Of a DNA stretch of 64,000 nucleotides, positions 1-64,000 are shown piece by piece; the first letter of the stretch is position 1, and each line of letters starts with the position of its first letter. The DNA lies in contig NZ_KV700386.1 in the NCBI RefSeq assembly GCF_001687305.1, positions 248,001 to 312,000 on the forward strand. The letters run 5' to 3'. Under the pieces are notes generated by a model. That model was given only the letters and a program-made list of their open reading frames with translations, ran no database searches and was not told the DNA's origin. A program made the position numbers and the translations under genes. The DNA is from Actinomyces vulturis. GTDB lineage: Bacteria > Actinomycetota > Actinomycetes > Actinomycetales > Actinomycetaceae.

Positions 1-1
1 T

Positions 2-1123
2 CGCTTTTACCAGGGAATGAGAAGCAATGATGTTGATGAACCCACTATTGAGACGGTGTGGACCAATATCGAAAGTTTTGCTCTTTACGGATTTCCTGAG
101 TCACATGCTTTCTCTTTTGCTTATCTCGTCTATACCTCAGCCTGGCTTAAAGTGCATCACCCGGAAGATTTTTATGCCGCCTTGCTCAGCGCACAACCGA
201 TGGGTTTTTGGTCTCCGGCTACCATTGTCTACGACGCTCAACGTCATGGTGTTCGTGTTGCTCCCATCGATATTAATTTTTCTCAGGTGACCGCTCATGT
301 ACGCCAATGCAGCGATAGCGACCATAGGGTCGCTGTGATTGAAGGCGATCAGTTTCAAGAACTTCCATGTTCTGATGATGCTGTTTTTACTCTCCATGTT
401 CATTCAGAGTATGAAGTTCGCCTAGGTCTGGCTTCTGTTCAAGGAATCAGCGTGGATAAAGCAGAAGAAATCATTTGTGAACGCGGCAATAACGGCCCTT
501 TTACTAGCGCAGAAAACCTTGTTGACCGTGTTTCCCTTACCCGTCAAGAAATTGAGGCATTAGCTCATAGTGGAGCCTTGGAATCTTGTGATGGACCACG
601 AAGGAAAAGCCTCTGGAACGCCCAGCATTTAGCAGCAAGAAAAGATCATCCAAACGGTACTCGTTGCTTGCCAGGGCTAGAGATTGATAACAACACGCCT
701 TCACTTCCTTTGATGAGCAACGATGAGCAACGAGTGGCTGATATCCGCTTCAGTGGAGTGACCGTTCGTGGACACGTTATGGGCGCCTACCGAGAGGCAC
801 TGTCCGCTCAAGGAATCGTCTCAACCAATGAAGTAGATCAACACGCACAGCAGCGAATCCGTGTAGCCGGGGTCATTACTCACCGTCAACGCCCTCACAC
901 TAAAACCGGCATGATTTTTTTGAACCTCGAAGATGAACACGGCCTGTTAAATGTCATGTGCCCGGCACCTGTATGGGCTCGCTATAAAACTGTCGGCCTC
1001 ACCTGTGAAGCAATCATTGTGAGAGGAATGGCTCAAAAAGAAGGCGCTGTGGTAGCAGTGATGGCAGAAGTCTTAGAACCTTTGGTGCCTAGGGGAATGA
1101 TTCAAGGGCGCAACTGGTGCTGA
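2..1123 (+). CDS. dnaE2: Error-prone DNA polymerase DnaE2/ImuC, 3' part (start lies outside window)
   Basis: The reading frame is open from base 2, so this is the C-terminal 373 residues of a protein of about 1,000. It holds the end of the C-family polymerase core, with the FPESHAFSFAYLVY and AQPMGFWSP stretches typical of DnaE2/ImuC rather than replicative DnaE. A helix-hairpin-helix segment follows (around VQGISVDKAEEI), then a C-terminal OB-fold (around IRVAGVITHRQRP to the end). In the known family DnaE2 performs SOS-induced translesion synthesis with ImuA' and ImuB. Neither partner is visible here, but they could lie upstream of the window. It converges on the leftward AI-2E transporter gene. 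The 158 bp between them contain nothing I can name. DnaE1 is less likely because of the family-specific motifs. Confidence 0.9.
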   Translation, partial: RFYQGMRSNDVDEPTIETVWTNIESFALYGFPESHAFSFAYLVYTSAWLKVHHPEDFYAALLSAQPMGFWSPATIVYDAQRHGVRVAPIDINFSQVTAHVRQCSDSDHRVAVIEGDQFQELPCSDDAVFTLHVHSEYEVRLGLASVQGISVDKAEEIICERGNNGPFTSAENLVDRVSLTRQEIEALAHSGALESCDGPRRKSLWNAQHLAARKDHPNGTRCLPGLEIDNNTPSLPLMSNDEQRVADIRFSGVTVRGHVMGAYREALSAQGIVSTNEVDQHAQQRIRVAGVITHRQRPHTKTGMIFLNLEDEHGLLNVMCPAPVWARYKTVGLTCEAIIVRGMAQKEGAVVAVMAEVLEPLVPRGMIQGRNWC

Positions 1124-1281
1124 GAGATCACGTAGTCGTGCCCCGGAGTGATGCTGAGTGTCTTTTGAGAATGTAACTGGAGGAAAAGAATTGGCCGTGT
1201 CTGTCGTGGAGCAGTGGTAGTCACAAGGGTCACCGACAAGATGACGTATTGATGAACCATGCCGACATATGCACCTAGGAT

Positions 1282-2622
1282 TTAGTTGTCTAGCGCAACA
1301 ACTTCCTCGTCTTCAGATAACGGTGGCTGTGTAGCGGATAGATCTTCCTCGTCATTTTCATTCTCATCGGAACGTTCATAACTAGGAAGTTCGCCCTGAA
1401 GGGGAGCATCTTTTTCGTGAAGTTCGGAGTAAACAGACCACGTTACTCCAACGATTGGAACGGCAATCACTGCCCCTAAGAGTCCTGCAGCGAAGGTGCC
1501 AATAGCTACGGCAATACCGACCACAGCAGGATGGAGACTTACCTGGCGGCCCATGATCAGCGGTTGAAGGATATGACCCTCGATTTGACCAATGCCGGCA
1601 ACACCTAAGCACACCACAATCATGGTCACCACACCCCCAGTGGCTAGCCCAACCATCATGGCTACCAGCATGGCCAAGGGGGCACCCACCATGGGGATGA
1701 AAGCGCCGATAAAAACAAGCACGCCAAGTGGGGCAGCAAGCGGCACATGAATGATCTGCAGGAAGATCCCTGCCAACATACCGTCGGTTAATGCAACAAT
1801 GACTGTTCCGCGAGCGTAGGCGGAGAAGGTGTACCAGCCGGCGCCAGCAGCACGGTGAACAGACTGACGTAGGTGTGCCGGAAGTTCATTGAGGAACCAG
1901 CGCCACATATCGCTGCCAGAAGCGAGGAAAAAGATTGTCGTGAATAAAGCCAAAGCAAGCACGGTGAAAATAACCACCACGGTACCGGCATTGTTGAGGA
2001 CTTCACCAGCGAGGGTAGGGGCGTTAGTGCGTAGGTACTGTTGGCCTTTGATTGTTAGTTCGTCAATCTGCTGAGATAACTGAGCTTGCGTAAGGTGAAT
2101 GGGTAAGGGGCCATTTTCAACAAAATCGACAATGGTGTTGACACCTGTCGAGAACTGTTCAGCTAGGTCGTTCCATTGTGTACGTACTGAATCTACAACG
2201 TAGTAAATCAGAGCACCGACTACGGCAACAGCGGTTAAGAGCGCTAAGAATGTGGCAGGGTAACGGGGCATGATTTTGGCATAGAAGTTCACCACTGGTA
2301 GCAAAATAGCGGTGAAAACGAAAGCCAAGAACACTCCGATGAATACGGGGATTACCTTGGAAGTGGCGAATACGACGCATGCAATGATGATGAGTATGCC
2401 GAGGAGTAGCCATGCGCCTAGGCCCGCACGAATAAGCCAAGCGGGAAGTAAACTAGCTACCGATTCGCGTTCGGGTTCATTGTGAGGAACTGGAGTAAAA
2501 ACCACCTGATCATCGTCATCAGGGGAGTAACGCCGTTCCGTGCGTTCAGTCCATGCGGCTTTCAGCGAGGACCAGCGGTTTCGAGTCTTATCTCGAGCGG
2601 TGGTAGGTGTCAACGTGTTCAT
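1282..2622 (-). CDS. AI-2E family transporter (PF01594 permease)
   Basis: This is a 446-residue polytopic membrane protein. About 70 hydrophilic N-terminal residues precede two transmembrane segments (around WLLLGILIIIACVVFA and IPVFIGVFLAFVF), a third helix and a soluble amphipathic region. A cluster of helices with the family's G/P-rich stretch (VLVFIGAFIPMVGAPLA) follows. The last 50 residues are strongly acidic and probably cytosolic. Family members include TqsA/YdiK and sodium-proton or autoinducer exporters, so the substrate cannot be read from sequence. Its ATG overlaps the stop of the HAD phosphatase gene by four bases (ATGA), so the two are translationally coupled. Confidence 0.88.
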   Translation of the reverse strand: MNTLTPTTARDKTRNRWSSLKAAWTERTERRYSPDDDDQVVFTPVPHNEPERESVASLLPAWLIRAGLGAWLLLGILIIIACVVFATSKVIPVFIGVFLAFVFTAILLPVVNFYAKIMPRYPATFLALLTAVAVVGALIYYVVDSVRTQWNDLAEQFSTGVNTIVDFVENGPLPIHLTQAQLSQQIDELTIKGQQYLRTNAPTLAGEVLNNAGTVVVIFTVLALALFTTIFFLASGSDMWRWFLNELPAHLRQSVHRAAGAGWYTFSAYARGTVIVALTDGMLAGIFLQIIHVPLAAPLGVLVFIGAFIPMVGAPLAMLVAMMVGLATGGVVTMIVVCLGVAGIGQIEGHILQPLIMGRQVSLHPAVVGIAVAIGTFAAGLLGAVIAVPIVGVTWSVYSELHEKDAPLQGELPSYERSDENENDEEDLSATQPPLSEDEEVVALDN

Positions 2623-3320
2623 GCGTGAAGATCGATTCCCAAAAGAATGCCGAGGTCCCGCGGGGTGGGGGCTAAGTAGGTTGCGTCTTGCAACTCTATG
2701 TCGTCACCGTATCCCCACAACACACCGATGCTGGAGATTTCACAGGTGTGTGCTCCAGAGACATCATGGTGGCGGTCGCCGATATGTGCAACACGGGAGG
2801 TATCGGCGCCAGCGTTTTCAAGTGCTTGAATAGCACGCTTGATGACACCAGACTTTTCTGCTCCACCTGGCTGTTCTATAGCACCGGATATAACAGTGAA
2901 GTACTTAGCTAGACCGATATGCTCGAGGACTTTTTGAGCCATTGGCTGAGATTTGCTTGTCGCCAGTGCTTGGGGGACGCCGTGGTGATGGAGTTGTTTA
3001 ATGATGGAGGAAACTCCGCTGTAGAGCTCAACTTCATACATACGTGGCACGTAGTAGGAGCGATATCGAATGATCGCTTCGTCAATCTTCTCGGGGGAGA
3101 GATGGGCGAATTGGCTGAAGCCTTCGCTCAGAGGCGGACCCACAAAGCGCATCAGTTCAGAGGTGCTTTGTTCTTCAACACCGAAGTCCTTCAATGTAGC
3201 GGCCATGCAGTCAATGATGACGGGCGCGGAATCGGTGATGGTTCCGTCGAGGTCCCATAAGACCGCGGTGGGTGCGGGCGAGATTGTTGTGATTTCTTGT
3301 CCGGCGTGAAGAAGCGACAT
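2619..3320 (-). CDS. HAD-superfamily phosphatase, phosphoglycolate phosphatase-like
   Basis: This 233-residue protein has the HAD motifs in order: motif I VLWDLDGTITDS with nucleophile and acid aspartates near residues 23-25, motif II Thr/Ser in ALATSKSQ, a lysine around KSGVIKRA, and motif IV GDRHHD. A helical cap domain lies between motif I and motif II, which places it in the Gph/PpaX/beta-phosphoglucomutase subfamily. The likely substrate is a small phosphorylated metabolite such as 2-phosphoglycolate or pyrophosphate, but this cannot be decided from motifs. It is the first gene of a two-gene leftward operon with the AI-2E transporter. It is divergent from the mutarotase gene across 59 bp. 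Confidence 0.88.
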   Translation of the reverse strand: MSLLHAGQEITTISPAPTAVLWDLDGTITDSAPVIIDCMAATLKDFGVEEQSTSELMRFVGPPLSEGFSQFAHLSPEKIDEAIIRYRSYYVPRMYEVELYSGVSSIIKQLHHHGVPQALATSKSQPMAQKVLEHIGLAKYFTVISGAIEQPGGAEKSGVIKRAIQALENAGADTSRVAHIGDRHHDVSGAHTCEISSIGVLWGYGDDIELQDATYLAPTPRDLGILLGIDLHA

Positions 3321-3379
3321 GTCTTAAGACTACCGTCAAGAGTCCTGCGTGATTAACTCTGCCCTTATACGGTAGAGGC

Positions 3380-4276
3380 ATGGATATTCGCCTCCCGGAC
3401 TTTTCCCATCTTGATTTGTCAGTTCTTCGTCCCGGTATTGCTTTGCCGAAAACAGCAGTGCTGAGTCCCGGGTGTGGTGGGCAGATGCGTGTGTTGATCG
3501 ATGCGCCCGCTGCGAGCGGTGAAATTTATTTATTTGGTGCCACGGTGACAAGTTGGCGCCCTCAAGGTGGTAAGGAAGTGATCTTCACGTCTCGACAAGC
3601 TGTGTTTAATGGTCACACGCCGATTCGTGGTGGTATTCCGCTTTGTTTGCCTTGGTTTGGTCGTGGAGTAGACGGCGAGCACGCTCCGTCTCATGGGTGG
3701 GCACGTTCGCAGATGTGGACTTTGCGGAGCGTTAGTGCCACCTCTGAAGGCGGTGTACGCGTTGTTCTCGAACTGGAGCATGACAGCCTTGTTGTGCTTT
3801 ATGAGGCAGACTTTGGTAGCAAACTGACGACGTCGTTAAGCATTCGTAACACTGCGGGTGAAACTGTTTTGTGTGAAGCGGCGATGCACACCTATCTTCG
3901 CGTTCATGACATCACTGCGGTGGAGATTTCCGGTATTGGCAATGCGCCGTATATCGATGGTCCTACGGGGGATCGGGGGACTTTAGGGCCTTTGCCTCTA
4001 CGTTTTACCGGTAGTTATGACCGCATTATTGATACTGATGGCCCTATTGAAGTAAGCGATCCCGGCTTTGAGCGAACTATTGTGGTTAGTAAGTGTCAAG
4101 CACCTCAAAGCATTATTTGGAATCCTTGGAGCACTCTTGCTCAGGGATTAGCCGATATGGCTGACGACGAATTTGCTTCCATGGTGTGTGTCGAAAGTGC
4201 TCGCGTTCGTCATGATGCTGTGAAGTTGGCGCAGGGTGAGTCGATGTCATTGAGTCAAACACTAAGCATTCGCTGA
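3380..4276 (+). CDS. D-hexose-6-phosphate mutarotase (aldose-1-epimerase family)
   Basis: The 298-residue product matches the YeaD/YMR099c type of the galactose mutarotase superfamily. It has GATVTSWRP near the N-terminus, PIRGGIPLCLPWFG, the basic HGWARSQMW segment containing the catalytic histidine, EAAMHTYLRVHD, and WNPW near the end. Known members interconvert the alpha and beta anomers of glucose-6-phosphate and related sugar phosphates. This fits a genome region with zwf, pgl and gnd a few kilobases away, but they are not in one operon. The start ATG lies 59 bp from the divergent HAD start. Confidence 0.88.
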   Translation: MDIRLPDFSHLDLSVLRPGIALPKTAVLSPGCGGQMRVLIDAPAASGEIYLFGATVTSWRPQGGKEVIFTSRQAVFNGHTPIRGGIPLCLPWFGRGVDGEHAPSHGWARSQMWTLRSVSATSEGGVRVVLELEHDSLVVLYEADFGSKLTTSLSIRNTAGETVLCEAAMHTYLRVHDITAVEISGIGNAPYIDGPTGDRGTLGPLPLRFTGSYDRIIDTDGPIEVSDPGFERTIVVSKCQAPQSIIWNPWSTLAQGLADMADDEFASMVCVESARVRHDAVKLAQGESMSLSQTLSIR

Positions 4277-4379
4277 TGTGAGGTGATGCACAGTGGATTG
4301 AGTTGGTGTTTGATGCTCCTCTCGTGCTAAGTTTCTCTGCGTCGCCAATGTGAGAGCGTTGGAGCAACAACTCAATAAA

Positions 4380-4467
4380 GTCCGAGTGGCGGAATAGGTA
4401 GACGCGCTAGCTTGAGGTGCTAGTGCCTAATTAAACGGGCGTGGGGGTTCAAGTCCCCCCTCGGACA
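4380..4467 (+). tRNA. tRNA-Leu (anticodon GAG)
   Basis: An 88-nt class II tRNA cloverleaf. The acceptor stem GTCCGAG (4380-4386) pairs with CTCGGAC (4460-4466), with discriminator A at 4467. The anticodon stem GCTAGC/GCTAGT encloses TTGAGGT, with anticodon GAG at 4414-4416. A long variable arm follows, then a T arm GGGGG-TTCAAGT-CCCCC. It should decode CUC/CUU leucine codons. The 3' CCA is not encoded. Confidence 0.97.
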
Positions 4468-4475
4468 CTTCTAAG

Positions 4476-4511
4476 AAATCGAGATGAGCAATATGCTCAC
4501 CTCGATTTTTT
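4476..4511 (+). terminator. Rho-independent terminator after tRNA-Leu
   Basis: The inverted repeat AAATCGAG-A-TGAGCA / TGCTCA-C-CTCGATTT closes on a three-base loop and ends in a run of six T, nine bases after the tRNA discriminator. Confidence 0.9.
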
Positions 4512-4676
4512 ATTGTGTGAGTGGTACGTGACTCTTACGAGAACCGCTTTAAGATTTTCCCAAAATGGGGAATTATCGTCGTAGAAACGGAAATGATGAC
4601 GAGTCGGTTTCGGTGCCTGCTCGATTTGGTGTTTTAGGTAGTGAACTGGGTTATTCTTGTCATTTTGCTCCGTATG

Positions 4677-5081
4677 TTAATCCGTGCGCTGGCGATCAAT
4701 TGAACTGAAGCCACGCAAACGGTCGAGTTCACGACGTTCCTTTTTGGTGGGGCGCCCGGCACCACGAGGGCGAATAATCGCGGCGGGTGCTTCTAAAGGT
4801 GACGGCTTAGGTGCACTTCGATCGATATAACATTCCTGAGCGCGGGGAGCACTGACACGCTTAGCCAGGAGCCCAGTCACTTCAAGAATTCGATCGAAGC
4901 CGTCAACACGGTAACGCACGGTGTCCCCGATGCTGACCGGTGAGGCAGGTTTGACTGGTTCGCCGTTAATACGGACATGTCCGGCTTTGCAGGCAGCCGT
5001 AGCTAAGGAGCGCGACTTCACTTGGCGAACACTCCACAACCACACATCGATACGTACTTTATTTTGGGTGTGATTAGTCAT
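4677..5081 (-). CDS. S4-domain RNA-binding protein, Hsp15/RqcP-like
   Basis: This is a 134-residue protein. Residues 8-70 form an S4 RNA-binding domain (VRIDVWLWSVRQVKSRSLA, then GHVRINGEPVKPASPVSIGDTV). A basic C-terminal tail (RPRGAGRPTKKERRELDRLRGF) matches the Hsp15 (HslR) pattern. Family members bind 50S-peptidyl-tRNA complexes from stalled ribosomes. The start ATG overlaps the 3' end of the HNH nuclease gene by eight bases, so translation is probably coupled even though the functions look unrelated. Confidence 0.85.
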   Translation of the reverse strand: MTNHTQNKVRIDVWLWSVRQVKSRSLATAACKAGHVRINGEPVKPASPVSIGDTVRYRVDGFDRILEVTGLLAKRVSAPRAQECYIDRSAPKPSPLEAPAAIIRPRGAGRPTKKERRELDRLRGFSSIDRQRTD

Positions 5082-6192
5082 CTTTTCTCCAATGCTTCAT
5101 GTGGCGTGGTGTAGTGCGTGATGATGCTGGGGTAGGCATGGGAGGGGTGAACTGGGCGTATGGGGCGCGACGTACATGTTCTCTTTTATGTTTTTTCTTC
5201 TTTGCTCGTCCGTGATGAAGAATCCATACCCCTACCGCAACAAGTAGAACGAGCCAGGGGAAACGGAAAACAAATCGGATGATGACGTAGAGAACTCTGC
5301 CGATAATACGTAGCGCGCCCCACGCTGCTTGCCCTGAGCTGGCCACGCCGTTTCCCCCTGAAGAACAGTCCCTCAAGGTGGATTTCAGTGCAGCGCGATC
5401 AGCATCGGGCAAACCTAGGTCATAGGCATGAACCACAGAGACGAAACGTAGGGCATAGTCGCACCGGTATTCATCATGCGGAGGCCACCACCCTGGCCCT
5501 CCTTGGGGATCCCAGGTGCCGGTGGGAGTGGAGCCAATAGGGCCTGTGGCAGGCCCACTAGCACCCTTGTCCTGGTTCGCTTGGCCCTTAACCGCTAATA
5601 GGTTGAGTGGGTCGTTGGCGATCTCGAGACGAGTCTGTGCATCCCACTGCCAACCGCCATGTGCCCAGACGTAGTTCAGTGGAACAACATGGTCAATCTG
5701 GACAGCGTCGGAGGAGTCTTTCCCCTTAGTGAACTCCACAACCTCCCCCGTATACGGGTCGATTAGGGTGCCGCCCCAGACAGTAGCCATAGGGCAACGG
5801 CGGGTAGAGCCTCGTGGCGATTGTCCTTGTGCTTGAATACCAGGATCGGGGGAGTAATCCAGATCGATAAGATCACGCGCCAGAATGTCATCGCGAGTGT
5901 CACATCCGTTGTGATCAACATCTTCCCAGGATGGGCCAAACCAACCTTCACGACCACCTGGATGCCATGAGGTAGGTGCAGGGGAATCCGGTGGCAGAGA
6001 ATCAAGAGCGGACAAGGCATCGTCGATACTTAATATCCCGTCATCAGGATTGTGAATATCGGCAATATGAAGATGGGTAGCCTGCGGAGAGGTGGCAGAA
6101 AAAGCTAGTGCAGGGCTCAGAACAACACTAGCCAAACTAAGAATCATGGCTACCACACCAAGGGCGGGACGCATCGGGCGCAGTATGGTCAT
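5074..6192 (-). CDS. Membrane-anchored extracellular HNH (GmrSD/DUF1524-type) nuclease
   Basis: I place the start at 6192 because AAAGGA lies six bases before that ATG. This gives 372 residues. A signal peptide (GVVAMILSLASVVLSPALAFSA) is followed by a secreted domain with DHVVPLNYVWAHGG, NDPLNLLAVKGQANQDKG and a final CDYALRFVSVV helix. That order is typical of the DUF1524/GmrSD-C HNH nuclease of actinobacterial secreted proteins. Unusually, residues around 305-330 form a second hydrophobic helix (IIRFVFRFPWLVLLVAVGVWIL). A lysine-rich cytosolic tail (KKKKHKREH) follows, so the nuclease should sit on the outer face of the membrane. Host for DNA uptake, nutrient scavenging or defence is unknown. 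Confidence 0.82.
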   Translation of the reverse strand: MTILRPMRPALGVVAMILSLASVVLSPALAFSATSPQATHLHIADIHNPDDGILSIDDALSALDSLPPDSPAPTSWHPGGREGWFGPSWEDVDHNGCDTRDDILARDLIDLDYSPDPGIQAQGQSPRGSTRRCPMATVWGGTLIDPYTGEVVEFTKGKDSSDAVQIDHVVPLNYVWAHGGWQWDAQTRLEIANDPLNLLAVKGQANQDKGASGPATGPIGSTPTGTWDPQGGPGWWPPHDEYRCDYALRFVSVVHAYDLGLPDADRAALKSTLRDCSSGGNGVASSGQAAWGALRIIGRVLYVIIRFVFRFPWLVLLVAVGVWILHHGRAKKKKHKREHVRRAPYAQFTPPMPTPASSRTTPRHMKHWRKDD

Positions 6193-6395
6193 TACGCGTC
6201 CTTTCATGAGTTCATGTGATACGTCGTAACTTCGCTGACATATTGTTGCGGTCACGACGCCGTCCGGTTACCTGGTCTTATATGCCTCACCTATTTTGTG
6301 ACTAGGGAAACGAAGCAGGTAGTCGTGACCAGAGTGGCACGGGATGTGACGAAGGAGCAAACGAGAATCCACAAGAAATATGGGACTATAAACCT

Positions 6396-6980
6396 ATGAC
6401 AGATACGGCCCTACATACGACCCTAGACGTCTCTGCCCATCAGCCTGATGAGGTTTACCGCATTCTTATGAGCATTATCGTCCCACGCCCGGTGGCCTGG
6501 GTCTCAACTTGCTCTGCTGATGGCGTTAATAATCTCGCACCCTATGGATGGTTCGGTGCTGTCTCCGGTCAACCGCCGATTGTTCACTTCACCTCACGTG
6601 CTCCCAAAGACTCATGGCGTAATGCCAATGAAACGGGGAGTTTTGTTATCAATATTGCTGACGCTCCGCTGCGCCAGGCATTGATGGTCACCAGCCAAGA
6701 CGTGCCGGCGCAAGTCGATGAAAGTGAACTGGCAGGAGTTACCTTGATTCAGAGTGATGAAGTCAGCGCTCCTCGTGTTCAGGAAGCCCCTATTAGTCTT
6801 GAATGCGTCACCCACTCGACTCACCCTATTGGTGAATCCATTATGACGTTCGGAACCGTGGTACGCATGCATATTCGTCCTGACATTCTCGGTGCAGATG
6901 GCCTTGTCGATGCTGAAGCTCTTAACCCGTTAGCCAAACTTGGTGGAACTGGCTGGAGCAGTGTGGCCCCGCTGCAGTAA
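6396..6980 (+). CDS. Flavin reductase-like domain protein (FMN-binding split barrel)
   Basis: The 194-residue product matches the flavin reductase-like family (PF01613, DIM6/NTAB group). It begins with the conserved YRILMSIIVPRPVAWVST, then NNLAPYGWFGAVSGQPPIVHFTS and KDSWRNANETGSFVIN. Those loops bind FMN in the split barrel. Members either reduce flavin for a partner monooxygenase or act on unknown substrates. No partner monooxygenase is next to it. It is monocistronic and ends at a strong bidirectional hairpin shared with pgl. Confidence 0.85.
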   Translation: MTDTALHTTLDVSAHQPDEVYRILMSIIVPRPVAWVSTCSADGVNNLAPYGWFGAVSGQPPIVHFTSRAPKDSWRNANETGSFVINIADAPLRQALMVTSQDVPAQVDESELAGVTLIQSDEVSAPRVQEAPISLECVTHSTHPIGESIMTFGTVVRMHIRPDILGADGLVDAEALNPLAKLGGTGWSSVAPLQ

Positions 6981-7000
6981 GAAGTATGCACTTTCTCATT

Positions 7001-7039
7001 ACAAACCGCCCCGAGCGATAGGCGCTCGGGGCGGTTTGT
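7001..7039. terminator. Bidirectional hairpin terminator between flavin reductase and pgl
   Basis: A perfect 17-bp inverted repeat (ACAAACCGCCCCGAGCG and its complement) with a five-base loop lies between two convergent genes. It has short T/A ends on each side, as expected for a terminator used from both directions. Confidence 0.85.
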
Positions 7040-7061
7040 GTGATGGGCTGATGTCAGTAAA

Positions 7062-7901
7062 TTAAGCCCAACGGTGAGAAGACACAGAAGTTGAGCGAAT
7101 GGCATGAGGAATCTCGATGCTGGCAGTTTCGTCAACATACCAACTTGTGGAACGCAGACCACGAGCACAGGAACCAGGCCAGGTTGCAGGATCTACATGA
7201 GTTAGGCATTGGCCTACGGCATACGCCTTATCGTGGCCGCCAGCCAGCACCATGACGTGGCGGGCTGACTGAATGACAGGGAAGGTCAATGACACGCGTT
7301 CAGCTGGAGGCTTGGGCGAATGGTGAACTGGAATAACCGAGCCTTGAATGACGCATGCGTCGGGATGTGAGGGGAAGAGGCTGGCAATATGCCCATCAGG
7401 CCCCAGACCCACATGGAGTACATCGCATAGTCCATCACGCGGACCAGAGGTTGCGAACTCCTCATCGTAACGTGAGGCTGCTTCTTCAACCGTAGACACA
7501 CTGTCCGGACCTAATACGCGGTGGCAGTTCGCCTCCGGAACACCTGAGCGCAGCAATGCATCAGCCAGATTATCATTGCGATCCTTATGGCCAGCAGGAA
7601 CAAAGCGCTCGTCACCGAACCACAGATGAATACGAGCAAAATCTTTAATCCGAACTCCAGCAACCTCTAATGATGCTGGGAGCACACTGCATACGGCTGC
7701 TCCGCCGCGTCCACCGGTAAGAACCAGGTGAACTTCGTCGCGACGTGTTAGGTAATCAGCCAGCAATGTCGCTGTATCGGAGGCGGCAGAGCGAGCAGCA
7801 GCGTTTAAATCCTCACGAACAACCACGCGAGGCATCGGGCGTGCCTCAACATTTGAAATGACGGCCGTAGTCCACAGGGCTGATTCATTCCAGGCTGGCA
7901 T
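7062..7901 (-). CDS. pgl: 6-phosphogluconolactonase
   Basis: This 279-residue DevB/SOL-type lactonase hydrolyses 6-phosphogluconolactone to 6-phosphogluconate in the oxidative pentose phosphate pathway. Visible motifs are VHLVLTGGRGG (phosphate loop, about residue 60), RIHLWFGDERFVP, HVGLGPDGHIASLFPSHP and VSLTFPVIQSARHVMVLAGG. The start two bases after the opcA stop is the longest. A shorter start at MPRVVVREDL (residue 23) would also give a complete domain. It is the last gene of the leftward zwf-opcA-pgl operon. Confidence 0.93.
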   Translation of the reverse strand: MPAWNESALWTTAVISNVEARPMPRVVVREDLNAAARSAASDTATLLADYLTRRDEVHLVLTGGRGGAAVCSVLPASLEVAGVRIKDFARIHLWFGDERFVPAGHKDRNDNLADALLRSGVPEANCHRVLGPDSVSTVEEAASRYDEEFATSGPRDGLCDVLHVGLGPDGHIASLFPSHPDACVIQGSVIPVHHSPKPPAERVSLTFPVIQSARHVMVLAGGHDKAYAVGQCLTHVDPATWPGSCARGLRSTSWYVDETASIEIPHAIRSTSVSSHRWA

Positions 7902-7903
7902 CT

Positions 7904-8878
7904 TTACTCACCGTCCGTTGAGTTCAATGGCTCATTGAGAACAGATGCGAGAACTTCTTGGTACACCAGGTCAGGGCCCAAGCGTCGGAGTTCTTCGTTC
8001 ATTGTGGTCACCGGCTCACGACGTTCCATGGTGACGATCTGTGGTTCGTTGCTGCCGGGACGCTCCACAGTAACGCGGTCAGCGTCATGACGGCGGATCA
8101 CAATGTTTGCTTCACCGATGCGAGCCGAAATATGTCCGATGCCTACTGCGTCGTTATCTTCCACATGGGTCACTGGAACGCCCAGGTAACGTCGTAGCCA
8201 TGCTGCCATGAGAAGCACGGAGGCATTATCGGAGCGACCGGCAACCTCAACGTGTTCGATGGTGCGAGCGCGAGCGGCATTATCGAGACTACTGGCAACA
8301 ATGGCACGCCACAGGGTAATACGTGTCCAGGCAAGGTCAATATCACCGGGAGCGTGTTGTGGAGCCAAGTCCAGAAGAGCCTTAGCAGGATTTTCCAGAG
8401 CGGGAGTATTGGTGATACGCACGCGGGCCAGTGAACCCAATGGAGAGGCTGAAGGTTTCTTGGGACAATTAGCCGGCCACCACACCACCACAGGAACGTC
8501 GGGAAGGAGGAAGGGAACCACAAGTGTGTCCGTGTGAGTAGCTGCTTGGCCATGAGGCATTAAGACAATGGTTTCTCCAGCGCCGGCATCATGCCCCACA
8601 CGAATCTGCGCATCGAGATAGCCGCAGTTATCGGTGCAATCAGAGGAATCTGTCGGAGCCTCATCGCTGTGGCGACCCGCCTCGTCAGTAATCACACAGA
8701 CGATACGGCAGGGATGGTCGCGGCTGGCACCGTGTGCTGCTTCTAGAGCGGCTTCAGCATGTTCACTTGTGGTATCGATGATCAGCGTGAGCACACGAGA
8801 AGAACCGCGCGCGGCTTCCTCCTGAAGGAGGGCTTCTTCAATATCTTCAGTGGTGGTGGCGTGCAGTTCGGTAATCAT
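7904..8878 (-). CDS. opcA: Glucose-6-phosphate dehydrogenase assembly protein OpcA
   Basis: This is the actinobacterial/cyanobacterial OpcA family, which activates or assembles glucose-6-phosphate dehydrogenase. The 324-residue protein has the typical central VVVWWPANCPKK segment, ITNTPAL, DLAWTRITLWRAIVA and the C-terminal NEELRRLGPDLVYQEVL. I chose the ATG at 8878, which overlaps the zwf stop as ATGA. An upstream in-frame ATG at 8890 would add MEAL and is less likely. Its place between zwf and pgl agrees with its role. Confidence 0.93.
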   Translation of the reverse strand: MITELHATTTEDIEEALLQEEAARGSSRVLTLIIDTTSEHAEAALEAAHGASRDHPCRIVCVITDEAGRHSDEAPTDSSDCTDNCGYLDAQIRVGHDAGAGETIVLMPHGQAATHTDTLVVPFLLPDVPVVVWWPANCPKKPSASPLGSLARVRITNTPALENPAKALLDLAPQHAPGDIDLAWTRITLWRAIVASSLDNAARARTIEHVEVAGRSDNASVLLMAAWLRRYLGVPVTHVEDNDAVGIGHISARIGEANIVIRRHDADRVTVERPGSNEPQIVTMERREPVTTMNEELRRLGPDLVYQEVLASVLNEPLNSTDGE

Positions 8879-10413
8879 GAGCGCCTCCAAACGCGGTTGT
8901 CACGAGCAAGCAGATCAATAGCGGACTGAGGACCCCAGGAACCGGGGCGGTAAGTCTGGGGGGCGCCCTGTTGACTCCAGTGTTCGATAACTGGATCCAG
9001 GATGCGCCAGGACAGGTCCACTTCACGTTGGTGGGGGAAAAGAGGAGCATCGCCTAGCAAAGCATCGAGAATGAGTCGCTCGTAAGCTTCAGGAGACTCT
9101 TCGTTGAAGGATGCGCCGTAACCAAAATCCATGGACACGTCGCGAAGTTCCATGTGAGTTCCAGGGACCTTGGAGCCAAAACGTAAGGTGATACCTTCAT
9201 CAGGTTGCACGCGGATGACGATGGTGTTGTTACCCATGCCTGCGGTGGCTGCAGACGAGAAGGGAAGGAATGGAGGCTGCTTGAAGACCACAGCAATTTC
9301 TGTCACACGGCGAGCCAGGCGTTTGCCAGCACGCAGATAGAAAGGAACGCCAGCCCAACGGCGATTTTCAACGGTGAGTCGCAGTGCAGCGAAGGTTTCC
9401 GTGGTCGATTCACCAGGAACGCCGTCCTCTTCAAGATAGCTACGGACCTTGACTCCTCCTTGGAATCCTGAACCGTAGCGTCCACGGGCGGTGGTGAGGC
9501 TGAGGTCTTTGCCTAGGCGTACACAGTCGAGAACTTTCTCTTTTTCGCTTCGCACTGCGGCGGCATCAAGGCTGGTGGGCTCTTCCATTGCGGTGAGAGC
9601 GAGCAGTTGTAGTAGGTGGTTTTGGATCACATCGCGAGCGGTACCGATGGAATCGTAGTAGCCAGCGCGGGTGCCAATACCAATGTCTTCAGCCATGGTG
9701 ATTTGCACATGGTCGACGTAAGAGGAGTTCCAAAGGGGTTCGAAAATGGTGTTGGCAAAACGTAGGGCAAGGATGTTTTGGACGGTTTCTTTGCCTAGAT
9801 AGTGGTCAACACGGAACACATCATCAGGGCGTACGATACGGGCTACCAAGCGATCAAGTTCGCGGGCAGATTCTTGATCGTGACCGAAGGGCTTTTCGAT
9901 GATGACTCGGCGCCAACTGCCGGGGCTTTCGTCAATGAGGCCACAGCGTGCCACGCGCTCGGTGACAGCGGGGAACCAGTTCGGTGGGATGGAGAGGTAG
10001 AAGGCACGATTACCGTGGGTTCCACGAGTTTCATCGAGATCATTGAGAACCTTGGCAAGGCGTTCATAGGCTTCATCGTCCTCGAAGTTTTCGAATGTGA
10101 CGAAGCGCATGCCGGCGGCAAGCTGTTCCCACATGGGCTCGCGCCATGGGGTACGGGCAGCATTTTGCACGCATTCCTTGACGTACTCGACCATGTCTTC
10201 ATGGCTCCAGTTACGGCGGCCTACACCGACAAGGGAGAAACTTGGTGACAGCAGGCCACGGTTTGCCAAGTCGTAGATAGCAGGCAGGAGTTTGCGTTTG
10301 GCTAGGTCGCCGGTAATACCGAACATGACCATGGCGCACGGGTCAGCCACTCTGGGGAGACGTAAATCGTGGGGGTCAAGTAGCGGATTAGTTGGCGCAG
10401 ATTCGAAGGGCAC
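8875..10413 (-). CDS. zwf: Glucose-6-phosphate 1-dehydrogenase
   Basis: This 512-residue enzyme oxidises glucose-6-phosphate with NADP+ to 6-phosphogluconolactone, the first step of the oxidative pentose phosphate pathway. The coenzyme loop GITGDLAKR lies at residues 32-40, the substrate-binding EKPFG at 173-177, and the active-site RVDHYLGKE at 201-209. The start is a GTG with a strong GAAAGGAGG eight bases upstream. It is the first gene of the zwf-opcA-pgl operon and is divergent from gnd across a 381-bp gap. Confidence 0.96.
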   Translation of the reverse strand: MPFESAPTNPLLDPHDLRLPRVADPCAMVMFGITGDLAKRKLLPAIYDLANRGLLSPSFSLVGVGRRNWSHEDMVEYVKECVQNAARTPWREPMWEQLAAGMRFVTFENFEDDEAYERLAKVLNDLDETRGTHGNRAFYLSIPPNWFPAVTERVARCGLIDESPGSWRRVIIEKPFGHDQESARELDRLVARIVRPDDVFRVDHYLGKETVQNILALRFANTIFEPLWNSSYVDHVQITMAEDIGIGTRAGYYDSIGTARDVIQNHLLQLLALTAMEEPTSLDAAAVRSEKEKVLDCVRLGKDLSLTTARGRYGSGFQGGVKVRSYLEEDGVPGESTTETFAALRLTVENRRWAGVPFYLRAGKRLARRVTEIAVVFKQPPFLPFSSAATAGMGNNTIVIRVQPDEGITLRFGSKVPGTHMELRDVSMDFGYGASFNEESPEAYERLILDALLGDAPLFPHQREVDLSWRILDPVIEHWSQQGAPQTYRPGSWGPQSAIDLLARDNRVWRRS

Positions 10414-10794
10414 GTGCGCCCTCCTTTCACATGCTCGATGCCGAAAAATGGTGAAGCCCGTAAAACACGGCGTTCCTTACAACCTGTAGTTTACGGCGCT
10501 TATTCCCACAATCGTCTGGGGTCGAAGAATGAGGCTGACGCATTGTTCACGAAGGGATCGCTTCTTTTGTGGCTATAGGGCAAAAAGGTACGGATTTTCG
10601 CCAAAAACTCCCTGTGGCGTTGGAAAAACGTAGTGATCAGCGCAGAGGAGGCAACCAGGAGAGCGTGTGATATCCCACGTCGGGAAGAAAGTGGGCCATA
10701 AGTTGGTTCCTGTCCATAGTCCATTCCCCTTAGGATGGAAGTGTTCTCACGCCCTGATCTTGGGGCACCACATGTTAGAGGAGACAAAGGTTTT
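10414..10794. other. Divergent intergenic region between zwf and gnd
   Basis: These 381 bp must carry the promoters for both pentose phosphate transcription units. Next to zwf there is a weak inverted repeat, CCGTAAA (10458-10464) with TTTACGG (10490-10496), which could be an operator or a leader stem. A leftward open frame here does not look coding. I recognise no RNA family and no convincing -35/-10 pair. Confidence 0.5.
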
Positions 10795-12279
10795 ATGACC
10801 TCCACCGCGCAATTCGCCCCCGCCCCTGCCAGCGCTGACCTCGGCGTTTACGGCTTGGGTGTGATGGGAGCCAACCTCGCCCGTAACTTCGCTCATCACG
10901 GTCATACTGTTGCTGTAGCAAACCGTTCGATTGAGCGCACTGAGCGTCTCATGGAACGCTACTCCGAAGAAGGTGACTTTGTTCCCGCCTCTAACGTGGA
11001 AGACTTTGTGGCTTCCCTGAAGACCCCTCGTGTTGCCGTCATTATGGTCCAGGCAGGCAACGCCACTGAAGTTGTGATCGACCAACTTGCTGAGCATATG
11101 GAAGAGGGTGACATTATCGTCGATGCCGGTAACACTCTCTATAAGGACACCCGCCGCCGTGAAGAGGCACTGCGTAAGCGCGGTCTGCATTTCGTAGGTA
11201 TGGGCGTCTCGGGTGGTGAAGAGGGGGCACTGCGCGGTCCCTCTATCATGCCTGGCGGTACTGTTGAGTCTTATAAGCGTCTTGGCCCCATGCTTGAGTC
11301 TATTTCCGCACATGTGGACGGTGAACCTTGCTGCACTCACGTCGGTCCTGATGGTGCCGGCCACTTCGTCAAGATGGTTCATAACGGCATCGAATACGCA
11401 GATATGCAACTCATCGCTGAAGCGTACGATCTTCTTCGCCGTGTCGGTGGTCTAAGTGTCGAAGAAATCGCTGAGGTTTTTGAGTCGTGGAAGGACAGCG
11501 AACTCGACTCCTACCTCATCGACATCACCACCGAGGTTCTCTCCCATACTGACGCCAAGACTGGCAAACCTTTTGTTGACATTATTGTGGACGCCGCCAG
11601 CCAGAAGGGAACTGGTGCATGGACGACTCAGACTGCGCTCGAATTAGGCGTGGCTGTGCCTGCTATTGGTGAAGCTACCTTCGCTCGCGCCGCATCCTCT
11701 AGTCCCCTCGTACGTTCCGCCGTCCGTGACGCTGCGCTTGATGGCGGCGAACAGGCGTCTGGTTTTGATGCTGGTGCAGATCGTGACGAGTTTGTTGCTC
11801 AGGTCAAAGACGCTCTCTATGCCTCTAAGATCGCTGCCTATGCACAAGGCTTTGATGAAATTGCTGCAGCCAGTGAACTCTATGGCTGGAATGTCACGTT
11901 GGCTGACATGGCCCGCATCTGGCGCGGTGGCTGTATCATCCGTGCACGCTTCCTTGGCGACATTACTGCTGCCTATGAAGAGGACCCGCACCTGGCAAGC
12001 CTCCTGGTTGCTCCCACTTTTGCTCAAGCACTTGAACGTTGCTTACCCGCATGGCGTACTGTGGTGGCTACCGCAGCCTTGACCGGTGTGCCTGCACCGG
12101 CATTCTCATCTTCGCTAGCTTACCTCGACCAGTTGCGTAGTGACCGTTTGCCTGCTGCCCTCATTCAGGGACAGCGTGATTTCTTCGGATCCCACACATA
12201 CCATCGGGTTGACGATGTGGACGGAACGTACCACACCTTGTGGGCCACCGAAGAACGCGAAGAAGAGAAGTGGGACTGA
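10795..12279 (+). CDS. gnd: 6-phosphogluconate dehydrogenase (decarboxylating)
   Basis: The 494-residue enzyme converts 6-phosphogluconate and NADP+ to ribulose-5-phosphate, CO2 and NADPH. An N-terminal Rossmann motif GLGVMGANLARN lies at residues 20-31, followed by NRSIERT (NADP 2'-phosphate recognition), VGMGVSGGEEGALRGPSIMPGG and HFVKMVHNGIEYADMQ with the catalytic Lys. The C-terminal domain has WRGGCIIRARFL and QGQRDFFGSHTY. The start ATG at 10795 follows GAGGAGA. A frame open 60 bases further upstream lacks family similarity. It completes the pathway begun by zwf-opcA-pgl on the other strand. Confidence 0.96.
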   Translation: MTSTAQFAPAPASADLGVYGLGVMGANLARNFAHHGHTVAVANRSIERTERLMERYSEEGDFVPASNVEDFVASLKTPRVAVIMVQAGNATEVVIDQLAEHMEEGDIIVDAGNTLYKDTRRREEALRKRGLHFVGMGVSGGEEGALRGPSIMPGGTVESYKRLGPMLESISAHVDGEPCCTHVGPDGAGHFVKMVHNGIEYADMQLIAEAYDLLRRVGGLSVEEIAEVFESWKDSELDSYLIDITTEVLSHTDAKTGKPFVDIIVDAASQKGTGAWTTQTALELGVAVPAIGEATFARAASSSPLVRSAVRDAALDGGEQASGFDAGADRDEFVAQVKDALYASKIAAYAQGFDEIAAASELYGWNVTLADMARIWRGGCIIRARFLGDITAAYEEDPHLASLLVAPTFAQALERCLPAWRTVVATAALTGVPAPAFSSSLAYLDQLRSDRLPAALIQGQRDFFGSHTYHRVDDVDGTYHTLWATEEREEEKWD

Positions 12280-12351
12280 AATTTTTCCATGCTTCGTGAT
12301 CCACGATTTATCTCACTGGCGCGGTAAATAGCCTTTGAGGCAGCAATTAAT

Positions 12352-12391
12352 TGATGGGGCCACATGCTGAATACAGCATGTGGCCCCATCA
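12352..12391. terminator. Perfect 18-bp hairpin downstream of gnd
   Basis: TGATGGGGCCACATGCTG and its exact complement flank an AATA loop. A strong T run is missing, so it may act as a terminator helped by other factors or as an mRNA 3'-end stabiliser. Confidence 0.7.
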
Positions 12392-12513
12392 GATTGATAA
12401 TGATGTTATTTGACTCAGTGCAGTGGTCAGGAGAGAAGGATGAGAACCTGAAAGGACGCTGAAATGCAACGATGTTCATGGCTAAAAACCAGTGAGATCG
12501 CTAAACTAACAAG

Positions 12514-15249
12514 GTGACTTTTCCAGGCTCTACCCCCTCCCCAACCCCTTCTCAAAGCACGATCTACCGCACTGAAGCAGTTGATCGTCGTTCTGCGCTG
12601 CGCACACAAAGCGCCGCCATCTTCCTAGACGTAAGCAACGCTCCGCTCCGTCATGAGAACACTTTCTCTGTGAACAGTGACCTCCACGTCACCATTACAA
12701 ACGTCAGCCCGCAGCCTCCACTCTGGGTGGACTTTATGGGCCACAGTGTCGATCACGTCTCTATTGACTCTAAGACCATTCCCGTGAAGTGGACTGGCGC
12801 ACGAATTGAACTGCCGCCTATGGAACCTGGCGAACACACCATCAGTGTGCGTGCGCAAGGGCTCTATTCCAACTCGGGACAGGGGCTTCACCGTTTTCAC
12901 GATCCTGTGGACGGTCACACCTATCTCTACACCCATTGTGAACCCTCCGATGCTCGACGAGTGTGGCCATGTTTTGATCAGCCGGATCTGAAGAACACTG
13001 TTACGACGACGGTTCTTGCCCCTGAGAACTACCGGGTGATTGCCAATGGTGCATTGCTAGCCTCTTCGAGTATTCCAGGTAAAACTCAGACCTTCTCACG
13101 CTGCTGTCATACTTTTGCCAGCACACCGCCTTTGTCTACCTATCTCACTGCAATGGCTATCGGGCCGTGGCACCGTGTGGAGAGAACCTGGACAAGTCCT
13201 GATGGCCAGCGCACCGTTCCCATGTCATGGAATTGTCGCGCTAGCGTGGCCGAACACCTTGATGCTGATGAGTTATTCACTATCACCGTTCAGGGTATGG
13301 ACTATTTCGATGCCCTCTACCAGTACCCTTACCCTTGGGGTACTTACGATTCGGTTTTCGTTCCCGAATACAACATCGGCGCCATGGAGAATCCTGGCTG
13401 TGTTACTTTCAACGAAGACCTTTACCTCTTCACTTCCGCAGCCACCGAAGCACAGCGCGAAGCGCGCGCCAATACGATCCTTCATGAAATGAGCCACATG
13501 TGGTTCGGTGATCTAGTCTCACCTACCTGGTGGGAAGACACGTGGCTGAAAGAATCCTTTGCTGACCACCAGGGAACCGACGCCGCAGCAGTCGCCACTC
13601 GTTTTAGCGATGCATGGGTCACTTTCGCTTCCCGCCGTAAAGCATGGGCCTACCAAGAAGATTCACGTCCTGCCACTACGCATCCCATCGTGGCTGAAGT
13701 TGAAGATCTTCAGGCAGCGCGCCAAGCTTTTGACGGCATCACCTATGCTAAGGGAGCCTCTGTTCTCAAACAGTTGGTGGCATATGTCGGTCCCGAGGTA
13801 TTTACTCGGGCATCACGGACTTGGTTCGCCACCCGTGCCTTTGGCACTGGCTCACTGAGTGAATTTCTTGAAGTGCTCTCTGAAGCATCTGGCCAGGATA
13901 TGACTGCTTGGGCAGCTGCATGGTTGCAAACCTCTGGCCCCTCTATCATTACCTCTTCTTTGAAGGTTGATCCGGCTAGCAATACCATCACCAGTCTTAC
14001 GTTGACGCAGCAGGGCCTTGATCCGGCGACTGGTGAGTCTGTGGTGCGTCCTCATGCGCTGAAAATCGGCCTATATTATGCGGGCAAGGGTGGCACACGC
14101 CGCGAATATTGTCTCGATGTTCGTTTTGACTCGGCTACCTGTGAGGTGCTTGAAGCGGTAGGTCTGCCTGCCCCTGATCTGCTTGTGGTGAACGATGAGG
14201 ACTTGACTTACGCAGTGGTTCGTCAAGAACCCACGATGATTCAGTGGATCAGCGAACATATGGCCAGCGTTGACGATCCGATGACCGCGGCCGTGGTTTG
14301 GTCCCAATTGTTCACTATGGTTCGTGACGGCCAACTTGATGCTGCTACTTATGTGGTTGCTGCTCTTGAGCAGGCTCGTCCTGATATGAACTCCGCGACT
14401 TTGGACACGCTTGCTATGCAGATGCGTGAAGCCATGGCATTTTACGCTTCTTCTGCCACGCGAGCGCTGTTAATTTCTCGACTCGTGGGGCAGGACGGTT
14501 CTTATACAGGGCGCGATGGTCAACGAATCCAAGCGCGCGGCGTGTGGGGACGTATGCTGACTTCCTCGCAGGATTCAGATGCTCGCTTGCTGTGGGCACG
14601 CCATTGGCTTCTTGCCGCGCCCTATGCACCGATGGCAGGACCGCAGGTTCATGCAGCGACTGTGATGCGTTGCCGTACCCTGCTAGCCGGGGGAGTAGAA
14701 GGGCTCAGCCTGGATCACGATATGCGTTGGCGTGCGGTTATCGCCCTGCATCAACTTGGTGCGGAGTGCGATGATGATCTGGAAGCTATCATTGAAGATG
14801 ATCCGAGTGCGAGTGGTGTGACGCGCCGGCTCCAGGCCGAATATAGCGAGCCTAGCGTTGAAATGAAGGAAGCCATCTTCTCACGCTTGATGAATGATGA
14901 TTCTTTGAGTAACGATCACGTCGCAGCCCTCGTTGCTGCGTACTCCTGCCCAGCTCACCGCAAACTTACTCTTGGGTTAACTCAGCGATATGTGGATTCC
15001 TTGATTACCATCTGGGATTCACGTAGCCAGGAAATCGCCACCCGCATTGTTGTGGGCCTTTTTCCGGCTGCTGGTGGTGAAGAACAAGCCGTGATAGTTC
15101 GCCAATGGCTTGATGATCATCGTGAAGTTGAGCCAGCCTTGAGGACCCTTGTCTTGAAGGGCCTTGAGGATTTGGAGCGGGCGGTTCGTGCGAGAAAGGT
15201 CCATTCACCGTGGGCATTCTCTAGTAACGTGTTGCTCTCAGGCATGTAG
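12514..15249 (+). CDS. pepN: Aminopeptidase N (M1 zinc metallopeptidase)
   Basis: A cytosolic 911-residue M1 aminopeptidase that trims N-terminal residues from peptides. The exopeptidase motif GAMEN is at residues 289-293, the zinc motif HEMSH at 324-328 and the third ligand Glu at 347 (WLKESFADHQG). An N-terminal beta-sandwich and a C-terminal helical ERAP1-like domain complete the usual architecture and length. The start is a GTG with only a weak ribosome-binding site (AACAAG). The next ATG would cut into the N-terminal domain. It appears to be a single gene between the gnd hairpin and the FHA gene. Confidence 0.94.
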   Translation: MTFPGSTPSPTPSQSTIYRTEAVDRRSALRTQSAAIFLDVSNAPLRHENTFSVNSDLHVTITNVSPQPPLWVDFMGHSVDHVSIDSKTIPVKWTGARIELPPMEPGEHTISVRAQGLYSNSGQGLHRFHDPVDGHTYLYTHCEPSDARRVWPCFDQPDLKNTVTTTVLAPENYRVIANGALLASSSIPGKTQTFSRCCHTFASTPPLSTYLTAMAIGPWHRVERTWTSPDGQRTVPMSWNCRASVAEHLDADELFTITVQGMDYFDALYQYPYPWGTYDSVFVPEYNIGAMENPGCVTFNEDLYLFTSAATEAQREARANTILHEMSHMWFGDLVSPTWWEDTWLKESFADHQGTDAAAVATRFSDAWVTFASRRKAWAYQEDSRPATTHPIVAEVEDLQAARQAFDGITYAKGASVLKQLVAYVGPEVFTRASRTWFATRAFGTGSLSEFLEVLSEASGQDMTAWAAAWLQTSGPSIITSSLKVDPASNTITSLTLTQQGLDPATGESVVRPHALKIGLYYAGKGGTRREYCLDVRFDSATCEVLEAVGLPAPDLLVVNDEDLTYAVVRQEPTMIQWISEHMASVDDPMTAAVVWSQLFTMVRDGQLDAATYVVAALEQARPDMNSATLDTLAMQMREAMAFYASSATRALLISRLVGQDGSYTGRDGQRIQARGVWGRMLTSSQDSDARLLWARHWLLAAPYAPMAGPQVHAATVMRCRTLLAGGVEGLSLDHDMRWRAVIALHQLGAECDDDLEAIIEDDPSASGVTRRLQAEYSEPSVEMKEAIFSRLMNDDSLSNDHVAALVAAYSCPAHRKLTLGLTQRYVDSLITIWDSRSQEIATRIVVGLFPAAGGEEQAVIVRQWLDDHREVEPALRTLVLKGLEDLERAVRARKVHSPWAFSSNVLLSGM

Positions 15250-15310
15250 AGTATGTCTATGTTCGAGCAACAGGTCACTGATTGCTACCCCCATACGTGA
15301 GAGGCAACTT

Positions 15311-15751
15311 ATGACGACACCAGTTGATCCCACATCCACCGCAGTATTCGGTGCTATTGATGTGACGGTGGAGCCTGATCATGCTTCTCAGGGCTTGTCC
15401 CCTCAGGACTCGGCATCAATCGCAGCCTTGCCTCCTGGCACTGCCCTGTTGATTGTTAATCACGGTCCCAATACGGGGGCACGCTTCCTCTTAGATTCTC
15501 CTGAGACTACTGTGGGGCGCCACCCGCACGCTGACATTTTTCTTGATGACGTCACTGTTTCCCGTAAACATGCCATGTTTATCGCTTTGCCCGAAGGCGG
15601 ATACGGTGTGCGGGATTCGGGGTCTCTTAACGGAACGTACGTGAATCGAAGCAGGGTTGAGCAAGTTGCTCTTCATCAAGGAGATGAGGTGCAGATTGGT
15701 AAGTATCGGATGACTTACCATCCCGGTCCTGCCGCTGTTCGTGCACAGTAA
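15311..15751 (+). CDS. garA: FHA-domain regulator, GarA/OdhI-like
   Basis: The 146-residue protein has a C-terminal forkhead-associated domain (about residues 45-140) with the phosphothreonine-binding signature TTVGRHPHADIFLDD, VSRKHA and DSGSLNGTYVNR. The N-terminus contains DPTSTAVFGA, which resembles the phosphorylated ETTSVFRA motif of GarA/OdhI. By analogy, a Ser/Thr kinase would phosphorylate it, and the FHA domain would either bind its own tail or inhibit 2-oxoglutarate dehydrogenase. The start ATG at 15311 removes an overlap with pepN. The neighbours (MerR, DUF151, MerR) match the conserved mycobacterial garA cluster. Confidence 0.85.
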   Translation: MTTPVDPTSTAVFGAIDVTVEPDHASQGLSPQDSASIAALPPGTALLIVNHGPNTGARFLLDSPETTVGRHPHADIFLDDVTVSRKHAMFIALPEGGYGVRDSGSLNGTYVNRSRVEQVALHQGDEVQIGKYRMTYHPGPAAVRAQ

Positions 15752-15763
15752 GGCGTCTGCCTC

Positions 15764-16528
15764 ATGCTAAGCAATGCCTCACGGGTTAGTGCGCCCGAAA
15801 ATCAGCAGAACGTCGACTCACAAGCCCCTAATGAGTTCTGGCCCCGAGGGATTAGTCGTGACCCTCATATGAAAATTGGCCAGGTTGTTGACATCCTGGC
15901 GGAAGAATTTCCGGCGCTGTCGATCTCTAAGGTTCGATACCTCGAATCTGAAGGTCTGATTACTCCTACTCGTATGGGCAATGGTTACCGTCGATACTCG
16001 CGTGCGGATGTCGAGCGCTTGCGTTTCACTCTTGCCGCGCAACGCGATGAGTATCTTCCTCTTAGTGTTATTCGTGAGCGCCTGGCTGATTTGGACGCTG
16101 GGGTTGAGGTTGTTCCTCAACCCAGGATTGCGCGTGTCGTAGCCAGTGACGGCGAAGTGTCTATTCCTCGTCACCGTCTGCTTACTATTGACGAAGTAGC
16201 TTCTCTAAGTGGCAGCAGTGTCGAATTTGTTCGCCAGTGCATTGATCAAGGAATTCTTAGTGTTCGGACTCGTGGCCGCCTTGAACCTGATGCAGTTGAA
16301 CTTGTTCGGAGTGTGGCTGCTCTCGATGGACTGGGTGTACCCCTAAGGAATCTTCGGCCGTTGGCGATGGCTGCAGGCCGTCATGCGGACGTGGTGACCA
16401 ATTCTGTGTCCCTTCTTGCTTCGCGCAATCCTGAATTGGCACGTGAGCGTGCGCAGGAGATTTCCTCGCATATCGTTGCGATGTATGACTTCTTGCTGCG
16501 TCACGCAGTGGATTTAGCCCTGGATTAG
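15764..16528 (+). CDS. ftsR: MerR-family transcriptional regulator, FtsR (Rv1828)-like
   Basis: The 254-residue protein has a MerR winged helix-turn-helix at about residues 37-105 (KIGQVVDILAEEF, ISKVRYLESEGLITPTR, GYRRYSRADVERL). A second DNA- or ligand-binding helical segment follows (LTIDEVASLSGSSVEFVRQCI). This double arrangement and the position directly after garA match Rv1828/FtsR, a regulator of cell-division genes in Corynebacterium. The first 35 residues are polar and poorly conserved, so an internal ATG (MKIGQVV, residue 36) is a possible alternative start. Confidence 0.85.
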   Translation: MLSNASRVSAPENQQNVDSQAPNEFWPRGISRDPHMKIGQVVDILAEEFPALSISKVRYLESEGLITPTRMGNGYRRYSRADVERLRFTLAAQRDEYLPLSVIRERLADLDAGVEVVPQPRIARVVASDGEVSIPRHRLLTIDEVASLSGSSVEFVRQCIDQGILSVRTRGRLEPDAVELVRSVAALDGLGVPLRNLRPLAMAAGRHADVVTNSVSLLASRNPELARERAQEISSHIVAMYDFLLRHAVDLALD

Positions 16529-16603
16529 ACCGACCGGTTGATCAATTTATTCACTTACCCTGCTAAATCCTCTGGATACCCGTACTCTTGTGATGTGCAC
16601 TTC

Positions 16604-17068
16604 ATGCAACTGGTAGGGATCCGCTCCATGGCTCCTGAAATGGATTTGGTTGCTGTCCTGGTTCAACAGGGCGGCTCCCTTACTCTGCCTGTTCCTGTTG
16701 CTCCTCGCGAAGCTGCGCTTCTTGAAGCACTTGCTCATGGTGCGCCGCCGCCCGGATGGGTCAGTCTCATTTCATCCCTCACCGTTGCGCTGGGCGGAAC
16801 TGTTCGACACATTGAATTCGATGCTGACGATGACGGTGCTCTGCAGTGTTCGCTTATCCTTAATGACTCTCATAAGCGTCTACCTTGTGGCTGCGGGGAG
16901 GGGCTTCTCATTGCGCTAGGCCAACAACTGCCCATTCGTAGCAGTGCTGCTGCGTTGGGTATTCGCGGGGTGGATCTTAATTGTGATGAGCAAACAGCGG
17001 ATCAGGCTGTTGAACGTCTGCGCTGGGCCCTCGATAGTGCATCAGCAGATGATTTTCGGCCGCAGTAA
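16604..17068 (+). CDS. DUF151 bifunctional nuclease-family protein (Rv1829-like)
   Basis: The protein of about 154 residues belongs to the DUF151 family: MQLVGIRSMAPEMDLVAVLVQQ at the N-terminus, LIALGQQLPIRSSAAALGIRGVDL near the end. Plant and Thermotoga members have been reported as nucleases, but the bacterial role is not settled. I place the start at ATG 16604. An in-frame TTG at 16538 would add 22 residues without similarity, and a GTG at 16595 is also possible. It sits between two MerR genes, as in mycobacteria. Confidence 0.78.
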   Translation: MQLVGIRSMAPEMDLVAVLVQQGGSLTLPVPVAPREAALLEALAHGAPPPGWVSLISSLTVALGGTVRHIEFDADDDGALQCSLILNDSHKRLPCGCGEGLLIALGQQLPIRSSAAALGIRGVDLNCDEQTADQAVERLRWALDSASADDFRPQ

Positions 17069-17466
17069 AGTTTTGTAGTGTTTGGTTTGGGTGACTGTGG
17101 AGCGTTCGAGTTAGACGTTCGTTATCCATGGCGAAAATTCCTTTTACCACATGGAACGTTACCAAAAAGAGTTAAAAGTTAATTCTGTGACTATCGGTGT
17201 AGATGTGGTAAAAGTTATTTGTGAGGTGTTTCTCATGTCTTTCGATATATTCTGTAAATGGTCTCTTTTCCTTGGAATCTGAATAAAAAAGCAAGGTTGG
17301 ACGATAAAGGTTAAACCTCAACGTGAGATTGAGACCTGTCTGTGACCGTTTTCGTGCGTGGCACTCGTTGACGATGCTTGGCCCCTCCCTTAGCGTTATT
17401 TGTAGTAAAGCGATATGACGCCTGCTAGGCCTAGTATTGAAGTTCCCTCACCCCCCAGGAGTTGCC
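17069..17466. other. 398-bp noncoding region between DUF151 and second MerR gene
   Basis: No gene is seen. The region is more A+T rich than its surroundings. It carries a perfect 12-bp inverted repeat with arms 50 bp apart (17141-17152 and 17203-17214) and a smaller CTCAA-N7-TTGAG repeat at 17317-17333. The promoter for the second MerR gene must lie here. Confidence 0.6.
17141..17214. repeat. 12-bp perfect inverted repeat, arms 50 bp apart
   Basis: CTTTTACCACAT at 17141-17152 and ATGTGGTAAAAG at 17203-17214 are exact complements. This suggests a pair of operator half-sites or an RNA stem in the leader of the downstream regulator. Confidence 0.6.
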
Positions 17467-18036
17467 ATGAGCGTCAATGATGCAAAGTCGATTGCCGCAT
17501 CGTTACAGCGTCATCAAGGCATGCTGTTTGGCGACCCGCTCCCTGAACTGGATGCTGATACTGGTTATCGCGGCCCGGTTGCTTGTCGTGCTGCTGATAT
17601 TACCTATCGTCAACTTGATTACTGGGCTCGGACCGGTTTAGTCGAACCTTCGATTCGTGGTGCACACGGCTCTGGATCTCAGCGTCTGTACTCTTTTCGC
17701 GACATTCTTGTTCTCAAGATTGTGAAACGCTTGCTTGATACGGGCGTGTCCCTTCAACAAATTCGTCAGGCGGTTTCTCATCTTCATTCTCGAGGTGTAG
17801 ACGATCTTGCCTCAATGACGTTAATGAGTGATGGTGCTAGCGTTTACGAATGCACCAGCGCAGATGAAGTTATTGACTTGGTGCAAGGCGGCCAGGGGGT
17901 CTTCGGTATTGCCGTAGGTCGCGTGTGGCGCGAGGTTGAAGGGTCCTTGTCCACTTTGCCTGTTGAACACGCTGATGCTCCCGCAGTCGTTGATGAACTC
18001 GCCGCCCGCCGCGCAGCAAAGCGCCAAGCTGGCTAA
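17467..18036 (+). CDS. MerR-family transcriptional regulator (Rv1830-like)
   Basis: This 189-residue protein has an N-terminal MerR helix-turn-helix (about residues 35-105: ITYRQLDYWARTGLVEPS, GSQRLYSFRDILVLKIVKRLLDTGVSLQQIRQAV). Its alpha/beta C-terminal region resembles Rv1830, which mycobacteria carry in the same place. I chose the ATG at 17467, which follows CAGGAG by six bases. The open frame continues upstream to a TTG with no such site. It is separated from DUF151 by almost 400 bp and so has its own promoter, possibly self-regulated through the repeats there. Confidence 0.85.
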   Translation: MSVNDAKSIAASLQRHQGMLFGDPLPELDADTGYRGPVACRAADITYRQLDYWARTGLVEPSIRGAHGSGSQRLYSFRDILVLKIVKRLLDTGVSLQQIRQAVSHLHSRGVDDLASMTLMSDGASVYECTSADEVIDLVQGGQGVFGIAVGRVWREVEGSLSTLPVEHADAPAVVDELAARRAAKRQAG

Positions 18037-18120
18037 TTTATGCAGATCATTGACTTTTAGGGGTTTCATCACCTCGATCAGGCCCTTTGTCATGTGTGTA
18101 TTTGATGGCTTCCCACTAGC

Positions 18121-19026
18121 ATGGGGGTCATGAGTTACTCACCCCAGCCTGCCATTCTTGACTTCGGGACTAGTCAGCATACCTACCTGGAATTTGATCT
18201 GATCTCCGAAGATAAAACAGCTGCTATTGACCATCTTTTAACCTTGGTTGCCACTAGCGTCAGTACCAAAACTGGTGCCGTCATTGCTGTGGGTGTTCGT
18301 CCAGAATTGTGGGCAGAAATCGGTGAAGAAGCAATCCCTGGTCTTGAAGGCTTTAATGATGATCTCTTGGGTGAGAAGGGCTTCGTCATGCCCGCCACTC
18401 AGCATGACATTGCACTGTGGATTCACGGAGCCCAGCGTGATTCTGTTTTCGATTTGTCCAGGAAAATGATTCGTGAACTTGCAGCAGTGTTCACACTTGC
18501 CGAATCAACTGACGGCTGGGTATACCAACATAACCGTGATCTGACCGGTTTTGTTGATGGAACGGAAAACCCCAGCCCCTTGGAAGCCCCAGCAATAATT
18601 GCGGCAGCAACTGGTGGGTCTGTTCTCCTTCTTCAGCGCTGGAAGCATGAAGCAGACAAATGGGAAAGCCTTGATGTGGAGCGTCAAGAAGCAGTCATTG
18701 GGCGAACCAAGGACACTGACAAAGAACTCGAAAATCTCCCAGAAAACTCTCACGTTGCACGCACTGACCAAGAAGATTTCGGTGACATGCTCCGCCGTAA
18801 CACGGCTTACGGCGATGCAGCCAACCATGGGACGATGTTCGTGGGTGTGGCAGCCGAACGTTCTATCATGCACACCATGCTTGAGAGCATGGCAGGCATT
18901 ACTCACGGTATTCGTGACGCACTGACCTTTTTCTCTCATCCCGAAACCGGAAGTTACTACTACTTGCCCCCGGCAGAGCGACTTCAGCAGGCTCTCGAAG
19001 CGGCAGACACTGAGGATGACGAATAG
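18121..19026 (+). CDS. Dye-decolorizing (DyP-type) heme peroxidase, class B/YfeX-like
   Basis: A 301-residue heme peroxidase. The GxxDG motif with catalytic Asp is seen in LTGFVDGTENP (about residue 145). The proximal heme histidine region and the C-terminal MLESMAGITHGIRDALTFF match class B DyPs such as YfeX. No signal peptide or encapsulin-targeting tail is visible, so it should be cytosolic. A second ATG three codons in (MSYSPQ) may be the true start, as both lack a strong ribosome-binding site. It follows a regulator gene but is separated by 84 bp. Confidence 0.9.
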   Translation: MGVMSYSPQPAILDFGTSQHTYLEFDLISEDKTAAIDHLLTLVATSVSTKTGAVIAVGVRPELWAEIGEEAIPGLEGFNDDLLGEKGFVMPATQHDIALWIHGAQRDSVFDLSRKMIRELAAVFTLAESTDGWVYQHNRDLTGFVDGTENPSPLEAPAIIAAATGGSVLLLQRWKHEADKWESLDVERQEAVIGRTKDTDKELENLPENSHVARTDQEDFGDMLRRNTAYGDAANHGTMFVGVAAERSIMHTMLESMAGITHGIRDALTFFSHPETGSYYYLPPAERLQQALEAADTEDDE

Positions 19027-19035
19027 TCACTGAAC

Positions 19036-19064
19036 GGTGTCCTATCGTTTTTTAATAGGGCACC
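19036..19064 (+). terminator. Hairpin after DyP peroxidase gene
   Basis: GGTGTCCTAT pairs with ATAGGGCACC (one G-T pair) around a nine-base loop, nine bases after the stop codon. The T-rich stretch lies in the loop rather than after the stem, so terminator function is only probable. Confidence 0.5.
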
Positions 19065-19139
19065 GGCATGTTGTGTTTAATCATGTCGCTTCTTCATGCT
19101 GAGAAATCCGTGCTTTTGCAGTCGTTTCTCAATGTGAAA

Positions 19140-19172
19140 GTAACCGTTAGATAACCATTCACTCAACAACTG
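19140..19172 (+). promoter_or_regulatory. Possible PHO-box-like 11-bp direct repeats upstream of pit
   Basis: GTAACCGTTAG (19140-19150) is followed immediately by ATAACCATTCA (19151-19161) and the weaker CTCAACAACTG (19162-19172). Eleven-base tandem repeats are the usual form of PhoP-type operators, and this one lies about 115 bp before a phosphate transporter gene. The consensus match is not tested. Confidence 0.3.
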
Positions 19173-19284
19173 GATTTTTCTTGCTTGTACAGCAGAGAAT
19201 CATGCCTTAGTTGATAACTCATTACCGTGATAGTTCGCCGATAGACATCTGCGAAACCATCACACGACACGTGAGGCCACCTTC

Positions 19285-20550
19285 TTGACCACCACACTGT
19301 TCGTCGTGATCGTCGTCGTGATCACTGCCATCATCTTCGACTTCACCAATGGTTTTCATGACTCTTCTAATGCCATGGCAACCTCCGTCGCGACAGGCGC
19401 GTTTTCCCCGAAGCGTGCTGTTACTGTGGCAGCCATTTTGAACGTCGTTGGCGCCATGCTTTCTACGGAGGTTGCAAAAACAATTTCGCACGGCATGTTC
19501 GATGATTCTCTGATCAAAACCGCACCGGTCATGGTTTTTGCGGGACTTGCCGGAGCGATTCTGTGGAACCTTGTCACCTGGCTCTTTGGCTTACCATCTT
19601 CATCTTCTCATGCACTCTTCGGTGGCCTCATCGGCGCTGTGATTGTGGCGGCAGGCTCTGAAGGTGTGCATTGGTCTGTTGTTGCCTCGAAGATCTTGCT
19701 GCCGGCTGTGATCGCTCCCGTGGTGGCTGGCGTAGCCGCCGCACTAGCGACCTGGCTTGCTTATAAGGTTTCAACACCTACGGATCCCTACTCCATGAGC
19801 CTGTTCAAGCACGGACAACGTATTTCCGCATCCATGGTTGCTTTGGCTCATGGTACGTCCGACGGCCAGAAAACGATGGGAGTGATCACCCTCGTTCTCG
19901 TCGCCGCGGGATATCAAGAACCCAATACCTCACCCCACTGGTGGGTCATTGGCGCCGCAGGCCTGGCAATTGGCTTGGGAACTTATTCTGGTGGCTGGCG
20001 TATTATGCGCACTATGGGTAAGGGGCTGGTTCACATCGACTCACCCCAAGGTTTCGCTGCAGAAACTGCCTCAACCGTAGCCATTTTGGCTTCCAGTCAC
20101 CTTGGGTTTGCTCTATCCACCACCCATATCTGCTCCGGCTCTGTTCTCGGTAGCGGCTTGGGGCGAGGTACACAGGTGCGCTGGGGAACTCTTGGAAAAA
20201 TGGGAGTGGCCTGGTTAATTACCTTACCGTGCGCAGGTGTCGTCGGCGCATTGACGAGTTACGTTGCCGTTGAGGGAGGCGTGCCTGGTCTGATAACCGT
20301 CATCGTTCTTCTTATTGTTGCCAGCCTCTTCATCGTTCATCAGGCTAACCGCAACGCTGTTACGGCGGCTAATGTCAATGATTCTCATGAGGTGGTTATC
20401 ACTGCGCCGCTTGAGGAACCCAACGTTCCCTTAGTCTCTGTTGAAGATGGACATCTTGAATTTCCCGGAGACAGTGACTATCCACTCGACCCTCATCACG
20501 CTAGTACCGCAGATAATGCAAAGCGCAAGACTCAGGAGGCCACCGTATGA
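19285..20550 (+). CDS. pit: PiT-family inorganic phosphate transporter
   Basis: The 421-residue membrane protein has the two PiT signature halves: FDFTNGFHDSSNAMATSVATGA near residue 20, and SASMVALAHGTSDGQKTMG near residue 190. GLPSSSSHALFGGLIGA and LALSTTHICSGSVLGSGLGRG (here read as FALSTTH) follow the family pattern. It imports phosphate with protons, or as a metal-phosphate complex. The start is a TTG with GAGG eight bases upstream. No ATG lies near the conserved N-terminus. The last 60 residues are a soluble acidic tail. It overlaps the next small gene by four bases. Confidence 0.93.
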   Translation: MTTTLFVVIVVVITAIIFDFTNGFHDSSNAMATSVATGAFSPKRAVTVAAILNVVGAMLSTEVAKTISHGMFDDSLIKTAPVMVFAGLAGAILWNLVTWLFGLPSSSSHALFGGLIGAVIVAAGSEGVHWSVVASKILLPAVIAPVVAGVAAALATWLAYKVSTPTDPYSMSLFKHGQRISASMVALAHGTSDGQKTMGVITLVLVAAGYQEPNTSPHWWVIGAAGLAIGLGTYSGGWRIMRTMGKGLVHIDSPQGFAAETASTVAILASSHLGFALSTTHICSGSVLGSGLGRGTQVRWGTLGKMGVAWLITLPCAGVVGALTSYVAVEGGVPGLITVIVLLIVASLFIVHQANRNAVTAANVNDSHEVVITAPLEEPNVPLVSVEDGHLEFPGDSDYPLDPHHASTADNAKRKTQEATV

Positions 20551-20813
20551 CTATCGACTGGTACTCATTACTGCTAGTTAGCGGTGTAACCGTCGCTGGT
20601 GCAAGCCTCATTGTGCTTCTCACTAGTCTCGGTGCACGTCTGCTTGATGCAGCACATATTCTCACTCACCCGGAAGATGAAAGTAATCGACGAGTTATCT
20701 CGACCAGCGCATCTGTCACAGCCATTCGCCTTGGTGCATACCTGCTTTTAGGTATTGTTCTTGCTGCCGTTCTTGGCGGCTTATGGTTGATGATTCCTTA
20801 TTTTCATCATTAA
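20547..20813 (+). CDS. Small membrane protein coupled to pit
   Basis: This 88-residue protein has two hydrophobic helices (YSLLLVSGVTVAGASLIVLLTSL and LGAYLLLGIVLAAVLGGLWLMI) separated by a polar segment. Its ATG overlaps the pit stop (ATGA), so it is translated together with the phosphate transporter. A small membrane protein after pit is a recurring arrangement in actinobacteria. I do not recognise a named family. A structural or regulatory role with Pit is inference from position only. Confidence 0.75.
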   Translation: MTIDWYSLLLVSGVTVAGASLIVLLTSLGARLLDAAHILTHPEDESNRRVISTSASVTAIRLGAYLLLGIVLAAVLGGLWLMIPYFHH

Positions 20814-20878
20814 GCACTGTTCAACACGGGTCTTGTTGTATTCACTCATAGCAGCCTTGCATGGGGGACAATAGATCC

Positions 20879-21493
20879 ATGGCACGTTACGTAGAACTTC
20901 ACTCAGAAAATCCACAAAGTCGTCTTGTGACGAAAATTGGTGATGCGCTGCGTAAGGGCGCATTGATTGCGTATCCCACAGACTCTGGTTATGCGTTAGC
21001 CTGCGCACCAGGAAACAAAGAAGGGTTGGATCGAATGCGTGCGATCCGCCAGGTGGGTGACAAGCATGACTTCACTCTTGTTTGTGATTCTTTTTCACAA
21101 ATCGGTCCGCTGACTATTGTCGGTAATACGGCATTTCGCTTAATTAAACGCCTAACTCCAGGACCCTACACCTTTATTCTTAAGGGAACGAAGGACATTC
21201 CTCGAATGACCCTCAATCCCAAAAAGCATACGGTGGGTGTACGTATCCCTGACCATGCGATCGCTCGTGCTTTGGTAACCGAGATGGGCGAGCCGCTCGT
21301 TTCTTCGTCACTCATTCGCCCAGGCATGGAAGTTGAAACTCAGGGGTGGGAAGTCAATGATGAACTTGGTCACCTTATTGACATTGTGGTGGAGGGACCT
21401 GCAGGTACGGATGGCCCCACCACCGTCATCGATTTAACGACCGATGTTCCGGAAATAATCCGTCAAGGAAGTGGTGACACTTCTGCTCTTTGA
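20879..21493 (+). CDS. Sua5/YciO/YrdC-family protein, YciO-like
   Basis: The 204-residue protein has the YrdC dsRNA/nucleotide-binding fold. It is closer to E. coli YciO than to TsaC: it starts ARYVELHSENPQSRL, continues GALIAYPTDSGYALAC and IRQVGDKHDFTLVC, and has TPGPYTFILKGTKDIPR and a PTTVIDLT end. TsaC/Sua5 makes threonylcarbamoyl-AMP for tRNA t6A. YciO proteins have the fold but their physiological role is less clear. The ATG at 20879 is preferred over one at 20861. Its last 60 bp overlap the end of the convergent MMPL gene. Confidence 0.85.
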   Translation: MARYVELHSENPQSRLVTKIGDALRKGALIAYPTDSGYALACAPGNKEGLDRMRAIRQVGDKHDFTLVCDSFSQIGPLTIVGNTAFRLIKRLTPGPYTFILKGTKDIPRMTLNPKKHTVGVRIPDHAIARALVTEMGEPLVSSSLIRPGMEVETQGWEVNDELGHLIDIVVEGPAGTDGPTTVIDLTTDVPEIIRQGSGDTSAL

Positions 21494-24253
21494 ACGAGCC
21501 TTCTTCCAAACAGGCCGTAGTTTATCTTTCACCTGCTTTATTCTGTGGCTGAATTGCTCCACGCCTTGAGCACCGGACGTGCGTAAGGGCCTATCTAATG
21601 TGATGGGCTTGTCATGCACTATCGCCAGATTGTCGTTATCATGTTCAACTGACGAAGCCGAATGCTGAGAAAATGTGTGGGAAGTTGTTATCGGATCGCT
21701 CATTGAGACGGTCTCATGCGGTGACGCGAAACTGGCAACACTCATGTCTGCCTTTTGGACACCATTATGATGAACCATTGACGTCACCAGTGAGCCAGCA
21801 GCATTAGTTCCTGCCTCGGCAAGCACAGATGGTACGGGGGACGGCGTTAGGGCACTTACCTGCCCGCCCTGATTATCAGTATCACTCCTAGCCGTACGTG
21901 TGAGGACAACTTGAGTACGCCTATCCGTTAACTCTGGGTCATTAAGGTGACCACCATCAGAGAGCGCATACTGTTGGTAGAAACGGTTCATCTTTTCTGG
22001 AGCCCACCAGTTCCATTCACCCAGAATTGTCATTGTTGCCGGAACCAGAAGCATGCGCACCAAAGTGGCATCCATGAACACCATAATCGCCAAGGCAAGG
22101 CCGATTTCCTTGACCACCAGAAGATCTCCAGCAACAAATCCACCGAAGACGATCACCATCATGACGGCAGCAGAGGTAATGATGCGCCCGGAACGCTGAA
22201 GACCATGTTCCACCGCAGCGTCGTTATCATCTCCAGCATCGCGGTATTCCTTGATACGCGACAGTAAGAAAACTTCGTAGTCCATTGATAGGCCAAAGCC
22301 GAAGGCAAGCGCTACCACGACCACTGTTGATTCCACGCCACCGATGGGAGTGAAATCGAGAAGAGATGAGCCGTGGCCTCCCTGGAAAATCCAGGTAGTA
22401 ATGCCCAATGATGCTGTTAATGACAAAGCATTGATGATCAACGCTTTGATTGGTACTAGAACACTACCGGTCATGAGGAAGAGTAAGGCGAAGGTAGCGG
22501 CAATGACGAGTAAGCCAACCCACGGAAGGCCAGTTGCCAAACTATGGGCAAAGTCCACCTGGTTGGCAGCCTGGCCGGTGACCCACACCTGAGCAGGAGC
22601 TGGTAGATGACGAATAGCACGAACGGCCTCTTCTGCTTCGCGAGAACCATTACCCCCACGAACGTCGAGGGAGACCACCGTGTAGTTGCCGGCTTTTGCA
22701 GTGTGAAGAACATCAGAGACTTCAGGCAAGCTAGCCACGGTATGGGTGATGAAATGATCCACGTCCTCGCCGGTGCCAGCAATGATTAATGTGGTGTCAT
22801 GCGCGGTTGCAGCGGGGTAATCGCGGGCAAGCAGTTGAAGGTACTTGGCCTGCTCCGAATGCGGGGGCACTAACTGAGCGGTGGATGAGAGCATATGCAG
22901 ATTACCGACAGGCAGACAGCACACGATGAGGAAAACTAAGCATCCGGCAAGGACTGGCCAGGGGGAACGATGGATACGGCGAGCTAAACTTGCAAAAACA
23001 CCATCGCGTGAGGACACGTCACTTAGCCGTTGTTGAATGGCATGTAACTTGGGAATACGCGAGAAAACTGTTGGATGATCAATGCGATCACCGAGCAAGA
23101 CAAGTAATGAGGGCACCAGAGTTAAGGCTGCGGCAACGGCGAGCAGCACCACCATGACCCCCGCAATGCCAATGGAACGCAGTAATGTGGGACGCATGAG
23201 TGCAAGCCCCAACAAGCACACGGCAACGGTTAACGCAGAGAAGATAATGGTTCGTCCGGCAGTGTTTAGTGTGTTGGTAACAGCATGCTGAACAACGGGG
23301 GAGCGGCGGCCCGTGCGGCGTCTACGGCGCCTTCGCCCTGAAAAGCCGTCAGAATCCTGTTCGCCAGCCGCAAGAAGAGCAAGGCGTTCTTCGCGGTAAC
23401 GGGATGTCATGAGTAGGGCGTAATCGATAGATAGGCCAAGGCCGATGACCGTAATGATGTTAACCGCGAAGGATTCAACGGTTGTGAACAGGGTGAGCAA
23501 GTAGGTGATGCCTAATGCGCAGGCAATGGATACCAAGGCTCCAATTAGTGGCATCCCGGCAAGAATAAAGCCGCCGAAAACGAAGACCATGATGATTAAG
23601 GCCAGCGGCAAGGCAATTAACTCGCCTGTGATCATGTCGGCTTCAACCTGATCGGTAATGGATTGTGTAATTAGTTTTTGATCCGAAACCACGCCCTGAG
23701 CATGCGGGGCCACGCTGTGCAATGCCTGAGGAACTTCAGACAGACGCTGCTCGACCTGCTCGCGAAGACGTTCTTGGGCTCGCTCAATTTGTTCTGGGTT
23801 AAGTGAGGCATCCTTGGGCGGATCGACGGTGACAATCAGAAGGAAGCCTTGACGATCTTTGGCTGCTAATAATTGGCCTGCAGGATCTTCCAACATACCG
23901 GGAACTACGAAAGGATCGAGGACATTGGCTTCACCCACCATGGACATGAGGTCCTTATGGGTTGTTTCCATAGCGCTGGCCACGGCCTGCTGTTGGCTGC
24001 TTGACTCTAAGGGGACACCGGTGACAAGAAGGGTGACGTCAATCGAATCATCGGTCAACGTGTCAAGAATTTGATGGCCCTCAGCGCTCTGCGAGCCAGG
24101 AACGCCCACTAAACCGGTATGAAGACGCTCAAAGACGTTCGGGCCGCCCCATCCGGTGAGCGAGGAGATCAAAAACAGCATCGCCAATGCTGCCCACACA
24201 AGCGTGACGTACCACGCATCGTGCACAATCCGTCGAGAAAGCCAAGAGACCAT
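21434..24253 (-). CDS. MMPL-family RND transporter
   Basis: A 939-residue membrane protein with two internally repeated halves. Each has an N-terminal helix, a large extracellular loop and a five-helix bundle. The proton-relay motifs are [19 protein letters not shown] in the first half and [19 protein letters not shown] in the second, typical of actinobacterial MmpL/YdfJ exporters. A Ser/Thr-rich and then basic cytosolic tail of about 190 residues follows. Substrates of this group are lipids, drugs or siderophores, and cannot be told here. The insertion [12 protein letters not shown] after the first relay motif is a strongly basic loop. The gene is divergent from rarA (63 bp) and overlaps yciO at its 3' end. 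Confidence 0.92.
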
Positions 24254-24316
24254 AACCTTAGTCTCCCATTTTTCTCTGAACGCACGCTATGGGAAGTACG
24301 CGATAGGCTGGACGCT

Positions 24317-25708
24317 ATGGATTTATTTGAGGCCGTCCGAACGGACGAAAGCGGAGTGAACGTCGATAAGCACGCTCCTCTTGCTGTTCGTATGCGGCCT
24401 CGTACCATCGATGAGGTGGTTGGCCAGCAGCATCTTCTTCATCCTGGCTCACCCCTCCAACGACTTATCGATCCCACCCCGCAAGCAGGTGCTCCCTCAT
24501 CCATCATTCTGTGGGGCCCGCCCGGAACAGGAAAAACCACGTTGGCCTACCTCGTGGCACGTGCCGGCGGACGACGATTTGTTGAACTTTCTGCATTAAC
24601 CGCGGGTGTCAAAGATGTCCGTGCTGTTGTGGATAGTGCTCGGCGAACTCTCATGGCTACAGGCGAAGAAACAGTTCTCTTTATTGATGAGGTTCATCGT
24701 TTCTCCCGTACCCAACAAGATTCACTTCTTCCCAGTGTGGAAAACCGCTGGGTTACTCTCGTTGCCGCCACTACGGAAAATCCATCCTTTTGCGTGGTGT
24801 CACCACTTTTGTCGCGTTCACTGCTTTTAACATTGCAGCCTCTTGACGCCGAAGACATTCGGGCTCTTATTAATCGTGCGATTAGTGATGAACGGGGGCT
24901 CGACGCTTCTGTTGCCTTTACCGAGGATGCGATTGACCATATTCTGCGTATCGCCGGTAGTGACGCACGCAAAGCACTGACCATTGTTGAAGCATGCGCG
25001 GAAGGCGCCCGTGGAACAGTTCCCATTTTTTCTCAGTCTGCCTCAGGTGAAGATAACGAGACTGTCACCCGTCCGACAGTCAGCCTGCACGACGTCGAAC
25101 AGGCAGCTGACATTGCGGCAGTCGCCTATGACCGGGCAGGGGACCAGCATTATGACGTAGCCAGCGCGCTGATTAAATCGATGCGCGGCTCGGATGTGGA
25201 TGCCGCCCTCCATTACCTAGCACGCATGCTCGTTGCGGGGGAGGACCCTCGATTTATTGCACGTCGTATCGTTATCGCGGCCAGTGAGGATGTGGGCATG
25301 GCCGATCCCACCGCACTGGGAGTAGCGACCTCAGCCATGCAGGCAGTGGGCATGATCGGCATGCCTGAAGCCCGCATCATCTTGTCCCAAGCTGTGATCG
25401 CTGTGGCCACAGCGCCAAAATCTAATGCTGCATACAAGGCCATCAACGAAGCTATCGGTGATGTCAAAGCCGGCCGTGGGGGAGCAGTTCCAGTGCATCT
25501 TCGAGACGCTCATTATGTAGGAGCCGAAGCATTGGGTCACGGCAAAGGCTACATCTACGCCCACGATTGCCCTCACGGCATCGCCTCACAGGAATACATG
25601 CCAGAAGACCTAAAAGGTCGGGAATACTACACACCTACCACCCGCGGACATGAGGAACTGATCACAAGGCGCCTGGCAAACGTGCGTTCTATCATCCATC
25701 AACGCTAG
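24317..25708 (+). CDS. rarA: Replication-associated recombination protein A (RarA/MgsA AAA ATPase)
   Basis: A 463-residue clamp-loader-like AAA+ ATPase acting at stalled replication forks. An N-terminal MDLFEA motif is followed by [21 protein letters not shown], Walker [10 protein letters not shown] at 67-75, Walker B LFIDEVH at 121-127, sensor 1 AATTENPSF and the C-terminal helical tetramerisation part ([22 protein letters not shown]). The start at 24317 gives the family N-terminus. The frame is open further upstream only because it overlaps the divergent MMPL gene. It opens the conserved rarA-rpsD-alaS-ruvX-mltG-aro run. Confidence 0.94.
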
Positions 25709-25883
25709 TCTTATGCAGTTGCTCGGAAGCACTACGCCTCCGAGCCGCTCCTGGGGTCTTGGCCGAAAATGAGTCTGGCCCCGCGTCACACGGTCACTTT
25801 TGTGGCAATGAAGATCCCTGTCTTCGTGACGTGTCCATGTCAACGATGGCATTGCGCCATCACCACACACAGGAAGAGGAATC

Positions 25884-26507
25884 ATGTCTGTTTCCCGCTC
25901 CCGCCGTCAGGTGCGCCTGTCCCGCGCCCTCGGTATTCCGTTAACCCCCAAGGCTGTGCGCTACTTCGAGAAGCGCCCCTACGGCCCCGGTGAGCACGGA
26001 CGTAGCCGTCGTCGCACTGAATCTGACTATGCCGTTCGTCTGAAGGAAAAGCAGCGTCTGCGCGCCCAGTACGGCATCCGCGAGGCTCAGCTTCAGCGCG
26101 TCTTCGAAGAAGCACGTCGCGAAAAGGGCCTGACTGGTGAGTCTCTCGTTGAGCTCCTCGAGATGCGTCTTGACGCACTCGTACTCCGCTCCGGCATCGC
26201 CCGTACCATTGCTCAGGCACGCCAGGACGTTGTCCACCGCCACATCCTCGTTGATGGCAAGGTTGTTGACCGTCCTTCCTACCGCGTTCGCCCCGGCCAG
26301 ACCATCCAGGTTCGTCCTAAGAGTCAGGTCATGGTTCCTTTCCAGGCTGCTGCTGCAGGCGTAAACCGCGACGTTCTTCCTGCCGTTCCTGACTACCTCA
26401 AGGTTGACCTTGAGAAGCTCAGCGCTACTCTCGTCCGCCGTCCCAAGCGCGATGAGGTCCCCGTGACCTGTGACGTGCAGATGGTGGTTGAGTACTACTC
26501 TCGCTGA
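25884..26507 (+). CDS. rpsD: 30S ribosomal protein S4
   Basis: The 207-residue protein binds 16S rRNA and starts assembly of the small subunit body. It has the N-terminal basic part (SRSRRQVRLSRALGIPLT), YGPGEHGR and the S4 domain LEMRLDALVLRSGIARTIAQARQDVVHRHILVDGKVVDRPS. It lacks the zinc-binding cysteines, so it is the C-minus type. A ribosome-binding site GGAAGAGG precedes the ATG. It stands alone between rarA and alaS, as in many actinobacteria, and not in the alpha operon. Confidence 0.97.
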   Translation: MSVSRSRRQVRLSRALGIPLTPKAVRYFEKRPYGPGEHGRSRRRTESDYAVRLKEKQRLRAQYGIREAQLQRVFEEARREKGLTGESLVELLEMRLDALVLRSGIARTIAQARQDVVHRHILVDGKVVDRPSYRVRPGQTIQVRPKSQVMVPFQAAAAGVNRDVLPAVPDYLKVDLEKLSATLVRRPKRDEVPVTCDVQMVVEYYSR

Positions 26508-26537
26508 TCGCCCCGATTGGCAACACATATTTTGGTG

Positions 26538-26568
26538 GTGCCCCGAATCGTTACTCGGTTCGGGGCAC
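26538..26568 (+). terminator. Hairpin after rpsD
   Basis: GTGCCCCGAA and TTCGGGGCAC form a perfect 10-bp stem with an 11-base loop, 30 bases past the rpsD stop. It is followed by CGTTTTCC rather than a clean T run. Confidence 0.65.
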
Positions 26569-26693
26569 TGCCCGTTTTCCAGGTAATGTGACCCTTAGAG
26601 TCTTTAACCTGACTTTGCCCTACCAGGCACTTACCAACGTGCCGACCCGACTGTCATTCTTGGCCATGGTCAAGACGTAATGGAGAAACATCA

Positions 26694-29408
26694 ATGCGTA
26701 CATCTGAGATCCGCTCTCGTTGGCTGGATTACTTCGCATCTAACGGTCACGAAATTCGCCCTTCTGTGCCACTTATTTCCCCTGATCCCTCCATTCTTTT
26801 CACCATTGCCGGAATGGTCCCTTTCATTCCCTACATCATTGGTACTGAGCCTGCCCCTTGGCCTCGCGTCGCCAGCGTTCAAAAGTGCATCCGTACTAAC
26901 GACATTGACAACGTAGGTAAGACCACCCGCCACGGCACGTTCTTCCAGATGAACGGCAATTTCTCCTTCGGTGACTATTTCAAGGAAGGCGCTATCAACT
27001 ACGCCTGGGACCTGCTTACCGGCAGTCAGGACGAAGGCAAATACGGACTTGATGGTGATCGCATGTGGGTCACCATTTGGGATCAAGATGACGTCTCCTA
27101 CGATCAACTCACCCGCGAAATCGGTTTAGATCCCGCACACATTGTGCGTTTACCCCGCGAAGAAAACTTCTGGGATACCGGCGCTCCTGGCCCCGCAGGC
27201 CCCTGCGCTGAATGGCATTACGATCGCGGTCCTGCATACGGTCCCGAAGCAGTTGGTGGCAACGTTGACCCCGGCGGTGACCGCTATCTTGAATTGTGGA
27301 ACCTCGTGTTCGACCAGTACTTGCGCGGTGAAGGTACCGGCAAGGATTACCCCCTCCTGGGTGAACTTGATGCCAAGTGCATTGATACTGGCGCAGGTCT
27401 TGAACGCCTGAGTTTTGTCCTTCAGGACAAGCCCAACATGTATGAGATCGACGAGGTTCGCCCCGTTATCACTGCTGCTGAGCAACTTTCCGGCAAGCGT
27501 TATGGCGCCGGTGCAGGCCTGGGCCTGTCTGCCCCCGCAGCCCAAGATGATATTCGTATGCGCGTGGTTGCTGACCATGTCCGTAGCGCTTTGATGCTTA
27601 TCGGTGACGGCGTACGTCCGGGAAACGATGGTCGCGGTTACGTGCTTCGTCGTTTGATTCGGCGCGCTGTTCGTTCTATGCGCCTGCTGGGTGTTGACGA
27701 AGCCACTTTGCCTACGCTGCTTCCCATTTCTAAGGATGCTATGAAGGCTTCCTACCCCGAGTTGGAAGACAAGTGGGAATCCATCTCCGATGTGGCTTAT
27801 GGCGAAGAAGATGCCTTCTTGCGTACCCTTGCCGCCGGTACTACCATCTTCGATACCGCGGTTAACGCGGCCAAGAAGGAGGCAGGATCTTCCACACCCA
27901 TCGTCAGCGGTGAGCGCGCGTTCACTCTCCACGACACCTACGGCTTCCCCATTGACATCACTCTGGAAATGGCCGCCGAACAGGGTGTCCAGGTGGATGA
28001 AGAAGGCTTCCGTACCCTGATGCAGGAGCAGAAGGACCGCGCCCGTGCAGACGCTCTCGCCAAGAAGAGCGGCATGGTGGATGCACGTGTCTTCCACGAA
28101 ATTGAATCCTCCATGGGCAAGCCCGTGGAATTCCTTGGATACGAAACCCTCACCACGGACCGCGCCCGTGTTGTGGCTATCCTTCAGGACGGACAGCCTG
28201 TTCCTTCTGCCAGCGCACCTGCACACGTGGAAGTTGTTCTGGACCGCACCCCCTTCTACGCAGAAATGGGTGGCCAGCTCGCTGACCAGGGTGAAATTCG
28301 TACTGCATCCGGTGGCATCATGCGTGTTGATGACTGCCAGTCACCGGTCAAGGCCGTCCGTTTCCACCGTGGTGAATTGACTGAAGGCACCATCACCGTT
28401 GATGAGCCCGCAGCAGCACGCGTCGATGCCATCCGACGCCGTGCCATCGCCCGTGCCCACACAGCCACCCACATGGTCCACGAAGCACTGCGCGAAAACC
28501 TAGGTCATGACGCTACTCAGGCAGGTAGTGAAAACGCTCCCGCACGCTTGCGCTTCGACTTCCGTCACGGCAGCGCCGTTCCCGCCTCGGTGATGAACGC
28601 CATCGAAGAACGCGTTAATGAACGCCTTTCCGATAACTTGCCCATCACTACCGAAATTATGGCCCTTGAAGAAGCCAAGGCACAGGGCGTGACCGCTCTG
28701 TTCGGTGAGAAGTACGGTGCTGAAGTCCGTGTCGTGTCCATTGGCGGTGACTGGTCTCGCGAACTGTGCGGTGGTACCCACATGAGTTCCACCGGTGAAC
28801 TGGGACGCGTGACCATTTTGGGTGAAAGTTCCATTGGTTCTGGCGTACGCCGCGTTGATGCCCTCGTGGCTGATACGGCCTACGGCTTCCAAGCACGCGA
28901 ACACGCCTTGGTCTCTCAGATTTCTTCCATGGTGGGTGGCCGTGCAGAGGAATTGCCCGATCGTATTGCCTCTCTTATGACTCGTCTGAAGGACGCTGAG
29001 AAGAAGCTTGCTGCCGCTCAGACCGCAGCCGTGATGGGACGCGCCGAAGACATGGTTGCTCAGGCCGAACGTGTCGGAAACGTTCGCTTCGCCTACGCCA
29101 ATGTCGGTGACGTATCTGGAGCTGATGCTTTACGTAGCTTGGTCATGGACGTGCGTGAACGCATGGGGCAGGGTGAGGGCAGTGTCGTCATGGTGGCCGG
29201 TGTCTCCGGTGAACGCCCCGTCGTTGTGATTGCGACGAATGACGCAGCACGTGAAGCCGGAATGAAGGCTGGTGCGCTTGTTCGTACTGCTGCTCAGACC
29301 CTTGGCGGCGGCGGCGGTGGCAAGGATGACCTTGCTCAGGGCGGCGGTCAAAACCCTGCAGCCATTGGCGATGCTATTGCTGCAGTGCGTCACGAGTTGG
29401 AGGCCTGA
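26694..29408 (+). CDS. alaS: Alanyl-tRNA synthetase
   Basis: This 904-residue class II synthetase charges tRNA-Ala. The catalytic domain (about 1-250) shows RTNDIDNVGKTTRHGTFFQMNGNFSFGDYFKEGAI and GAGLERLSFVLQ. The editing domain has the zinc motifs HTATHMVHEALR and CGGTHMSSTGELG. The C-terminal C-Ala domain ends in a glycine-rich stretch (LGGGGGGKDDLAQGGGQNP). Length and domain order are normal. The stop TGA is followed directly, in the same frame, by the ruvX reading frame. Confidence 0.97.
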   Translation: MRTSEIRSRWLDYFASNGHEIRPSVPLISPDPSILFTIAGMVPFIPYIIGTEPAPWPRVASVQKCIRTNDIDNVGKTTRHGTFFQMNGNFSFGDYFKEGAINYAWDLLTGSQDEGKYGLDGDRMWVTIWDQDDVSYDQLTREIGLDPAHIVRLPREENFWDTGAPGPAGPCAEWHYDRGPAYGPEAVGGNVDPGGDRYLELWNLVFDQYLRGEGTGKDYPLLGELDAKCIDTGAGLERLSFVLQDKPNMYEIDEVRPVITAAEQLSGKRYGAGAGLGLSAPAAQDDIRMRVVADHVRSALMLIGDGVRPGNDGRGYVLRRLIRRAVRSMRLLGVDEATLPTLLPISKDAMKASYPELEDKWESISDVAYGEEDAFLRTLAAGTTIFDTAVNAAKKEAGSSTPIVSGERAFTLHDTYGFPIDITLEMAAEQGVQVDEEGFRTLMQEQKDRARADALAKKSGMVDARVFHEIESSMGKPVEFLGYETLTTDRARVVAILQDGQPVPSASAPAHVEVVLDRTPFYAEMGGQLADQGEIRTASGGIMRVDDCQSPVKAVRFHRGELTEGTITVDEPAAARVDAIRRRAIARAHTATHMVHEALRENLGHDATQAGSENAPARLRFDFRHGSAVPASVMNAIEERVNERLSDNLPITTEIMALEEAKAQGVTALFGEKYGAEVRVVSIGGDWSRELCGGTHMSSTGELGRVTILGESSIGSGVRRVDALVADTAYGFQAREHALVSQISSMVGGRAEELPDRIASLMTRLKDAEKKLAAAQTAAVMGRAEDMVAQAERVGNVRFAYANVGDVSGADALRSLVMDVRERMGQGEGSVVMVAGVSGERPVVVIATNDAAREAGMKAGALVRTAAQTLGGGGGGKDDLAQGGGQNPAAIGDAIAAVRHELEA

Positions 29409-29411
29409 GCC

Positions 29412-29888
29412 CTGCGTAAGGGAGTTCGCCTCGCATTTGACGTTGGCAAAGTACGTATCGGCGTGGCCCGGTGCGACCAGGACGCGATCTTGGCCGTACC
29501 GGTCACGACGCTGCGCCACAACAAATACGGGGAAGAACTTGATGAGGCAGCAGACCTTGTCGAGGAATACCAAGCAATAGAAGTCATTATTGGTATGCCC
29601 CTTCAAATGTCAGGTTCGCAGGCATCTTCTTCTGTACGATTTGTTCAGTCGTGGGCAAACGAACTCGCAGAACTGATTGCGCCTGTTCCAGTTCGCCTTG
29701 TCGATGAACGCATGTCTACTGTCACTGCGCATCAAGCGCTTCACGCAGCAGGCAAAAAAGAACGGGATTTCCGAAGCGTAGTTGACCAAGCTGCAGCAGT
29801 GGTCATTCTTAACCACGCTTTGGATACCGAACGGACAACTGGTCAGCCTGCTGGCTATGAATTGCCCATACACGGAGGAAAACGTTGA
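29412..29888 (+). CDS. ruvX: Putative Holliday junction resolvase RuvX (YqgF), probable CTG start
   Basis: The 158-residue RNase H-fold protein has GVRLAFDVGKVRIGVARCD (catalytic Asp at the N-terminus), VEVIIGMPLQMSG-type loop (here EVIIGMPLQMSGS), LVDERMSTVTAHQAL and the final acidic VVDQAAAVVIL. The only ATG/GTG/TTG in frame is a GTG at 29463, which would delete the first strand and its Asp. In frame between the alaS stop and the conserved segment, the only plausible start is CTG at 29412. It sits eight bases after a GGAGG at 29399-29403. The family acts in pre-16S rRNA 5'-end processing or junction resolution. Its stop overlaps the mltG start. Confidence 0.88.
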   Translation: MRKGVRLAFDVGKVRIGVARCDQDAILAVPVTTLRHNKYGEELDEAADLVEEYQAIEVIIGMPLQMSGSQASSSVRFVQSWANELAELIAPVPVRLVDERMSTVTAHQALHAAGKKERDFRSVVDQAAAVVILNHALDTERTTGQPAGYELPIHGGKR

Positions 29889-31057
29889 GCGACGACTTAT
29901 TTAATGAACTCGGGATTGAGCCCCCGGCACGTTCAAATCAATCAGGCCGCCGTTCAGGGCGCCGCCGTCAAGGCCGCGCTAAACGTCGTATTATCACGAC
30001 ATTTATCCTGTTACTTGTGATCGGGCTTGTGGGGGGAATGGGATACGCAGCCTTTGACGTGGTTCGAAATACCATGAAAGAAACTCGCGTCATTGACGAT
30101 TACACTGAACCCGGCACCGGCGAAGTTATCGTAACCATTCCCGAAGGTGCCACGGGCCAGGTGATGGCAAAGATTCTTGTTGATAACGATGTAGTGGCCA
30201 CGCAAAAGGCATTCATCAACGCTTTTAACGCCAATGCGAACTCTGCTTCAATCCAGGCTGGCACCTATACTCTCAAACACAAAATGCCGGCAGCAGATGC
30301 TGTTGCCGCTCTTTTGGACCCCTCCAGCCGCGATGGACATACCATGACCATCCCTGAGGGTTACACCAAAGACCAGGTTAAAGCACGGTTGATGAGCGTC
30401 GGTGGATTTACCGCTGAAGAAATTGACGAAGCCTTCGGCAATACTGAAGCCATCAAACTTCCCGCACAAGCTGGTGGGAATGTTGAAGGCTGGCTCGCAC
30501 CTGCCACCTACGACATTGCTAATGGCCTCAGTGCTCAAGATGTTGTTGCTTCGATGGTTGATAAAACCGTTCAACGTCTCCAACAGGCTGGAGTGCCTGA
30601 GGATCAGTGGGAAGCAATTCTTACCAAGGCCTCGATTATTGAACGTGAAGTTTCCCTGCCCCAGTATTTCCCTCAGGTCGCGCGTGTCATTGATAACCGT
30701 CTGAATAATCCTGACGGTGAAACCCGCGGTCTACTTCAAATGGACTCCACAGTTCTCTACGGCCTGGGCCGCACCGGTGGTATCCCCACCGAGGATGAGA
30801 TTAAGGATGCATCCAACCCTTACAACACTTACGTGCATCAGGGATTGCCTCCCACGCCCATCGGCAGCCCTGGGAGCGCGGCTATTGATGCAGCTATCCA
30901 CCCAGCAGATGGAAATTGGCTGTACTTCGTTACCGTTGATTTAAGCAGTGGTGAAACACTTTTCGCTGATACGTTAAGTGAGCAAAAAGAAAACACGAAG
31001 AAACTGACTGATTACTGTCAAGAGCATGAAGATCAGTGCTCGGGTAATTCTCACTAA
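29885..31057 (+). CDS. mltG: Endolytic murein transglycosylase MltG
   Basis: The 390-residue membrane protein has a basic cytosolic tail (residues 1-35), one transmembrane helix (about 36-58) and an extracellular LysM-like plus YceG domain. The catalytic Glu is residue 253 in the conserved ASIIEREVSLP. RVIDNRLN, LQMDSTVLYGLG and PYNTYVHQGLPPTPIGSPG complete the family signature. It cleaves nascent glycan strands during cell-wall elongation. The TTG start overlaps the ruvX stop (TTGA) and follows GGAGG, so the two are coupled. Confidence 0.93.
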   Translation: MSDDLFNELGIEPPARSNQSGRRSGRRRQGRAKRRIITTFILLLVIGLVGGMGYAAFDVVRNTMKETRVIDDYTEPGTGEVIVTIPEGATGQVMAKILVDNDVVATQKAFINAFNANANSASIQAGTYTLKHKMPAADAVAALLDPSSRDGHTMTIPEGYTKDQVKARLMSVGGFTAEEIDEAFGNTEAIKLPAQAGGNVEGWLAPATYDIANGLSAQDVVASMVDKTVQRLQQAGVPEDQWEAILTKASIIEREVSLPQYFPQVARVIDNRLNNPDGETRGLLQMDSTVLYGLGRTGGIPTEDEIKDASNPYNTYVHQGLPPTPIGSPGSAAIDAAIHPADGNWLYFVTVDLSSGETLFADTLSEQKENTKKLTDYCQEHEDQCSGNSH

Positions 31058-31079
31058 CTCTTCGCATTAGGACACCGTT

Positions 31080-32084
31080 ATGGTTTTGCACTGTGGAGTG
31101 ATGGGATATCCCGTCGCCCATTCCCTATCTCCTATTCTTCACCAAGCCGCCTACCACGAATTGGGGTTGGACAATGTGGTGGCCTACGACCGCGTCGAAG
31201 TCACCCCGCAGGAAGGTCCTGAGTTCATTAAAAAGTGCGCTCAACCGCACTCTTCGTGGTCAGGTCTTTCCGTCACCATGCCTCATAAGCAAACATTGAT
31301 GGAACGGATGGATGTACTCGACCCGTTAGCGAAGGTGGTAGGCGCGCTCAACACCATCGTCTTTTCCCATTCCGCGCCGGACGATGAGGCACTCACTTCA
31401 GGCTTTAACACTGACGTGGAAGGCATCGTCGAAGCCGTCCGTGACGTGATGAATGCTGAACAGATTGCCGACATTGCATCTGATAGCACAGGAGATAGTG
31501 GACGTGCTCTCATTCTCGGAAGTGGCGCGACTGCATGTTCATCATTGGCAGCACTGACTCAACTGGGCTACTCAGAAATATCGGTGGCTGCTCGGCGTCA
31601 TTATGGGGAGCAGAGAACTTCTGCAGCAGCCCAGCGTATGGGCCTGACCATTGAGACCCACTCGTTGACCCATGAGTCAGATGATAATTCCGAATTGATT
31701 GGCTGCCCAGAACCCACCTCAGCAGAGTTGGTCCCCGCTCTGAGGGAACACATCACAAGTCTTTGCTCGTCCCACAGCCTGATGATCTCCACCCTCCCCA
31801 AAGGTGTCGCTGACACATGGGCAAGGTATCTTCACGACGCCGCAATAGCAGGACACATCGACCTTACCGGCCACTATCTCCTTGACGTTATCTACGATCC
31901 CTGGCCCTCACCGCTGTCTGATGCATGGCGACGAGCAGGAGGAAGTCTTATTCCTGGATACCTCATGCTTCTGTTCCAGGCAGTACCCCAAGTGATGCTC
32001 ATGACAGGACAACGCCCAAGTGTCCAACCCATGCGTCAAGCGCTCTATCAGGCACTTGAAGAACGTGGACTTGAAATCCTCTAA
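31080..32084 (+). CDS. aroE: Shikimate dehydrogenase
   Basis: The 334-residue enzyme reduces 3-dehydroshikimate to shikimate with NADPH. The substrate site includes HSLSPILHQ (Ser15, Ser17) and the catalytic Lys70 in VTMPHK. GFNTDVEG binds shikimate, LILGSGATACSSL is the nucleotide loop and YDPWPSPLSDAWRRAG lies near the C-terminus. It is longer than usual (about 275) because of an insertion after the Rossmann loop (around residues 190-225). It stands at the head of an aro run with aroC and aroKB. Confidence 0.92.
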   Translation: MVLHCGVMGYPVAHSLSPILHQAAYHELGLDNVVAYDRVEVTPQEGPEFIKKCAQPHSSWSGLSVTMPHKQTLMERMDVLDPLAKVVGALNTIVFSHSAPDDEALTSGFNTDVEGIVEAVRDVMNAEQIADIASDSTGDSGRALILGSGATACSSLAALTQLGYSEISVAARRHYGEQRTSAAAQRMGLTIETHSLTHESDDNSELIGCPEPTSAELVPALREHITSLCSSHSLMISTLPKGVADTWARYLHDAAIAGHIDLTGHYLLDVIYDPWPSPLSDAWRRAGGSLIPGYLMLLFQAVPQVMLMTGQRPSVQPMRQALYQALEERGLEIL

Positions 32085-32132
32085 TATGCGGTGCGGTTTT
32101 TTCACATGGCGCTCATGTGCAAAGATCTTCCC

Positions 32133-33353
32133 ATGCTTCGATGGATGACTGCCGGTGAGTCACACGGCCCTGCCTTGACCGCAATGATCGATGGACTGCC
32201 TGCAGGCCTCGAACTGACTAGCGAGCGTATTGAGCGTGATCTCGCTCAGCGCCGTCAAGGCTACGGGCGGGGGGCCCGTCAGGCATTTGAACGCGACGTT
32301 CTTACCATCACCGGCGGATTGCGCCACGGTAAAACTCTTGGCAGCCCCCTCAGTTTCCACATCGCTAATTCTGAATGGCCCAAGTGGACTGCTGTGATGA
32401 GTCCTGATCCGGTTGATCCTGCTTTGCTTCGTAAAGACGCAGGAACAGGTGATGAACGAGAAATCGCACGCAATAAGAAACTCACACGTCCCCGGCCCGG
32501 ACATGCTGACTTGGCTGGAATGATGAAATACGACGTCGATGATGCGCGCAACATCCTCGAACGTGCCAGTGCTCGCGAAACCGCCTCCCGTGTAGTGGTG
32601 GGTACCGTAGCCAGCGAGATTCTTCGCCAAGTGGCCGGAATTGAACTGGTCAGTCATGTCGTCTCCATCGGAGATGTGGAATTACCAGTAGATACTCCAT
32701 TGCCTAGTGCCGACATGAACGAAGCGCTCAATGCTCATCCCGTGCGCTGCTGCGATGAGGTTACTGGTCAGGCCATGATGGATTTGATTGACCGTACCAA
32801 GCAAGAAGGCAACACCTTAGGTGGAGTTGTTGAAGTTATCGCATACAACGTTCCAGTTGGTTTGGGCAGCCACACTCAATGGGATCGGCGACTCGACTCG
32901 CAACTTGCTGCAGCGGTGATGAGTATTCAGTCGGTCAAGGGTGTAGAAATCGGCGATGCCTGGCGCCAGGCACACGTTCCTGGCACCCAAGCTCACGATC
33001 CGATCACTTCCATTTACTCTGGCACTATCGAACGTTCATCGAACTACGCTGGGGGAGTAGAAGGTGGGATGAGCAACGGTGCGCCCCTGCGTGTTCGCGC
33101 AGCACTTAAACCCATTTCTACTGTTCCTCGTGCATTGGAAAGCGTAGATCTTGATACTGGGCAATCGACCGTAGGCTTGCACCAGCGCTCCGACGTGTGT
33201 GCGGTGGTTCCTGCAGCATTTATTGCTCAATCTATGGTCGCGTTGACACTTGCTCAGGCATTATTGGAAAAGACTGGAGGCGACTCGATCGTCGAATGTC
33301 GGCGCAACCTCGAAGCTTACCTTGAGCATGTGGACGAAAGGACAACCTGGTGA
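32133..33353 (+). CDS. aroC: Chorismate synthase
   Basis: The 406-residue FMN-dependent enzyme converts 5-enolpyruvylshikimate-3-phosphate to chorismate. It starts MLRWMTAGESHGPAL, with the catalytic His of the first signature. RRQGYGRGARQ, RPGHADLAGMMKY, RASARETASRVVVG and GGVEGGMSNGAPLRVRAALKPIST follow. I chose the ATG at 32133 because the family always begins here. The frame is open 14 codons further upstream. Its stop overlaps the GTG of aroKB (GTGA). Confidence 0.96.
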   Translation: MLRWMTAGESHGPALTAMIDGLPAGLELTSERIERDLAQRRQGYGRGARQAFERDVLTITGGLRHGKTLGSPLSFHIANSEWPKWTAVMSPDPVDPALLRKDAGTGDEREIARNKKLTRPRPGHADLAGMMKYDVDDARNILERASARETASRVVVGTVASEILRQVAGIELVSHVVSIGDVELPVDTPLPSADMNEALNAHPVRCCDEVTGQAMMDLIDRTKQEGNTLGGVVEVIAYNVPVGLGSHTQWDRRLDSQLAAAVMSIQSVKGVEIGDAWRQAHVPGTQAHDPITSIYSGTIERSSNYAGGVEGGMSNGAPLRVRAALKPISTVPRALESVDLDTGQSTVGLHQRSDVCAVVPAAFIAQSMVALTLAQALLEKTGGDSIVECRRNLEAYLEHVDERTTW

Positions 33354-35047
33354 AACACTCATTCGCGCAGCCCGCACCTGTTGATGTCCCCATCGTTCTT
33401 ATTGGTCTGCCCGGTGCAGGTAAGACTACTGTCGCTCGCTTGGTTGCTGAGGAACTCGGCCTTCAAGTAACTGATCTCGATGCTGAGATTCGCCGCCGTG
33501 CACGGATGAGCATTCCCGAAATCTTCGCTACTGAAGGTCATGATGCGTTTCGTCGCCGTGAGCACCAGGCTTTGACGGCCATTTTGACCGGTCCAGCGCG
33601 TGCGCTGGGGGTGATTGCTCTTGGCGGAGGTGCTGTAGTCACTGCGGCAAATCGTGAACTGCTTAAGGGCCATACTGTGGTCTATCTCCACACCTCTCCT
33701 GAGGTGGCAGCAGAGCGCGTGGGCTCAGGAACTGGACGGCCCTTAATGGAAAACACTGACGTTGAAGCACGGATGGCGACTTTGTTTAGTGAACGTTCGG
33801 AGTACTACGACGAAGTTGCTACCCTGACCGTCACTACCGATGGACTAAGCGCCCAGAAAGTTGCTGCTCAGATCCTCAAAGTACTCGGCGTGAATGACGA
33901 TTCCACTACCCTGCCTGTTCACGATCCTGAGCGAACAGACGTGGTACCCGTTCGCACTACCCCTGCTTACGACGTCGTTATTGGGGACCACCTCGAACGA
34001 GACATTGTTGCGACTGTCCGTGAGGCAACCCATCAAGGACAAGGCATTGCTGCCATTATTAGCCCTCCTGAAGTGGGTGCATATACTCAGCGACTTGCTC
34101 ACGCCCTGGGAAACGCAGGTATTACTGTAGCCACTATTTCCGTGCCCTCTGGAGAAGAACAAAAAACCTCTAAGGTTCTTTCCCGTTGCTGGGACGAACT
34201 AGGTATTGCTCGCGTCGGACGCGATGGTGCAGTAATCGGACTTGGGGGAGGAGCCACTACAGACCTCGCAGGATTTGTCGCTGCCACATGGTTGCGCGGC
34301 GTCCCTGTTATTCAAGTTCCTACGACCGTCCTTGGCATGGTGGACGCAGCAGTAGGTGGTAAGACCGGCATTAATACTGCTGCCGGAAAAAACCTTGTAG
34401 GAGCTTTCTACTCCCCATCCGCAGTATTCGCCGACTGCAAGACCCTGGCTAGCCTCAATGATGTTGAGGTTCGTACAGGCTTAGGCGAAGTCATAAAATG
34501 CGGATTCATTGCTGACCCCATAATCCTTGACATTATTGCCGCTGACCCACAGCGTGCTACCGATGTGACTACAAAGGAAATGAAGGAACTCATTTCACGC
34601 TCAGTGCGCGTGAAAGCCGATGTGGTCAGCGAAGATCTCACCGAGCAAGGACGTCGTGAAATCCTTAATTATGGACACACCTACGCTCACGCGATTGAAA
34701 CGCTTTCTGGATACACCTGGCACCACGGTCACGCTGTGGCCGTAGGGTGTATGTTCGCTGCACATGTTGCCCACGCACTGGGAATGATTGATGACGCCTT
34801 GGTTGAACGGCATCGTCAGGCACTGGCCAGTGTTGGACTACCAGTCAGCCTCTCAGTGAACGAGTGGGAGGGCAATATCCCCTCTTTTGAGGACATGATG
34901 GCCGTGATGCTTTCCGATAAGAAGGTTCGCGGCGGAGAAATCCGTATGGTTCTTCTAGAAGGAATTGCCCAGCCCGTACGCACTGTCATCACGGATCATC
35001 GCATTCTTGAGCAAGCACACGATCAGATTTGGGGCCGTGTCCTGTGA
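33350..35047 (+). CDS. aroKB: Bifunctional shikimate kinase / 3-dehydroquinate synthase (AroK-AroB fusion)
   Basis: The 565-residue protein joins two shikimate pathway enzymes. Residues 14-180 are shikimate kinase: P-loop GLPGAGKTT at 19-27, DLD at 42-44, FRRRE at 67-71, GGG at 92-94 and lid Arg130 in GTGRP. After a linker, residues about 200-565 are 3-dehydroquinate synthase with VPSGEEQKT, GLGGGATTDLAGFVAATWLRG, KTGINTAAGKNLVG and the zinc-binding histidines in NYGHTYAHAIE and HGHAVAVG. The fusion is intact. The gene starts with GTG inside the aroC stop and ends inside the start of the next gene, a tight translational chain. Confidence 0.95.
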   Translation: MKHSFAQPAPVDVPIVLIGLPGAGKTTVARLVAEELGLQVTDLDAEIRRRARMSIPEIFATEGHDAFRRREHQALTAILTGPARALGVIALGGGAVVTAANRELLKGHTVVYLHTSPEVAAERVGSGTGRPLMENTDVEARMATLFSERSEYYDEVATLTVTTDGLSAQKVAAQILKVLGVNDDSTTLPVHDPERTDVVPVRTTPAYDVVIGDHLERDIVATVREATHQGQGIAAIISPPEVGAYTQRLAHALGNAGITVATISVPSGEEQKTSKVLSRCWDELGIARVGRDGAVIGLGGGATTDLAGFVAATWLRGVPVIQVPTTVLGMVDAAVGGKTGINTAAGKNLVGAFYSPSAVFADCKTLASLNDVEVRTGLGEVIKCGFIADPIILDIIAADPQRATDVTTKEMKELISRSVRVKADVVSEDLTEQGRREILNYGHTYAHAIETLSGYTWHHGHAVAVGCMFAAHVAHALGMIDDALVERHRQALASVGLPVSLSVNEWEGNIPSFEDMMAVMLSDKKVRGGEIRMVLLEGIAQPVRTVITDHRILEQAHDQIWGRVL

Positions 35048-35637
35048 CTCGTGCAGCCTTGCTCATTGCTCTTCCTGGCGCTCTGCCGTCGTCCTTAGCG
35101 GAGGTCGTGGCGGAGCGTGGGGGAGTAGTCTTCGATGTGGAATCTCATGCTGCTCGTGCTCTGGGGGTTCCTGCTGAACTTGCCGTGGCTTATGTTGGTC
35201 AAGAGCGCTGGATTGATGCTCATCGTCAGGTTTTAACTGATACGTTGCAGAACGTGCAGTCGGTAGCCGTCCACAGAGAAAACGCCACCGCATTGACGCG
35301 CAGTGATGATGCCCAAAGGATGAGCCCTCGCTCCCTTGAATGTCTGGTTGTTGTACCGTCATTGGTCGTCGAGGATGAGGAATGTTGTGAACTCATCCGT
35401 TCGGTAGATCTGCCAATTGTCGGCTTGACAGGAACACCACGAAAACTTGCCCATGCCATTGGCCTGAGCGCTCCCCGCTCGATTGCCTTGGGACCCGTTT
35501 TCTCAACCTTTGCCACGATGTGCGAACGCCGTGAAACTGCCCTTCGCGACATTTGTCATGAGGTATTAGTAATCGATGAAGCAAGCGACGATTCTGCTGC
35601 GTGGCTGATCGATGTACTCGTCTCTGTTGTGTTTTAA
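35044..35637 (+). CDS. Shikimate-kinase-like pseudoenzyme (catalytic motifs lost)
   Basis: No functional family is obvious, but the 197-residue product aligns along its length with the kinase half of the preceding AroKB. LLIALPGALPSS (6-17) matches the P-loop strand, but the Lys is Pro15. FDVES (30-34) replaces TDLDA. GQERWIDAHRQVL (52-64) sits where FRRRE should be. LVVVPSLVV (101-109) replaces the GGG strand. LPIVGLTGTP (123-132) matches the strand before the lid. FSTFATMCERRETALRDI (153-170) matches the last helices. The GTG start overlaps the aroKB stop. It stands where aroQ is found in related gene orders. A regulatory or scaffolding role is inference. Confidence 0.75.
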   Translation: MTRAALLIALPGALPSSLAEVVAERGGVVFDVESHAARALGVPAELAVAYVGQERWIDAHRQVLTDTLQNVQSVAVHRENATALTRSDDAQRMSPRSLECLVVVPSLVVEDEECCELIRSVDLPIVGLTGTPRKLAHAIGLSAPRSIALGPVFSTFATMCERRETALRDICHEVLVIDEASDDSAAWLIDVLVSVVF

Positions 35638-35813
35638 ACGCTTGAGCCCGACTTTCTTGATACCACCCTCTTACCACCACCGGGCCTGGGGCAGAATATG
35701 TAAAAAATGAGGTACGTCCCACCAGCGGGTCATCTGCTGTAACTAGGCGAACGTTGGATATCGCGGTAGACTCACGCTAGTCATCACTATGTCTACTAGC
35801 GAAGGAACAACTC

Positions 35814-36374
35814 GTGGCAACGACGAACGACCTGAAGAACGGCTTGGTACTCAACCTGGAGGGTCAGCTGTGGCAGGTAGTGGAATTCCAGCACGTCAAG
35901 CCGGGTAAGGGCCCCGCTTTCGTGCGCACCAAGCTCAAGAACGTTCTTTCCGGTAAAACCGTCGACAAGACCTTCAACGCAGGCATCAAGGTAGAGACCG
36001 CCACCGTTGATCGCCGCGATATGCAGTACCTGTACAAGGATGGATCCGACTACGTCTTTATGGATGTCAAGACCTACGATCAGGTCTACGTCTCTGATGA
36101 GACTGTCGGTGAGGCATCCCGCTTTATGCTCGAAAACCAGGAAGTTATCGTAGCCTTCCACGAAGACGCAGCACTTTTCGTCGAACTGCCCGCAGCAGTT
36201 GTTCTTGCTGTATCCCACACCGAGCCCGGTTTGCAGGGAGACCGTTCTAACGCTGGTACCAAGCCCGCCACCCTTGAGACCGGCACTGAAATCCAGGTTC
36301 CTCTTTTCATCAACGTGGATGACAAACTTAAGGTCGATACCCGCACTGGCAGCTACATCTCTCGCGTGAACTGA
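35814..36374 (+). CDS. efp: Elongation factor P
   Basis: The 186-residue three-domain translation factor relieves ribosome stalling at proline stretches. Domain I carries the loop [10 protein letters not shown] with the lysine at its tip (about residue 32). [32 protein letters not shown] and the C-terminal [26 protein letters not shown] signature are all present. The start is a GTG preceded by GAAGGA. No lysine-modifying genes are visible in the window. It overlaps nusB by one base and probably has its own promoter in the 176 bp upstream. Confidence 0.96.
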
Positions 36375-36838
36375 TGAAGGACTCATCCTCACCTGCAAGC
36401 AAGCATCAAGTCACCGCCCGAACTAAGGCGCGGCGCCGTGCGGTAGAGGTTCTTTTTGAAGCGGACCAACGAGGTCTGGAATCCACCCAGGCTTTGCGGG
36501 ACCTCAGCGCAGAACGCGTTGTTACCTCCGCTAACCATACCCAGGCTCCTGAATACACCCGGACCATCCTTACCGGTGTATGTGACCATATTGATGACAT
36601 CGACTCTGTGCTAGCCAGCCACTCACAGCAGTGGTCACTGGATCGTATGCCCGCCGTCGACCGAGCAATTGCCCGGGTTGCCGTGTGGGAGATCCTCTTT
36701 AATGACGAGGTAGATGGCCCTGTCGCTGTTGACGAAGCAATGACACTGGCCCGTCTTCTCTCAACTGACGATTCACCACGGTTCCTTAATGGACTGCTCG
36801 GCCGAATTGCTGATCTCTCAGATACCATCGCTGTATGA
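36374..36838 (+). CDS. nusB: Transcription antitermination protein NusB
   Basis: The 154-residue all-helical protein acts with NusE in rRNA antitermination. It has the N-terminal RRRAVEVLFEADQRG, the middle YTRTILTGVCDHIDDIDSVL and the signature MPAVDRAIARVAVWEILF...PVAVDEAMTLARLLSTDDSPRFLNGLLG. Its ATG shares one base with the efp stop (TGATG). The pair ends at a strong terminator. Confidence 0.95.
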   Translation: MKDSSSPASKHQVTARTKARRRAVEVLFEADQRGLESTQALRDLSAERVVTSANHTQAPEYTRTILTGVCDHIDDIDSVLASHSQQWSLDRMPAVDRAIARVAVWEILFNDEVDGPVAVDEAMTLARLLSTDDSPRFLNGLLGRIADLSDTIAV

Positions 36839-36842
36839 GAGT

Positions 36843-36878
36843 GTGTGCGGCGCTATCAAGCGCCGCACACATCTTTTT
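36843..36878 (+). terminator. Rho-independent terminator after nusB
   Basis: The stem GTGTGCGGCGC / GCGCCGCACAC has a six-base loop, and five T follow within three bases. It lies directly behind nusB and ends the efp-nusB unit. Confidence 0.92.
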
Positions 36879-36979
36879 CTTCTTATCATCGCTCACATGA
36901 GCATGATGATGGCGCCCGCCCGTCTCGCGGTGCGTCCCCGGCATGGGCACGGGTATTTGCCCCAACTGGAAGGACTCAC

Positions 36980-38797
36980 GTGCTTCGTACACGTACTGTA
37001 GGTTCCCTACGTTCATCAGATATCGGTTCAACCGTTACTCTCACCGGCTGGGTTGATCGCCGTCGCGATCACGGTGGTGTGGCGTTCGTTGACCTGCGTG
37101 ATGCCTCTGGCATTGCCCAGATTGTCATCCGTGAAGAAATCGTCCACGATCTGCGTGCTGAGTACGTTCTGCGCGTTACCGGCACTGTCGAAGCACGCCC
37201 TGAGGGCAACGCCAACCCCAACCTTGCCACCGGCGAGATTGAGGTCATGGTTGATGAGGTAGAAATTCTCAACCCTTCAGCTCCCCTGCCGTTCCAGGTT
37301 TCCGACCACGCTGAAGATGCAGGCCAGGTTGGCGAAGAAACTCGATTGAAATACCGCTATCTTGACCTTCGTCGTTCTCCTATGCAGCGAGCTATTCGTT
37401 TGCGTTCTAAGGTCAGCCAAGCAGCACGTCGGGTGCTGGATTCTCACGACTTTGTGGAAATTGAAACTCCTACCCTCACTCGTTCCACGCCTGAGGGTGC
37501 ACGCGATTTCCTTGTTCCTGCACGTCTGAGCCCCGGCAGTTGGTATGCCCTTCCCCAGTCACCTCAGCTTTTCAAGCAACTACTCATGGTGGCAGGCATG
37601 GAGCGCTACTACCAGATTGCGCGGTGTTACCGTGACGAAGACTTCCGTGCCGATCGTCAGCCTGAATTCACCCAGCTCGATATTGAGATGAGCTTTGTTG
37701 AGCAGGACGACGTTATCGCCGTTGCCGAAGATATCCTCAAAGAAGTCTGGGCACTCATTGGCTATGATCTGAAAACCCCAATCCCTCGCATGACTTATGC
37801 CGATGCGATGGAGAAGTATGGCTCAGATAAGCCTGATTTGCGCTTCGGTTTGGAACTGATTGACCTCACTGACTACTTCAAAAACACCACCTTCCGTGTC
37901 TTCCAGAATCCCTATGTGGGTGCTGTAGTGATGCCCGGTGGTGCAAGTCAGTCTCGTCGCACTTTCGATGCTTGGCAGGAATGGGCTAAGCAGCGTGGCG
38001 CTAAAGGCCTTGCTTACGTCATTGTGGGTGAGGATGGTACTCTCACCGGCCCCGTTGCAAAGAACATCACCGATGACGAACGTAACGGTCTGGCAGCCGC
38101 AACTGGCGCACAACCCGGAGACTGTATTTTCTTTGCCGCGGGTACTGTTGATGCCGCTCGTGCGCTTCTAGGAGCCACTCGTCTCGAGGTAGGCAAGCGT
38201 TGTGGCCTCATTAACGAGGACGAATGGTCCTTCGTCTGGGTTGTTGATGCTCCCCTCTTCAAACCCTCCGCTGAAGCCAAGGCAGAAGGTGACGTAGCTC
38301 TGGGCGGAAGTGCTTGGACCGCAGTCCACCACGCATTCACCTCACCTAAGCCGGAATGCTTGGATACCTTCGACACAGATCCCGGTAACGCGTTGGCATA
38401 CGCTTACGACATTGTTTGCAATGGCAATGAAATTGGTGGCGGTTCAATCCGTATCCATCGTCGTGACGTTCAGGAACGTGTTTTCAAGGTCATGGGAATT
38501 GGTGAAGAAGAAGCACAGGAGAAATTCGGCTTCCTCCTTGATGCCTTCAAGTTTGGCGCGCCCCCTCATGGTGGTATTGCCTTCGGTTGGGACCGTATCG
38601 TGTCCTTGCTGACCAAGGCCGATTCCATTCGTGATGTGATCGCATTCCCCAAGTCTGGCGGCGGCTTTGATCCCCTTACTGAGGCACCTGCACCTATTAC
38701 GGAGGCGCAGCGTAAGGAAGCCGGTGTGGATGCCAAGCCTGAGGATAAGGAGAACACCAAGTCTGATAAGGCGCAGAAGGCAGACAAGAAAGCCTAA
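36980..38797 (+). CDS. aspS: Aspartyl-tRNA synthetase (bacterial type)
   Basis: The 605-residue class IIb synthetase has an OB-fold anticodon domain ([23 protein letters not shown]). The catalytic motif 2 is [25 protein letters not shown]. The bacterial GAD insertion domain and motif 3 [13 protein letters not shown] follow. The start is GTG at 36980 with GGAAGGA upstream. The open frame extends 45 codons further but overlaps the nusB terminator. A hydrophilic tail of about 35 residues, rich in Lys/Glu/Asp (from [12 protein letters not shown]), extends beyond the usual end. Whether it also charges tRNA-Asn depends on the presence of asnS and gatCAB elsewhere. Confidence 0.96.
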
Positions 38798-38818
38798 TCC
38801 TTCGCTGCGAGGATAAAT

Positions 38819-38858
38819 GTGTGGGGATGAACCTTTGTGGTTTATCCCCACACTTTTC
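38819..38858 (+). terminator. Rho-independent terminator after aspS
   Basis: GTGTGGGGAT and ATCCCCACAC form a 10-bp stem, extended by further A-T pairs, and are followed by TTTTCTT. Confidence 0.88.
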
Positions 38859-39025
38859 TTGTCATGGAAAATTCTGATCTTGTCGTACTAATGGCTGCCA
38901 ACGGTGGAGTAACCAGGTCGGAATTCACCAGAATAAACAGTTTGGTGATTCGTGTTATCCCACGTGAAGTTTGAGGGGGCGCTAGGGGAGGGGGGAAGTA
39001 ACGGGATTGTTAAGAGGTAGTGGAA
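38859..39025. other. Noncoding stretch between aspS terminator and the SGNH region
   Basis: I see no gene, RNA or clear repeat here. A G-rich tract (GGGGGCGCTAGGGGAGGGGGG) lies at about 38973-38995. Confidence 0.5.
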
Positions 39026-39229
39026 TCAGCGGAAAGCACTGACTAGAGCAAATATGCCACCGCCTAAGACCAGAGCAAGACCACCGATTAAGAGCACAAT
39101 TAAGCCAAAGGGGAAACCCCGACTTTTTGTAGTTGGTGGGGGAGTTTTGGGGAAGGGGCCTTGCGGAATAGGGGAGTCGATTATGAGGAAGGCCCAAGAA
39201 CGTCCGGCGGAAGAATCTGCTGATACACG
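39026..39229 (-). pseudogene. Start-less open frame: proline-rich linker plus transmembrane helix behind SGNH hydrolase
   Basis: On the minus strand this frame is open for 67 codons. It reads a proline-rich part (DSPIPQGPFPKTPPPTT), then a basic residue pair and a clear membrane helix (FGLIVLLIGGLALVLGGGIFALVSAF). It contains no ATG, GTG or TTG. It overlaps the last 49 bases of the SGNH hydrolase in a different frame. It may be a small membrane protein that lost its start, the C-terminal anchor of the hydrolase separated by a frameshift, or a gene using a rare ATT/ATC/ATA start. Confidence 0.45.
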
Positions 39230-39912
39230 TTAATCATCGCACGCGCTAAAGCCGCATGACCAGAATCATTTGGATGAATACCATCCATGGCGAGTTTAGT
39301 GTTGTCTCCATCAATGGCATGACTCATTGCGTCGGTGGAGTACAGCCCTAAGCCTGTTGCTACGTCATGAATCATTCGATGAACAACTTGAAAACGTGGA
39401 CCGACATGAAGATCTGGGAAATATGGTGCGATCACTAGGGGAGTGCTTGGGAGACGCTGCTTGAGAAAAGCGAGGTCGTGCTCAATTCCTTGGCGTACAT
39501 AATCCATCTGAGAAGGCAGAAACTCTGAATCATTGATTCCTAGGCAGACAGTCAAGACGTCCGGCTGAACTTTGATAGCAGTGGTTAACCACGTGGTATC
39601 GCAACAGGAGGGAGCGACTTGTCCATTGGGCAGACGCCCACCTCGACGAGCAAAGAATCCCAATCCATCAAGAGCAAGATTGACTTCACGCCACCCGAAG
39701 AATTCACAAATCAGGGATGAAAAACGATTTCGTGGGTGACTAATCGCACGCCAACCGGTGGTAATCGAATCTCCGAAAAACACAGCGGTAGGGAAGTGGG
39801 TTGACCGAGGAATTGTCGATTCAAGACTTGCTTCAAAAGATGGACTCACGATTCTAAGACTACTCTCGCTCGTTACGATGATGAGATAGCCACGACTATG
39901 CGATGAGCACAT
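39181..39912 (-). CDS. SGNH/GDSL-family hydrolase
   Basis: The 243-residue protein carries the family blocks: FFGDSIT with nucleophile Ser (about residue 48), a glycine block (NLALDGLGF), GIND with the oxyanion Asn, and DGIHPND with catalytic Asp and His near the end. Members are esterases or lipases acting on acyl groups of sugars, lipids or cell-wall polymers. No signal peptide is seen. A GTG at residue 22 is an alternative start. A membrane-anchor sequence lies directly behind the stop but out of frame. Confidence 0.87.
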   Translation of the reverse strand: MCSSHSRGYLIIVTSESSLRIVSPSFEASLESTIPRSTHFPTAVFFGDSITTGWRAISHPRNRFSSLICEFFGWREVNLALDGLGFFARRGGRLPNGQVAPSCCDTTWLTTAIKVQPDVLTVCLGINDSEFLPSQMDYVRQGIEHDLAFLKQRLPSTPLVIAPYFPDLHVGPRFQVVHRMIHDVATGLGLYSTDAMSHAIDGDNTKLAMDGIHPNDSGHAALARAMINVYQQILPPDVLGPSS

Positions 39913-39928
39913 GAATTAACTAAGCAAA

Positions 39929-39972
39929 AACTGGCGGGGATGACGATCAGTAAGTCATCATCCCCGCCAGTT
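39929..39972 (-). terminator. Terminator for the ABC transporter pair
   Basis: AACTGGCGGGGATGA and TCATCCCCGCCAGTT form a 15-bp stem. Read on the minus strand, a TTTTT run follows, 30 bases beyond the ATPase stop. Confidence 0.88.
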
Positions 39973-40003
39973 AATGATCAGGATGGTCAAGAGCGAGAAC
40001 CCA

Positions 40004-40690
40004 TTAACGAATGGTAGTTAGTTCGCCATCCTTCATCTGAAGAACTCGATCACACACATCAAGCAGACGCTCATCATGGGTAACCATGACGGTGGCCTTG
40101 TCACGTTCATGCGTCTGGTCCGCAAGAATCTTGGCTACAGTCATGGCGCGCTGCGTATCGAGAGCAGCAGTGGGCTCATCAGCGAGAATCAGTGCAGGAT
40201 CATGATAGAGAGCCACAGCAATAGCGGCACGCTGGCGCTCGCCACCGGAGAGGTCACCAGGGTAACTCTTGCCGTACTTACTAATGTCGAGAGACTTCAT
40301 TAAGTCATCACGACGATCAAAGTTCGGTTTAGTGCCGGCAACTCGGTCATACAGTGAGAACTGGTCATTAATCTGCAAGAACGGTACAAGGCCGGCGGCT
40401 TGAAGAACGAAACCAATTTTGCGGTGACGGATTTCAGCTCGTTGTTTTTCTTTAAGTTCGGAAAACTTTTCTCCGTTAATAAACACGCGTCCATTACCGG
40501 GGGATCGTAAGCCGCCCATAATTGTAAGCATCGTTGACTTTCCCGAACCTGACGGTCCAAGGATTCCCACGAATTCACCAGCGTAGATATCGAGATCGGT
40601 AGGACGCAGAGCGTGAATAATTTCGTCGCCCTGGCGGAAGTCTTTGGATACGTTATCCAGAGTTAGGACAGGAGAATTTGAGGTGGTCAT
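40004..40690 (-). CDS. ABC transporter ATP-binding protein (HrtA/LolD-type)
   Basis: The 228-residue ATPase has Walker A GPSGSGKST at 45-53, Q-loop VLQAAGLVPFL, signature LSGGERQR at 147-154, Walker B LILADE ending near 171, and MVTHDERLLDVCDRVLQM. It belongs to the MacB/LolD/HrtA class that pairs with FtsX-like permeases. Its start overlaps the permease stop by four bases (ATGA). With that permease it most resembles the heme exporter HrtAB, although the substrate is not proven. Confidence 0.92.
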   Translation of the reverse strand: MTTSNSPVLTLDNVSKDFRQGDEIIHALRPTDLDIYAGEFVGILGPSGSGKSTMLTIMGGLRSPGNGRVFINGEKFSELKEKQRAEIRHRKIGFVLQAAGLVPFLQINDQFSLYDRVAGTKPNFDRRDDLMKSLDISKYGKSYPGDLSGGERQRAAIAVALYHDPALILADEPTAALDTQRAMTVAKILADQTHERDKATVMVTHDERLLDVCDRVLQMKDGELTTIR

Positions 40691-41781
40691 GAGATTGCCT
40701 CCACGGGATCGATACGAGTGACGACTCGTACGCTCATCAGTCCTCCGATGATGGAGAAGAAAATGAATGCCAGGGCGATGAGAACATCGTTACCGAAGTT
40801 GATCATAAAGGGCATCTTGGCAGGCAAGACGAAACTGGTCAGGAAGGTCAAGAGCGCACCAAGTCCCACACCAATGGCTGATAACACAATGGACTGGGCT
40901 GCACCAGAGCGCACCAGATAACTTGTGGGAACGCCACGAGCCTTCAAGATGCCGAGCACTGCACGTTTTTGAAGAGTCAACACATATAAGAAGATGGATA
41001 GAACGAATGAGGCGATGATGATGAGAGCGCCAATCATCATTGAGAAAGTCAAGACTTGAGCACTGTAGCCAGGGAGCGTTTCGATAAATTTCTTAGTGGT
41101 GAGGGTGTCAAGGTTCTTGTCAGACAGTGCATCAATATCTGATGGGGAGAGTTCTGACTTCGTCACTACCGCGTTAGTGGTCAGGCTCAGTTCTTTGGGA
41201 GCTTCATCAAGCAGAGTCTCTTGGTCAATGTAGAGCACAGGGAGAGTTTGGAAGGTGTTGTTGTGTGTGAAGCCCACAATGGTAAAGGGGTGCTTACAAC
41301 CTGACAGGTACACCGTGTCGTTGAGTTTCCAGCCATCTTCCTTGAGGGAATCATTGACGATAACTTCATTTTTTTCATCCGTAGGTTCACGTCCTTCGGT
41401 GACCTTCGGGGAAATGAAAGCGCCAGGTTCAAGTCCAAGAATATAAGAATCAGACTTCTGGGTGACCTTGCCGTCTTCTTGACGTTCGAGAACGATTGGC
41501 ACCAAGACGATGGACGCAGAATGATCTTTTCCGCCGGCCACTTTTTCGGCATCAGACACCATGTCGGGTGTCATACGTGAAGCCTGAATATTGCGGTTGG
41601 ATGTATCCGTGAGAATAACGTTCTTGGCGTCCCAGTTATCGACCGCTGCACGGAAAGAAAAGGCAAGGCCATCAGCGAGGGCTGCAAGGAAGAACGTCAG
41701 GTAGGCCACGAGCGTGATGACCGCGATGATGAGGGCAAAACGTGTGGGTTGGTGTTTTATTTCTCGCAAGGCAAGAAACAT
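40687..41781 (-). CDS. FtsX-like ABC transporter permease (HrtB/DevC-type)
   Basis: The 364-residue protein has an N-terminal helix (FALIIAVITLVAYLTFFLAAL), a large extracytoplasmic domain of about 200 residues, and three C-terminal helices ending RVVTRIDPVEAIS. The arrangement and motifs such as MFLALREIKHQPTRF, VDNWDAKNVILTD and LTLQKRAVLGILKARGV match HrtB heme-exporter permeases. I set the start at the ATG at 41781, which follows AGGAG by seven bases. The frame is open 18 codons further upstream. No TetR-type or two-component regulator gene is next to it. Confidence 0.87.
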   Translation of the reverse strand: MFLALREIKHQPTRFALIIAVITLVAYLTFFLAALADGLAFSFRAAVDNWDAKNVILTDTSNRNIQASRMTPDMVSDAEKVAGGKDHSASIVLVPIVLERQEDGKVTQKSDSYILGLEPGAFISPKVTEGREPTDEKNEVIVNDSLKEDGWKLNDTVYLSGCKHPFTIVGFTHNNTFQTLPVLYIDQETLLDEAPKELSLTTNAVVTKSELSPSDIDALSDKNLDTLTTKKFIETLPGYSAQVLTFSMMIGALIIIASFVLSIFLYVLTLQKRAVLGILKARGVPTSYLVRSGAAQSIVLSAIGVGLGALLTFLTSFVLPAKMPFMINFGNDVLIALAFIFFSIIGGLMSVRVVTRIDPVEAIS

Positions 41782-42058
41782 GCTGGCAACTCCTGAACAA
41801 TGAGGTGCACGCACAGGGCAGTACGTGGAGGTCAATCGGTTTCACTGACCTACGACGAGCCTACCGGAAAGAAATAGTTATCGCGAGGGAAGGGGCATTA
41901 CGATAATGACTGCGTGTCATGAAATCTCTCGTGAGTTTTTGTTGTTATTGCAACGAAAAGTTCTGTGTTGTATGGGTAGGCGCTGTGTCGTGTTGCTGAT
42001 GTTGGCGTTGCGTTTAGAAGGCCGAGAGGAAGTGTGATGCCGTCAGGTAACGGACATT

Positions 42059-42124
42059 TCAGGTCGTTAGGTCATTCGCATTTCAGGTTGGTCAGGTCGT
42101 TAGGTCATTCGCATTTCAGGTTGG
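42059..42124. repeat. Perfect 33-bp tandem duplication
   Basis: A 33-base unit beginning TCAGGTCGTTAGGTCATTCG is repeated exactly, 42059-42091 and 42092-42124. A partial third element, ACATTTCAGGT, precedes it. Confidence 0.9.
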
Positions 42125-42202
42125 TGAGGAGGGGGGAGTGTTGAAGGTGGTAATGATCGAAGTCTTGATCCCAGGAGAAGGAATCACTCTACTTAATTTG
42201 AC

Positions 42203-42216
42203 ATAATGTACATTAT
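42203..42216. promoter_or_regulatory. 14-bp perfect palindrome, operator-like
   Basis: ATAATGTACATTAT is fully self-complementary and overlaps a TTGACA hexamer (42198-42203), which looks like a regulator site on a promoter. The regulated gene is uncertain. Confidence 0.4.
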
Positions 42217-42328
42217 CGGAGAAAAACGCTGAACTGAGTTTGTGCTGGAAGGTGGCGAAACGGCGTCGTATGGCCATATGTCACTTGAAACAGTACGTGT
42301 GAGAGCCGAATCAATAATTACTGGTTGC

Positions 42329-42781
42329 CTAGAAATGCTCGGTGACTTCCATCGTCACCCAGACGACAAGCGAATCATCACTTAACGTAAAGTTGGTGAC
42401 GCCAAAATCTTTCAGGACGCGTTCAAAGCGTGCTGAGCGCCAGAAAATTTCCTGGGCAGTACGCCATTCTTCGACAGACTTACGTCCTGTGCCTTCTCCA
42501 AGGACGTGACGAAGTTCGACGTCAGCTAAGCGGCACACTTCGACGTATGTAGCGCGAGTTAAGCAAATAGCGCGTTCAGCAGAATCGATAACCACTTCAC
42601 GATCACCGGCTGCAGGAATCGGTAGATCGTGAACGATATATTCAATGAGAAGACTTGATGTGGTGGTTTTACGGCCATCATCAATAGCGGCAACTAGAGC
42701 GTCACGCTCTGGCCCAGGAAACTTATAGAGGCCAACAGGGAGGTCTTGAAGATGAGGGGGAAGTTCGTGGAGTTCTAGCAC
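42329..42781 (-). CDS. ASCH-domain protein
   Basis: The 150-residue product matches ASCH-domain proteins: YKFPGPERDALVAAIDDGRKTTTSSLL with the conserved basic G-K-T element, GDREVVIDSAERAICLTRATYVEV, and EGTGRKSVEEWRTAQEIFWRS. The fold resembles PUA and probably binds RNA or modified nucleosides. One E. coli member (YqfB) hydrolyses N4-acetylcytidine. I prefer the GTG start at 42781, six bases behind AGGTGG, over a TTG at 42796. It is leftward, downstream of pfkA, and isolated by noncoding DNA on both sides. Confidence 0.72.
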   Translation of the reverse strand: MLELHELPPHLQDLPVGLYKFPGPERDALVAAIDDGRKTTTSSLLIEYIVHDLPIPAAGDREVVIDSAERAICLTRATYVEVCRLADVELRHVLGEGTGRKSVEEWRTAQEIFWRSARFERVLKDFGVTNFTLSDDSLVVWVTMEVTEHF

Positions 42782-42917
42782 CAAGGACCACCTCAAAAGT
42801 TGACATAATATTTCTGACGCCGTGAGACTACCTTCTTATATGCACTCATTATTAGCATCATCATGATCTTAATACAAGCAGTTTACGCTGAAAATGCAGG
42901 TAAAAATCATCTAATGA

Positions 42918-44054
42918 TTAGGAAATGCCCTCGTCACCAAAGGTTGTCCCTACCTCACGAGCGGCCTTAATCCACTCATGATCAGTTGGAACGTACTTAA
43001 TCTGGCCAGCAACATTTTCCAGGGGAACTAATTCGGTGCCATGGCCCCTATCCCCTACCATCACGCCGAAGTGTCCATCAGCAATCGCCTGAGTGCCAGC
43101 AACGCCTAAACGGGTACCCAAAAGGCGGTCAGCGGCGCACGGTGTACCACCACGTTGGACGTAACCAAGAATTGAGACGCGAGCCTCCAAGCCGGTAGCT
43201 TCTTCGAGTTGCTCAGCAAGGCGGAACGTGTTGGCACGATGTTTGGATTCTAAAGCGCGCACGCCACGCTTGGCTAAAGCCTTGGACTCAGGCGACGAAG
43301 CATCTTTAACTAGGGCCCGCGCATGGTCCATTTCCACCGTATCAGAGGCACTCAAGGCTCCTTCGGCAACTGCCACCACGGAGAACGTTAAACCGTGGGA
43401 ATGGCGACGCATGATGCGTTCAGCAATGGCATCGACGTGGTAGGGAATCTCGGGAAGCAAGATGACATCGGCTCCCCCAGCGATACCAGCACCCAAGGCT
43501 AACCATCCGGCGCGATGACCCATAATTTCGGTCAAAATGATGCGATGGTGAGAGTGGGCTGTGGAATGTAAACGATCAACAGCCTCGGTAGCGATTTCCA
43601 ACGCAGTAGCAAAGCCAAATGAGGTATCGGTATGGACAATGTCATTGTCAATGGTTTTAGGTAGATGGATGACATTGAGGCCAGCATCTTTAAGACGCTT
43701 AGCATTCTTTGCTGTGCCACCGCCTCCCAGACATACCAAGGCATCAAGTTTATTTTTGCCGTAGTTCTCGACAATTGTTGGAATCATGTCTGTAGGCTCA
43801 CCGTCGACGATCATGCGATGAACCTTGTCACGACTAGTGCCCAAGATAGTGCCACCCGTGGTGAGAATCCCAGACAGCGACTTGGCATCCAAGGAGATCG
43901 TGCGGTTCTCAGCCAAACCACGCATACCGTCACGGAAACCGATCAGTTCCCAACCGCGTTCAGCGATGGCTGATTTTCCAAAGCCACGAATTGCAGCGTT
44001 GAGGCCCGGGGCGTCGCCACCGGCGGTCAGAATTCCGATACGTTTTTTAGCCAT
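42918..44054 (-). CDS. pfkA: 6-phosphofructokinase, PfkA family (group III-like)
   Basis: The 378-residue enzyme phosphorylates fructose-6-phosphate in glycolysis. The N-terminal loop [18 protein letters not shown], the catalytic PKTIDND (132-138), the [11 protein letters not shown] stretch and the C-terminal [10 protein letters not shown] are in place. The phosphoryl-donor loop reads [11 protein letters not shown] (108-117). A Gly at the position equal to E. coli 104 favours ATP, while the Lys in PKTIDND is the residue typical of PPi-type and group III enzymes. The usual Asp at E. coli 103 appears to be Gly. It is divergent from rbpA by 101 bp. Confidence 0.92.
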
Positions 44055-44088
44055 GAGGCTAAGTATCCACTACTTCATGTAATGCGGC

Positions 44089-44094
44089 TATAAT
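44089..44094 (+). promoter_or_regulatory. Consensus -10 box upstream of rbpA
   Basis: A perfect TATAAT lies 61 bases before the rbpA start in the 101-bp pfkA-rbpA divergent gap. No good -35 hexamer is visible 17 bases upstream, which would be normal for an RbpA-aided actinobacterial promoter. The reverse strand also reads TATTAT here, so pfkA could use the same site. Confidence 0.4.
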
Positions 44095-44155
44095 AAAAGA
44101 CTGGATAAGACCAAAGGCGTGCATAACACGTCGCGATAAGAAAGGCGTTGCCCAT

Positions 44156-44512
44156 ATGGCAGACCGCGCATTACGAGGCATGACCATCGGAGCCAAATCG
44201 ATGGAGACCGAGGACGGCGTGGAGTTCGCTGAACGCATGACCATCACCTACGAATGCCCCCTGGCTCACGTCACCAGCGTGCCCATGGCCAAGGAAGCAG
44301 ACGTTCCCCCAACATGGGAATGCCCTGAATGCGGCGGCATGGCAGTACGAGTGGGTGAGGATGAAGAACCCGAGTCTGATGAGCCCAAGAAGGCCCCTCG
44401 TACTCACTGGGACATGCTTCTTGAACGCCGCAGTATCGAAGAGTTGCAGGTTCTCCTCGATGAGCGTCTTGAACTATTGCGTAGTGGTGAGGTTTACCGC
44501 CAACAGCACTAA
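44156..44512 (+). CDS. rbpA: RNA polymerase-binding protein RbpA
   Basis: The 118-residue actinobacterial protein binds the primary sigma factor and stabilises open complexes. The N-terminus (RALRGMTIGAKSMETEDGVEFAER) contacts polymerase. A core with Cys residues (YECPLAH, WECPECGG) is the zinc-type RbpA core. The basic linker and sigma-interaction domain THWDMLLERRSIEELQVLLDERLELLRSG closes the protein. It is monocistronic and ends at a very strong hairpin. Its presence alone marks the genome as actinobacterial. Confidence 0.96.
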   Translation: MADRALRGMTIGAKSMETEDGVEFAERMTITYECPLAHVTSVPMAKEADVPPTWECPECGGMAVRVGEDEEPESDEPKKAPRTHWDMLLERRSIEELQVLLDERLELLRSGEVYRQQH

Positions 44513-44537
44513 TCTTCCCAGCAACCTTGAGTTGTTT

Positions 44538-44580
44538 CATGTGTGGGGCGGCACCGCAATGCGGTGCCGCCCCACACATG
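44538..44580. terminator. Perfect 20-bp hairpin between rbpA and ppm1
   Basis: A 20-bp G+C-rich stem (CATGTGTGGGGCGGCACCGC and complement) closes on a three-base loop between convergent genes. There is no T run on the plus side. Confidence 0.75.
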
Positions 44581-44679
44581 GTGTTATAGCGTAAAGGCTG
44601 AGACCTGTAATCGCTGAGACTGCCATCTCCGATGAGTGAACAAAAAGTGCCAGCGTTTCACAGATACCATCAGACTGAT

Positions 44680-45465
44680 TTAGCGAGCACGACGATCTTT
44701 CAACTTCCCGTTGATCGTCGACACGACAGACTTGGAAAGATCCTTTAGTTGTGTAGCGCGATGAGCCAGTCCCCACCGTGTAACCAATTGAAGTTCCTCG
44801 GTGAAAATATCACCGGACAACTTTGACTCTCCTGCCTCGCGCTCAAGGAACGTAATTGGCATTTCAACGATTGTTCCGCCACGTTCGTGGACGATTTTGG
44901 TCATATTGACCTGGAAGCCGTAGCCAGTTGCTTCTATATCTTCAGGGTGAATTCCACAAAGAATGTTTGCGCGGTAGACACGTAATCCCGCGGTGGCATC
45001 AAGTACACCGAGGCCAAGAAGCGCATTGATATAAGCGTTTCCTGCCCGAGAAAGAAAAACACGCTTAGCATCCCAACCGTGTGTAGTACCGCCGGAGACC
45101 CAACGAGAACCAATGACCAAATCAGGATGATCAGGCATTTCTGCGCGTTGGATAAGTAAGGCAACATCCTGGGGACGATGCGATCCGTCAGCGTCCATTT
45201 CCACAATGAGTTCGTAACCGTGATCAAGTGCCCAAGTAAAACCTGCGAGATATGCGGGGCCTAGCCCATTCTTTTCTTCACGGTGAAGAACGTGGATGTG
45301 TGAGTCATCCTCAGCACGGCGGTCGGCAACAATGCCGGTGCCATCGGGTGAGTTATCGTCTACAACAAGAATATCCGATGAAGGTGCGTGGGCACGTACC
45401 CGGTTAAGCACAGTATCGATATTGTCGATTTCGTTGTACGTGGGAACTACGACGATCGATTTCAC
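44680..45465 (-). CDS. ppm1: Polyprenol monophosphomannose synthase (Ppm1/Dpm1-like GT2)
   Basis: This family-2 glycosyltransferase of about 261 residues transfers mannose from GDP-mannose to polyprenyl phosphate. The result is a donor for lipoglycan and protein mannosylation. It has VVVPTYNEIDNIDTVL, VVDDNSPDGT, the metal-binding EMDADGSHRP, VIGSRWVSGG and FLEREAGESKLSGDI. I prefer the GTG start at 45465, nine bases behind AAGGAG. An ATG at 45522, two bases after the lnt stop, would add 19 residues and lacks a clear site. Together with lnt it forms the two-gene version of the mycobacterial fused Ppm1. Confidence 0.88.
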   Translation of the reverse strand: MKSIVVVPTYNEIDNIDTVLNRVRAHAPSSDILVVDDNSPDGTGIVADRRAEDDSHIHVLHREEKNGLGPAYLAGFTWALDHGYELIVEMDADGSHRPQDVALLIQRAEMPDHPDLVIGSRWVSGGTTHGWDAKRVFLSRAGNAYINALLGLGVLDATAGLRVYRANILCGIHPEDIEATGYGFQVNMTKIVHERGGTIVEMPITFLEREAGESKLSGDIFTEELQLVTRWGLAHRATQLKDLSKSVVSTINGKLKDRRAR

Positions 45466-45524
45466 GCGCAGGGTCTCCTTATGTGGTGACGGCATGAGGA
45501 CACCGTGCTCACCAGTGGTCATGA

Positions 45525-47162
45525 TTAATGCCTAATCCTAATCATAGAAGTCACCAGAATTAGGGCTCCAAAGGTGGCGACGACCCATTCAGGCCAATTT
45601 CCTAGTTGATCAGCAAGGGTAATGCTTGTGCGCAACGGGATAGTGCCAATGACAAAATCCGCTGTGTAGGGCTGTGTATCTTGGGTAACTACTCCGGAAG
45701 GCGTAATAAGTGCCGTGATACCGACAGTTGACACTTGAGCAACAGCACGGGAATGAATAACCGCTTGGATCCGTCCCATCGCTAACTGTTGAGATGCCTC
45801 AGATGAGTACAAGAACGAGGCATTATTCGTCGGAACGATCAGGAACTCTCCCCCATCATTGACACCTCGGCGAAGAATACTGTCATAGGCCACCTCAAAA
45901 CAGATCCCTACAGCGGCAGTCACGTCATCACCGCGATGAGCGGCTGGGAACGTCAAGGTCGCAGGTCCATCGCCGGCTGACATATCCACGCCAATGCGTT
46001 CTACGTCAGGGACAAAGCGTTGGAGGAAGGAACGATAGGGAACATACTCGCCGAAAGGCACCGGGTGATGTTTTCGGTAGAAAGGAGCGTTAACGGAAGT
46101 GGTGAGGGTAGTTCCTGGCTCCCATACAACGAGATCGTTATAACGCGTGTCATTGTCATAAAGGACGGAACCAACCAGTACGGGAACGTCTGCTTGATCA
46201 GCGACTGAGGTGACCATTTGGGCAATGTCAGCGTGGCGGCGCGGGTCAAGATCGGCAGCGTTCTCCGGCCAAATTACTACATCGAGATCATTCGCATCAG
46301 GAGAAGCGAGCATGGCGCTTGAGGCATTGACATGGTTAGTGGTTACTTCACGTGCACGAGCGAATGCTGCTTCGGTATCTGTGGCAACATTGCCTTGAAC
46401 AAGTGCCACTTTGATGGTGCCGTTTTGGGGTCGGCTATCAATGGGAATCATCAGTGGTGCAAATGCCACAGTAGCTCCCAGGATAATGCAGAATGCGGCA
46501 CTGGGAATGTGCCAATGCTTGAGACGAATTAGTGCCAGACCAAGAAGCGTGGCTATGAATGTTGCCACTAAACTAAGAAGTACTGAACCGCCGAGAGAAG
46601 CGACGCGAACCATTGGTGCATCAGGCAGAGCAAAAGCGACGCGCGCCCACGGCATTCCCCCAAGTGGCCATAGGGAGCGAACTACTTCGGCACTAGTGAA
46701 AATGAGGGAAGCGATGAGCGCCTGTCTTACTGACGAGCGCTCAGAGAACGCCCGTGAGGCAAGGCTCCACACTCCCCCAGCCACACTGACATACAGTGCT
46801 TGAACGATGCTTAGAGCAATCCAGCCAATGGGGCTACCCATTGAAGTCGCCGTAAAATGCAGAAGCGGTGCGAAGTAGCCAAGGCCAAAAACAAAACCGT
46901 TGCCTAACCCTCGCCAGACAGATCGGCGATATCCCACGATGGTCCAGATGGCTAGGCCGATGAGAACCCACCACCATCGCCCGACAAGATCAGTATGTTC
47001 AAGAAGCGGGCGAGTAAACCAATCGACGCTCCATTGGGGTGGCGGTGTGGGGCTAAGAAGTGCTGGTGCGGGGAAAGCCGCAGCAGTGATGAGGCCACCA
47101 ACCAATGCGACAGGGAGATCTGCTCGCGATGAGATCATAGTGGCAGGCTTTTTCACGCGCAC
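45525..47162 (-). CDS. lnt: Apolipoprotein N-acyltransferase
   Basis: The 545-residue membrane enzyme N-acylates the lipobox cysteine of lipoproteins. Several N-terminal helices (about residues 12-220) precede a nitrilase-like domain with the catalytic triad: Glu in VIWPENAADLDP, Lys in FYRKHHPVPFGEY and Cys in AVGICFEVAYD. A final helix (WVVATFGALILVTSMI) closes the protein. The start is GTG. It is cotranscribed with ppm1, as in mycobacteria, where the two can be fused. Membrane-anchored lipoproteins, such as the binding protein further right, would be substrates. Confidence 0.93.
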   Translation of the reverse strand: MRVKKPATMISSRADLPVALVGGLITAAAFPAPALLSPTPPPQWSVDWFTRPLLEHTDLVGRWWWVLIGLAIWTIVGYRRSVWRGLGNGFVFGLGYFAPLLHFTATSMGSPIGWIALSIVQALYVSVAGGVWSLASRAFSERSSVRQALIASLIFTSAEVVRSLWPLGGMPWARVAFALPDAPMVRVASLGGSVLLSLVATFIATLLGLALIRLKHWHIPSAAFCIILGATVAFAPLMIPIDSRPQNGTIKVALVQGNVATDTEAAFARAREVTTNHVNASSAMLASPDANDLDVVIWPENAADLDPRRHADIAQMVTSVADQADVPVLVGSVLYDNDTRYNDLVVWEPGTTLTTSVNAPFYRKHHPVPFGEYVPYRSFLQRFVPDVERIGVDMSAGDGPATLTFPAAHRGDDVTAAVGICFEVAYDSILRRGVNDGGEFLIVPTNNASFLYSSEASQQLAMGRIQAVIHSRAVAQVSTVGITALITPSGVVTQDTQPYTADFVIGTIPLRTSITLADQLGNWPEWVVATFGALILVTSMIRIRH

Positions 47163-47245
47163 AGCCTAACCTAACTGGCTGGGAGAGTGTTGTAGCACTC
47201 CGAATACGTTATGAGGTGACAAACCAGTAAAAGTGAATTCACCCC

Positions 47246-50062
47246 TCAGACAGAGGAATATGCCACCACTCCGCGACTCATCTGATTAATTGCACGCTCC
47301 GCCCGAGCACCAATAGTTGACAACGTCGTATCGTCATTGCTCCGTAGATCTGCTAACTGACGCAGCACATCTAGCACCATTTTGCTCCACCGCACAAAAT
47401 CGCCAGGTGTCATTTCACTGAGATTGAGCACATCGCTCATGTCAGCGCCCTGTGCCCACAAACTCATTGCGGGGCTTAGCGAGGGCTCGTCAAGGCCTGA
47501 GTGCTCAAGTCGCGCTAGAGACTCTTGATCGCGAATAGTGACCGCTACGCGGTGAATTCGTGCTAGTGCTTGTCCAAGGGCACTATTGCGAGCTTTCAGC
47601 GGTGCATGTGCTGCGCCGGCGCGTGGTTCATAAACACAGGAGCACACAGCAGCGGCTAGGTCAGCAGGCATAAGGTCATCAAAGACTCCTTGCCTAATTG
47701 AGTGGGCGATTAGGAGATCACGCTCTGCATAAATACGGGCCAGCATGCGTCCAGCATCGGTGACAGTGACATGGTCACGGTTGTGAGCACTGTCGGTGTA
47801 GTCAATATAGCCAAGGTGCTGGAGCACATCACAGACTGCATCGAATGTTCGCGCCACGTTACCGGTACGCGAATCAATACGTGCGTAGAGGCGTTCACGT
47901 TCAGCGTTTTTCTTTGCCCACGACCGTCCCTGTCGTGCGTGTTCTTCACGATCAGGACAGCCATGGCAGGGGTGTTGAGCTAATTCATTGCGCCAGGTAG
48001 CAATGTTGTGACGCAATTGTTCTACCTCGGAGGCGAGACGATCATCGGATGCGTCTGTGCGGCGTCGTGTGCGCTGACGCCGTGCGGTATCTTCTAGTGT
48101 TCCGTCACGAAGGTGGCGGCGCAGTTTACGGACTAGGTCCTCACGTACGCGGTGCGATCCGAGATTTGCACGTGTGGTGCCAGCTAGATGTCCGACGAGG
48201 TTTACTCCCCCAGGTGCCTGCTCAGGTGCCAATTGAATAACACGAGCATCCTCGGTGAGCAGTTCTGGTATTGCAATGCCTTGTCGGTCATGGAGAATCC
48301 GAAGGACCACGCCATGGCGTAGCCTTCGTCCAGATGGGAAAATCACCACGTCACCACTACGCAGTGCCTCCATAGAACGGCTATTGGCCTGACGTTTTTC
48401 CCGTGAGCGCGTGTGAGCTAAAGATTTTTCTGCTTCAGAGATTTTGGTACGTAGGTACTGATATTCACGGAAATCGCCTAGGTGGCACTGCATGGAGTCT
48501 TCCATGGAATCCATTTGGGATCGTAGTCGGCGGGTTGCGGCAGCAAGTTCGACCACAGAACGGTCGGCCTGGAATTGAGCGAACGAGGACTCGAGAATTT
48601 CCCTGGCTTGACTACGTGTGGTGTGAGACAGAAGGTTCACAGCCATGTTGTATGTGGGGCGGAATGCGCTGCGTAGCGGGTAAGTGCGCTTGGAGGCGAG
48701 TTGGGAGACTGAGTAGGCGTCAATATCTCCCTGTGCTAGAACGACGGCGTGGCCTTGCGTATCAATGCCACGTCGCCCTGCGCGACCGGTTAATTGGGTG
48801 TACTCCCCTGGGGTCAGATCCACGTGGCCCTGACCATTCCACTTGCTTAACGTTTCTAGTACTACGGTACGGGCGGGCATATTAATGCCGAGGGCTAAGG
48901 TTTCTGTGGCGTAGACGAGTTTGACCAAGCCGGCACTGAAGAGTTCCTCAACCGTTTCTTTGAACACGGGTAGCAAACCCGCATGGTGGGCCGCCACTCC
49001 CCTCTCTAATGCCGCAACCCAGGAATGGTAGCCCAGCATCTGAAGATCTTCGGCCGGAACCGTAGCAGTGCGCTGTTCAACAATATTACGGATCTGAGCT
49101 GCTTCTTCTTGCGTAGTGAGATCGACTCCGGAGGCGAGGGCAGCAGCAAGAGCATTTTCGCATCCCGCGCGGGAGAAGATAAAGACGATTGCAGGCAACA
49201 TATTGTGCCGCGCTAGGGTATCGATGACGGCAATACGCGAGGGGGGTTTGATCCGGGCTGCAGGACTGTGCCGCGGCATTCCGCGGCGAGTTGAATTGGC
49301 TTTTTTTCGTGCCTTTTCAGCCTGTGCCTGAGATTTGGCGTGTTTGAGTGCGCGATTGAGCGACGAGTTAATGTTCGTGGTGCCCTCATCGTAGAGCGAA
49401 TAGAGTTTTTTACCCACCATCATGTGTTGGGTGAGAGGCACTGGGCGATGTTCAGAGACGATGACCTTGGTACTGCCCCGCACTTCGGATAGCCACTGAC
49501 CGAATTCTTCGGCGTTAGAGACGGTGGCGCTAAGGGCGACCACTTGCACATCGGCGGCAAGGTGAATGATGACTTCTTCCCATACTGGGCCGCGGAATCG
49601 ATCGGCGAGGTAATGCACTTCGTCCATCACTACGAAGCCAAGATTATCCAGGTTCGACGAACCCGAATAGAGCATGTTACGCAGCACCTCGGTGGTCATA
49701 ACCACGATAGGGGCATGAGAGTTAATCGAGGAATCGCCGGTTAATAGTCCGACGTTCTCAGAACCGTAACTCTTGCAGAATTCGGTGTACTTCTGGTTAC
49801 TTAGCGCTTTGATGGGCGTGGTGTAAAAAGCTTTTTTACCTAATTGGAGGGCAAGGTAGGCGGCGAATTCACCAACGATGGTCTTGCCCGCACCGGTAGG
49901 AGCAGCAACGAGAACACTGTGCCCGTCTTGAACTGCTTGGCATCCTTCTTCTTGGAAATCATCGAAAAGGAAATCGCAGCGGTGGGCAAATTGTGCGAGG
50001 TGAGAAGAATGATAAACCGCTCGCTTTTTTGCCATGGCGTATCGCTCAGCAGGAGTGGGCAT
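47246..50062 (-). CDS. helY: Ski2-like DExH RNA helicase (HelY)
   Basis: A 938-residue SF2 helicase. It has Walker A APTGAGKT at about 54-61, TTPIKALSNQKY, motif II DEVH at 147-150, LSATVSN (motif III SAT), and the RecA2 motifs YATETLALGINMPARTV and QLTGRAGRRGID. The C-terminal Ski2/Mtr4-type winged helix and DSHCT domain follow (SLARLEHSGLDEPSLSPAMSLWAQGADMSDVL). A Cys-rich HPCHGCPD segment sits in the middle insertion. Related proteins assist RNA turnover. An internal ATG at residue 10 is a possible start. It lies four bases from dgk in the conserved tat-helY cluster. Confidence 0.93.
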   Translation of the reverse strand: MPTPAERYAMAKKRAVYHSSHLAQFAHRCDFLFDDFQEEGCQAVQDGHSVLVAAPTGAGKTIVGEFAAYLALQLGKKAFYTTPIKALSNQKYTEFCKSYGSENVGLLTGDSSINSHAPIVVMTTEVLRNMLYSGSSNLDNLGFVVMDEVHYLADRFRGPVWEEVIIHLAADVQVVALSATVSNAEEFGQWLSEVRGSTKVIVSEHRPVPLTQHMMVGKKLYSLYDEGTTNINSSLNRALKHAKSQAQAEKARKKANSTRRGMPRHSPAARIKPPSRIAVIDTLARHNMLPAIVFIFSRAGCENALAAALASGVDLTTQEEAAQIRNIVEQRTATVPAEDLQMLGYHSWVAALERGVAAHHAGLLPVFKETVEELFSAGLVKLVYATETLALGINMPARTVVLETLSKWNGQGHVDLTPGEYTQLTGRAGRRGIDTQGHAVVLAQGDIDAYSVSQLASKRTYPLRSAFRPTYNMAVNLLSHTTRSQAREILESSFAQFQADRSVVELAAATRRLRSQMDSMEDSMQCHLGDFREYQYLRTKISEAEKSLAHTRSREKRQANSRSMEALRSGDVVIFPSGRRLRHGVVLRILHDRQGIAIPELLTEDARVIQLAPEQAPGGVNLVGHLAGTTRANLGSHRVREDLVRKLRRHLRDGTLEDTARRQRTRRRTDASDDRLASEVEQLRHNIATWRNELAQHPCHGCPDREEHARQGRSWAKKNAERERLYARIDSRTGNVARTFDAVCDVLQHLGYIDYTDSAHNRDHVTVTDAGRMLARIYAERDLLIAHSIRQGVFDDLMPADLAAAVCSCVYEPRAGAAHAPLKARNSALGQALARIHRVAVTIRDQESLARLEHSGLDEPSLSPAMSLWAQGADMSDVLNLSEMTPGDFVRWSKMVLDVLRQLADLRSNDDTTLSTIGARAERAINQMSRGVVAYSSV

Positions 50063-50066
50063 GTCT

Positions 50067-51041
50067 TCAGTTTACGTTGCCGGAATCTTTCCGTGGAGTT
50101 ATGACTCGTACGCCCTGAGGGCAACTGCGAATCAAGAGGGGTAAGTCAGCCAATGCTTCACCATCTGAGTATGGCAGTGGAGGGTGTGCCCATGGGCGCG
50201 CAACGTCCGGTCCTGGTGCGTATTCAATTAGCACTTGGCGTGTACGTTCACAATGCACAGCCGGGTGGTTTATATGACCGCCCTTGAAAAGTTGTGGGAA
50301 AACACGCAGCGCTTCGAGAGGTGGGACTGGGTCGATGCGAATAAGGTCGAGGTAGCCATCTGTGGGATCGGCGTGAGGGACTATATCCATGCCGCCTCCG
50401 AAATAGCGGGTATTGGCGGCGCTGACCACGATTGCTTTACCTGTGAAGGTGGAGTGGTCGGTAGTGATGGTATATCCGTAGGAATGAATCTGTGGTAGTT
50501 CTTCCATCACGGCCCGAACGTATCGTCCTGATTGACGAGGCCAGCGCATGGCGTTTGCACGGGCGTTAATTGACGCATCAATACCGGCGCTGACGATGGC
50601 CATCGAGAACTGATGGCCTAGGTCGAGAGGAGTTCCATCTGGCCGAGTGGTTTCAATAACGTCACTGGTGGCGATGTAGTCATCAGGGTAACGAAGCGCG
50701 GTGGCGATGAGGTCAACGGCTTGATTGACGGAGGTGGGTATTGCGAAATGGCGGGATACATCATTACCGGTACCAAGAGGAATGATGCCAAGTGGAACAT
50801 TCGTTCCTGCTACAGAATCGACGCCGAGGTGCACCATGCCATCGCCACCAACAGTCACGAGAGCAGAAACTCCCTGACGCGCTAGGGCGTGCGCAGCGCG
50901 ATGTGTGCTCTCATAGGAGTCCGCGGTGGCGTCAATGACAGTGAGATGGTTGTCTCTGAGACGTTGCACGATCTTCTTGATATGAGAGCGTGCACGCCCA
51001 TGACCAGAGGTTGGATTAGTTACTAATCCGACAGTCACCAT
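50067..51041 (-). CDS. Diacylglycerol kinase-family lipid kinase (DgkB/YegS-like)
   Basis: The 324-residue protein has the DAGK catalytic domain: TNPTSGHGRA near the start, VTVGGDGMVHLGVDSVAG, and PLGIIPLGTGNDVSRHF. The C-terminal domain includes FSMAIVSAGIDASINARAN and GYLDLIRIDPVPP. Members phosphorylate diacylglycerol or related lipids, with ATP bound at the GGDG loop. It is cotranscribed with tatC upstream (15-bp gap) and helY downstream, a spacing that suggests one operon. Confidence 0.88.
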   Translation of the reverse strand: MVTVGLVTNPTSGHGRARSHIKKIVQRLRDNHLTVIDATADSYESTHRAAHALARQGVSALVTVGGDGMVHLGVDSVAGTNVPLGIIPLGTGNDVSRHFAIPTSVNQAVDLIATALRYPDDYIATSDVIETTRPDGTPLDLGHQFSMAIVSAGIDASINARANAMRWPRQSGRYVRAVMEELPQIHSYGYTITTDHSTFTGKAIVVSAANTRYFGGGMDIVPHADPTDGYLDLIRIDPVPPLEALRVFPQLFKGGHINHPAVHCERTRQVLIEYAPGPDVARPWAHPPLPYSDGEALADLPLLIRSCPQGVRVITPRKDSGNVN

Positions 51042-51056
51042 GACGGTAAGAACTTA

Positions 51057-52244
51057 CTAGGCTGAAGGGCTGGTAGATTCGTCGGAATCGTCACTGTTCG
51101 TTGCGTCAGTGTTGGAACCAACGGACTCATCATCGCCAGAGTCACCAGAGTCCGTCTTTTCCGTACTGTTCATCTCGGTTGCTTCAGAAGTGTCAGATTT
51201 ATCCACAGTAGCGTTGTTATCGGATTCGCTGCCAGGAGTTTCTTCTGCCTTAGGTGCAGCCTCTAAGTCGCGAGTAGCCTCAGGAGAAGTTTCTTTAACC
51301 TCAGGAGTTGATTGACCCGTGGGGAGTGCTGCAGGTTCAATTACAGCCTCAACAGCAGGGACAGGCGAAGTGCCGAGGAGTTCAGCCTCGCGAGCTTCGC
51401 GCTGTGCACGTTCCTTAGCTTCAGCTTCAGCTAAAGCAGCATTCAACTCAGCTTCCTCTTTGGCACGCTTCTTGGCAACGCGTTTGTCGTTGTAGATAGC
51501 AATACCGCAGGCGCCAAAGTACAGGCCACAGACCGGTAAGGAGGTGAGAATCATCGGTAGAGGATCCGGCAACGGGTTCGCGATGGCCATGAACACGAAG
51601 ATCACGACAACTGCGTAACGCCACCCCTTGAGCATGGTCTTGCCTTTAACCAGGCCGAGGAAGTTTAAGCCCACCATAAATTCAGGGAAGAGGAAAGCTA
51701 CACCGAAGGCGATCATCAAACGGATGATGAAGGTGAGGTACTGATCTGCGTGGAGGAAGAAACTCGCCATGTGTTTGGGGGCGAACTGGGCGAAAATTTC
51801 CACGGCATGGGGCATGATCCACCAAGCCATCCATGCGCCAGCGAGGAAGAGAATGAGACCGGCTCCGCCGAATCCCCATGCGTACTTCTTTTCCTTCTTG
51901 GTCAGGCCGGGAGCAAGATATGCCCATATGTGGTACATCCAGAACGGGCTGGTCATTACCACGCCCATCCAGAAAGAGATACGGAACTTCATGTCGAAGG
52001 CCGCGGTGATAGTGGGGAAGTTAAAGGTTGCTTCGCGCCCGTCCTCCATCAGTTTGGCGATGGGGCGGAACAAAAGATCAAAGAACCAGTCGTAGAAAAA
52101 CCAACCGACGATTGTGCCAACGACAAGACCGATGGCGACGAGGATGGCGCGGTCGCGCAATTCCCTGAGGTGATCGCCGATAGGCATGCGTGCTTCAGGG
52201 TTCTCCTTGCGGTTGACTTTGGAGACCTTGAGACGTGGCGCCAT
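51057..52244 (-). CDS. tatC: Twin-arginine translocase subunit TatC with long acidic tail
   Basis: TatC recognises twin-arginine signal peptides. Residues 20-260 form the six-helix core (MPIGDHLRELRDRAILVAIGLVVGTIVGWFFYD, FPTITAAFDMKFRISFWMGVVMTSPFWMYHIWAYLAPGLTKKEKKYAWG, FLFPEFMVGLNFLGLV). The last 130 residues are a charged coiled-coil-like stretch (KRVAKKRAKEEAELNAALAEAEAKERAQREAREAELL), then a Ser/Thr/Asp/Glu-rich acidic tail. Most TatC proteins end near residue 260-320. It follows tatA by 118 bp and precedes dgk. Confidence 0.94.
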   Translation of the reverse strand: MAPRLKVSKVNRKENPEARMPIGDHLRELRDRAILVAIGLVVGTIVGWFFYDWFFDLLFRPIAKLMEDGREATFNFPTITAAFDMKFRISFWMGVVMTSPFWMYHIWAYLAPGLTKKEKKYAWGFGGAGLILFLAGAWMAWWIMPHAVEIFAQFAPKHMASFFLHADQYLTFIIRLMIAFGVAFLFPEFMVGLNFLGLVKGKTMLKGWRYAVVVIFVFMAIANPLPDPLPMILTSLPVCGLYFGACGIAIYNDKRVAKKRAKEEAELNAALAEAEAKERAQREAREAELLGTSPVPAVEAVIEPAALPTGQSTPEVKETSPEATRDLEAAPKAEETPGSESDNNATVDKSDTSEATEMNSTEKTDSGDSGDDESVGSNTDATNSDDSDESTSPSA

Positions 52245-52311
52245 GGGTGGCTACCTTTCCATTGACCGGTGGTGGCAAGACTGCCGATGGAGAAATGGTG
52301 TGAACATGCGC

Positions 52312-52349
52312 GTGCGGGCGCACCAAAAATACTAGTGGCGCGCCCGCAC
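52312..52349 (-). other. G+C-rich hairpin between tatA and tatC
   Basis: GTGCGGGCGC (52312-52321) pairs with GCGCCCGCAC (52340-52349) around an 18-base loop. It may partly terminate transcription or protect the tatA message, giving more TatA than TatC. Confidence 0.4.
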
Positions 52350-52363
52350 AAGCACATCACTAC

Positions 52364-52657
52364 TTACTGCGAGGGGGCAGATCCATCCTGATTGGGGAAC
52401 TGCTGCTGCGGCTGGGCAGAGGGAGCCGCCTGGCCAGGCTGCGTGGGCTGGGTGTAGTAGGTACCCTGCTGCGGCGGGATCTGTGCCTGCGGGGCGGAGG
52501 TTGAGGGTTCATCATCGCGAAGTTCCTTGACCTCCTTCTTGAATACCTTCATCGACTTGCCGACGCTACCGGCGATTTCGGGCAGCTTGTTTGCACCGAA
52601 GAGGAGGATGAGGAGGACGAGGATAACAATCCAGTGCCAAGGGCGCATGGCTCCCAT
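52364..52657 (-). CDS. tatA: Twin-arginine translocase subunit TatA
   Basis: The 97-residue protein has the TatA pattern: a short N-terminus, one membrane helix (HWIVILVLLILLFGANKLPEIA) and an amphipathic helix (GSVGKSMKVFKKEVKELRDDE). A Pro/Gln-rich tail of about 45 residues follows. It forms the translocation pore with TatC. The ATG at 52657 or one three codons later (MRPWHW) could be the start. It lies downstream of pafC and upstream of tatC, as in mycobacteria. Confidence 0.94.
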   Translation of the reverse strand: MGAMRPWHWIVILVLLILLFGANKLPEIAGSVGKSMKVFKKEVKELRDDEPSTSAPQAQIPPQQGTYYTQPTQPGQAAPSAQPQQQFPNQDGSAPSQ

Positions 52658-52765
52658 ATCTGGAACCTGCCTTCCTGTTGGAGACCAGTAACTAACGAGC
52701 CTATCCTACCTACAACTCAAGGTCATCGTTAACCAGCAATAGTTCAACGGGGCGCGTGTTGCGCT

Positions 52766-53839
52766 TTATGACTTACTTTTTATTGCTGTTTCAATGCTTT
52801 CTAATTGCTCGTACGCCCTGAGCGCACGCTGTGCTTCTTCGCGTGTTTTCGCCATAATCTCAGGAGAATCAACTTGATAAATACTGGGAGCCAATGCGAG
52901 AAGAAGGCGGATAAGCCACCGTTCGTTGCGCCCCTCAATGGTCATCATGATGGAACCGTCAGCATTGTTCTCACTTACGCAAGGAAGACGGTCCACAAGC
53001 CACTGGGCTGAAGATGATACATGAACCTTTATCGTTCGTGCGTCAGTGTTACTAAAAGAAAAATTTTGAGACTGATGTACTTTTTCGTTGTGGCTAATGG
53101 TTTTTCGCGGTACGAAGACACGATCAAGGAGTTCTGCGCAGACAATACGGTCAAGGCGGAGATGACGGAGGTCTTTAGCTAGGTGGCAGTAGCAGCATAC
53201 GTAGCCTGATGTACCGTCACTGAGAATCTCCAATGGCTCAATGACACGTTCAGAACGCTGGTCAGTGGCATCAACATAGGTCAGGCTCACGCAGCGGTGG
53301 TTGGCAATCGCCTGGCTCATCAAATCTACTGTCGCATCTACGCGTGATAACGAGACGTCAGGTGATGAGGCGACAGCAGGATCAGCACTGAAAGACGAGG
53401 CATGACTATCTTCTTCGTGGTGACTGTTGGTGCTGTGTGTGAGGCTATTTGTCAGCAGTGATTGAACAATGTCAATGATTTCTTGGCATTGGCCTACGGT
53501 TTGCATATCGTGGGCAAAAGCTTGCTGAGTGATGCGCGCACTGAGAAGGAGTGACTGTGCCTCACGGATGGAAAGGCGAACCGGGACATCAAGGCCCTGT
53601 GACTCAACGAGCATGAGTTTGCCTTCGTCATAGGCAAAGCCATCAAAATCCACTAGGTCATTGTGGTAGCCGCCGGGAGTTCCAGTCATCCAGAGCCGTT
53701 CAATATCGCGGCGTAATTCCGGCACGGTGATTCCGAAATGTTCAGCGGTTTCTTTTAACGTAATGCCGGGATTCTGACAGACCCATACTGGGAGGGCAAG
53801 GAGGCGGGTTACACGGTCAGCAGTAAGTGGACGGGGCAT
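52766..53839 (-). CDS. pafC: WYL-domain transcriptional regulator PafC
   Basis: The 357-residue protein has an N-terminal winged helix-turn-helix (RVTRLLALPVWVCQNPGITLKETAEHFGITVPELRRDIERL), a helical middle part and a WYL domain (NHRCVSLTYVDATDQRSERVIEPLEIL, CCYCHLAKDLRHLRLDRIV). The WCX extension ends in EAQRALRAYEQL. PafB and PafC work as a heterodimer that activates DNA-damage genes in mycobacteria. A polar stretch around residues 135-165 is an unusual linker. The gap to pafB is one base. No proteasome genes are seen in the window. Confidence 0.88.
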   Translation of the reverse strand: MPRPLTADRVTRLLALPVWVCQNPGITLKETAEHFGITVPELRRDIERLWMTGTPGGYHNDLVDFDGFAYDEGKLMLVESQGLDVPVRLSIREAQSLLLSARITQQAFAHDMQTVGQCQEIIDIVQSLLTNSLTHSTNSHHEEDSHASSFSADPAVASSPDVSLSRVDATVDLMSQAIANHRCVSLTYVDATDQRSERVIEPLEILSDGTSGYVCCYCHLAKDLRHLRLDRIVCAELLDRVFVPRKTISHNEKVHQSQNFSFSNTDARTIKVHVSSSAQWLVDRLPCVSENNADGSIMMTIEGRNERWLIRLLLALAPSIYQVDSPEIMAKTREEAQRALRAYEQLESIETAIKSKS

Positions 53840-53840
53840 G

Positions 53841-54962
53841 TCAGCATTCCTCCTTGACCAAGTGAGTTAGTGCTTCGGTGACGCCGTCTCGTACAGAGCG
53901 CGGTGAGATGACAAGAAGATCGTCACCATATTGAGTGAGGTCGCTAACCAATTCTGGCGTGTAGGTAGTTGCCGCCGGAACAAGAAGAAGATCCCACTGT
54001 GAGTCGAGGCTGAGGTGAATCTGCTGAAGATCCGCTGCACTCCACTCCCCCGCGGTGGACTGAGATAATGGGGCATAGCAACGTTGAGTAGAAACTCCAT
54101 GATGAGAACAGTTAGTTTTCTCAGACTTATCATCGGATAACAAGGAATCGACATGCTCTTGGCATGAACGATGGGAAACTGTGTGAGTGGCCAAAGCGCG
54201 TAATTGCCCACAGGTATCAACACGTGCGGCCAGAACGAGAGGTAATTCGTCAAGGTTATGCGTTGAGGTCGGATCCCATGAAGGAAAGCCCTTGTCGATG
54301 ACTTCTGAGGGTTTTCCTGTGACTGTTAATGGTGAGGTGACGCGGTTCAGTTTGAATGTTCGTGGGGCATTACGGCCTAGGTCAAACGCTTGTAGATACC
54401 AGGCTCCATGGCGAAGGGTCACGTTAATTGGTGCAACCCGACGCTGAGATGCTTCTCGTCCTGGTGGTGCATAGGTGAATTGAAGGAAACGGCCGTCAGT
54501 GCCTGCTTCAATAATTTCCTGCGGTAGTGGCTCAGAAATACCGTGGATGCCTAAAAATGGTTGCGATTTATGTCGTTGACTGAGCGCCCTCAACTTCGTA
54601 ATTGCCCGATGTGCTTCTCCGGAAAATGTTCCTGTTTGAACGATACGTGCCAAAGCATCAAGAAAAGACTGTTGAGTGGCACTTAGGTGTAACGCAGGGA
54701 GCTGATAGTCGTCATTATCAATGAAATACACCGTGTCCGGGCTACTGGACATACCCGAGGCGCTACGTGTCGAAATCGGGATTCCTAGTGACTGTAACAA
54801 TGCCTTATCCCGTTCGAACATTCGCTCAGCGTTGGATGACTCATCTCCGTAGCCGGCAACGCTGGTGAGAATGTCATGCTTACTCATCCCGGCTCGCGTA
54901 TGGCGCAGAGCGAGGATGAGATTAATCTGCCGTTCTTCGGTACTAACAGCACTCGTATTCAC
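53841..54962 (-). CDS. pafB: WYL-domain transcriptional regulator PafB
   Basis: The 373-residue protein has a helix-turn-helix (ERQINLILALRHTRAGMSKHDILTSVAGY), DKALLQSLGIPIST, and a WYL domain (DGRFLQFTYAPPGREASQRRVAPINVTLRHGAWYLQAFDLGRNAPRTFKLNRV). The C-terminal WCX part ends near VTEALTHLVKEEC. It pairs with PafC one base downstream and is divergent from the DUF3866 gene with 34 bases between the start codons. The promoters of both must overlap. Confidence 0.88.
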   Translation of the reverse strand: MNTSAVSTEERQINLILALRHTRAGMSKHDILTSVAGYGDESSNAERMFERDKALLQSLGIPISTRSASGMSSSPDTVYFIDNDDYQLPALHLSATQQSFLDALARIVQTGTFSGEAHRAITKLRALSQRHKSQPFLGIHGISEPLPQEIIEAGTDGRFLQFTYAPPGREASQRRVAPINVTLRHGAWYLQAFDLGRNAPRTFKLNRVTSPLTVTGKPSEVIDKGFPSWDPTSTHNLDELPLVLAARVDTCGQLRALATHTVSHRSCQEHVDSLLSDDKSEKTNCSHHGVSTQRCYAPLSQSTAGEWSAADLQQIHLSLDSQWDLLLVPAATTYTPELVSDLTQYGDDLLVISPRSVRDGVTEALTHLVKEEC

Positions 54963-54996
54963 GGCACCAGACTAATTGGCACGGTACGGTTACACC

Positions 54997-56157
54997 ATGA
55001 TGTGGCGAGACGGCGTGGTGAGTGAAGTCCTCAAACGATGGGGAGACAAAGGCAAAGGCTGCCAAATTCTGTCTGTCACTATCACCCAGGCCCCAGATAA
55101 CGCAGTGGCTTTCCTGCCCGGCACTCAGGTCCAAGCACTCTCCTACGAGCACCTCATCGGCCCTGTGACTGAAGGAGATGCGGTGCGCATTGAGGTTTCT
55201 GCGCTTGATCGTTCCCTGGGGACCGGTGGTCAAGCCATGGTGAGTGCTTTGCTTACCAGGCTTCCCCTTGATGATAGTGATGAGGGCCGAATGGTGAAAT
55301 GTCGTTATATGCCCACTCAGGTCACCACGATTGGCGAAGATGAGCGTGACGATGATTTTCGACAGTTGATGGCCTCTGGACGCGCTTTGCGGACGGTACC
55401 CGTTATTGCTGCAGATCTCCACTCGGCCCTTCCTGCCATCATTACGGGCATGCGCGCCCCACTACCCCATGAACAGCAAGACGACGTACCTTTACCTCGA
55501 GTTGCTTACATCATGACGGATGGTGGAGCCCTTCCCGCCGCCTATTCACAAACGGCGCAACGCCTACGTGACGAGGGATGGATTGACGATATTATTACCA
55601 CTGGTCAGGCTTGGGGAGGAACCCTGGAAACCGTGACCGTTCACAACGCGATTCTTGCTGCTGTCGATCGCGGTGCGGACATGATTGTGGTGTGCCAGGG
55701 GCCAGGAAATCTTGGTACTGAAACACCCTGGGGTTATTCGGGGGTCGCGGTTTCTCACGATCTGCAAGCCGCAGCATTGGTAGGAACCACCCCGATGATG
55801 TGCGCACGCGCTTCGCAAGCAGATGCTCGTGAACGTCACCAAGGCTTATCCCATCACACTGCACGCATCATTACAGATCTCTTGACAGTCGATTGCCCAA
55901 TGCCTTTGCCTAAGCGCCGTGACGATTCTGATCCTTTTACTCACCTACTGTGGGAAAAAGCAGAACGTGCCTGCGCCACAAGTCGAGCACGTGGACACGT
56001 GAGCCTAGAACCAGTGCCCTGTGATGGCCTTGATAGGGCCTTACGCCAGTGTCCAGTGACGTTACGCACGATGGGGCGAGGCTTGGATGCTGATTATTTG
56101 TCCTTCCTAACAGCAGCATGCGCTGGCCGTTATGCACGAAACCAGTGGTTAGCGTGA
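54997..56157 (+). CDS. DUF3866 family protein
   Basis: The protein of about 386 residues matches the uncharacterised actinobacterial DUF3866 family, commonly next to pafB. It starts MMWRDGVVSEVLKRWGDKGKG, continues AGT-like cores such as HSALPAIITGMRAPLPH, VAYIMTDGGALPAAYSQT, ITTGQAWGGTLETVTVHNAI and QGPGNLGTETPWGYSGVAVSHDLQAAALVGT, and ends FLTAACAGRYARNQWL. The function is unknown. I chose the ATG at 54997 and not the upstream TTG at 54976 because only the former leaves room for a promoter. It is divergent from pafB. Confidence 0.82.
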   Translation: MMWRDGVVSEVLKRWGDKGKGCQILSVTITQAPDNAVAFLPGTQVQALSYEHLIGPVTEGDAVRIEVSALDRSLGTGGQAMVSALLTRLPLDDSDEGRMVKCRYMPTQVTTIGEDERDDDFRQLMASGRALRTVPVIAADLHSALPAIITGMRAPLPHEQQDDVPLPRVAYIMTDGGALPAAYSQTAQRLRDEGWIDDIITTGQAWGGTLETVTVHNAILAAVDRGADMIVVCQGPGNLGTETPWGYSGVAVSHDLQAAALVGTTPMMCARASQADARERHQGLSHHTARIITDLLTVDCPMPLPKRRDDSDPFTHLLWEKAERACATSRARGHVSLEPVPCDGLDRALRQCPVTLRTMGRGLDADYLSFLTAACAGRYARNQWLA

Positions 56158-56201
56158 GGTGACCAGCGCATAAAACTGCAGGACTTGGCGGGCGAAACCT
56201 C

Positions 56202-57269
56202 TTAATTTAGGTCGACAGGTTTACTGATTTGTTCAACCGTTACGCCCTGCTCCCCAAGCAGTTCATGGGAAGCGAGGAAATCGAGCATGTGGCCTACATG
56301 CTCAGAATTGACCGATCCGATGACAGAATCGGATGAGGGGCGAATAAGATGGGCTGTGGCAATGGCAACCTGTTGAGCCACTGCGGCCTGTTCGGCGTCG
56401 GCTAAGTCAGGAACGTAAGAGACGCACGCTTGCACAGCACCGGCAGGATCATCAACGAAAGAATCCATGCCAAGTGCAGAAGCCTTGACCACATGCTGAA
56501 GATCTTCGGCTCTTTCGGTTAGAACCTTGGGCGTGGTGATGAGGCTGGCACCAATGAGTGGAACTTCAGGGGCAACGGTGAGGGTACGTACGGGGTGGTC
56601 GGCATGATTGAGCATAACGGCGTCATTGTTGACGAATCCCACGATGGCATCGACTTTGCCGCCAATGAGTGCGGCAGCTTGAGTCCAGCCGATTTCCTCA
56701 ATGGTCAGGTCCTCAGGTGTCAAGCCTGCGGTTTGCAGAGCTAACGTTAGACCGTAGTAGTTCTCACCATAATGTCCGGGAATCCCAACGGTTTTTCCGC
56801 GGAGATCTGTTAAGGAATGGATGGGTGATTCTTCATCGACGATGATTACTACCGGATAGGTCTGGTAGTAGCCGCCCACGATGACAAGGTCAGCACCGTT
56901 GGAGCGGGCCACCGTTGCTTCATCGGCTCCGGCAACGACTAGATCTTCCGTGCCTGCGATGAGTGCGTCAAAGAGCCCTTCTTGTGCACCGTGGTGGCGC
57001 AGTTCTGCTTGGCCGCTGGGCATTTGGTAGTACCCCTTGTGAGCAGCCAGATAGAAGGGGGCGAACTGAATATTCGGTGTGTAGGTCAAGCCGATGGTGA
57101 AAGGCTTAAGTGCTGCTGTTGACTGTGTGGCGCTGGACTGCGCTGCTGCTTTCTGAGCGGCTGTACCAGAGGAACATGCTGACATCGTGATGAGAGCAGC
57201 GGCAGCGGTCGCACTATATCCCAATGAACGGAGAAGAGAGCGGCGCGAGAGGGAAGAATGAAGATTCAT
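56202..57269 (-). CDS. ribY: ABC transporter substrate-binding lipoprotein (NMT1/THI5-like, RibY-type)
   Basis: The 355-residue lipoprotein begins with SRRSLLRSLGYSATAAAALI, a twin-arginine-like signal, and a lipobox ending in Cys at ITMSAC. The mature domain is of the NMT1/THI5 periplasmic type: IGLTYTPNIQFAPFYLAAHKGYY, DLVVAGADEATVARSNGADLVIVGGYYQTYPVV, GKTVGIPGHYGENYYG. Such proteins bind pyrimidine or flavin precursors. It follows the permease gene behind an FMN riboswitch, which points to riboflavin or a precursor as ligand. Thiamine precursors are the alternative, but the riboswitch argues against them. Confidence 0.85.
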   Translation of the reverse strand: MNLHSSLSRRSLLRSLGYSATAAAALITMSACSSGTAAQKAAAQSSATQSTAALKPFTIGLTYTPNIQFAPFYLAAHKGYYQMPSGQAELRHHGAQEGLFDALIAGTEDLVVAGADEATVARSNGADLVIVGGYYQTYPVVIIVDEESPIHSLTDLRGKTVGIPGHYGENYYGLTLALQTAGLTPEDLTIEEIGWTQAAALIGGKVDAIVGFVNNDAVMLNHADHPVRTLTVAPEVPLIGASLITTPKVLTERAEDLQHVVKASALGMDSFVDDPAGAVQACVSYVPDLADAEQAAVAQQVAIATAHLIRPSSDSVIGSVNSEHVGHMLDFLASHELLGEQGVTVEQISKPVDLN

Positions 57270-57363
57270 GAGAGTTCCTTGTGGTGGGAGTGGCGCCGTG
57301 ATCGACGATGATGCGCGGCTTGGTAGGAGGGCGAAGGATAGGGCTGACTCTGATCAACAGGCA

Positions 57364-58146
57364 TTACGTGGGGCGGGATCCTCTCATTGCGTTAACAGTT
57401 GCTGAACGCTTCTCCATCATGAGGAGGAGGCCGAAAATAGTAGTTGCCAAAATGGCTAGTAAGACGATCGTGGCAAAAAGACCGGTGGTATCTACCGAGT
57501 CGCGCTGGCTAGTAAGCACTTGTCCGAGCCCATGTCCGCCCATAATCATTTCACCCACAATGGCGCCAGTGATCGACAAAGTGAACCCGGTACGCAGACC
57601 TGCCAGGATCGCAGGCAAGGCCATTGGTATTTCCATGTGGATCAGCAGTGACCATCCATGAGCGCCGTCAAGACGTGCTGCGTCAAGGACATCCCTGTCA
57701 AGGCCTTCAAGACCTAGTAGGGCGGTGATGGTGATGGGGAAAAACACCATGAACGCACAGAGAACAACAACAGGAAGCGTGCCGTATCCAATCCATAGAA
57801 CAAGCAGTGGGGCGATAGCAATGGCGGGAACTGCTTGAGCAGCGGCAATGTAGGGCATCAATGCGCGGGAGAGAAAATGGCTGTGGTGGAGTACCCAAGC
57901 CAACGGGAGTCCCACACTCCCAGCCAGTAGACATCCTAGGAGGGCTTCCTTGACTGTCACCCAAGTAAAACGTGCCAGAGGTGAGTGGAGCAGAAGTTTG
58001 GTTAGCCTGCGGACAACAGCATCGGGTGAGGGGAGAAAAATGCTTGGGACATGGCCACTATGAGAGACAAACCACCACACAGACAACACAACTAATCCAG
58101 TAACTAGTGCTGGTGGCATTGAGAGCCGACGCCGAGTGCGTGCCAT
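57364..58146 (-). CDS. ribX: ABC transporter permease (RibX-type, BPD_transp_1)
   Basis: The 260-residue protein has six predicted membrane helices and the ABC permease EAA loop (EGLDRDVLDAARLDGAHGWSLLIHMEIPMALPAILAGLRTGFTLSITGAIVGEM). It resembles SsuC/ThiX/RibX permeases. It lies directly downstream of the FMN riboswitch and is followed by the binding protein gene. No ATP-binding subunit gene is present, so the ATPase must be encoded elsewhere or shared. The start ATG is preceded by GTGAGG. Confidence 0.87.
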   Translation of the reverse strand: MARTRRRLSMPPALVTGLVVLSVWWFVSHSGHVPSIFLPSPDAVVRRLTKLLLHSPLARFTWVTVKEALLGCLLAGSVGLPLAWVLHHSHFLSRALMPYIAAAQAVPAIAIAPLLVLWIGYGTLPVVVLCAFMVFFPITITALLGLEGLDRDVLDAARLDGAHGWSLLIHMEIPMALPAILAGLRTGFTLSITGAIVGEMIMGGHGLGQVLTSQRDSVDTTGLFATIVLLAILATTIFGLLLMMEKRSATVNAMRGSRPT

Positions 58147-58315
58147 AGTTCCTCACCTGCGTCCCTGGGCGCTCACCCAAAGGGGTACACCGGGGCCCAC
58201 GTGAATGACGATCTGCGTCTCCACGCGTGCAGGCAACGCGACGCAAGACGTTCTATCCACGATGGTCATGGCGACCATGGTGCACAAACGTGAAGCCTCG
58301 TGTGGCTTGCCGTGC
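58147..58315 (-). other. Expression platform between FMN aptamer and permease start
   Basis: These 169 bases of leader follow the aptamer on the minus strand. Small inverted repeats such as CCATGGTCGCCATGACCATCG could form alternative stems, but I cannot identify a terminator with a T run. Regulation may act on translation. No gene is encoded. Confidence 0.45.
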
Positions 58316-58438
58316 ATCCTCCCATCCGGACTTTCACCGTCGGTGCCGGAATTTCACCGGCTCAACCGGCCACTTCAATAAGTGGACGCGGGTCGCAGAC
58401 TGTCACTGCCGGTTCGGACTTACACCGACCCCGGAGCA
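58316..58438 (-). ncRNA. FMN riboswitch (RFN element)
   Basis: On the minus strand the conserved RFN blocks are in order: GGGGTCGGTGTAAGTCC, GAACCGGCAGTGACAGTC, TGCGACCC, an AGTGG-containing variable stem, GTTGAGCCGGTGAAATTCC, GGCACCGACGGTGAAAGTC and CGGATGGGAGGATGC. It senses FMN and normally turns off genes of riboflavin synthesis or uptake. It lies 170 bases before the permease and binding protein genes, which it should control. Confidence 0.93.
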
Positions 58439-58531
58439 CGTATAGGGTCATCTTAGACTGCGTTGGCATGTCTTCTCCACTATCTGACAAGACTGTGGTG
58501 GACACATCATTGGGGATGGGGGGAAGATAAC

Positions 58532-58567
58532 GATGTGGGGCTCACTACTTTGGATGAGCCCCACATC
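58532..58567 (-). terminator. Hairpin downstream of putP
   Basis: GATGTGGGGCTCA pairs with TGAGCCCCACATC in a perfect 13-bp stem with a 10-base loop, 38 bases past the putP stop. It separates putP from the rib leader. Confidence 0.75.
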
Positions 58568-58604
58568 ATCAATTCCTCGGTGTTCTCAACACCAAGGCAA
58601 GATA

Positions 58605-60080
58605 TTAATGAGCGAGTTCGGCGATGGCTTTATCGAACTCTTGACTGACGCGTTCGTCGGGTTTACCGATAGAACTCACGCCCCAGGCCACAAGGGCGTT
58701 AGCGATGAATCCGGGAACAATTTCGTAAAGATCGAAGATACCGCCACTAATATGTCCCCAAATCATGACAACGACAGCACCGGTAACCATGCCGGCAACG
58801 GCTCCGGTGGCGGTTAGGCGACGCCAGTAGAGGGACAAGATGATTGTGGGGCCGAAGGAGGCGCCGAATCCAGCCCAGGCGAATGCGACCAGAACAAGAA
58901 TCGTGGCGTTCTTCTCCCAGGCCATGGCGGCAGCAACCACCGCCACCAGCATGACGGCTGAGCGTGAGAGAATAACCATTTGGTTACTGGCCAAATCGTG
59001 GTGAAGCACTGCTTTGTAGAGATCTTCGACAAGAGCGGAGGCGGTGACTAATAGTTGGCTTGAAATCGTGCTCATGATGGCGGCGAGAATTGCTGCCAGC
59101 ATGAAGCCTGCGATGAGGGGGTGGAAAAGTAACTGGCCCAAGGTGATGAAGACAGCCTCCCCGTCAGGTAGTTTGCCTTCTTCTCGGTGGTAGACAGCCA
59201 CACCGACAATCGCGGTGAAGGCAGCGCCAACGACGGCAAAGATCATCCAGCCGATACCGATGCGGCGGCCCATTCGTGCTTCTTTTGCGGAGCGAATAGC
59301 CATGAAACGCACAATGATGTGGGGCTGACCGAAGTAGCCTAGGCCCCAGGCGATCGCTGAAATAATGCCGATGATGGATGTGGTAGGGCCAACCATTGCC
59401 CAGAAGTGGGGATCAACAGCGCTGACTTCGTTGACCATGTTGCCCCAGCCACCGAGGTAAAAAATACCTACGACGGGAACAGCGACTAGCGCCATGACCA
59501 TCATTAAGCCTTGAATGAAGTCTGTGTAAGACACGGCCAGGAATCCGCCAACGAGGGTGTAGAGCACGGTAATGCCTGCTACTAGGACCATGCCAAGGTG
59601 GTAGTCCATGTTGAAAGAAGCTTCGAAGAATGTTCCACCAGCCACCATGCCAGAGGAGACATAGAAGGTGAAGAACACCATGATGATGATTCCGGAGGCC
59701 CAACGGAGCAGGTGATGGGAATCATGGAGACGGTTGTCAAGGAAACTAGGAATCGTGATGGAGTTGTTTGCAACTTCTGTGTAGGTGCGAAGACGTGGAG
59801 CAACGTATTTCCAGTTCAACCATGCACCGATGGTTAGGCCAATAGCGATCCATGATTCGACAAGGCCTGATGCATAGAGTGCTCCAGGTAAACCCATGAG
59901 AAGCCACCCAGACATATCGGAGGCTCCCGCTGAAAGTGCTGCAACTGCTGGGTTGAGGTCGCGACCACCGAGCATGTAATCATCCATGTCATTGGTGCGG
60001 CCGTAGGCCCATAGGCCAACGGCGATCATCAGAACAAAGTAGATGATCATTGCGATTGCTTGGTAAGTGGTATCCGCCAT
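58605..60080 (-). CDS. putP: Sodium/proline symporter (SSS family)
   Basis: This 491-residue membrane protein of the sodium:solute symporter family has about 13 helices. The N-terminal MIAVGLWAYGRTNDMDDYMLGGRDLNPAVAALSAGASDMSGWLLMGLPG is characteristic of PutP. SYTDFIQGLMMVMALVAVPV and the later AILAAIMSTISSQLLVTASALVEDLYK contain the sodium-site residues. It imports proline with sodium. It is a single gene, with a promoter in the 104 bp toward acpS. Confidence 0.94.
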   Translation of the reverse strand: MADTTYQAIAMIIYFVLMIAVGLWAYGRTNDMDDYMLGGRDLNPAVAALSAGASDMSGWLLMGLPGALYASGLVESWIAIGLTIGAWLNWKYVAPRLRTYTEVANNSITIPSFLDNRLHDSHHLLRWASGIIIMVFFTFYVSSGMVAGGTFFEASFNMDYHLGMVLVAGITVLYTLVGGFLAVSYTDFIQGLMMVMALVAVPVVGIFYLGGWGNMVNEVSAVDPHFWAMVGPTTSIIGIISAIAWGLGYFGQPHIIVRFMAIRSAKEARMGRRIGIGWMIFAVVGAAFTAIVGVAVYHREEGKLPDGEAVFITLGQLLFHPLIAGFMLAAILAAIMSTISSQLLVTASALVEDLYKAVLHHDLASNQMVILSRSAVMLVAVVAAAMAWEKNATILVLVAFAWAGFGASFGPTIILSLYWRRLTATGAVAGMVTGAVVVMIWGHISGGIFDLYEIVPGFIANALVAWGVSSIGKPDERVSQEFDKAIAELAH

Positions 60081-60184
60081 GAGAGAGCCTCACTCTTTAT
60101 AGGACTTTCGACTCAGGGTAGGTGATGTGGGCCACTTTTACCACCCTTTTTGAGTATTTCTCACTATGCGAGACGAAAAAATCA

Positions 60185-60736
60185 TCAGTGAGGAATTGTC
60201 GAATCGTAAGCGACCACAATAGCGCTTGCCCAGTTTCCATCATGTGACATCGAAACTAACCACGACACTTCTGAACACGAGATAGTGACTTGTCGAGAAA
60301 TCTCCCCTGACAAACGAAGCGATGGTACGCCATGACGCGAGGAAACAATCTCGATCTCGCTCCACCGGACGGCGTCGGCATCAATAAGCGGAGGACCTCC
60401 GTAAGCCTGCGACCATGCCTTAATGAAGGCTTCTTTCGCGGCCCATCGTGCGGCCAGACGTTCACTGCGACCGGCACAATAGCGTCGCTCGGCCGGAGTA
60501 AATGCCTGACGGAGAAAGGTCGTTCCCGGTAAGTGAACTTGAACGTCAAACTCTTTTACGTCAACCAAATCAAGTCCTACGCCTCGTACTGTCCCTCTTC
60601 CCTCTGGCCACGCAGGAAGCACAGGAGGCGAAGGGGAATGAGACAACGCGGTGTGGCACTGTTCCGAACTGTCAGCGCCCGAGGCTGAACATGACATGAA
60701 TAGTTCGTCGGCTATTGAGTTATCGAGCCCATTCAT
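60185..60736 (-). CDS. acpS: Holo-[acyl-carrier-protein] synthase
   Basis: AcpS transfers 4'-phosphopantetheine from CoA to acyl carrier proteins. The motifs GVGLDLVDV (residues 52-60), FTPAERRYCAGR (79-90) and RWAAKEAFIKAW (97-108) are present, with a normal C-terminal half. The ATG at 60736 overlaps the stop of the S9 peptidase gene (ATGA). It gives a 50-residue polar N-terminal extension, because no ATG, GTG or TTG lies nearer the conserved strand. A good AGAGGGA is followed by ACA GTA, so a GTA start cannot be excluded. Confidence 0.88.
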   Translation of the reverse strand: MNGLDNSIADELFMSCSASGADSSEQCHTALSHSPSPPVLPAWPEGRGTVRGVGLDLVDVKEFDVQVHLPGTTFLRQAFTPAERRYCAGRSERLAARWAAKEAFIKAWSQAYGGPPLIDADAVRWSEIEIVSSRHGVPSLRLSGEISRQVTISCSEVSWLVSMSHDGNWASAIVVAYDSTIPH

Positions 60737-62859
60737 CCCAGGCCCCGTGGGCGAACAAAATCGCGACCATGAACATGCTGATCGAGGAATGCAAAGACTG
60801 TGGAGTACCACAACGCTGAGTTACCGGGTTTGAGAATCCAATGGTTCTCATCGGGGTAATACAAGAACTTATGTGGGAATTCGTCAGCGGGGCCATCCCA
60901 GTGGCGATGAAGTTCCATCCATAGACGAATACCCTCGCTGATGGGAACGCGGAAGTCACGGTTGCCATGGATAATCAACATCGGTGCACAGATGTCACGA
61001 ACGAAGCAAGCAGGATTGAAACGTTCGACCTGGTCATCGTCAAGAATGCGATCCCAGAAATACGGGCTATCGGTGGTGGTACGGAATTGATCCAAATCCC
61101 ATAACGAAGCGTGAGTAACGATGGCCTTAAAACGATGTGAGTCATGGCCAGCTAACCAGTTCGCCATATAGCCACCGTAGGAACCCCCCATGACAGCAAC
61201 CTTGCGAGAGTCGCAGTCATCTCTTTCAAGGGTGGCATCAAGGAGACGAAGAATATCGGTCCGAGGCTTACCTCCGAAGTCACCCCAGCCACGTTCCATC
61301 ATTCTCTGGCCATAACCCGTGGAGTAAGCAGGATCAGGCAGAAGCACAGCGTAACCACGCGCTGTAGCAGTCCAAGGGTTCCAACGCCAGGTCCATGAGT
61401 TCCATGAACCGAAGGGGCCACCATGAACCCATAATAAAAGCGGATAAGGCTGCGATTGCTCCTCTGGCAGGCAAAGCCAGGCGCGCAACGGAGTACCATC
61501 CTCGGCTTCTGTGAAGACCTCAGTGAGGCGACCTGGCACAGTGATGGAAGGAACGGGAGTGGCGATCTCATCAATGGTGACTAGAGCGTTTGCGTGGTCA
61601 ACCTGATTTAAACGGACGGGCGTAGGGGCAGAATTGATCGAATCGCGAAGCGCATAGGCATGACCAGTGCGTTCATCGATCTGAAGGGAGGTGTAAAAGT
61701 AACGGTCATTAGTGAGTTCGATGACAGTTTTCGTATCCAGATCAATACGAACAATCTTGCCTGCACCTTCAAAGTCCATCGTGCAAATGATGCTGCGGCT
61801 ATCGCCACTCCAGGCAGGGCCGGTGAGCCAATGCGTACAGGGTTCACCTGATGCCCAGGTCAGCGATAATTCCTCGCACTTCCCCGTTATGAGATCAATA
61901 TGGTGCAATCGGGGGTTCATCACTGTGCGAGCACTGCAATGCTCAGTCACCCAGAAGATGGCGCGAGTACCATCAGGGCTAATTACCACATTGGTGGCAT
62001 CAGCATTCTCATCCGACCACAGCAGAGTACTTGCGCCTGAGTCTACATCGATCATGCGCAACGTAATGCTGTGCATATAACTCGTGGTTGCTTCAAGGAC
62101 GTTGGCGATCACACGGGTGCCATCAGGACTAACTGAGTATCCCTCAAGACGTTCGGAAGGCTTCAAGGCGGTCACACGGTGCATGGACCACCGGGCATGT
62201 TGCTGAGAAAGATCACAAGGGTCAGCGAAGAATAGTTGATTACGTGCTGTTGATAAATCCGTATCCCAGTTCCGTATCGGGTATCCCTCGTGGAGGATGC
62301 CCGTTGTAGCGGTTTTTTGTCGATAGTCCTGGAGCGACTCATCATCCGTGGCGCTCAGTGCGTAGGGACTTGACGCTGAAAGGAAAAAGACTCGACCACC
62401 GTGGCGAGCAGGCGTAATGGAGGAAAAACCCCCGACTCGTTCAGCGATAACGCGTGCCTCTCCCCCATTCTTGGGCAGCATGTAAAGGCGTGTCTTCTCA
62501 ACATCTTGATATGGCGAAGACTCGTCAGACTCCTTAGATGAGTCGTGAAGAGGTAGCGGAGTAAGGCCATTAAGCGAGGAGGAGTCCTCATCGCGTTGAG
62601 AGGTAAAGAGTACGTCCCCGTTGGCAGTGAAACCAGCGAAGGCATCACCTTGTGCTCCGCGTGTCAGTTGCCGAGGTTGAGAGGATTCCTGGGAACAGGA
62701 GGGCAGTTCCCATAAACTCGTGAGATATGCCGAGCCTTTGTCATTAATTGTCTTGATTGAGGCGACTACTCTTCGGCCATCAGGACTGAGATTCAATGCG
62801 GCATGGCGTGCATGGCCAACGAATGATGACAGGTCGAGAAAGGCTTGTGCATGACTCAT
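60733..62859 (-). CDS. S9-family (prolyl oligopeptidase-like) serine peptidase
   Basis: The 708-residue protein has an N-terminal beta-propeller (WD-like repeats with LSPDGRRV, SPDGTRV and ISPDGTRA signatures) and a C-terminal alpha/beta hydrolase. The nucleophile is in GGSYGGYMANWLAGH (about residue 560), Asp in IIHGNRDFRVP and His in DENHWI. No signal peptide is visible, so it is cytosolic. It is close to acylaminoacyl-peptidase or dipeptidyl peptidase relatives. It precedes acpS with overlapping ATGA, but the functional link is unclear. Confidence 0.92.
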   Translation of the reverse strand: MSHAQAFLDLSSFVGHARHAALNLSPDGRRVVASIKTINDKGSAYLTSLWELPSCSQESSQPRQLTRGAQGDAFAGFTANGDVLFTSQRDEDSSSLNGLTPLPLHDSSKESDESSPYQDVEKTRLYMLPKNGGEARVIAERVGGFSSITPARHGGRVFFLSASSPYALSATDDESLQDYRQKTATTGILHEGYPIRNWDTDLSTARNQLFFADPCDLSQQHARWSMHRVTALKPSERLEGYSVSPDGTRVIANVLEATTSYMHSITLRMIDVDSGASTLLWSDENADATNVVISPDGTRAIFWVTEHCSARTVMNPRLHHIDLITGKCEELSLTWASGEPCTHWLTGPAWSGDSRSIICTMDFEGAGKIVRIDLDTKTVIELTNDRYFYTSLQIDERTGHAYALRDSINSAPTPVRLNQVDHANALVTIDEIATPVPSITVPGRLTEVFTEAEDGTPLRAWLCLPEEQSQPYPLLLWVHGGPFGSWNSWTWRWNPWTATARGYAVLLPDPAYSTGYGQRMMERGWGDFGGKPRTDILRLLDATLERDDCDSRKVAVMGGSYGGYMANWLAGHDSHRFKAIVTHASLWDLDQFRTTTDSPYFWDRILDDDQVERFNPACFVRDICAPMLIIHGNRDFRVPISEGIRLWMELHRHWDGPADEFPHKFLYYPDENHWILKPGNSALWYSTVFAFLDQHVHGRDFVRPRGLG

Positions 62860-62977
62860 GGCACTATCCCATCACATGCTTAATGAAACTTTCACGGGTC
62901 TGGAGGACCTCTTTGGCACGGATATGAGAGTCCTTGAGGAAATCACCAATACGCGGACAAATCTTTGGAGGAATGCT

Positions 62978-63850
62978 TCATGTTGTAGTGGAAAGCGGAG
63001 GCAGCAATGATAAGCCCCCATCGCACTCAACCACGTGCCCCGTCATAGCAGGCATCGCACTGCTCATAAGCATCACACACATGCGGGCAACATCGGCGAC
63101 GCTGGTCGAATCCCAACTTAACGGTGCCTGCTCACTAGAAGCCATAAATGACGAAAACGTAGGAATTGCGCTGGAGGCAGGAGTCGGAAGTGGGCCAGAA
63201 CTGATCGCATTGACACGAACATTTCTATTTGCTTGCTCCACCGCCAGCGTGCGCACCATTGCTTCAAGAGCTGATTTCATTACTCCCATCCAGCCATAAC
63301 CAGGCCAGACATGGGCAGTATCAAACACCAAGGTAACGACGCCGCAGGGCCACCTTGTGTTCACATCTTCATGGCCAGCACCGGATAGGGAACTTAGTGA
63401 GGAATCCTGAGAGTCGTTTAAAGAGCCGCCAGGTAAGAATGCGTCAAGGGCATGGATAAGGCGCGGAAGAGAAGCAACACTGATATCAAAGGAGCGGTGG
63501 ACGGCGTCGATCTTCATCGATGATGAGGTGACGTTACTGAGCATATCGGCGCTGGCATAAGCCATAGAGTGAAGAAGGCCGTCGAGATGGTGAAAGCCCG
63601 CATCAGTAAGACGGGCGCTAAAGGTCGAGAGAGACTCTGGGGACGTGACGTCCAAATCAAGGAGAGGAAGATCTGTGCCATCAGGATTTGCCAGGCCACG
63701 TAAGGATACCGTTGCTAATGCCCGGGTGGTGGGATGCGTAGTGGCAATAACACGATGCCCCTGAGAAAGTGCTTCTTTTACTACATGGGTGGCAATGGAG
63801 GAAGGACGCAGCACGCCGGTGACAAGGAAGGTTAATGGTACTTCACTCAT
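62978..63850 (-). CDS. fabI: Enoyl-[acyl-carrier-protein] reductase FabI-like
   Basis: The 290-residue SDR protein matches FabI/InhA. TGVLRPSSIATHVVKEALSQGHRV is the unusual FabI nucleotide loop, LLHSMAYA follows, and the catalytic pair Tyr185-x6-Lys192 is in YGWMGVMKSALE, with VNAISSGP and HVVECDGG near the end. It should reduce the trans-2-enoyl-ACP double bond in fatty-acid synthesis. A Ser/Asp-rich insertion of about 25 residues (142-168) is absent from typical FabI. It is divergent from the putative glutathione peroxidase and upstream of the S9 peptidase by 118 bp. Confidence 0.85.
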   Translation of the reverse strand: MSEVPLTFLVTGVLRPSSIATHVVKEALSQGHRVIATTHPTTRALATVSLRGLANPDGTDLPLLDLDVTSPESLSTFSARLTDAGFHHLDGLLHSMAYASADMLSNVTSSSMKIDAVHRSFDISVASLPRLIHALDAFLPGGSLNDSQDSSLSSLSGAGHEDVNTRWPCGVVTLVFDTAHVWPGYGWMGVMKSALEAMVRTLAVEQANRNVRVNAISSGPLPTPASSAIPTFSSFMASSEQAPLSWDSTSVADVARMCVMLMSSAMPAMTGHVVECDGGLSLLPPLSTTT

Positions 63851-63971
63851 GAATACTCCTCATCGGCCTGAACTGCCACATTACGATGGAATGCCTTCAC
63901 TGTACCGTGAATACGTGATACCAAGGCACTTGTCCATTACCCGGAGCACATTGACTCGATACTCTGGAACC

Positions 63972-64000
63972 ATGACAACTCTCTATGACTTCACGGCAAC
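63972..64000 (+). CDS. Probable glutathione peroxidase, 5' fragment (continues outside window)
   Basis: Only the first nine full codons are inside the window (MTTLYDFTA). This sequence matches the very start of the BsaA-type glutathione peroxidase family, which begins with an -LYDF- strand. The call rests on those residues alone. It is divergent from fabI by 121 bp. Confidence 0.4.

Follow-up and report, generated by a model that had tools for sequence, protein, structure and literature searches.

Directly behind the fused aroKB gene of an Actinomyces genome lies a gene, here termed X, whose product is a diverged paralogue of shikimate kinase that appears to have lost catalysis, has been inherited mostly vertically across one actinomycete family, as shown by trees and synteny, and is kept by purifying selection in relatives of the copy described here. 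Shikimate kinase (AroK) is under study as a target for inhibitors and generally counts as a housekeeping enzyme of bacteria. To our knowledge, relatives that lack shikimate kinase activity occur only in plants and, built into regulators, in fungi and in the benzoate regulators. The descent of X from shikimate kinase and the catalytic loss predicted from its residues are both well supported; a maintained non-catalytic role is likewise well supported for the genus, and for the species studied here it is probable.

In the window, i.e., the whole 64,000-nucleotide stretch of DNA analyzed, the gene order is aroE, aroC, aroKB, X, efp, nusB (Table 1), where we take the names aroC, efp and nusB from the look of the sequences and not from a family search. 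A GTG/TGA overlap of X with aroKB, described in the original prediction, is borne out by a GTGA whose 4 nt the two genes share. X and aroKB have identical GC contents at the three codon positions (0.68/0.46/0.48). Within its own genome the sequence of X matches only itself, and at E ≤ 0.001 the Pfam model SKI (PF01202) matches nothing there but the kinase half of AroKB. A scan for promoters and terminators gave no signal above that of shuffled sequences. As a side observation, AroE (334 aa, window positions 31080-32084) matches Pfam just in its N-terminal domain and a short C-terminal piece, with an unusual middle part.

Table 1. Features at the X locus, with positions counted from the first letter of the window.
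Feature	Position	Strand	Details
aroC, chorismate synthase, upstream of aroKB	32091..33353	+	tblastn to relatives; presumed name
aroKB, fused shikimate kinase and 3-dehydroquinate synthase	33350..35047	+	kinase active site intact
X, degenerate shikimate-kinase paralogue	35044..35637	+	197 aa, GTG start, TAA stop
GTGA, start of X over stop of aroKB	35044..35047	+	4-nt overlap; putative coupling
Former P-loop, residues 9-19 (ALPGALPSSLA)	35068..35100	+	Pro at the Lys15 column
Conserved lid segment, residues 140-152 (GLSAPRSIALGPV)	35461..35499	+	invariant alignment columns; Arg117 column kept
efp, elongation factor P	35814..36374	+	176 nt downstream of X; presumed name

Taken by itself, the window copy of X is close to noise. 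BLASTP against AroKB aligned a single stretch of 34 residues (41% identity, E 0.007), with no reliable match outside it, and such a pairwise comparison alone is too weak to decide homology. Window X gave no SKI match in hmmscan, and nothing above cut-off in scans of Pfam, NCBIfam and PHROGs; its best hmmscan match, TetR_C_14, was dropped because it lies below cut-off and occurs in just one of 38 aligned family members, and Obc1_cap and DUF3322, both also below cut-off, were rejected as well. Homology is instead settled by the agreement between syntenic orthologues and fold. SKI is matched by 37 of the 38 aligned members at E ≤ 0.01 (best 1.8e-28), the window copy being the miss. The AroK kinase sequence matches the X stretch at E 8e-4 in its own locus and at E 9e-7 to 2e-14 in 22 of the 29 other loci of the genus, with no match at E ≤ 0.01 in the remaining seven. 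A profile built from 28 genus copies finds the shikimate kinase of M. tuberculosis (1l4u) at E 9.9e-15. On the same 28-copy alignment, AlphaFold2 yielded a model of window X with a pLDDT of 81.4 and a pTM of 0.72. In the PDB, the 17 best Foldseek hits of this model are without exception shikimate kinases (E 2.6e-5 to 4e-4), at moderate TM-scores of 0.49-0.56 by query and 0.56-0.65 by target and rmsd values of 4.8-8.6; further ranks hold more shikimate kinases, adenylate kinases and, lower down, type II dehydroquinases. The duplicated kinase that had been proposed on the basis of the window alone is thus upheld by orthologues, profile and fold, and neither a different fold nor a clear match to another enzyme family emerged. 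The accompanying claim that X aligns with the kinase half of AroKB almost without gaps holds as to homology but not as to a gapless full-length alignment, given the single short BLASTP stretch.

We compared the active sites using what we take to be the residue numbering of M. tuberculosis shikimate kinase. All 64 AroK proteins compared keep Lys15, Ser/Thr16, Asp34, Arg58, the GGG loop, Arg117 and Arg136. The GGG loop is present in none of 62 X proteins, which shows that the active site changed early. Window X, the most degenerate among 28 genus copies compared, reads Pro in place of Lys15, Glu in place of Asp34, Ile in place of Arg58 and Pro-Ser-Leu in place of GGG, and keeps the columns of Arg117 (in the lid, APRS) and Arg136 (ERRE). 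The statement that every catalytic residue is gone therefore applies to the first four and not to the two arginines, and GGG, said to be replaced by VPS, is indeed lost with Pro-Ser-Leu at its columns. In the 27 other genus copies, the Lys15 column is Cys in 26 and Ser in one, Asp34 is absent throughout, GGG reads GSG in 27/27, and Arg58, Arg117 and Arg136 are each kept in all 27. Since the ATP-binding Lys15 and the catalytic Asp34 are lost in the genus, its X proteins should not phosphorylate shikimate. Among X proteins of other genera (n=34), Lys15 occurs in 22, Arg58 in 20 and GGG in none; six of them (L061, L064, L065, L073, L074, L130) hold the full set except GGG, i.e., Lys15, Asp34 and all three arginines, and by these residues could be active kinases. 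Column assignment in the most diverged rows of the comparison is alignment-dependent. The residue counts omit three partial X genes (L116, L117, L139), one with a frame broken near its start (L005), one at a contig end (L014), one from another family (L135) and, for L069, all but the first of its three identical copies. With its sequence GL(N/D)APRSVALG, the X lid is similar to the longer AroK lid found in other families of the order (e.g., GLNASRPLLVGNPR), except that the proline and the leucines are changed.

Cysteines mark the genus copies in a second way. Among the 27 genus copies other than window X, Cys predominates in exactly three columns (26, 25 and 27 of 27), which together hold 78 of the 104 cysteines of these proteins. 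They correspond to Lys15, to the residue that follows GGG (Ala82) and to Tyr140, a turn beyond Arg136, each of them in or beside the active site, and by analogy to the enzyme the three would lie close in space. Two genus copies lack the second cysteine and keep the third, and the three are thus not strictly tied to one another; window X has none of them.

The genus is Actinomyces according to named records, among them A. oris, A. naeslundii, A. israelii and A. bovis; the named-record set comprises 31 loci and includes Gleimia, Winkia and unplaced Actinomycetaceae. A single-sequence search of 59 genomes matched 36, namely its own and 35 of the 36 others of the same genus, and none of 22 from other families. 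With the X profile, 49 of 49 genus genomes (its own and 48 others, among the matches listed) matched, all at E ≤ 1.7e-39, with the least significant match in a gene truncated by a contig end; 30 of the 49 were read for position. Re-checking an in-frame TGA in G015 and G036 revealed no stop inside the aligned X. Across the 36 genera of the family, for 34 of which (its own, 16 and 17 others) aro or efp loci were read, X is clear in 27. In g29 it is weak and partial (L116, L117) and counted as doubtful. Also doubtful is a 163-codon frame between aroB and efp in g43 (L127, 4889-5377, +), which looks X-like by eye and is unmatched by the profile. X was not found in the aro or efp loci read from g22, g23, g35, g46 and g49, nor in g45, represented by an unrelated kinase locus alone, and g56, which lies outside the loci read. 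An order-wide search with a broad profile matched 396 of 396 genomes because this profile also recognizes ordinary AroK. In 22 of the best other-family loci listed (families f8 and f9), each match is an AroK beside aroB, preceded by aroC in 18; an X-like lid is seen in one (L087). For L135, which is this gene again, and L136 (G407, from another family of the order), the aroK between aroC and aroB carries the lid NQPRSMALG and has an otherwise intact active site, and there is a further aroK, unlinked, whose lid reads RPLL; this may be an early step, taken in parallel, towards the fate of X. Separately, L069 (G178:C1:829000-840000) carries three tandem X genes at 3884-7118, identical in the matched sequence and with partial aroB copies between them, as a result of either tandem amplification or an assembly artefact.

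The operon context of X is tight in Actinomyces and looser elsewhere. In 30 genus loci, own included, aroB precedes X in 29, one contig ending early, and efp follows in 26. The start of X overlaps the stop of aroKB as NTGA in 25 of these 30 loci (12 GTGA, 8 ATGA and 5 TTGA, with one locus lacking aroB). X is present in 20 of 20 loci read in 16 other genera, after aroK and aroB in 17; efp lies at most about two and a half kilobases downstream in 19 of them, L071 being the one where it was not seen, and is the most constant neighbor of X. Among the loci read, aroB was not found in the aro operon of L070, L071, L080, L111, L112 and L141. In g30, g37, g42 and g53 (L118, L140, L134, L125, L131), X directly follows aroC in a locus without aroK or aroB, and in g38 (L121) it adjoins efp with aroC, aroK and aroB all missing from the locus. 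One genome each of g30, g42 and g53 carries an aroK and aroB pair on a separate contig (L119, L126, L132), in the case of g30 within a stretch that also encodes a type II dehydroquinase (G106:C4). The unlinked AroK proteins of g30, g38, g42 and g53 (L119, L122, L126, L132) form one tree group (support 97), which together with the neighboring type II dehydroquinase suggests replacement by an acquired aro cluster. X is thus coupled to aroKB in Actinomyces and outlives the departure of these genes elsewhere, so that its description as locked to aroKB goes too far in view of g30, g37, g38, g42 and g53.

In phylogenies, X forms one group apart from functional AroK. A quick tree of 93 rows places 43 X sequences on one side of a branch (support 98), as does a more careful tree of 62 rows for 34 X sequences (99/98), which omits nine X rows with long branches, window X included, and roughly half the AroK rows from the family. 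A single clade of X and family AroK was not rejected on the careful tree (p-AU 0.415), and the duplication may have taken place within the family or have preceded it. In the quick tree, window X, at the end of a very long branch (2.64), falls outside the genus group and next to it, together with two other long or distant rows (L123, L063), a placement for which the program warns of long branches meeting. Distances between X proteins correlate with those between the linked AroK proteins over 28 loci (r 0.50; none of 2000 permutations as high).

Over seven disjoint close pairs of named records, dN/dS (Nei-Gojobori) of X is 0.37, three to four times that of AroK (0.104, six pairs) in the pooled pairs, with 0.162 for AroB and 0.046 for EFP (six pairs). 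Amino-acid changes in X are far under the neutral expectation (p 3e-26, genus pairs). The eight closest pairs, among the pairs listed, range from 0.05 to 0.60, and median dN/dS for pairs with an AroB dS < 1.2 is 0.53 for X (262 pairs), 0.24 for AroK (240), 0.32 for AroB (263) and 0.17 for EFP (219). Within X, dN/dS is 0.055 over the 20 lid codons, 0.085 over the nine P-loop codons and 0.41 in the stretches that flank the lid, which indicates that selection constrains the lid and the Lys-less P-loop and acts loosely on the rest. Purifying selection and not decay, the outcome on which the earlier proposal depended, is therefore shown for relatives within the genus, from which these values come; the window copy stands apart.

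X can be compared with several known systems. With AroK and the kinase half of AroKB it has in common fold, length, descent, operon and the Arg117 and Arg136 columns; it differs in that genus X proteins lack Lys15, Asp34 and GGG, window X also lacks Arg58, and the lid is NAPRSVALG-like where that of AroK is RPLL. The NCBIfam model NF006015, which we take to be an anaerobic benzoate regulator (presumably BoxR) with a shikimate-kinase-like part, is matched by 30 of 38 X members at E ≤ 0.01. These regulators resemble X in the shikimate-kinase fold, which there forms part of a larger regulator, whereas X, with 197 aa and a predicted fold filled by the kinase-like domain, should have no room for a DNA-binding domain. 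Plant SKL1 and SKL2 are, according to the portion of the source considered, likewise old and long-retained shikimate kinase duplicates, and the Arabidopsis proteins showed no shikimate kinase activity when assayed (PMC2593004), a property that for Actinomyces X is predicted from residues. The same portion describes SKL1 as mostly keeping the ATP site and losing a shikimate-site and a lid arginine, roughly the reverse of Actinomyces X, and gives an SKL1 motif, LALLRHG[I/V]S, that is absent from window X by reading of its translation (PMC2593004). Fungal QutR-type repressors, derived from AROM, exemplify a shikimate-pathway enzyme fold turned regulator; as far as the part of the source considered goes, they comprise three enzyme-like domains and act with a zinc-cluster activator partner, whereas X is a single domain (PMC10512348). 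Window X is one 197-aa frame with no Pfam match to dehydroquinase or shikimate dehydrogenase, unlike the QutR-type make-up. Among literature titles and abstract openings, with most subscription journals outside the scope, we found no bacterial inactive shikimate kinase paralogue.

Retention under selection in the relatives suggests that X now does something other than catalysis. The account we prefer is a non-catalytic ligand-binding or regulatory twin of AroK, and we give ligand sensing as its mechanism about an even chance. A shikimate kinase was duplicated and one duplicate became X; its active site was altered early, with the loss of GGG, and in Actinomyces Lys15 and Asp34 are lost as well. 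Because the other genus copies keep Arg58 and Arg136, which contact the shikimate carboxylate, and the lid Arg117, the lid probably closes on shikimate, shikimate-3-phosphate or a similar acid, and X would then tune aromatic synthesis via a partner. AroKB, AroE or AroC as the partner that X might regulate or scaffold, as put forward originally, is a hypothesis at this stage. Window X, without Arg58, may function mainly by protein contacts or may be weakening: the loss of Arg58, of the three cysteines and of recognizability by SKI, together with the long branch, may mean that its own function is relaxed. A distinctly unlikely variant for Actinomyces, suggested by the three cysteine columns beside the kept arginines, is a thiol- or metal-based sensor made from a dead kinase; it would link an acid of the aromatic pathway to the redox or metal state and adjust the supply of chorismate. 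Window X lacks all three cysteines, and its species would have lost the switch.

The other explanations we weighed are not mutually exclusive. X may be an active kinase with changed specificity in part of the family, the Actinomyces form being a secondary loss. The occurrence of Lys15 in 22 and of the whole set in 6 of the 34 other-genus copies is consistent with this, as are matches of 37 of 38 members to a shikimate-kinase-related homoserine kinase model (best 3.8e-22), roughly equal to those to AroK models; we nevertheless consider it unlikely, if a serious candidate, as GGG is lost in 34/34 and Arg58 in 14/34 of those copies, no common alternative site is seen, and the retention of 28 genus copies without Lys15 is left unexplained. 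Rather more doubtful is a scaffold or stabilizing partner specific to native AroKB and matched to its level by translational coupling, a role that the 25 NTGA overlaps and the sister relationship of X to the fold of its would-be partner favor. It speaks against an obligate scaffold that g30, g37, g42 and g53 keep X behind aroC after aroK and aroB have left the locus, and that in L070, L071 and L080 no aroB was found next to X. Fast evolution, long branches, the extreme divergence of the window copy and the failure to find or clearly recognize X in 9 of 36 genera are what one would expect of a decaying duplicate carried along by the operon. This reading is disfavored for the genus and overall very improbable, given the profile match in all 49 genus genomes (among the matches listed), dN/dS of 0.37 (p 3e-26) with 0.055 in the lid, the single tree group and the vertical signal. 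We give practically no credence to a takeover of another pathway step such as that of dehydroquinase, whose gene aroQ, according to the original prediction, lies at this position in other bacteria. The type II dehydroquinase model (DHquinase_II) finds nothing in the window genome, nor in 21 of the 22 genomes examined for it, and enzymes of this type do turn up far down among the Foldseek hits (from rank 31, E 0.005), but X itself has no Pfam match to this family and is of shikimate-kinase descent. Moreover, a type I dehydroquinase is encoded elsewhere in the window genome (2.2e-42) and in 21 of the 22 tested, so that X fills no gap at that step; replacement of AroQ was rejected on these grounds, and the aroQ position of X tells nothing about its function. 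The window genome also holds two genes of the EPSP-synthase family.

As a non-catalytic twin of AroK, X would represent a family-wide selected companion within the aro operon, with living genera whose X active sites run from nearly complete to entirely lost. X proteins thereby offer a natural series for the path from enzyme to binding protein, and they point to a possible unrecognized layer of control in the aromatic synthesis of human-associated actinomycetes.
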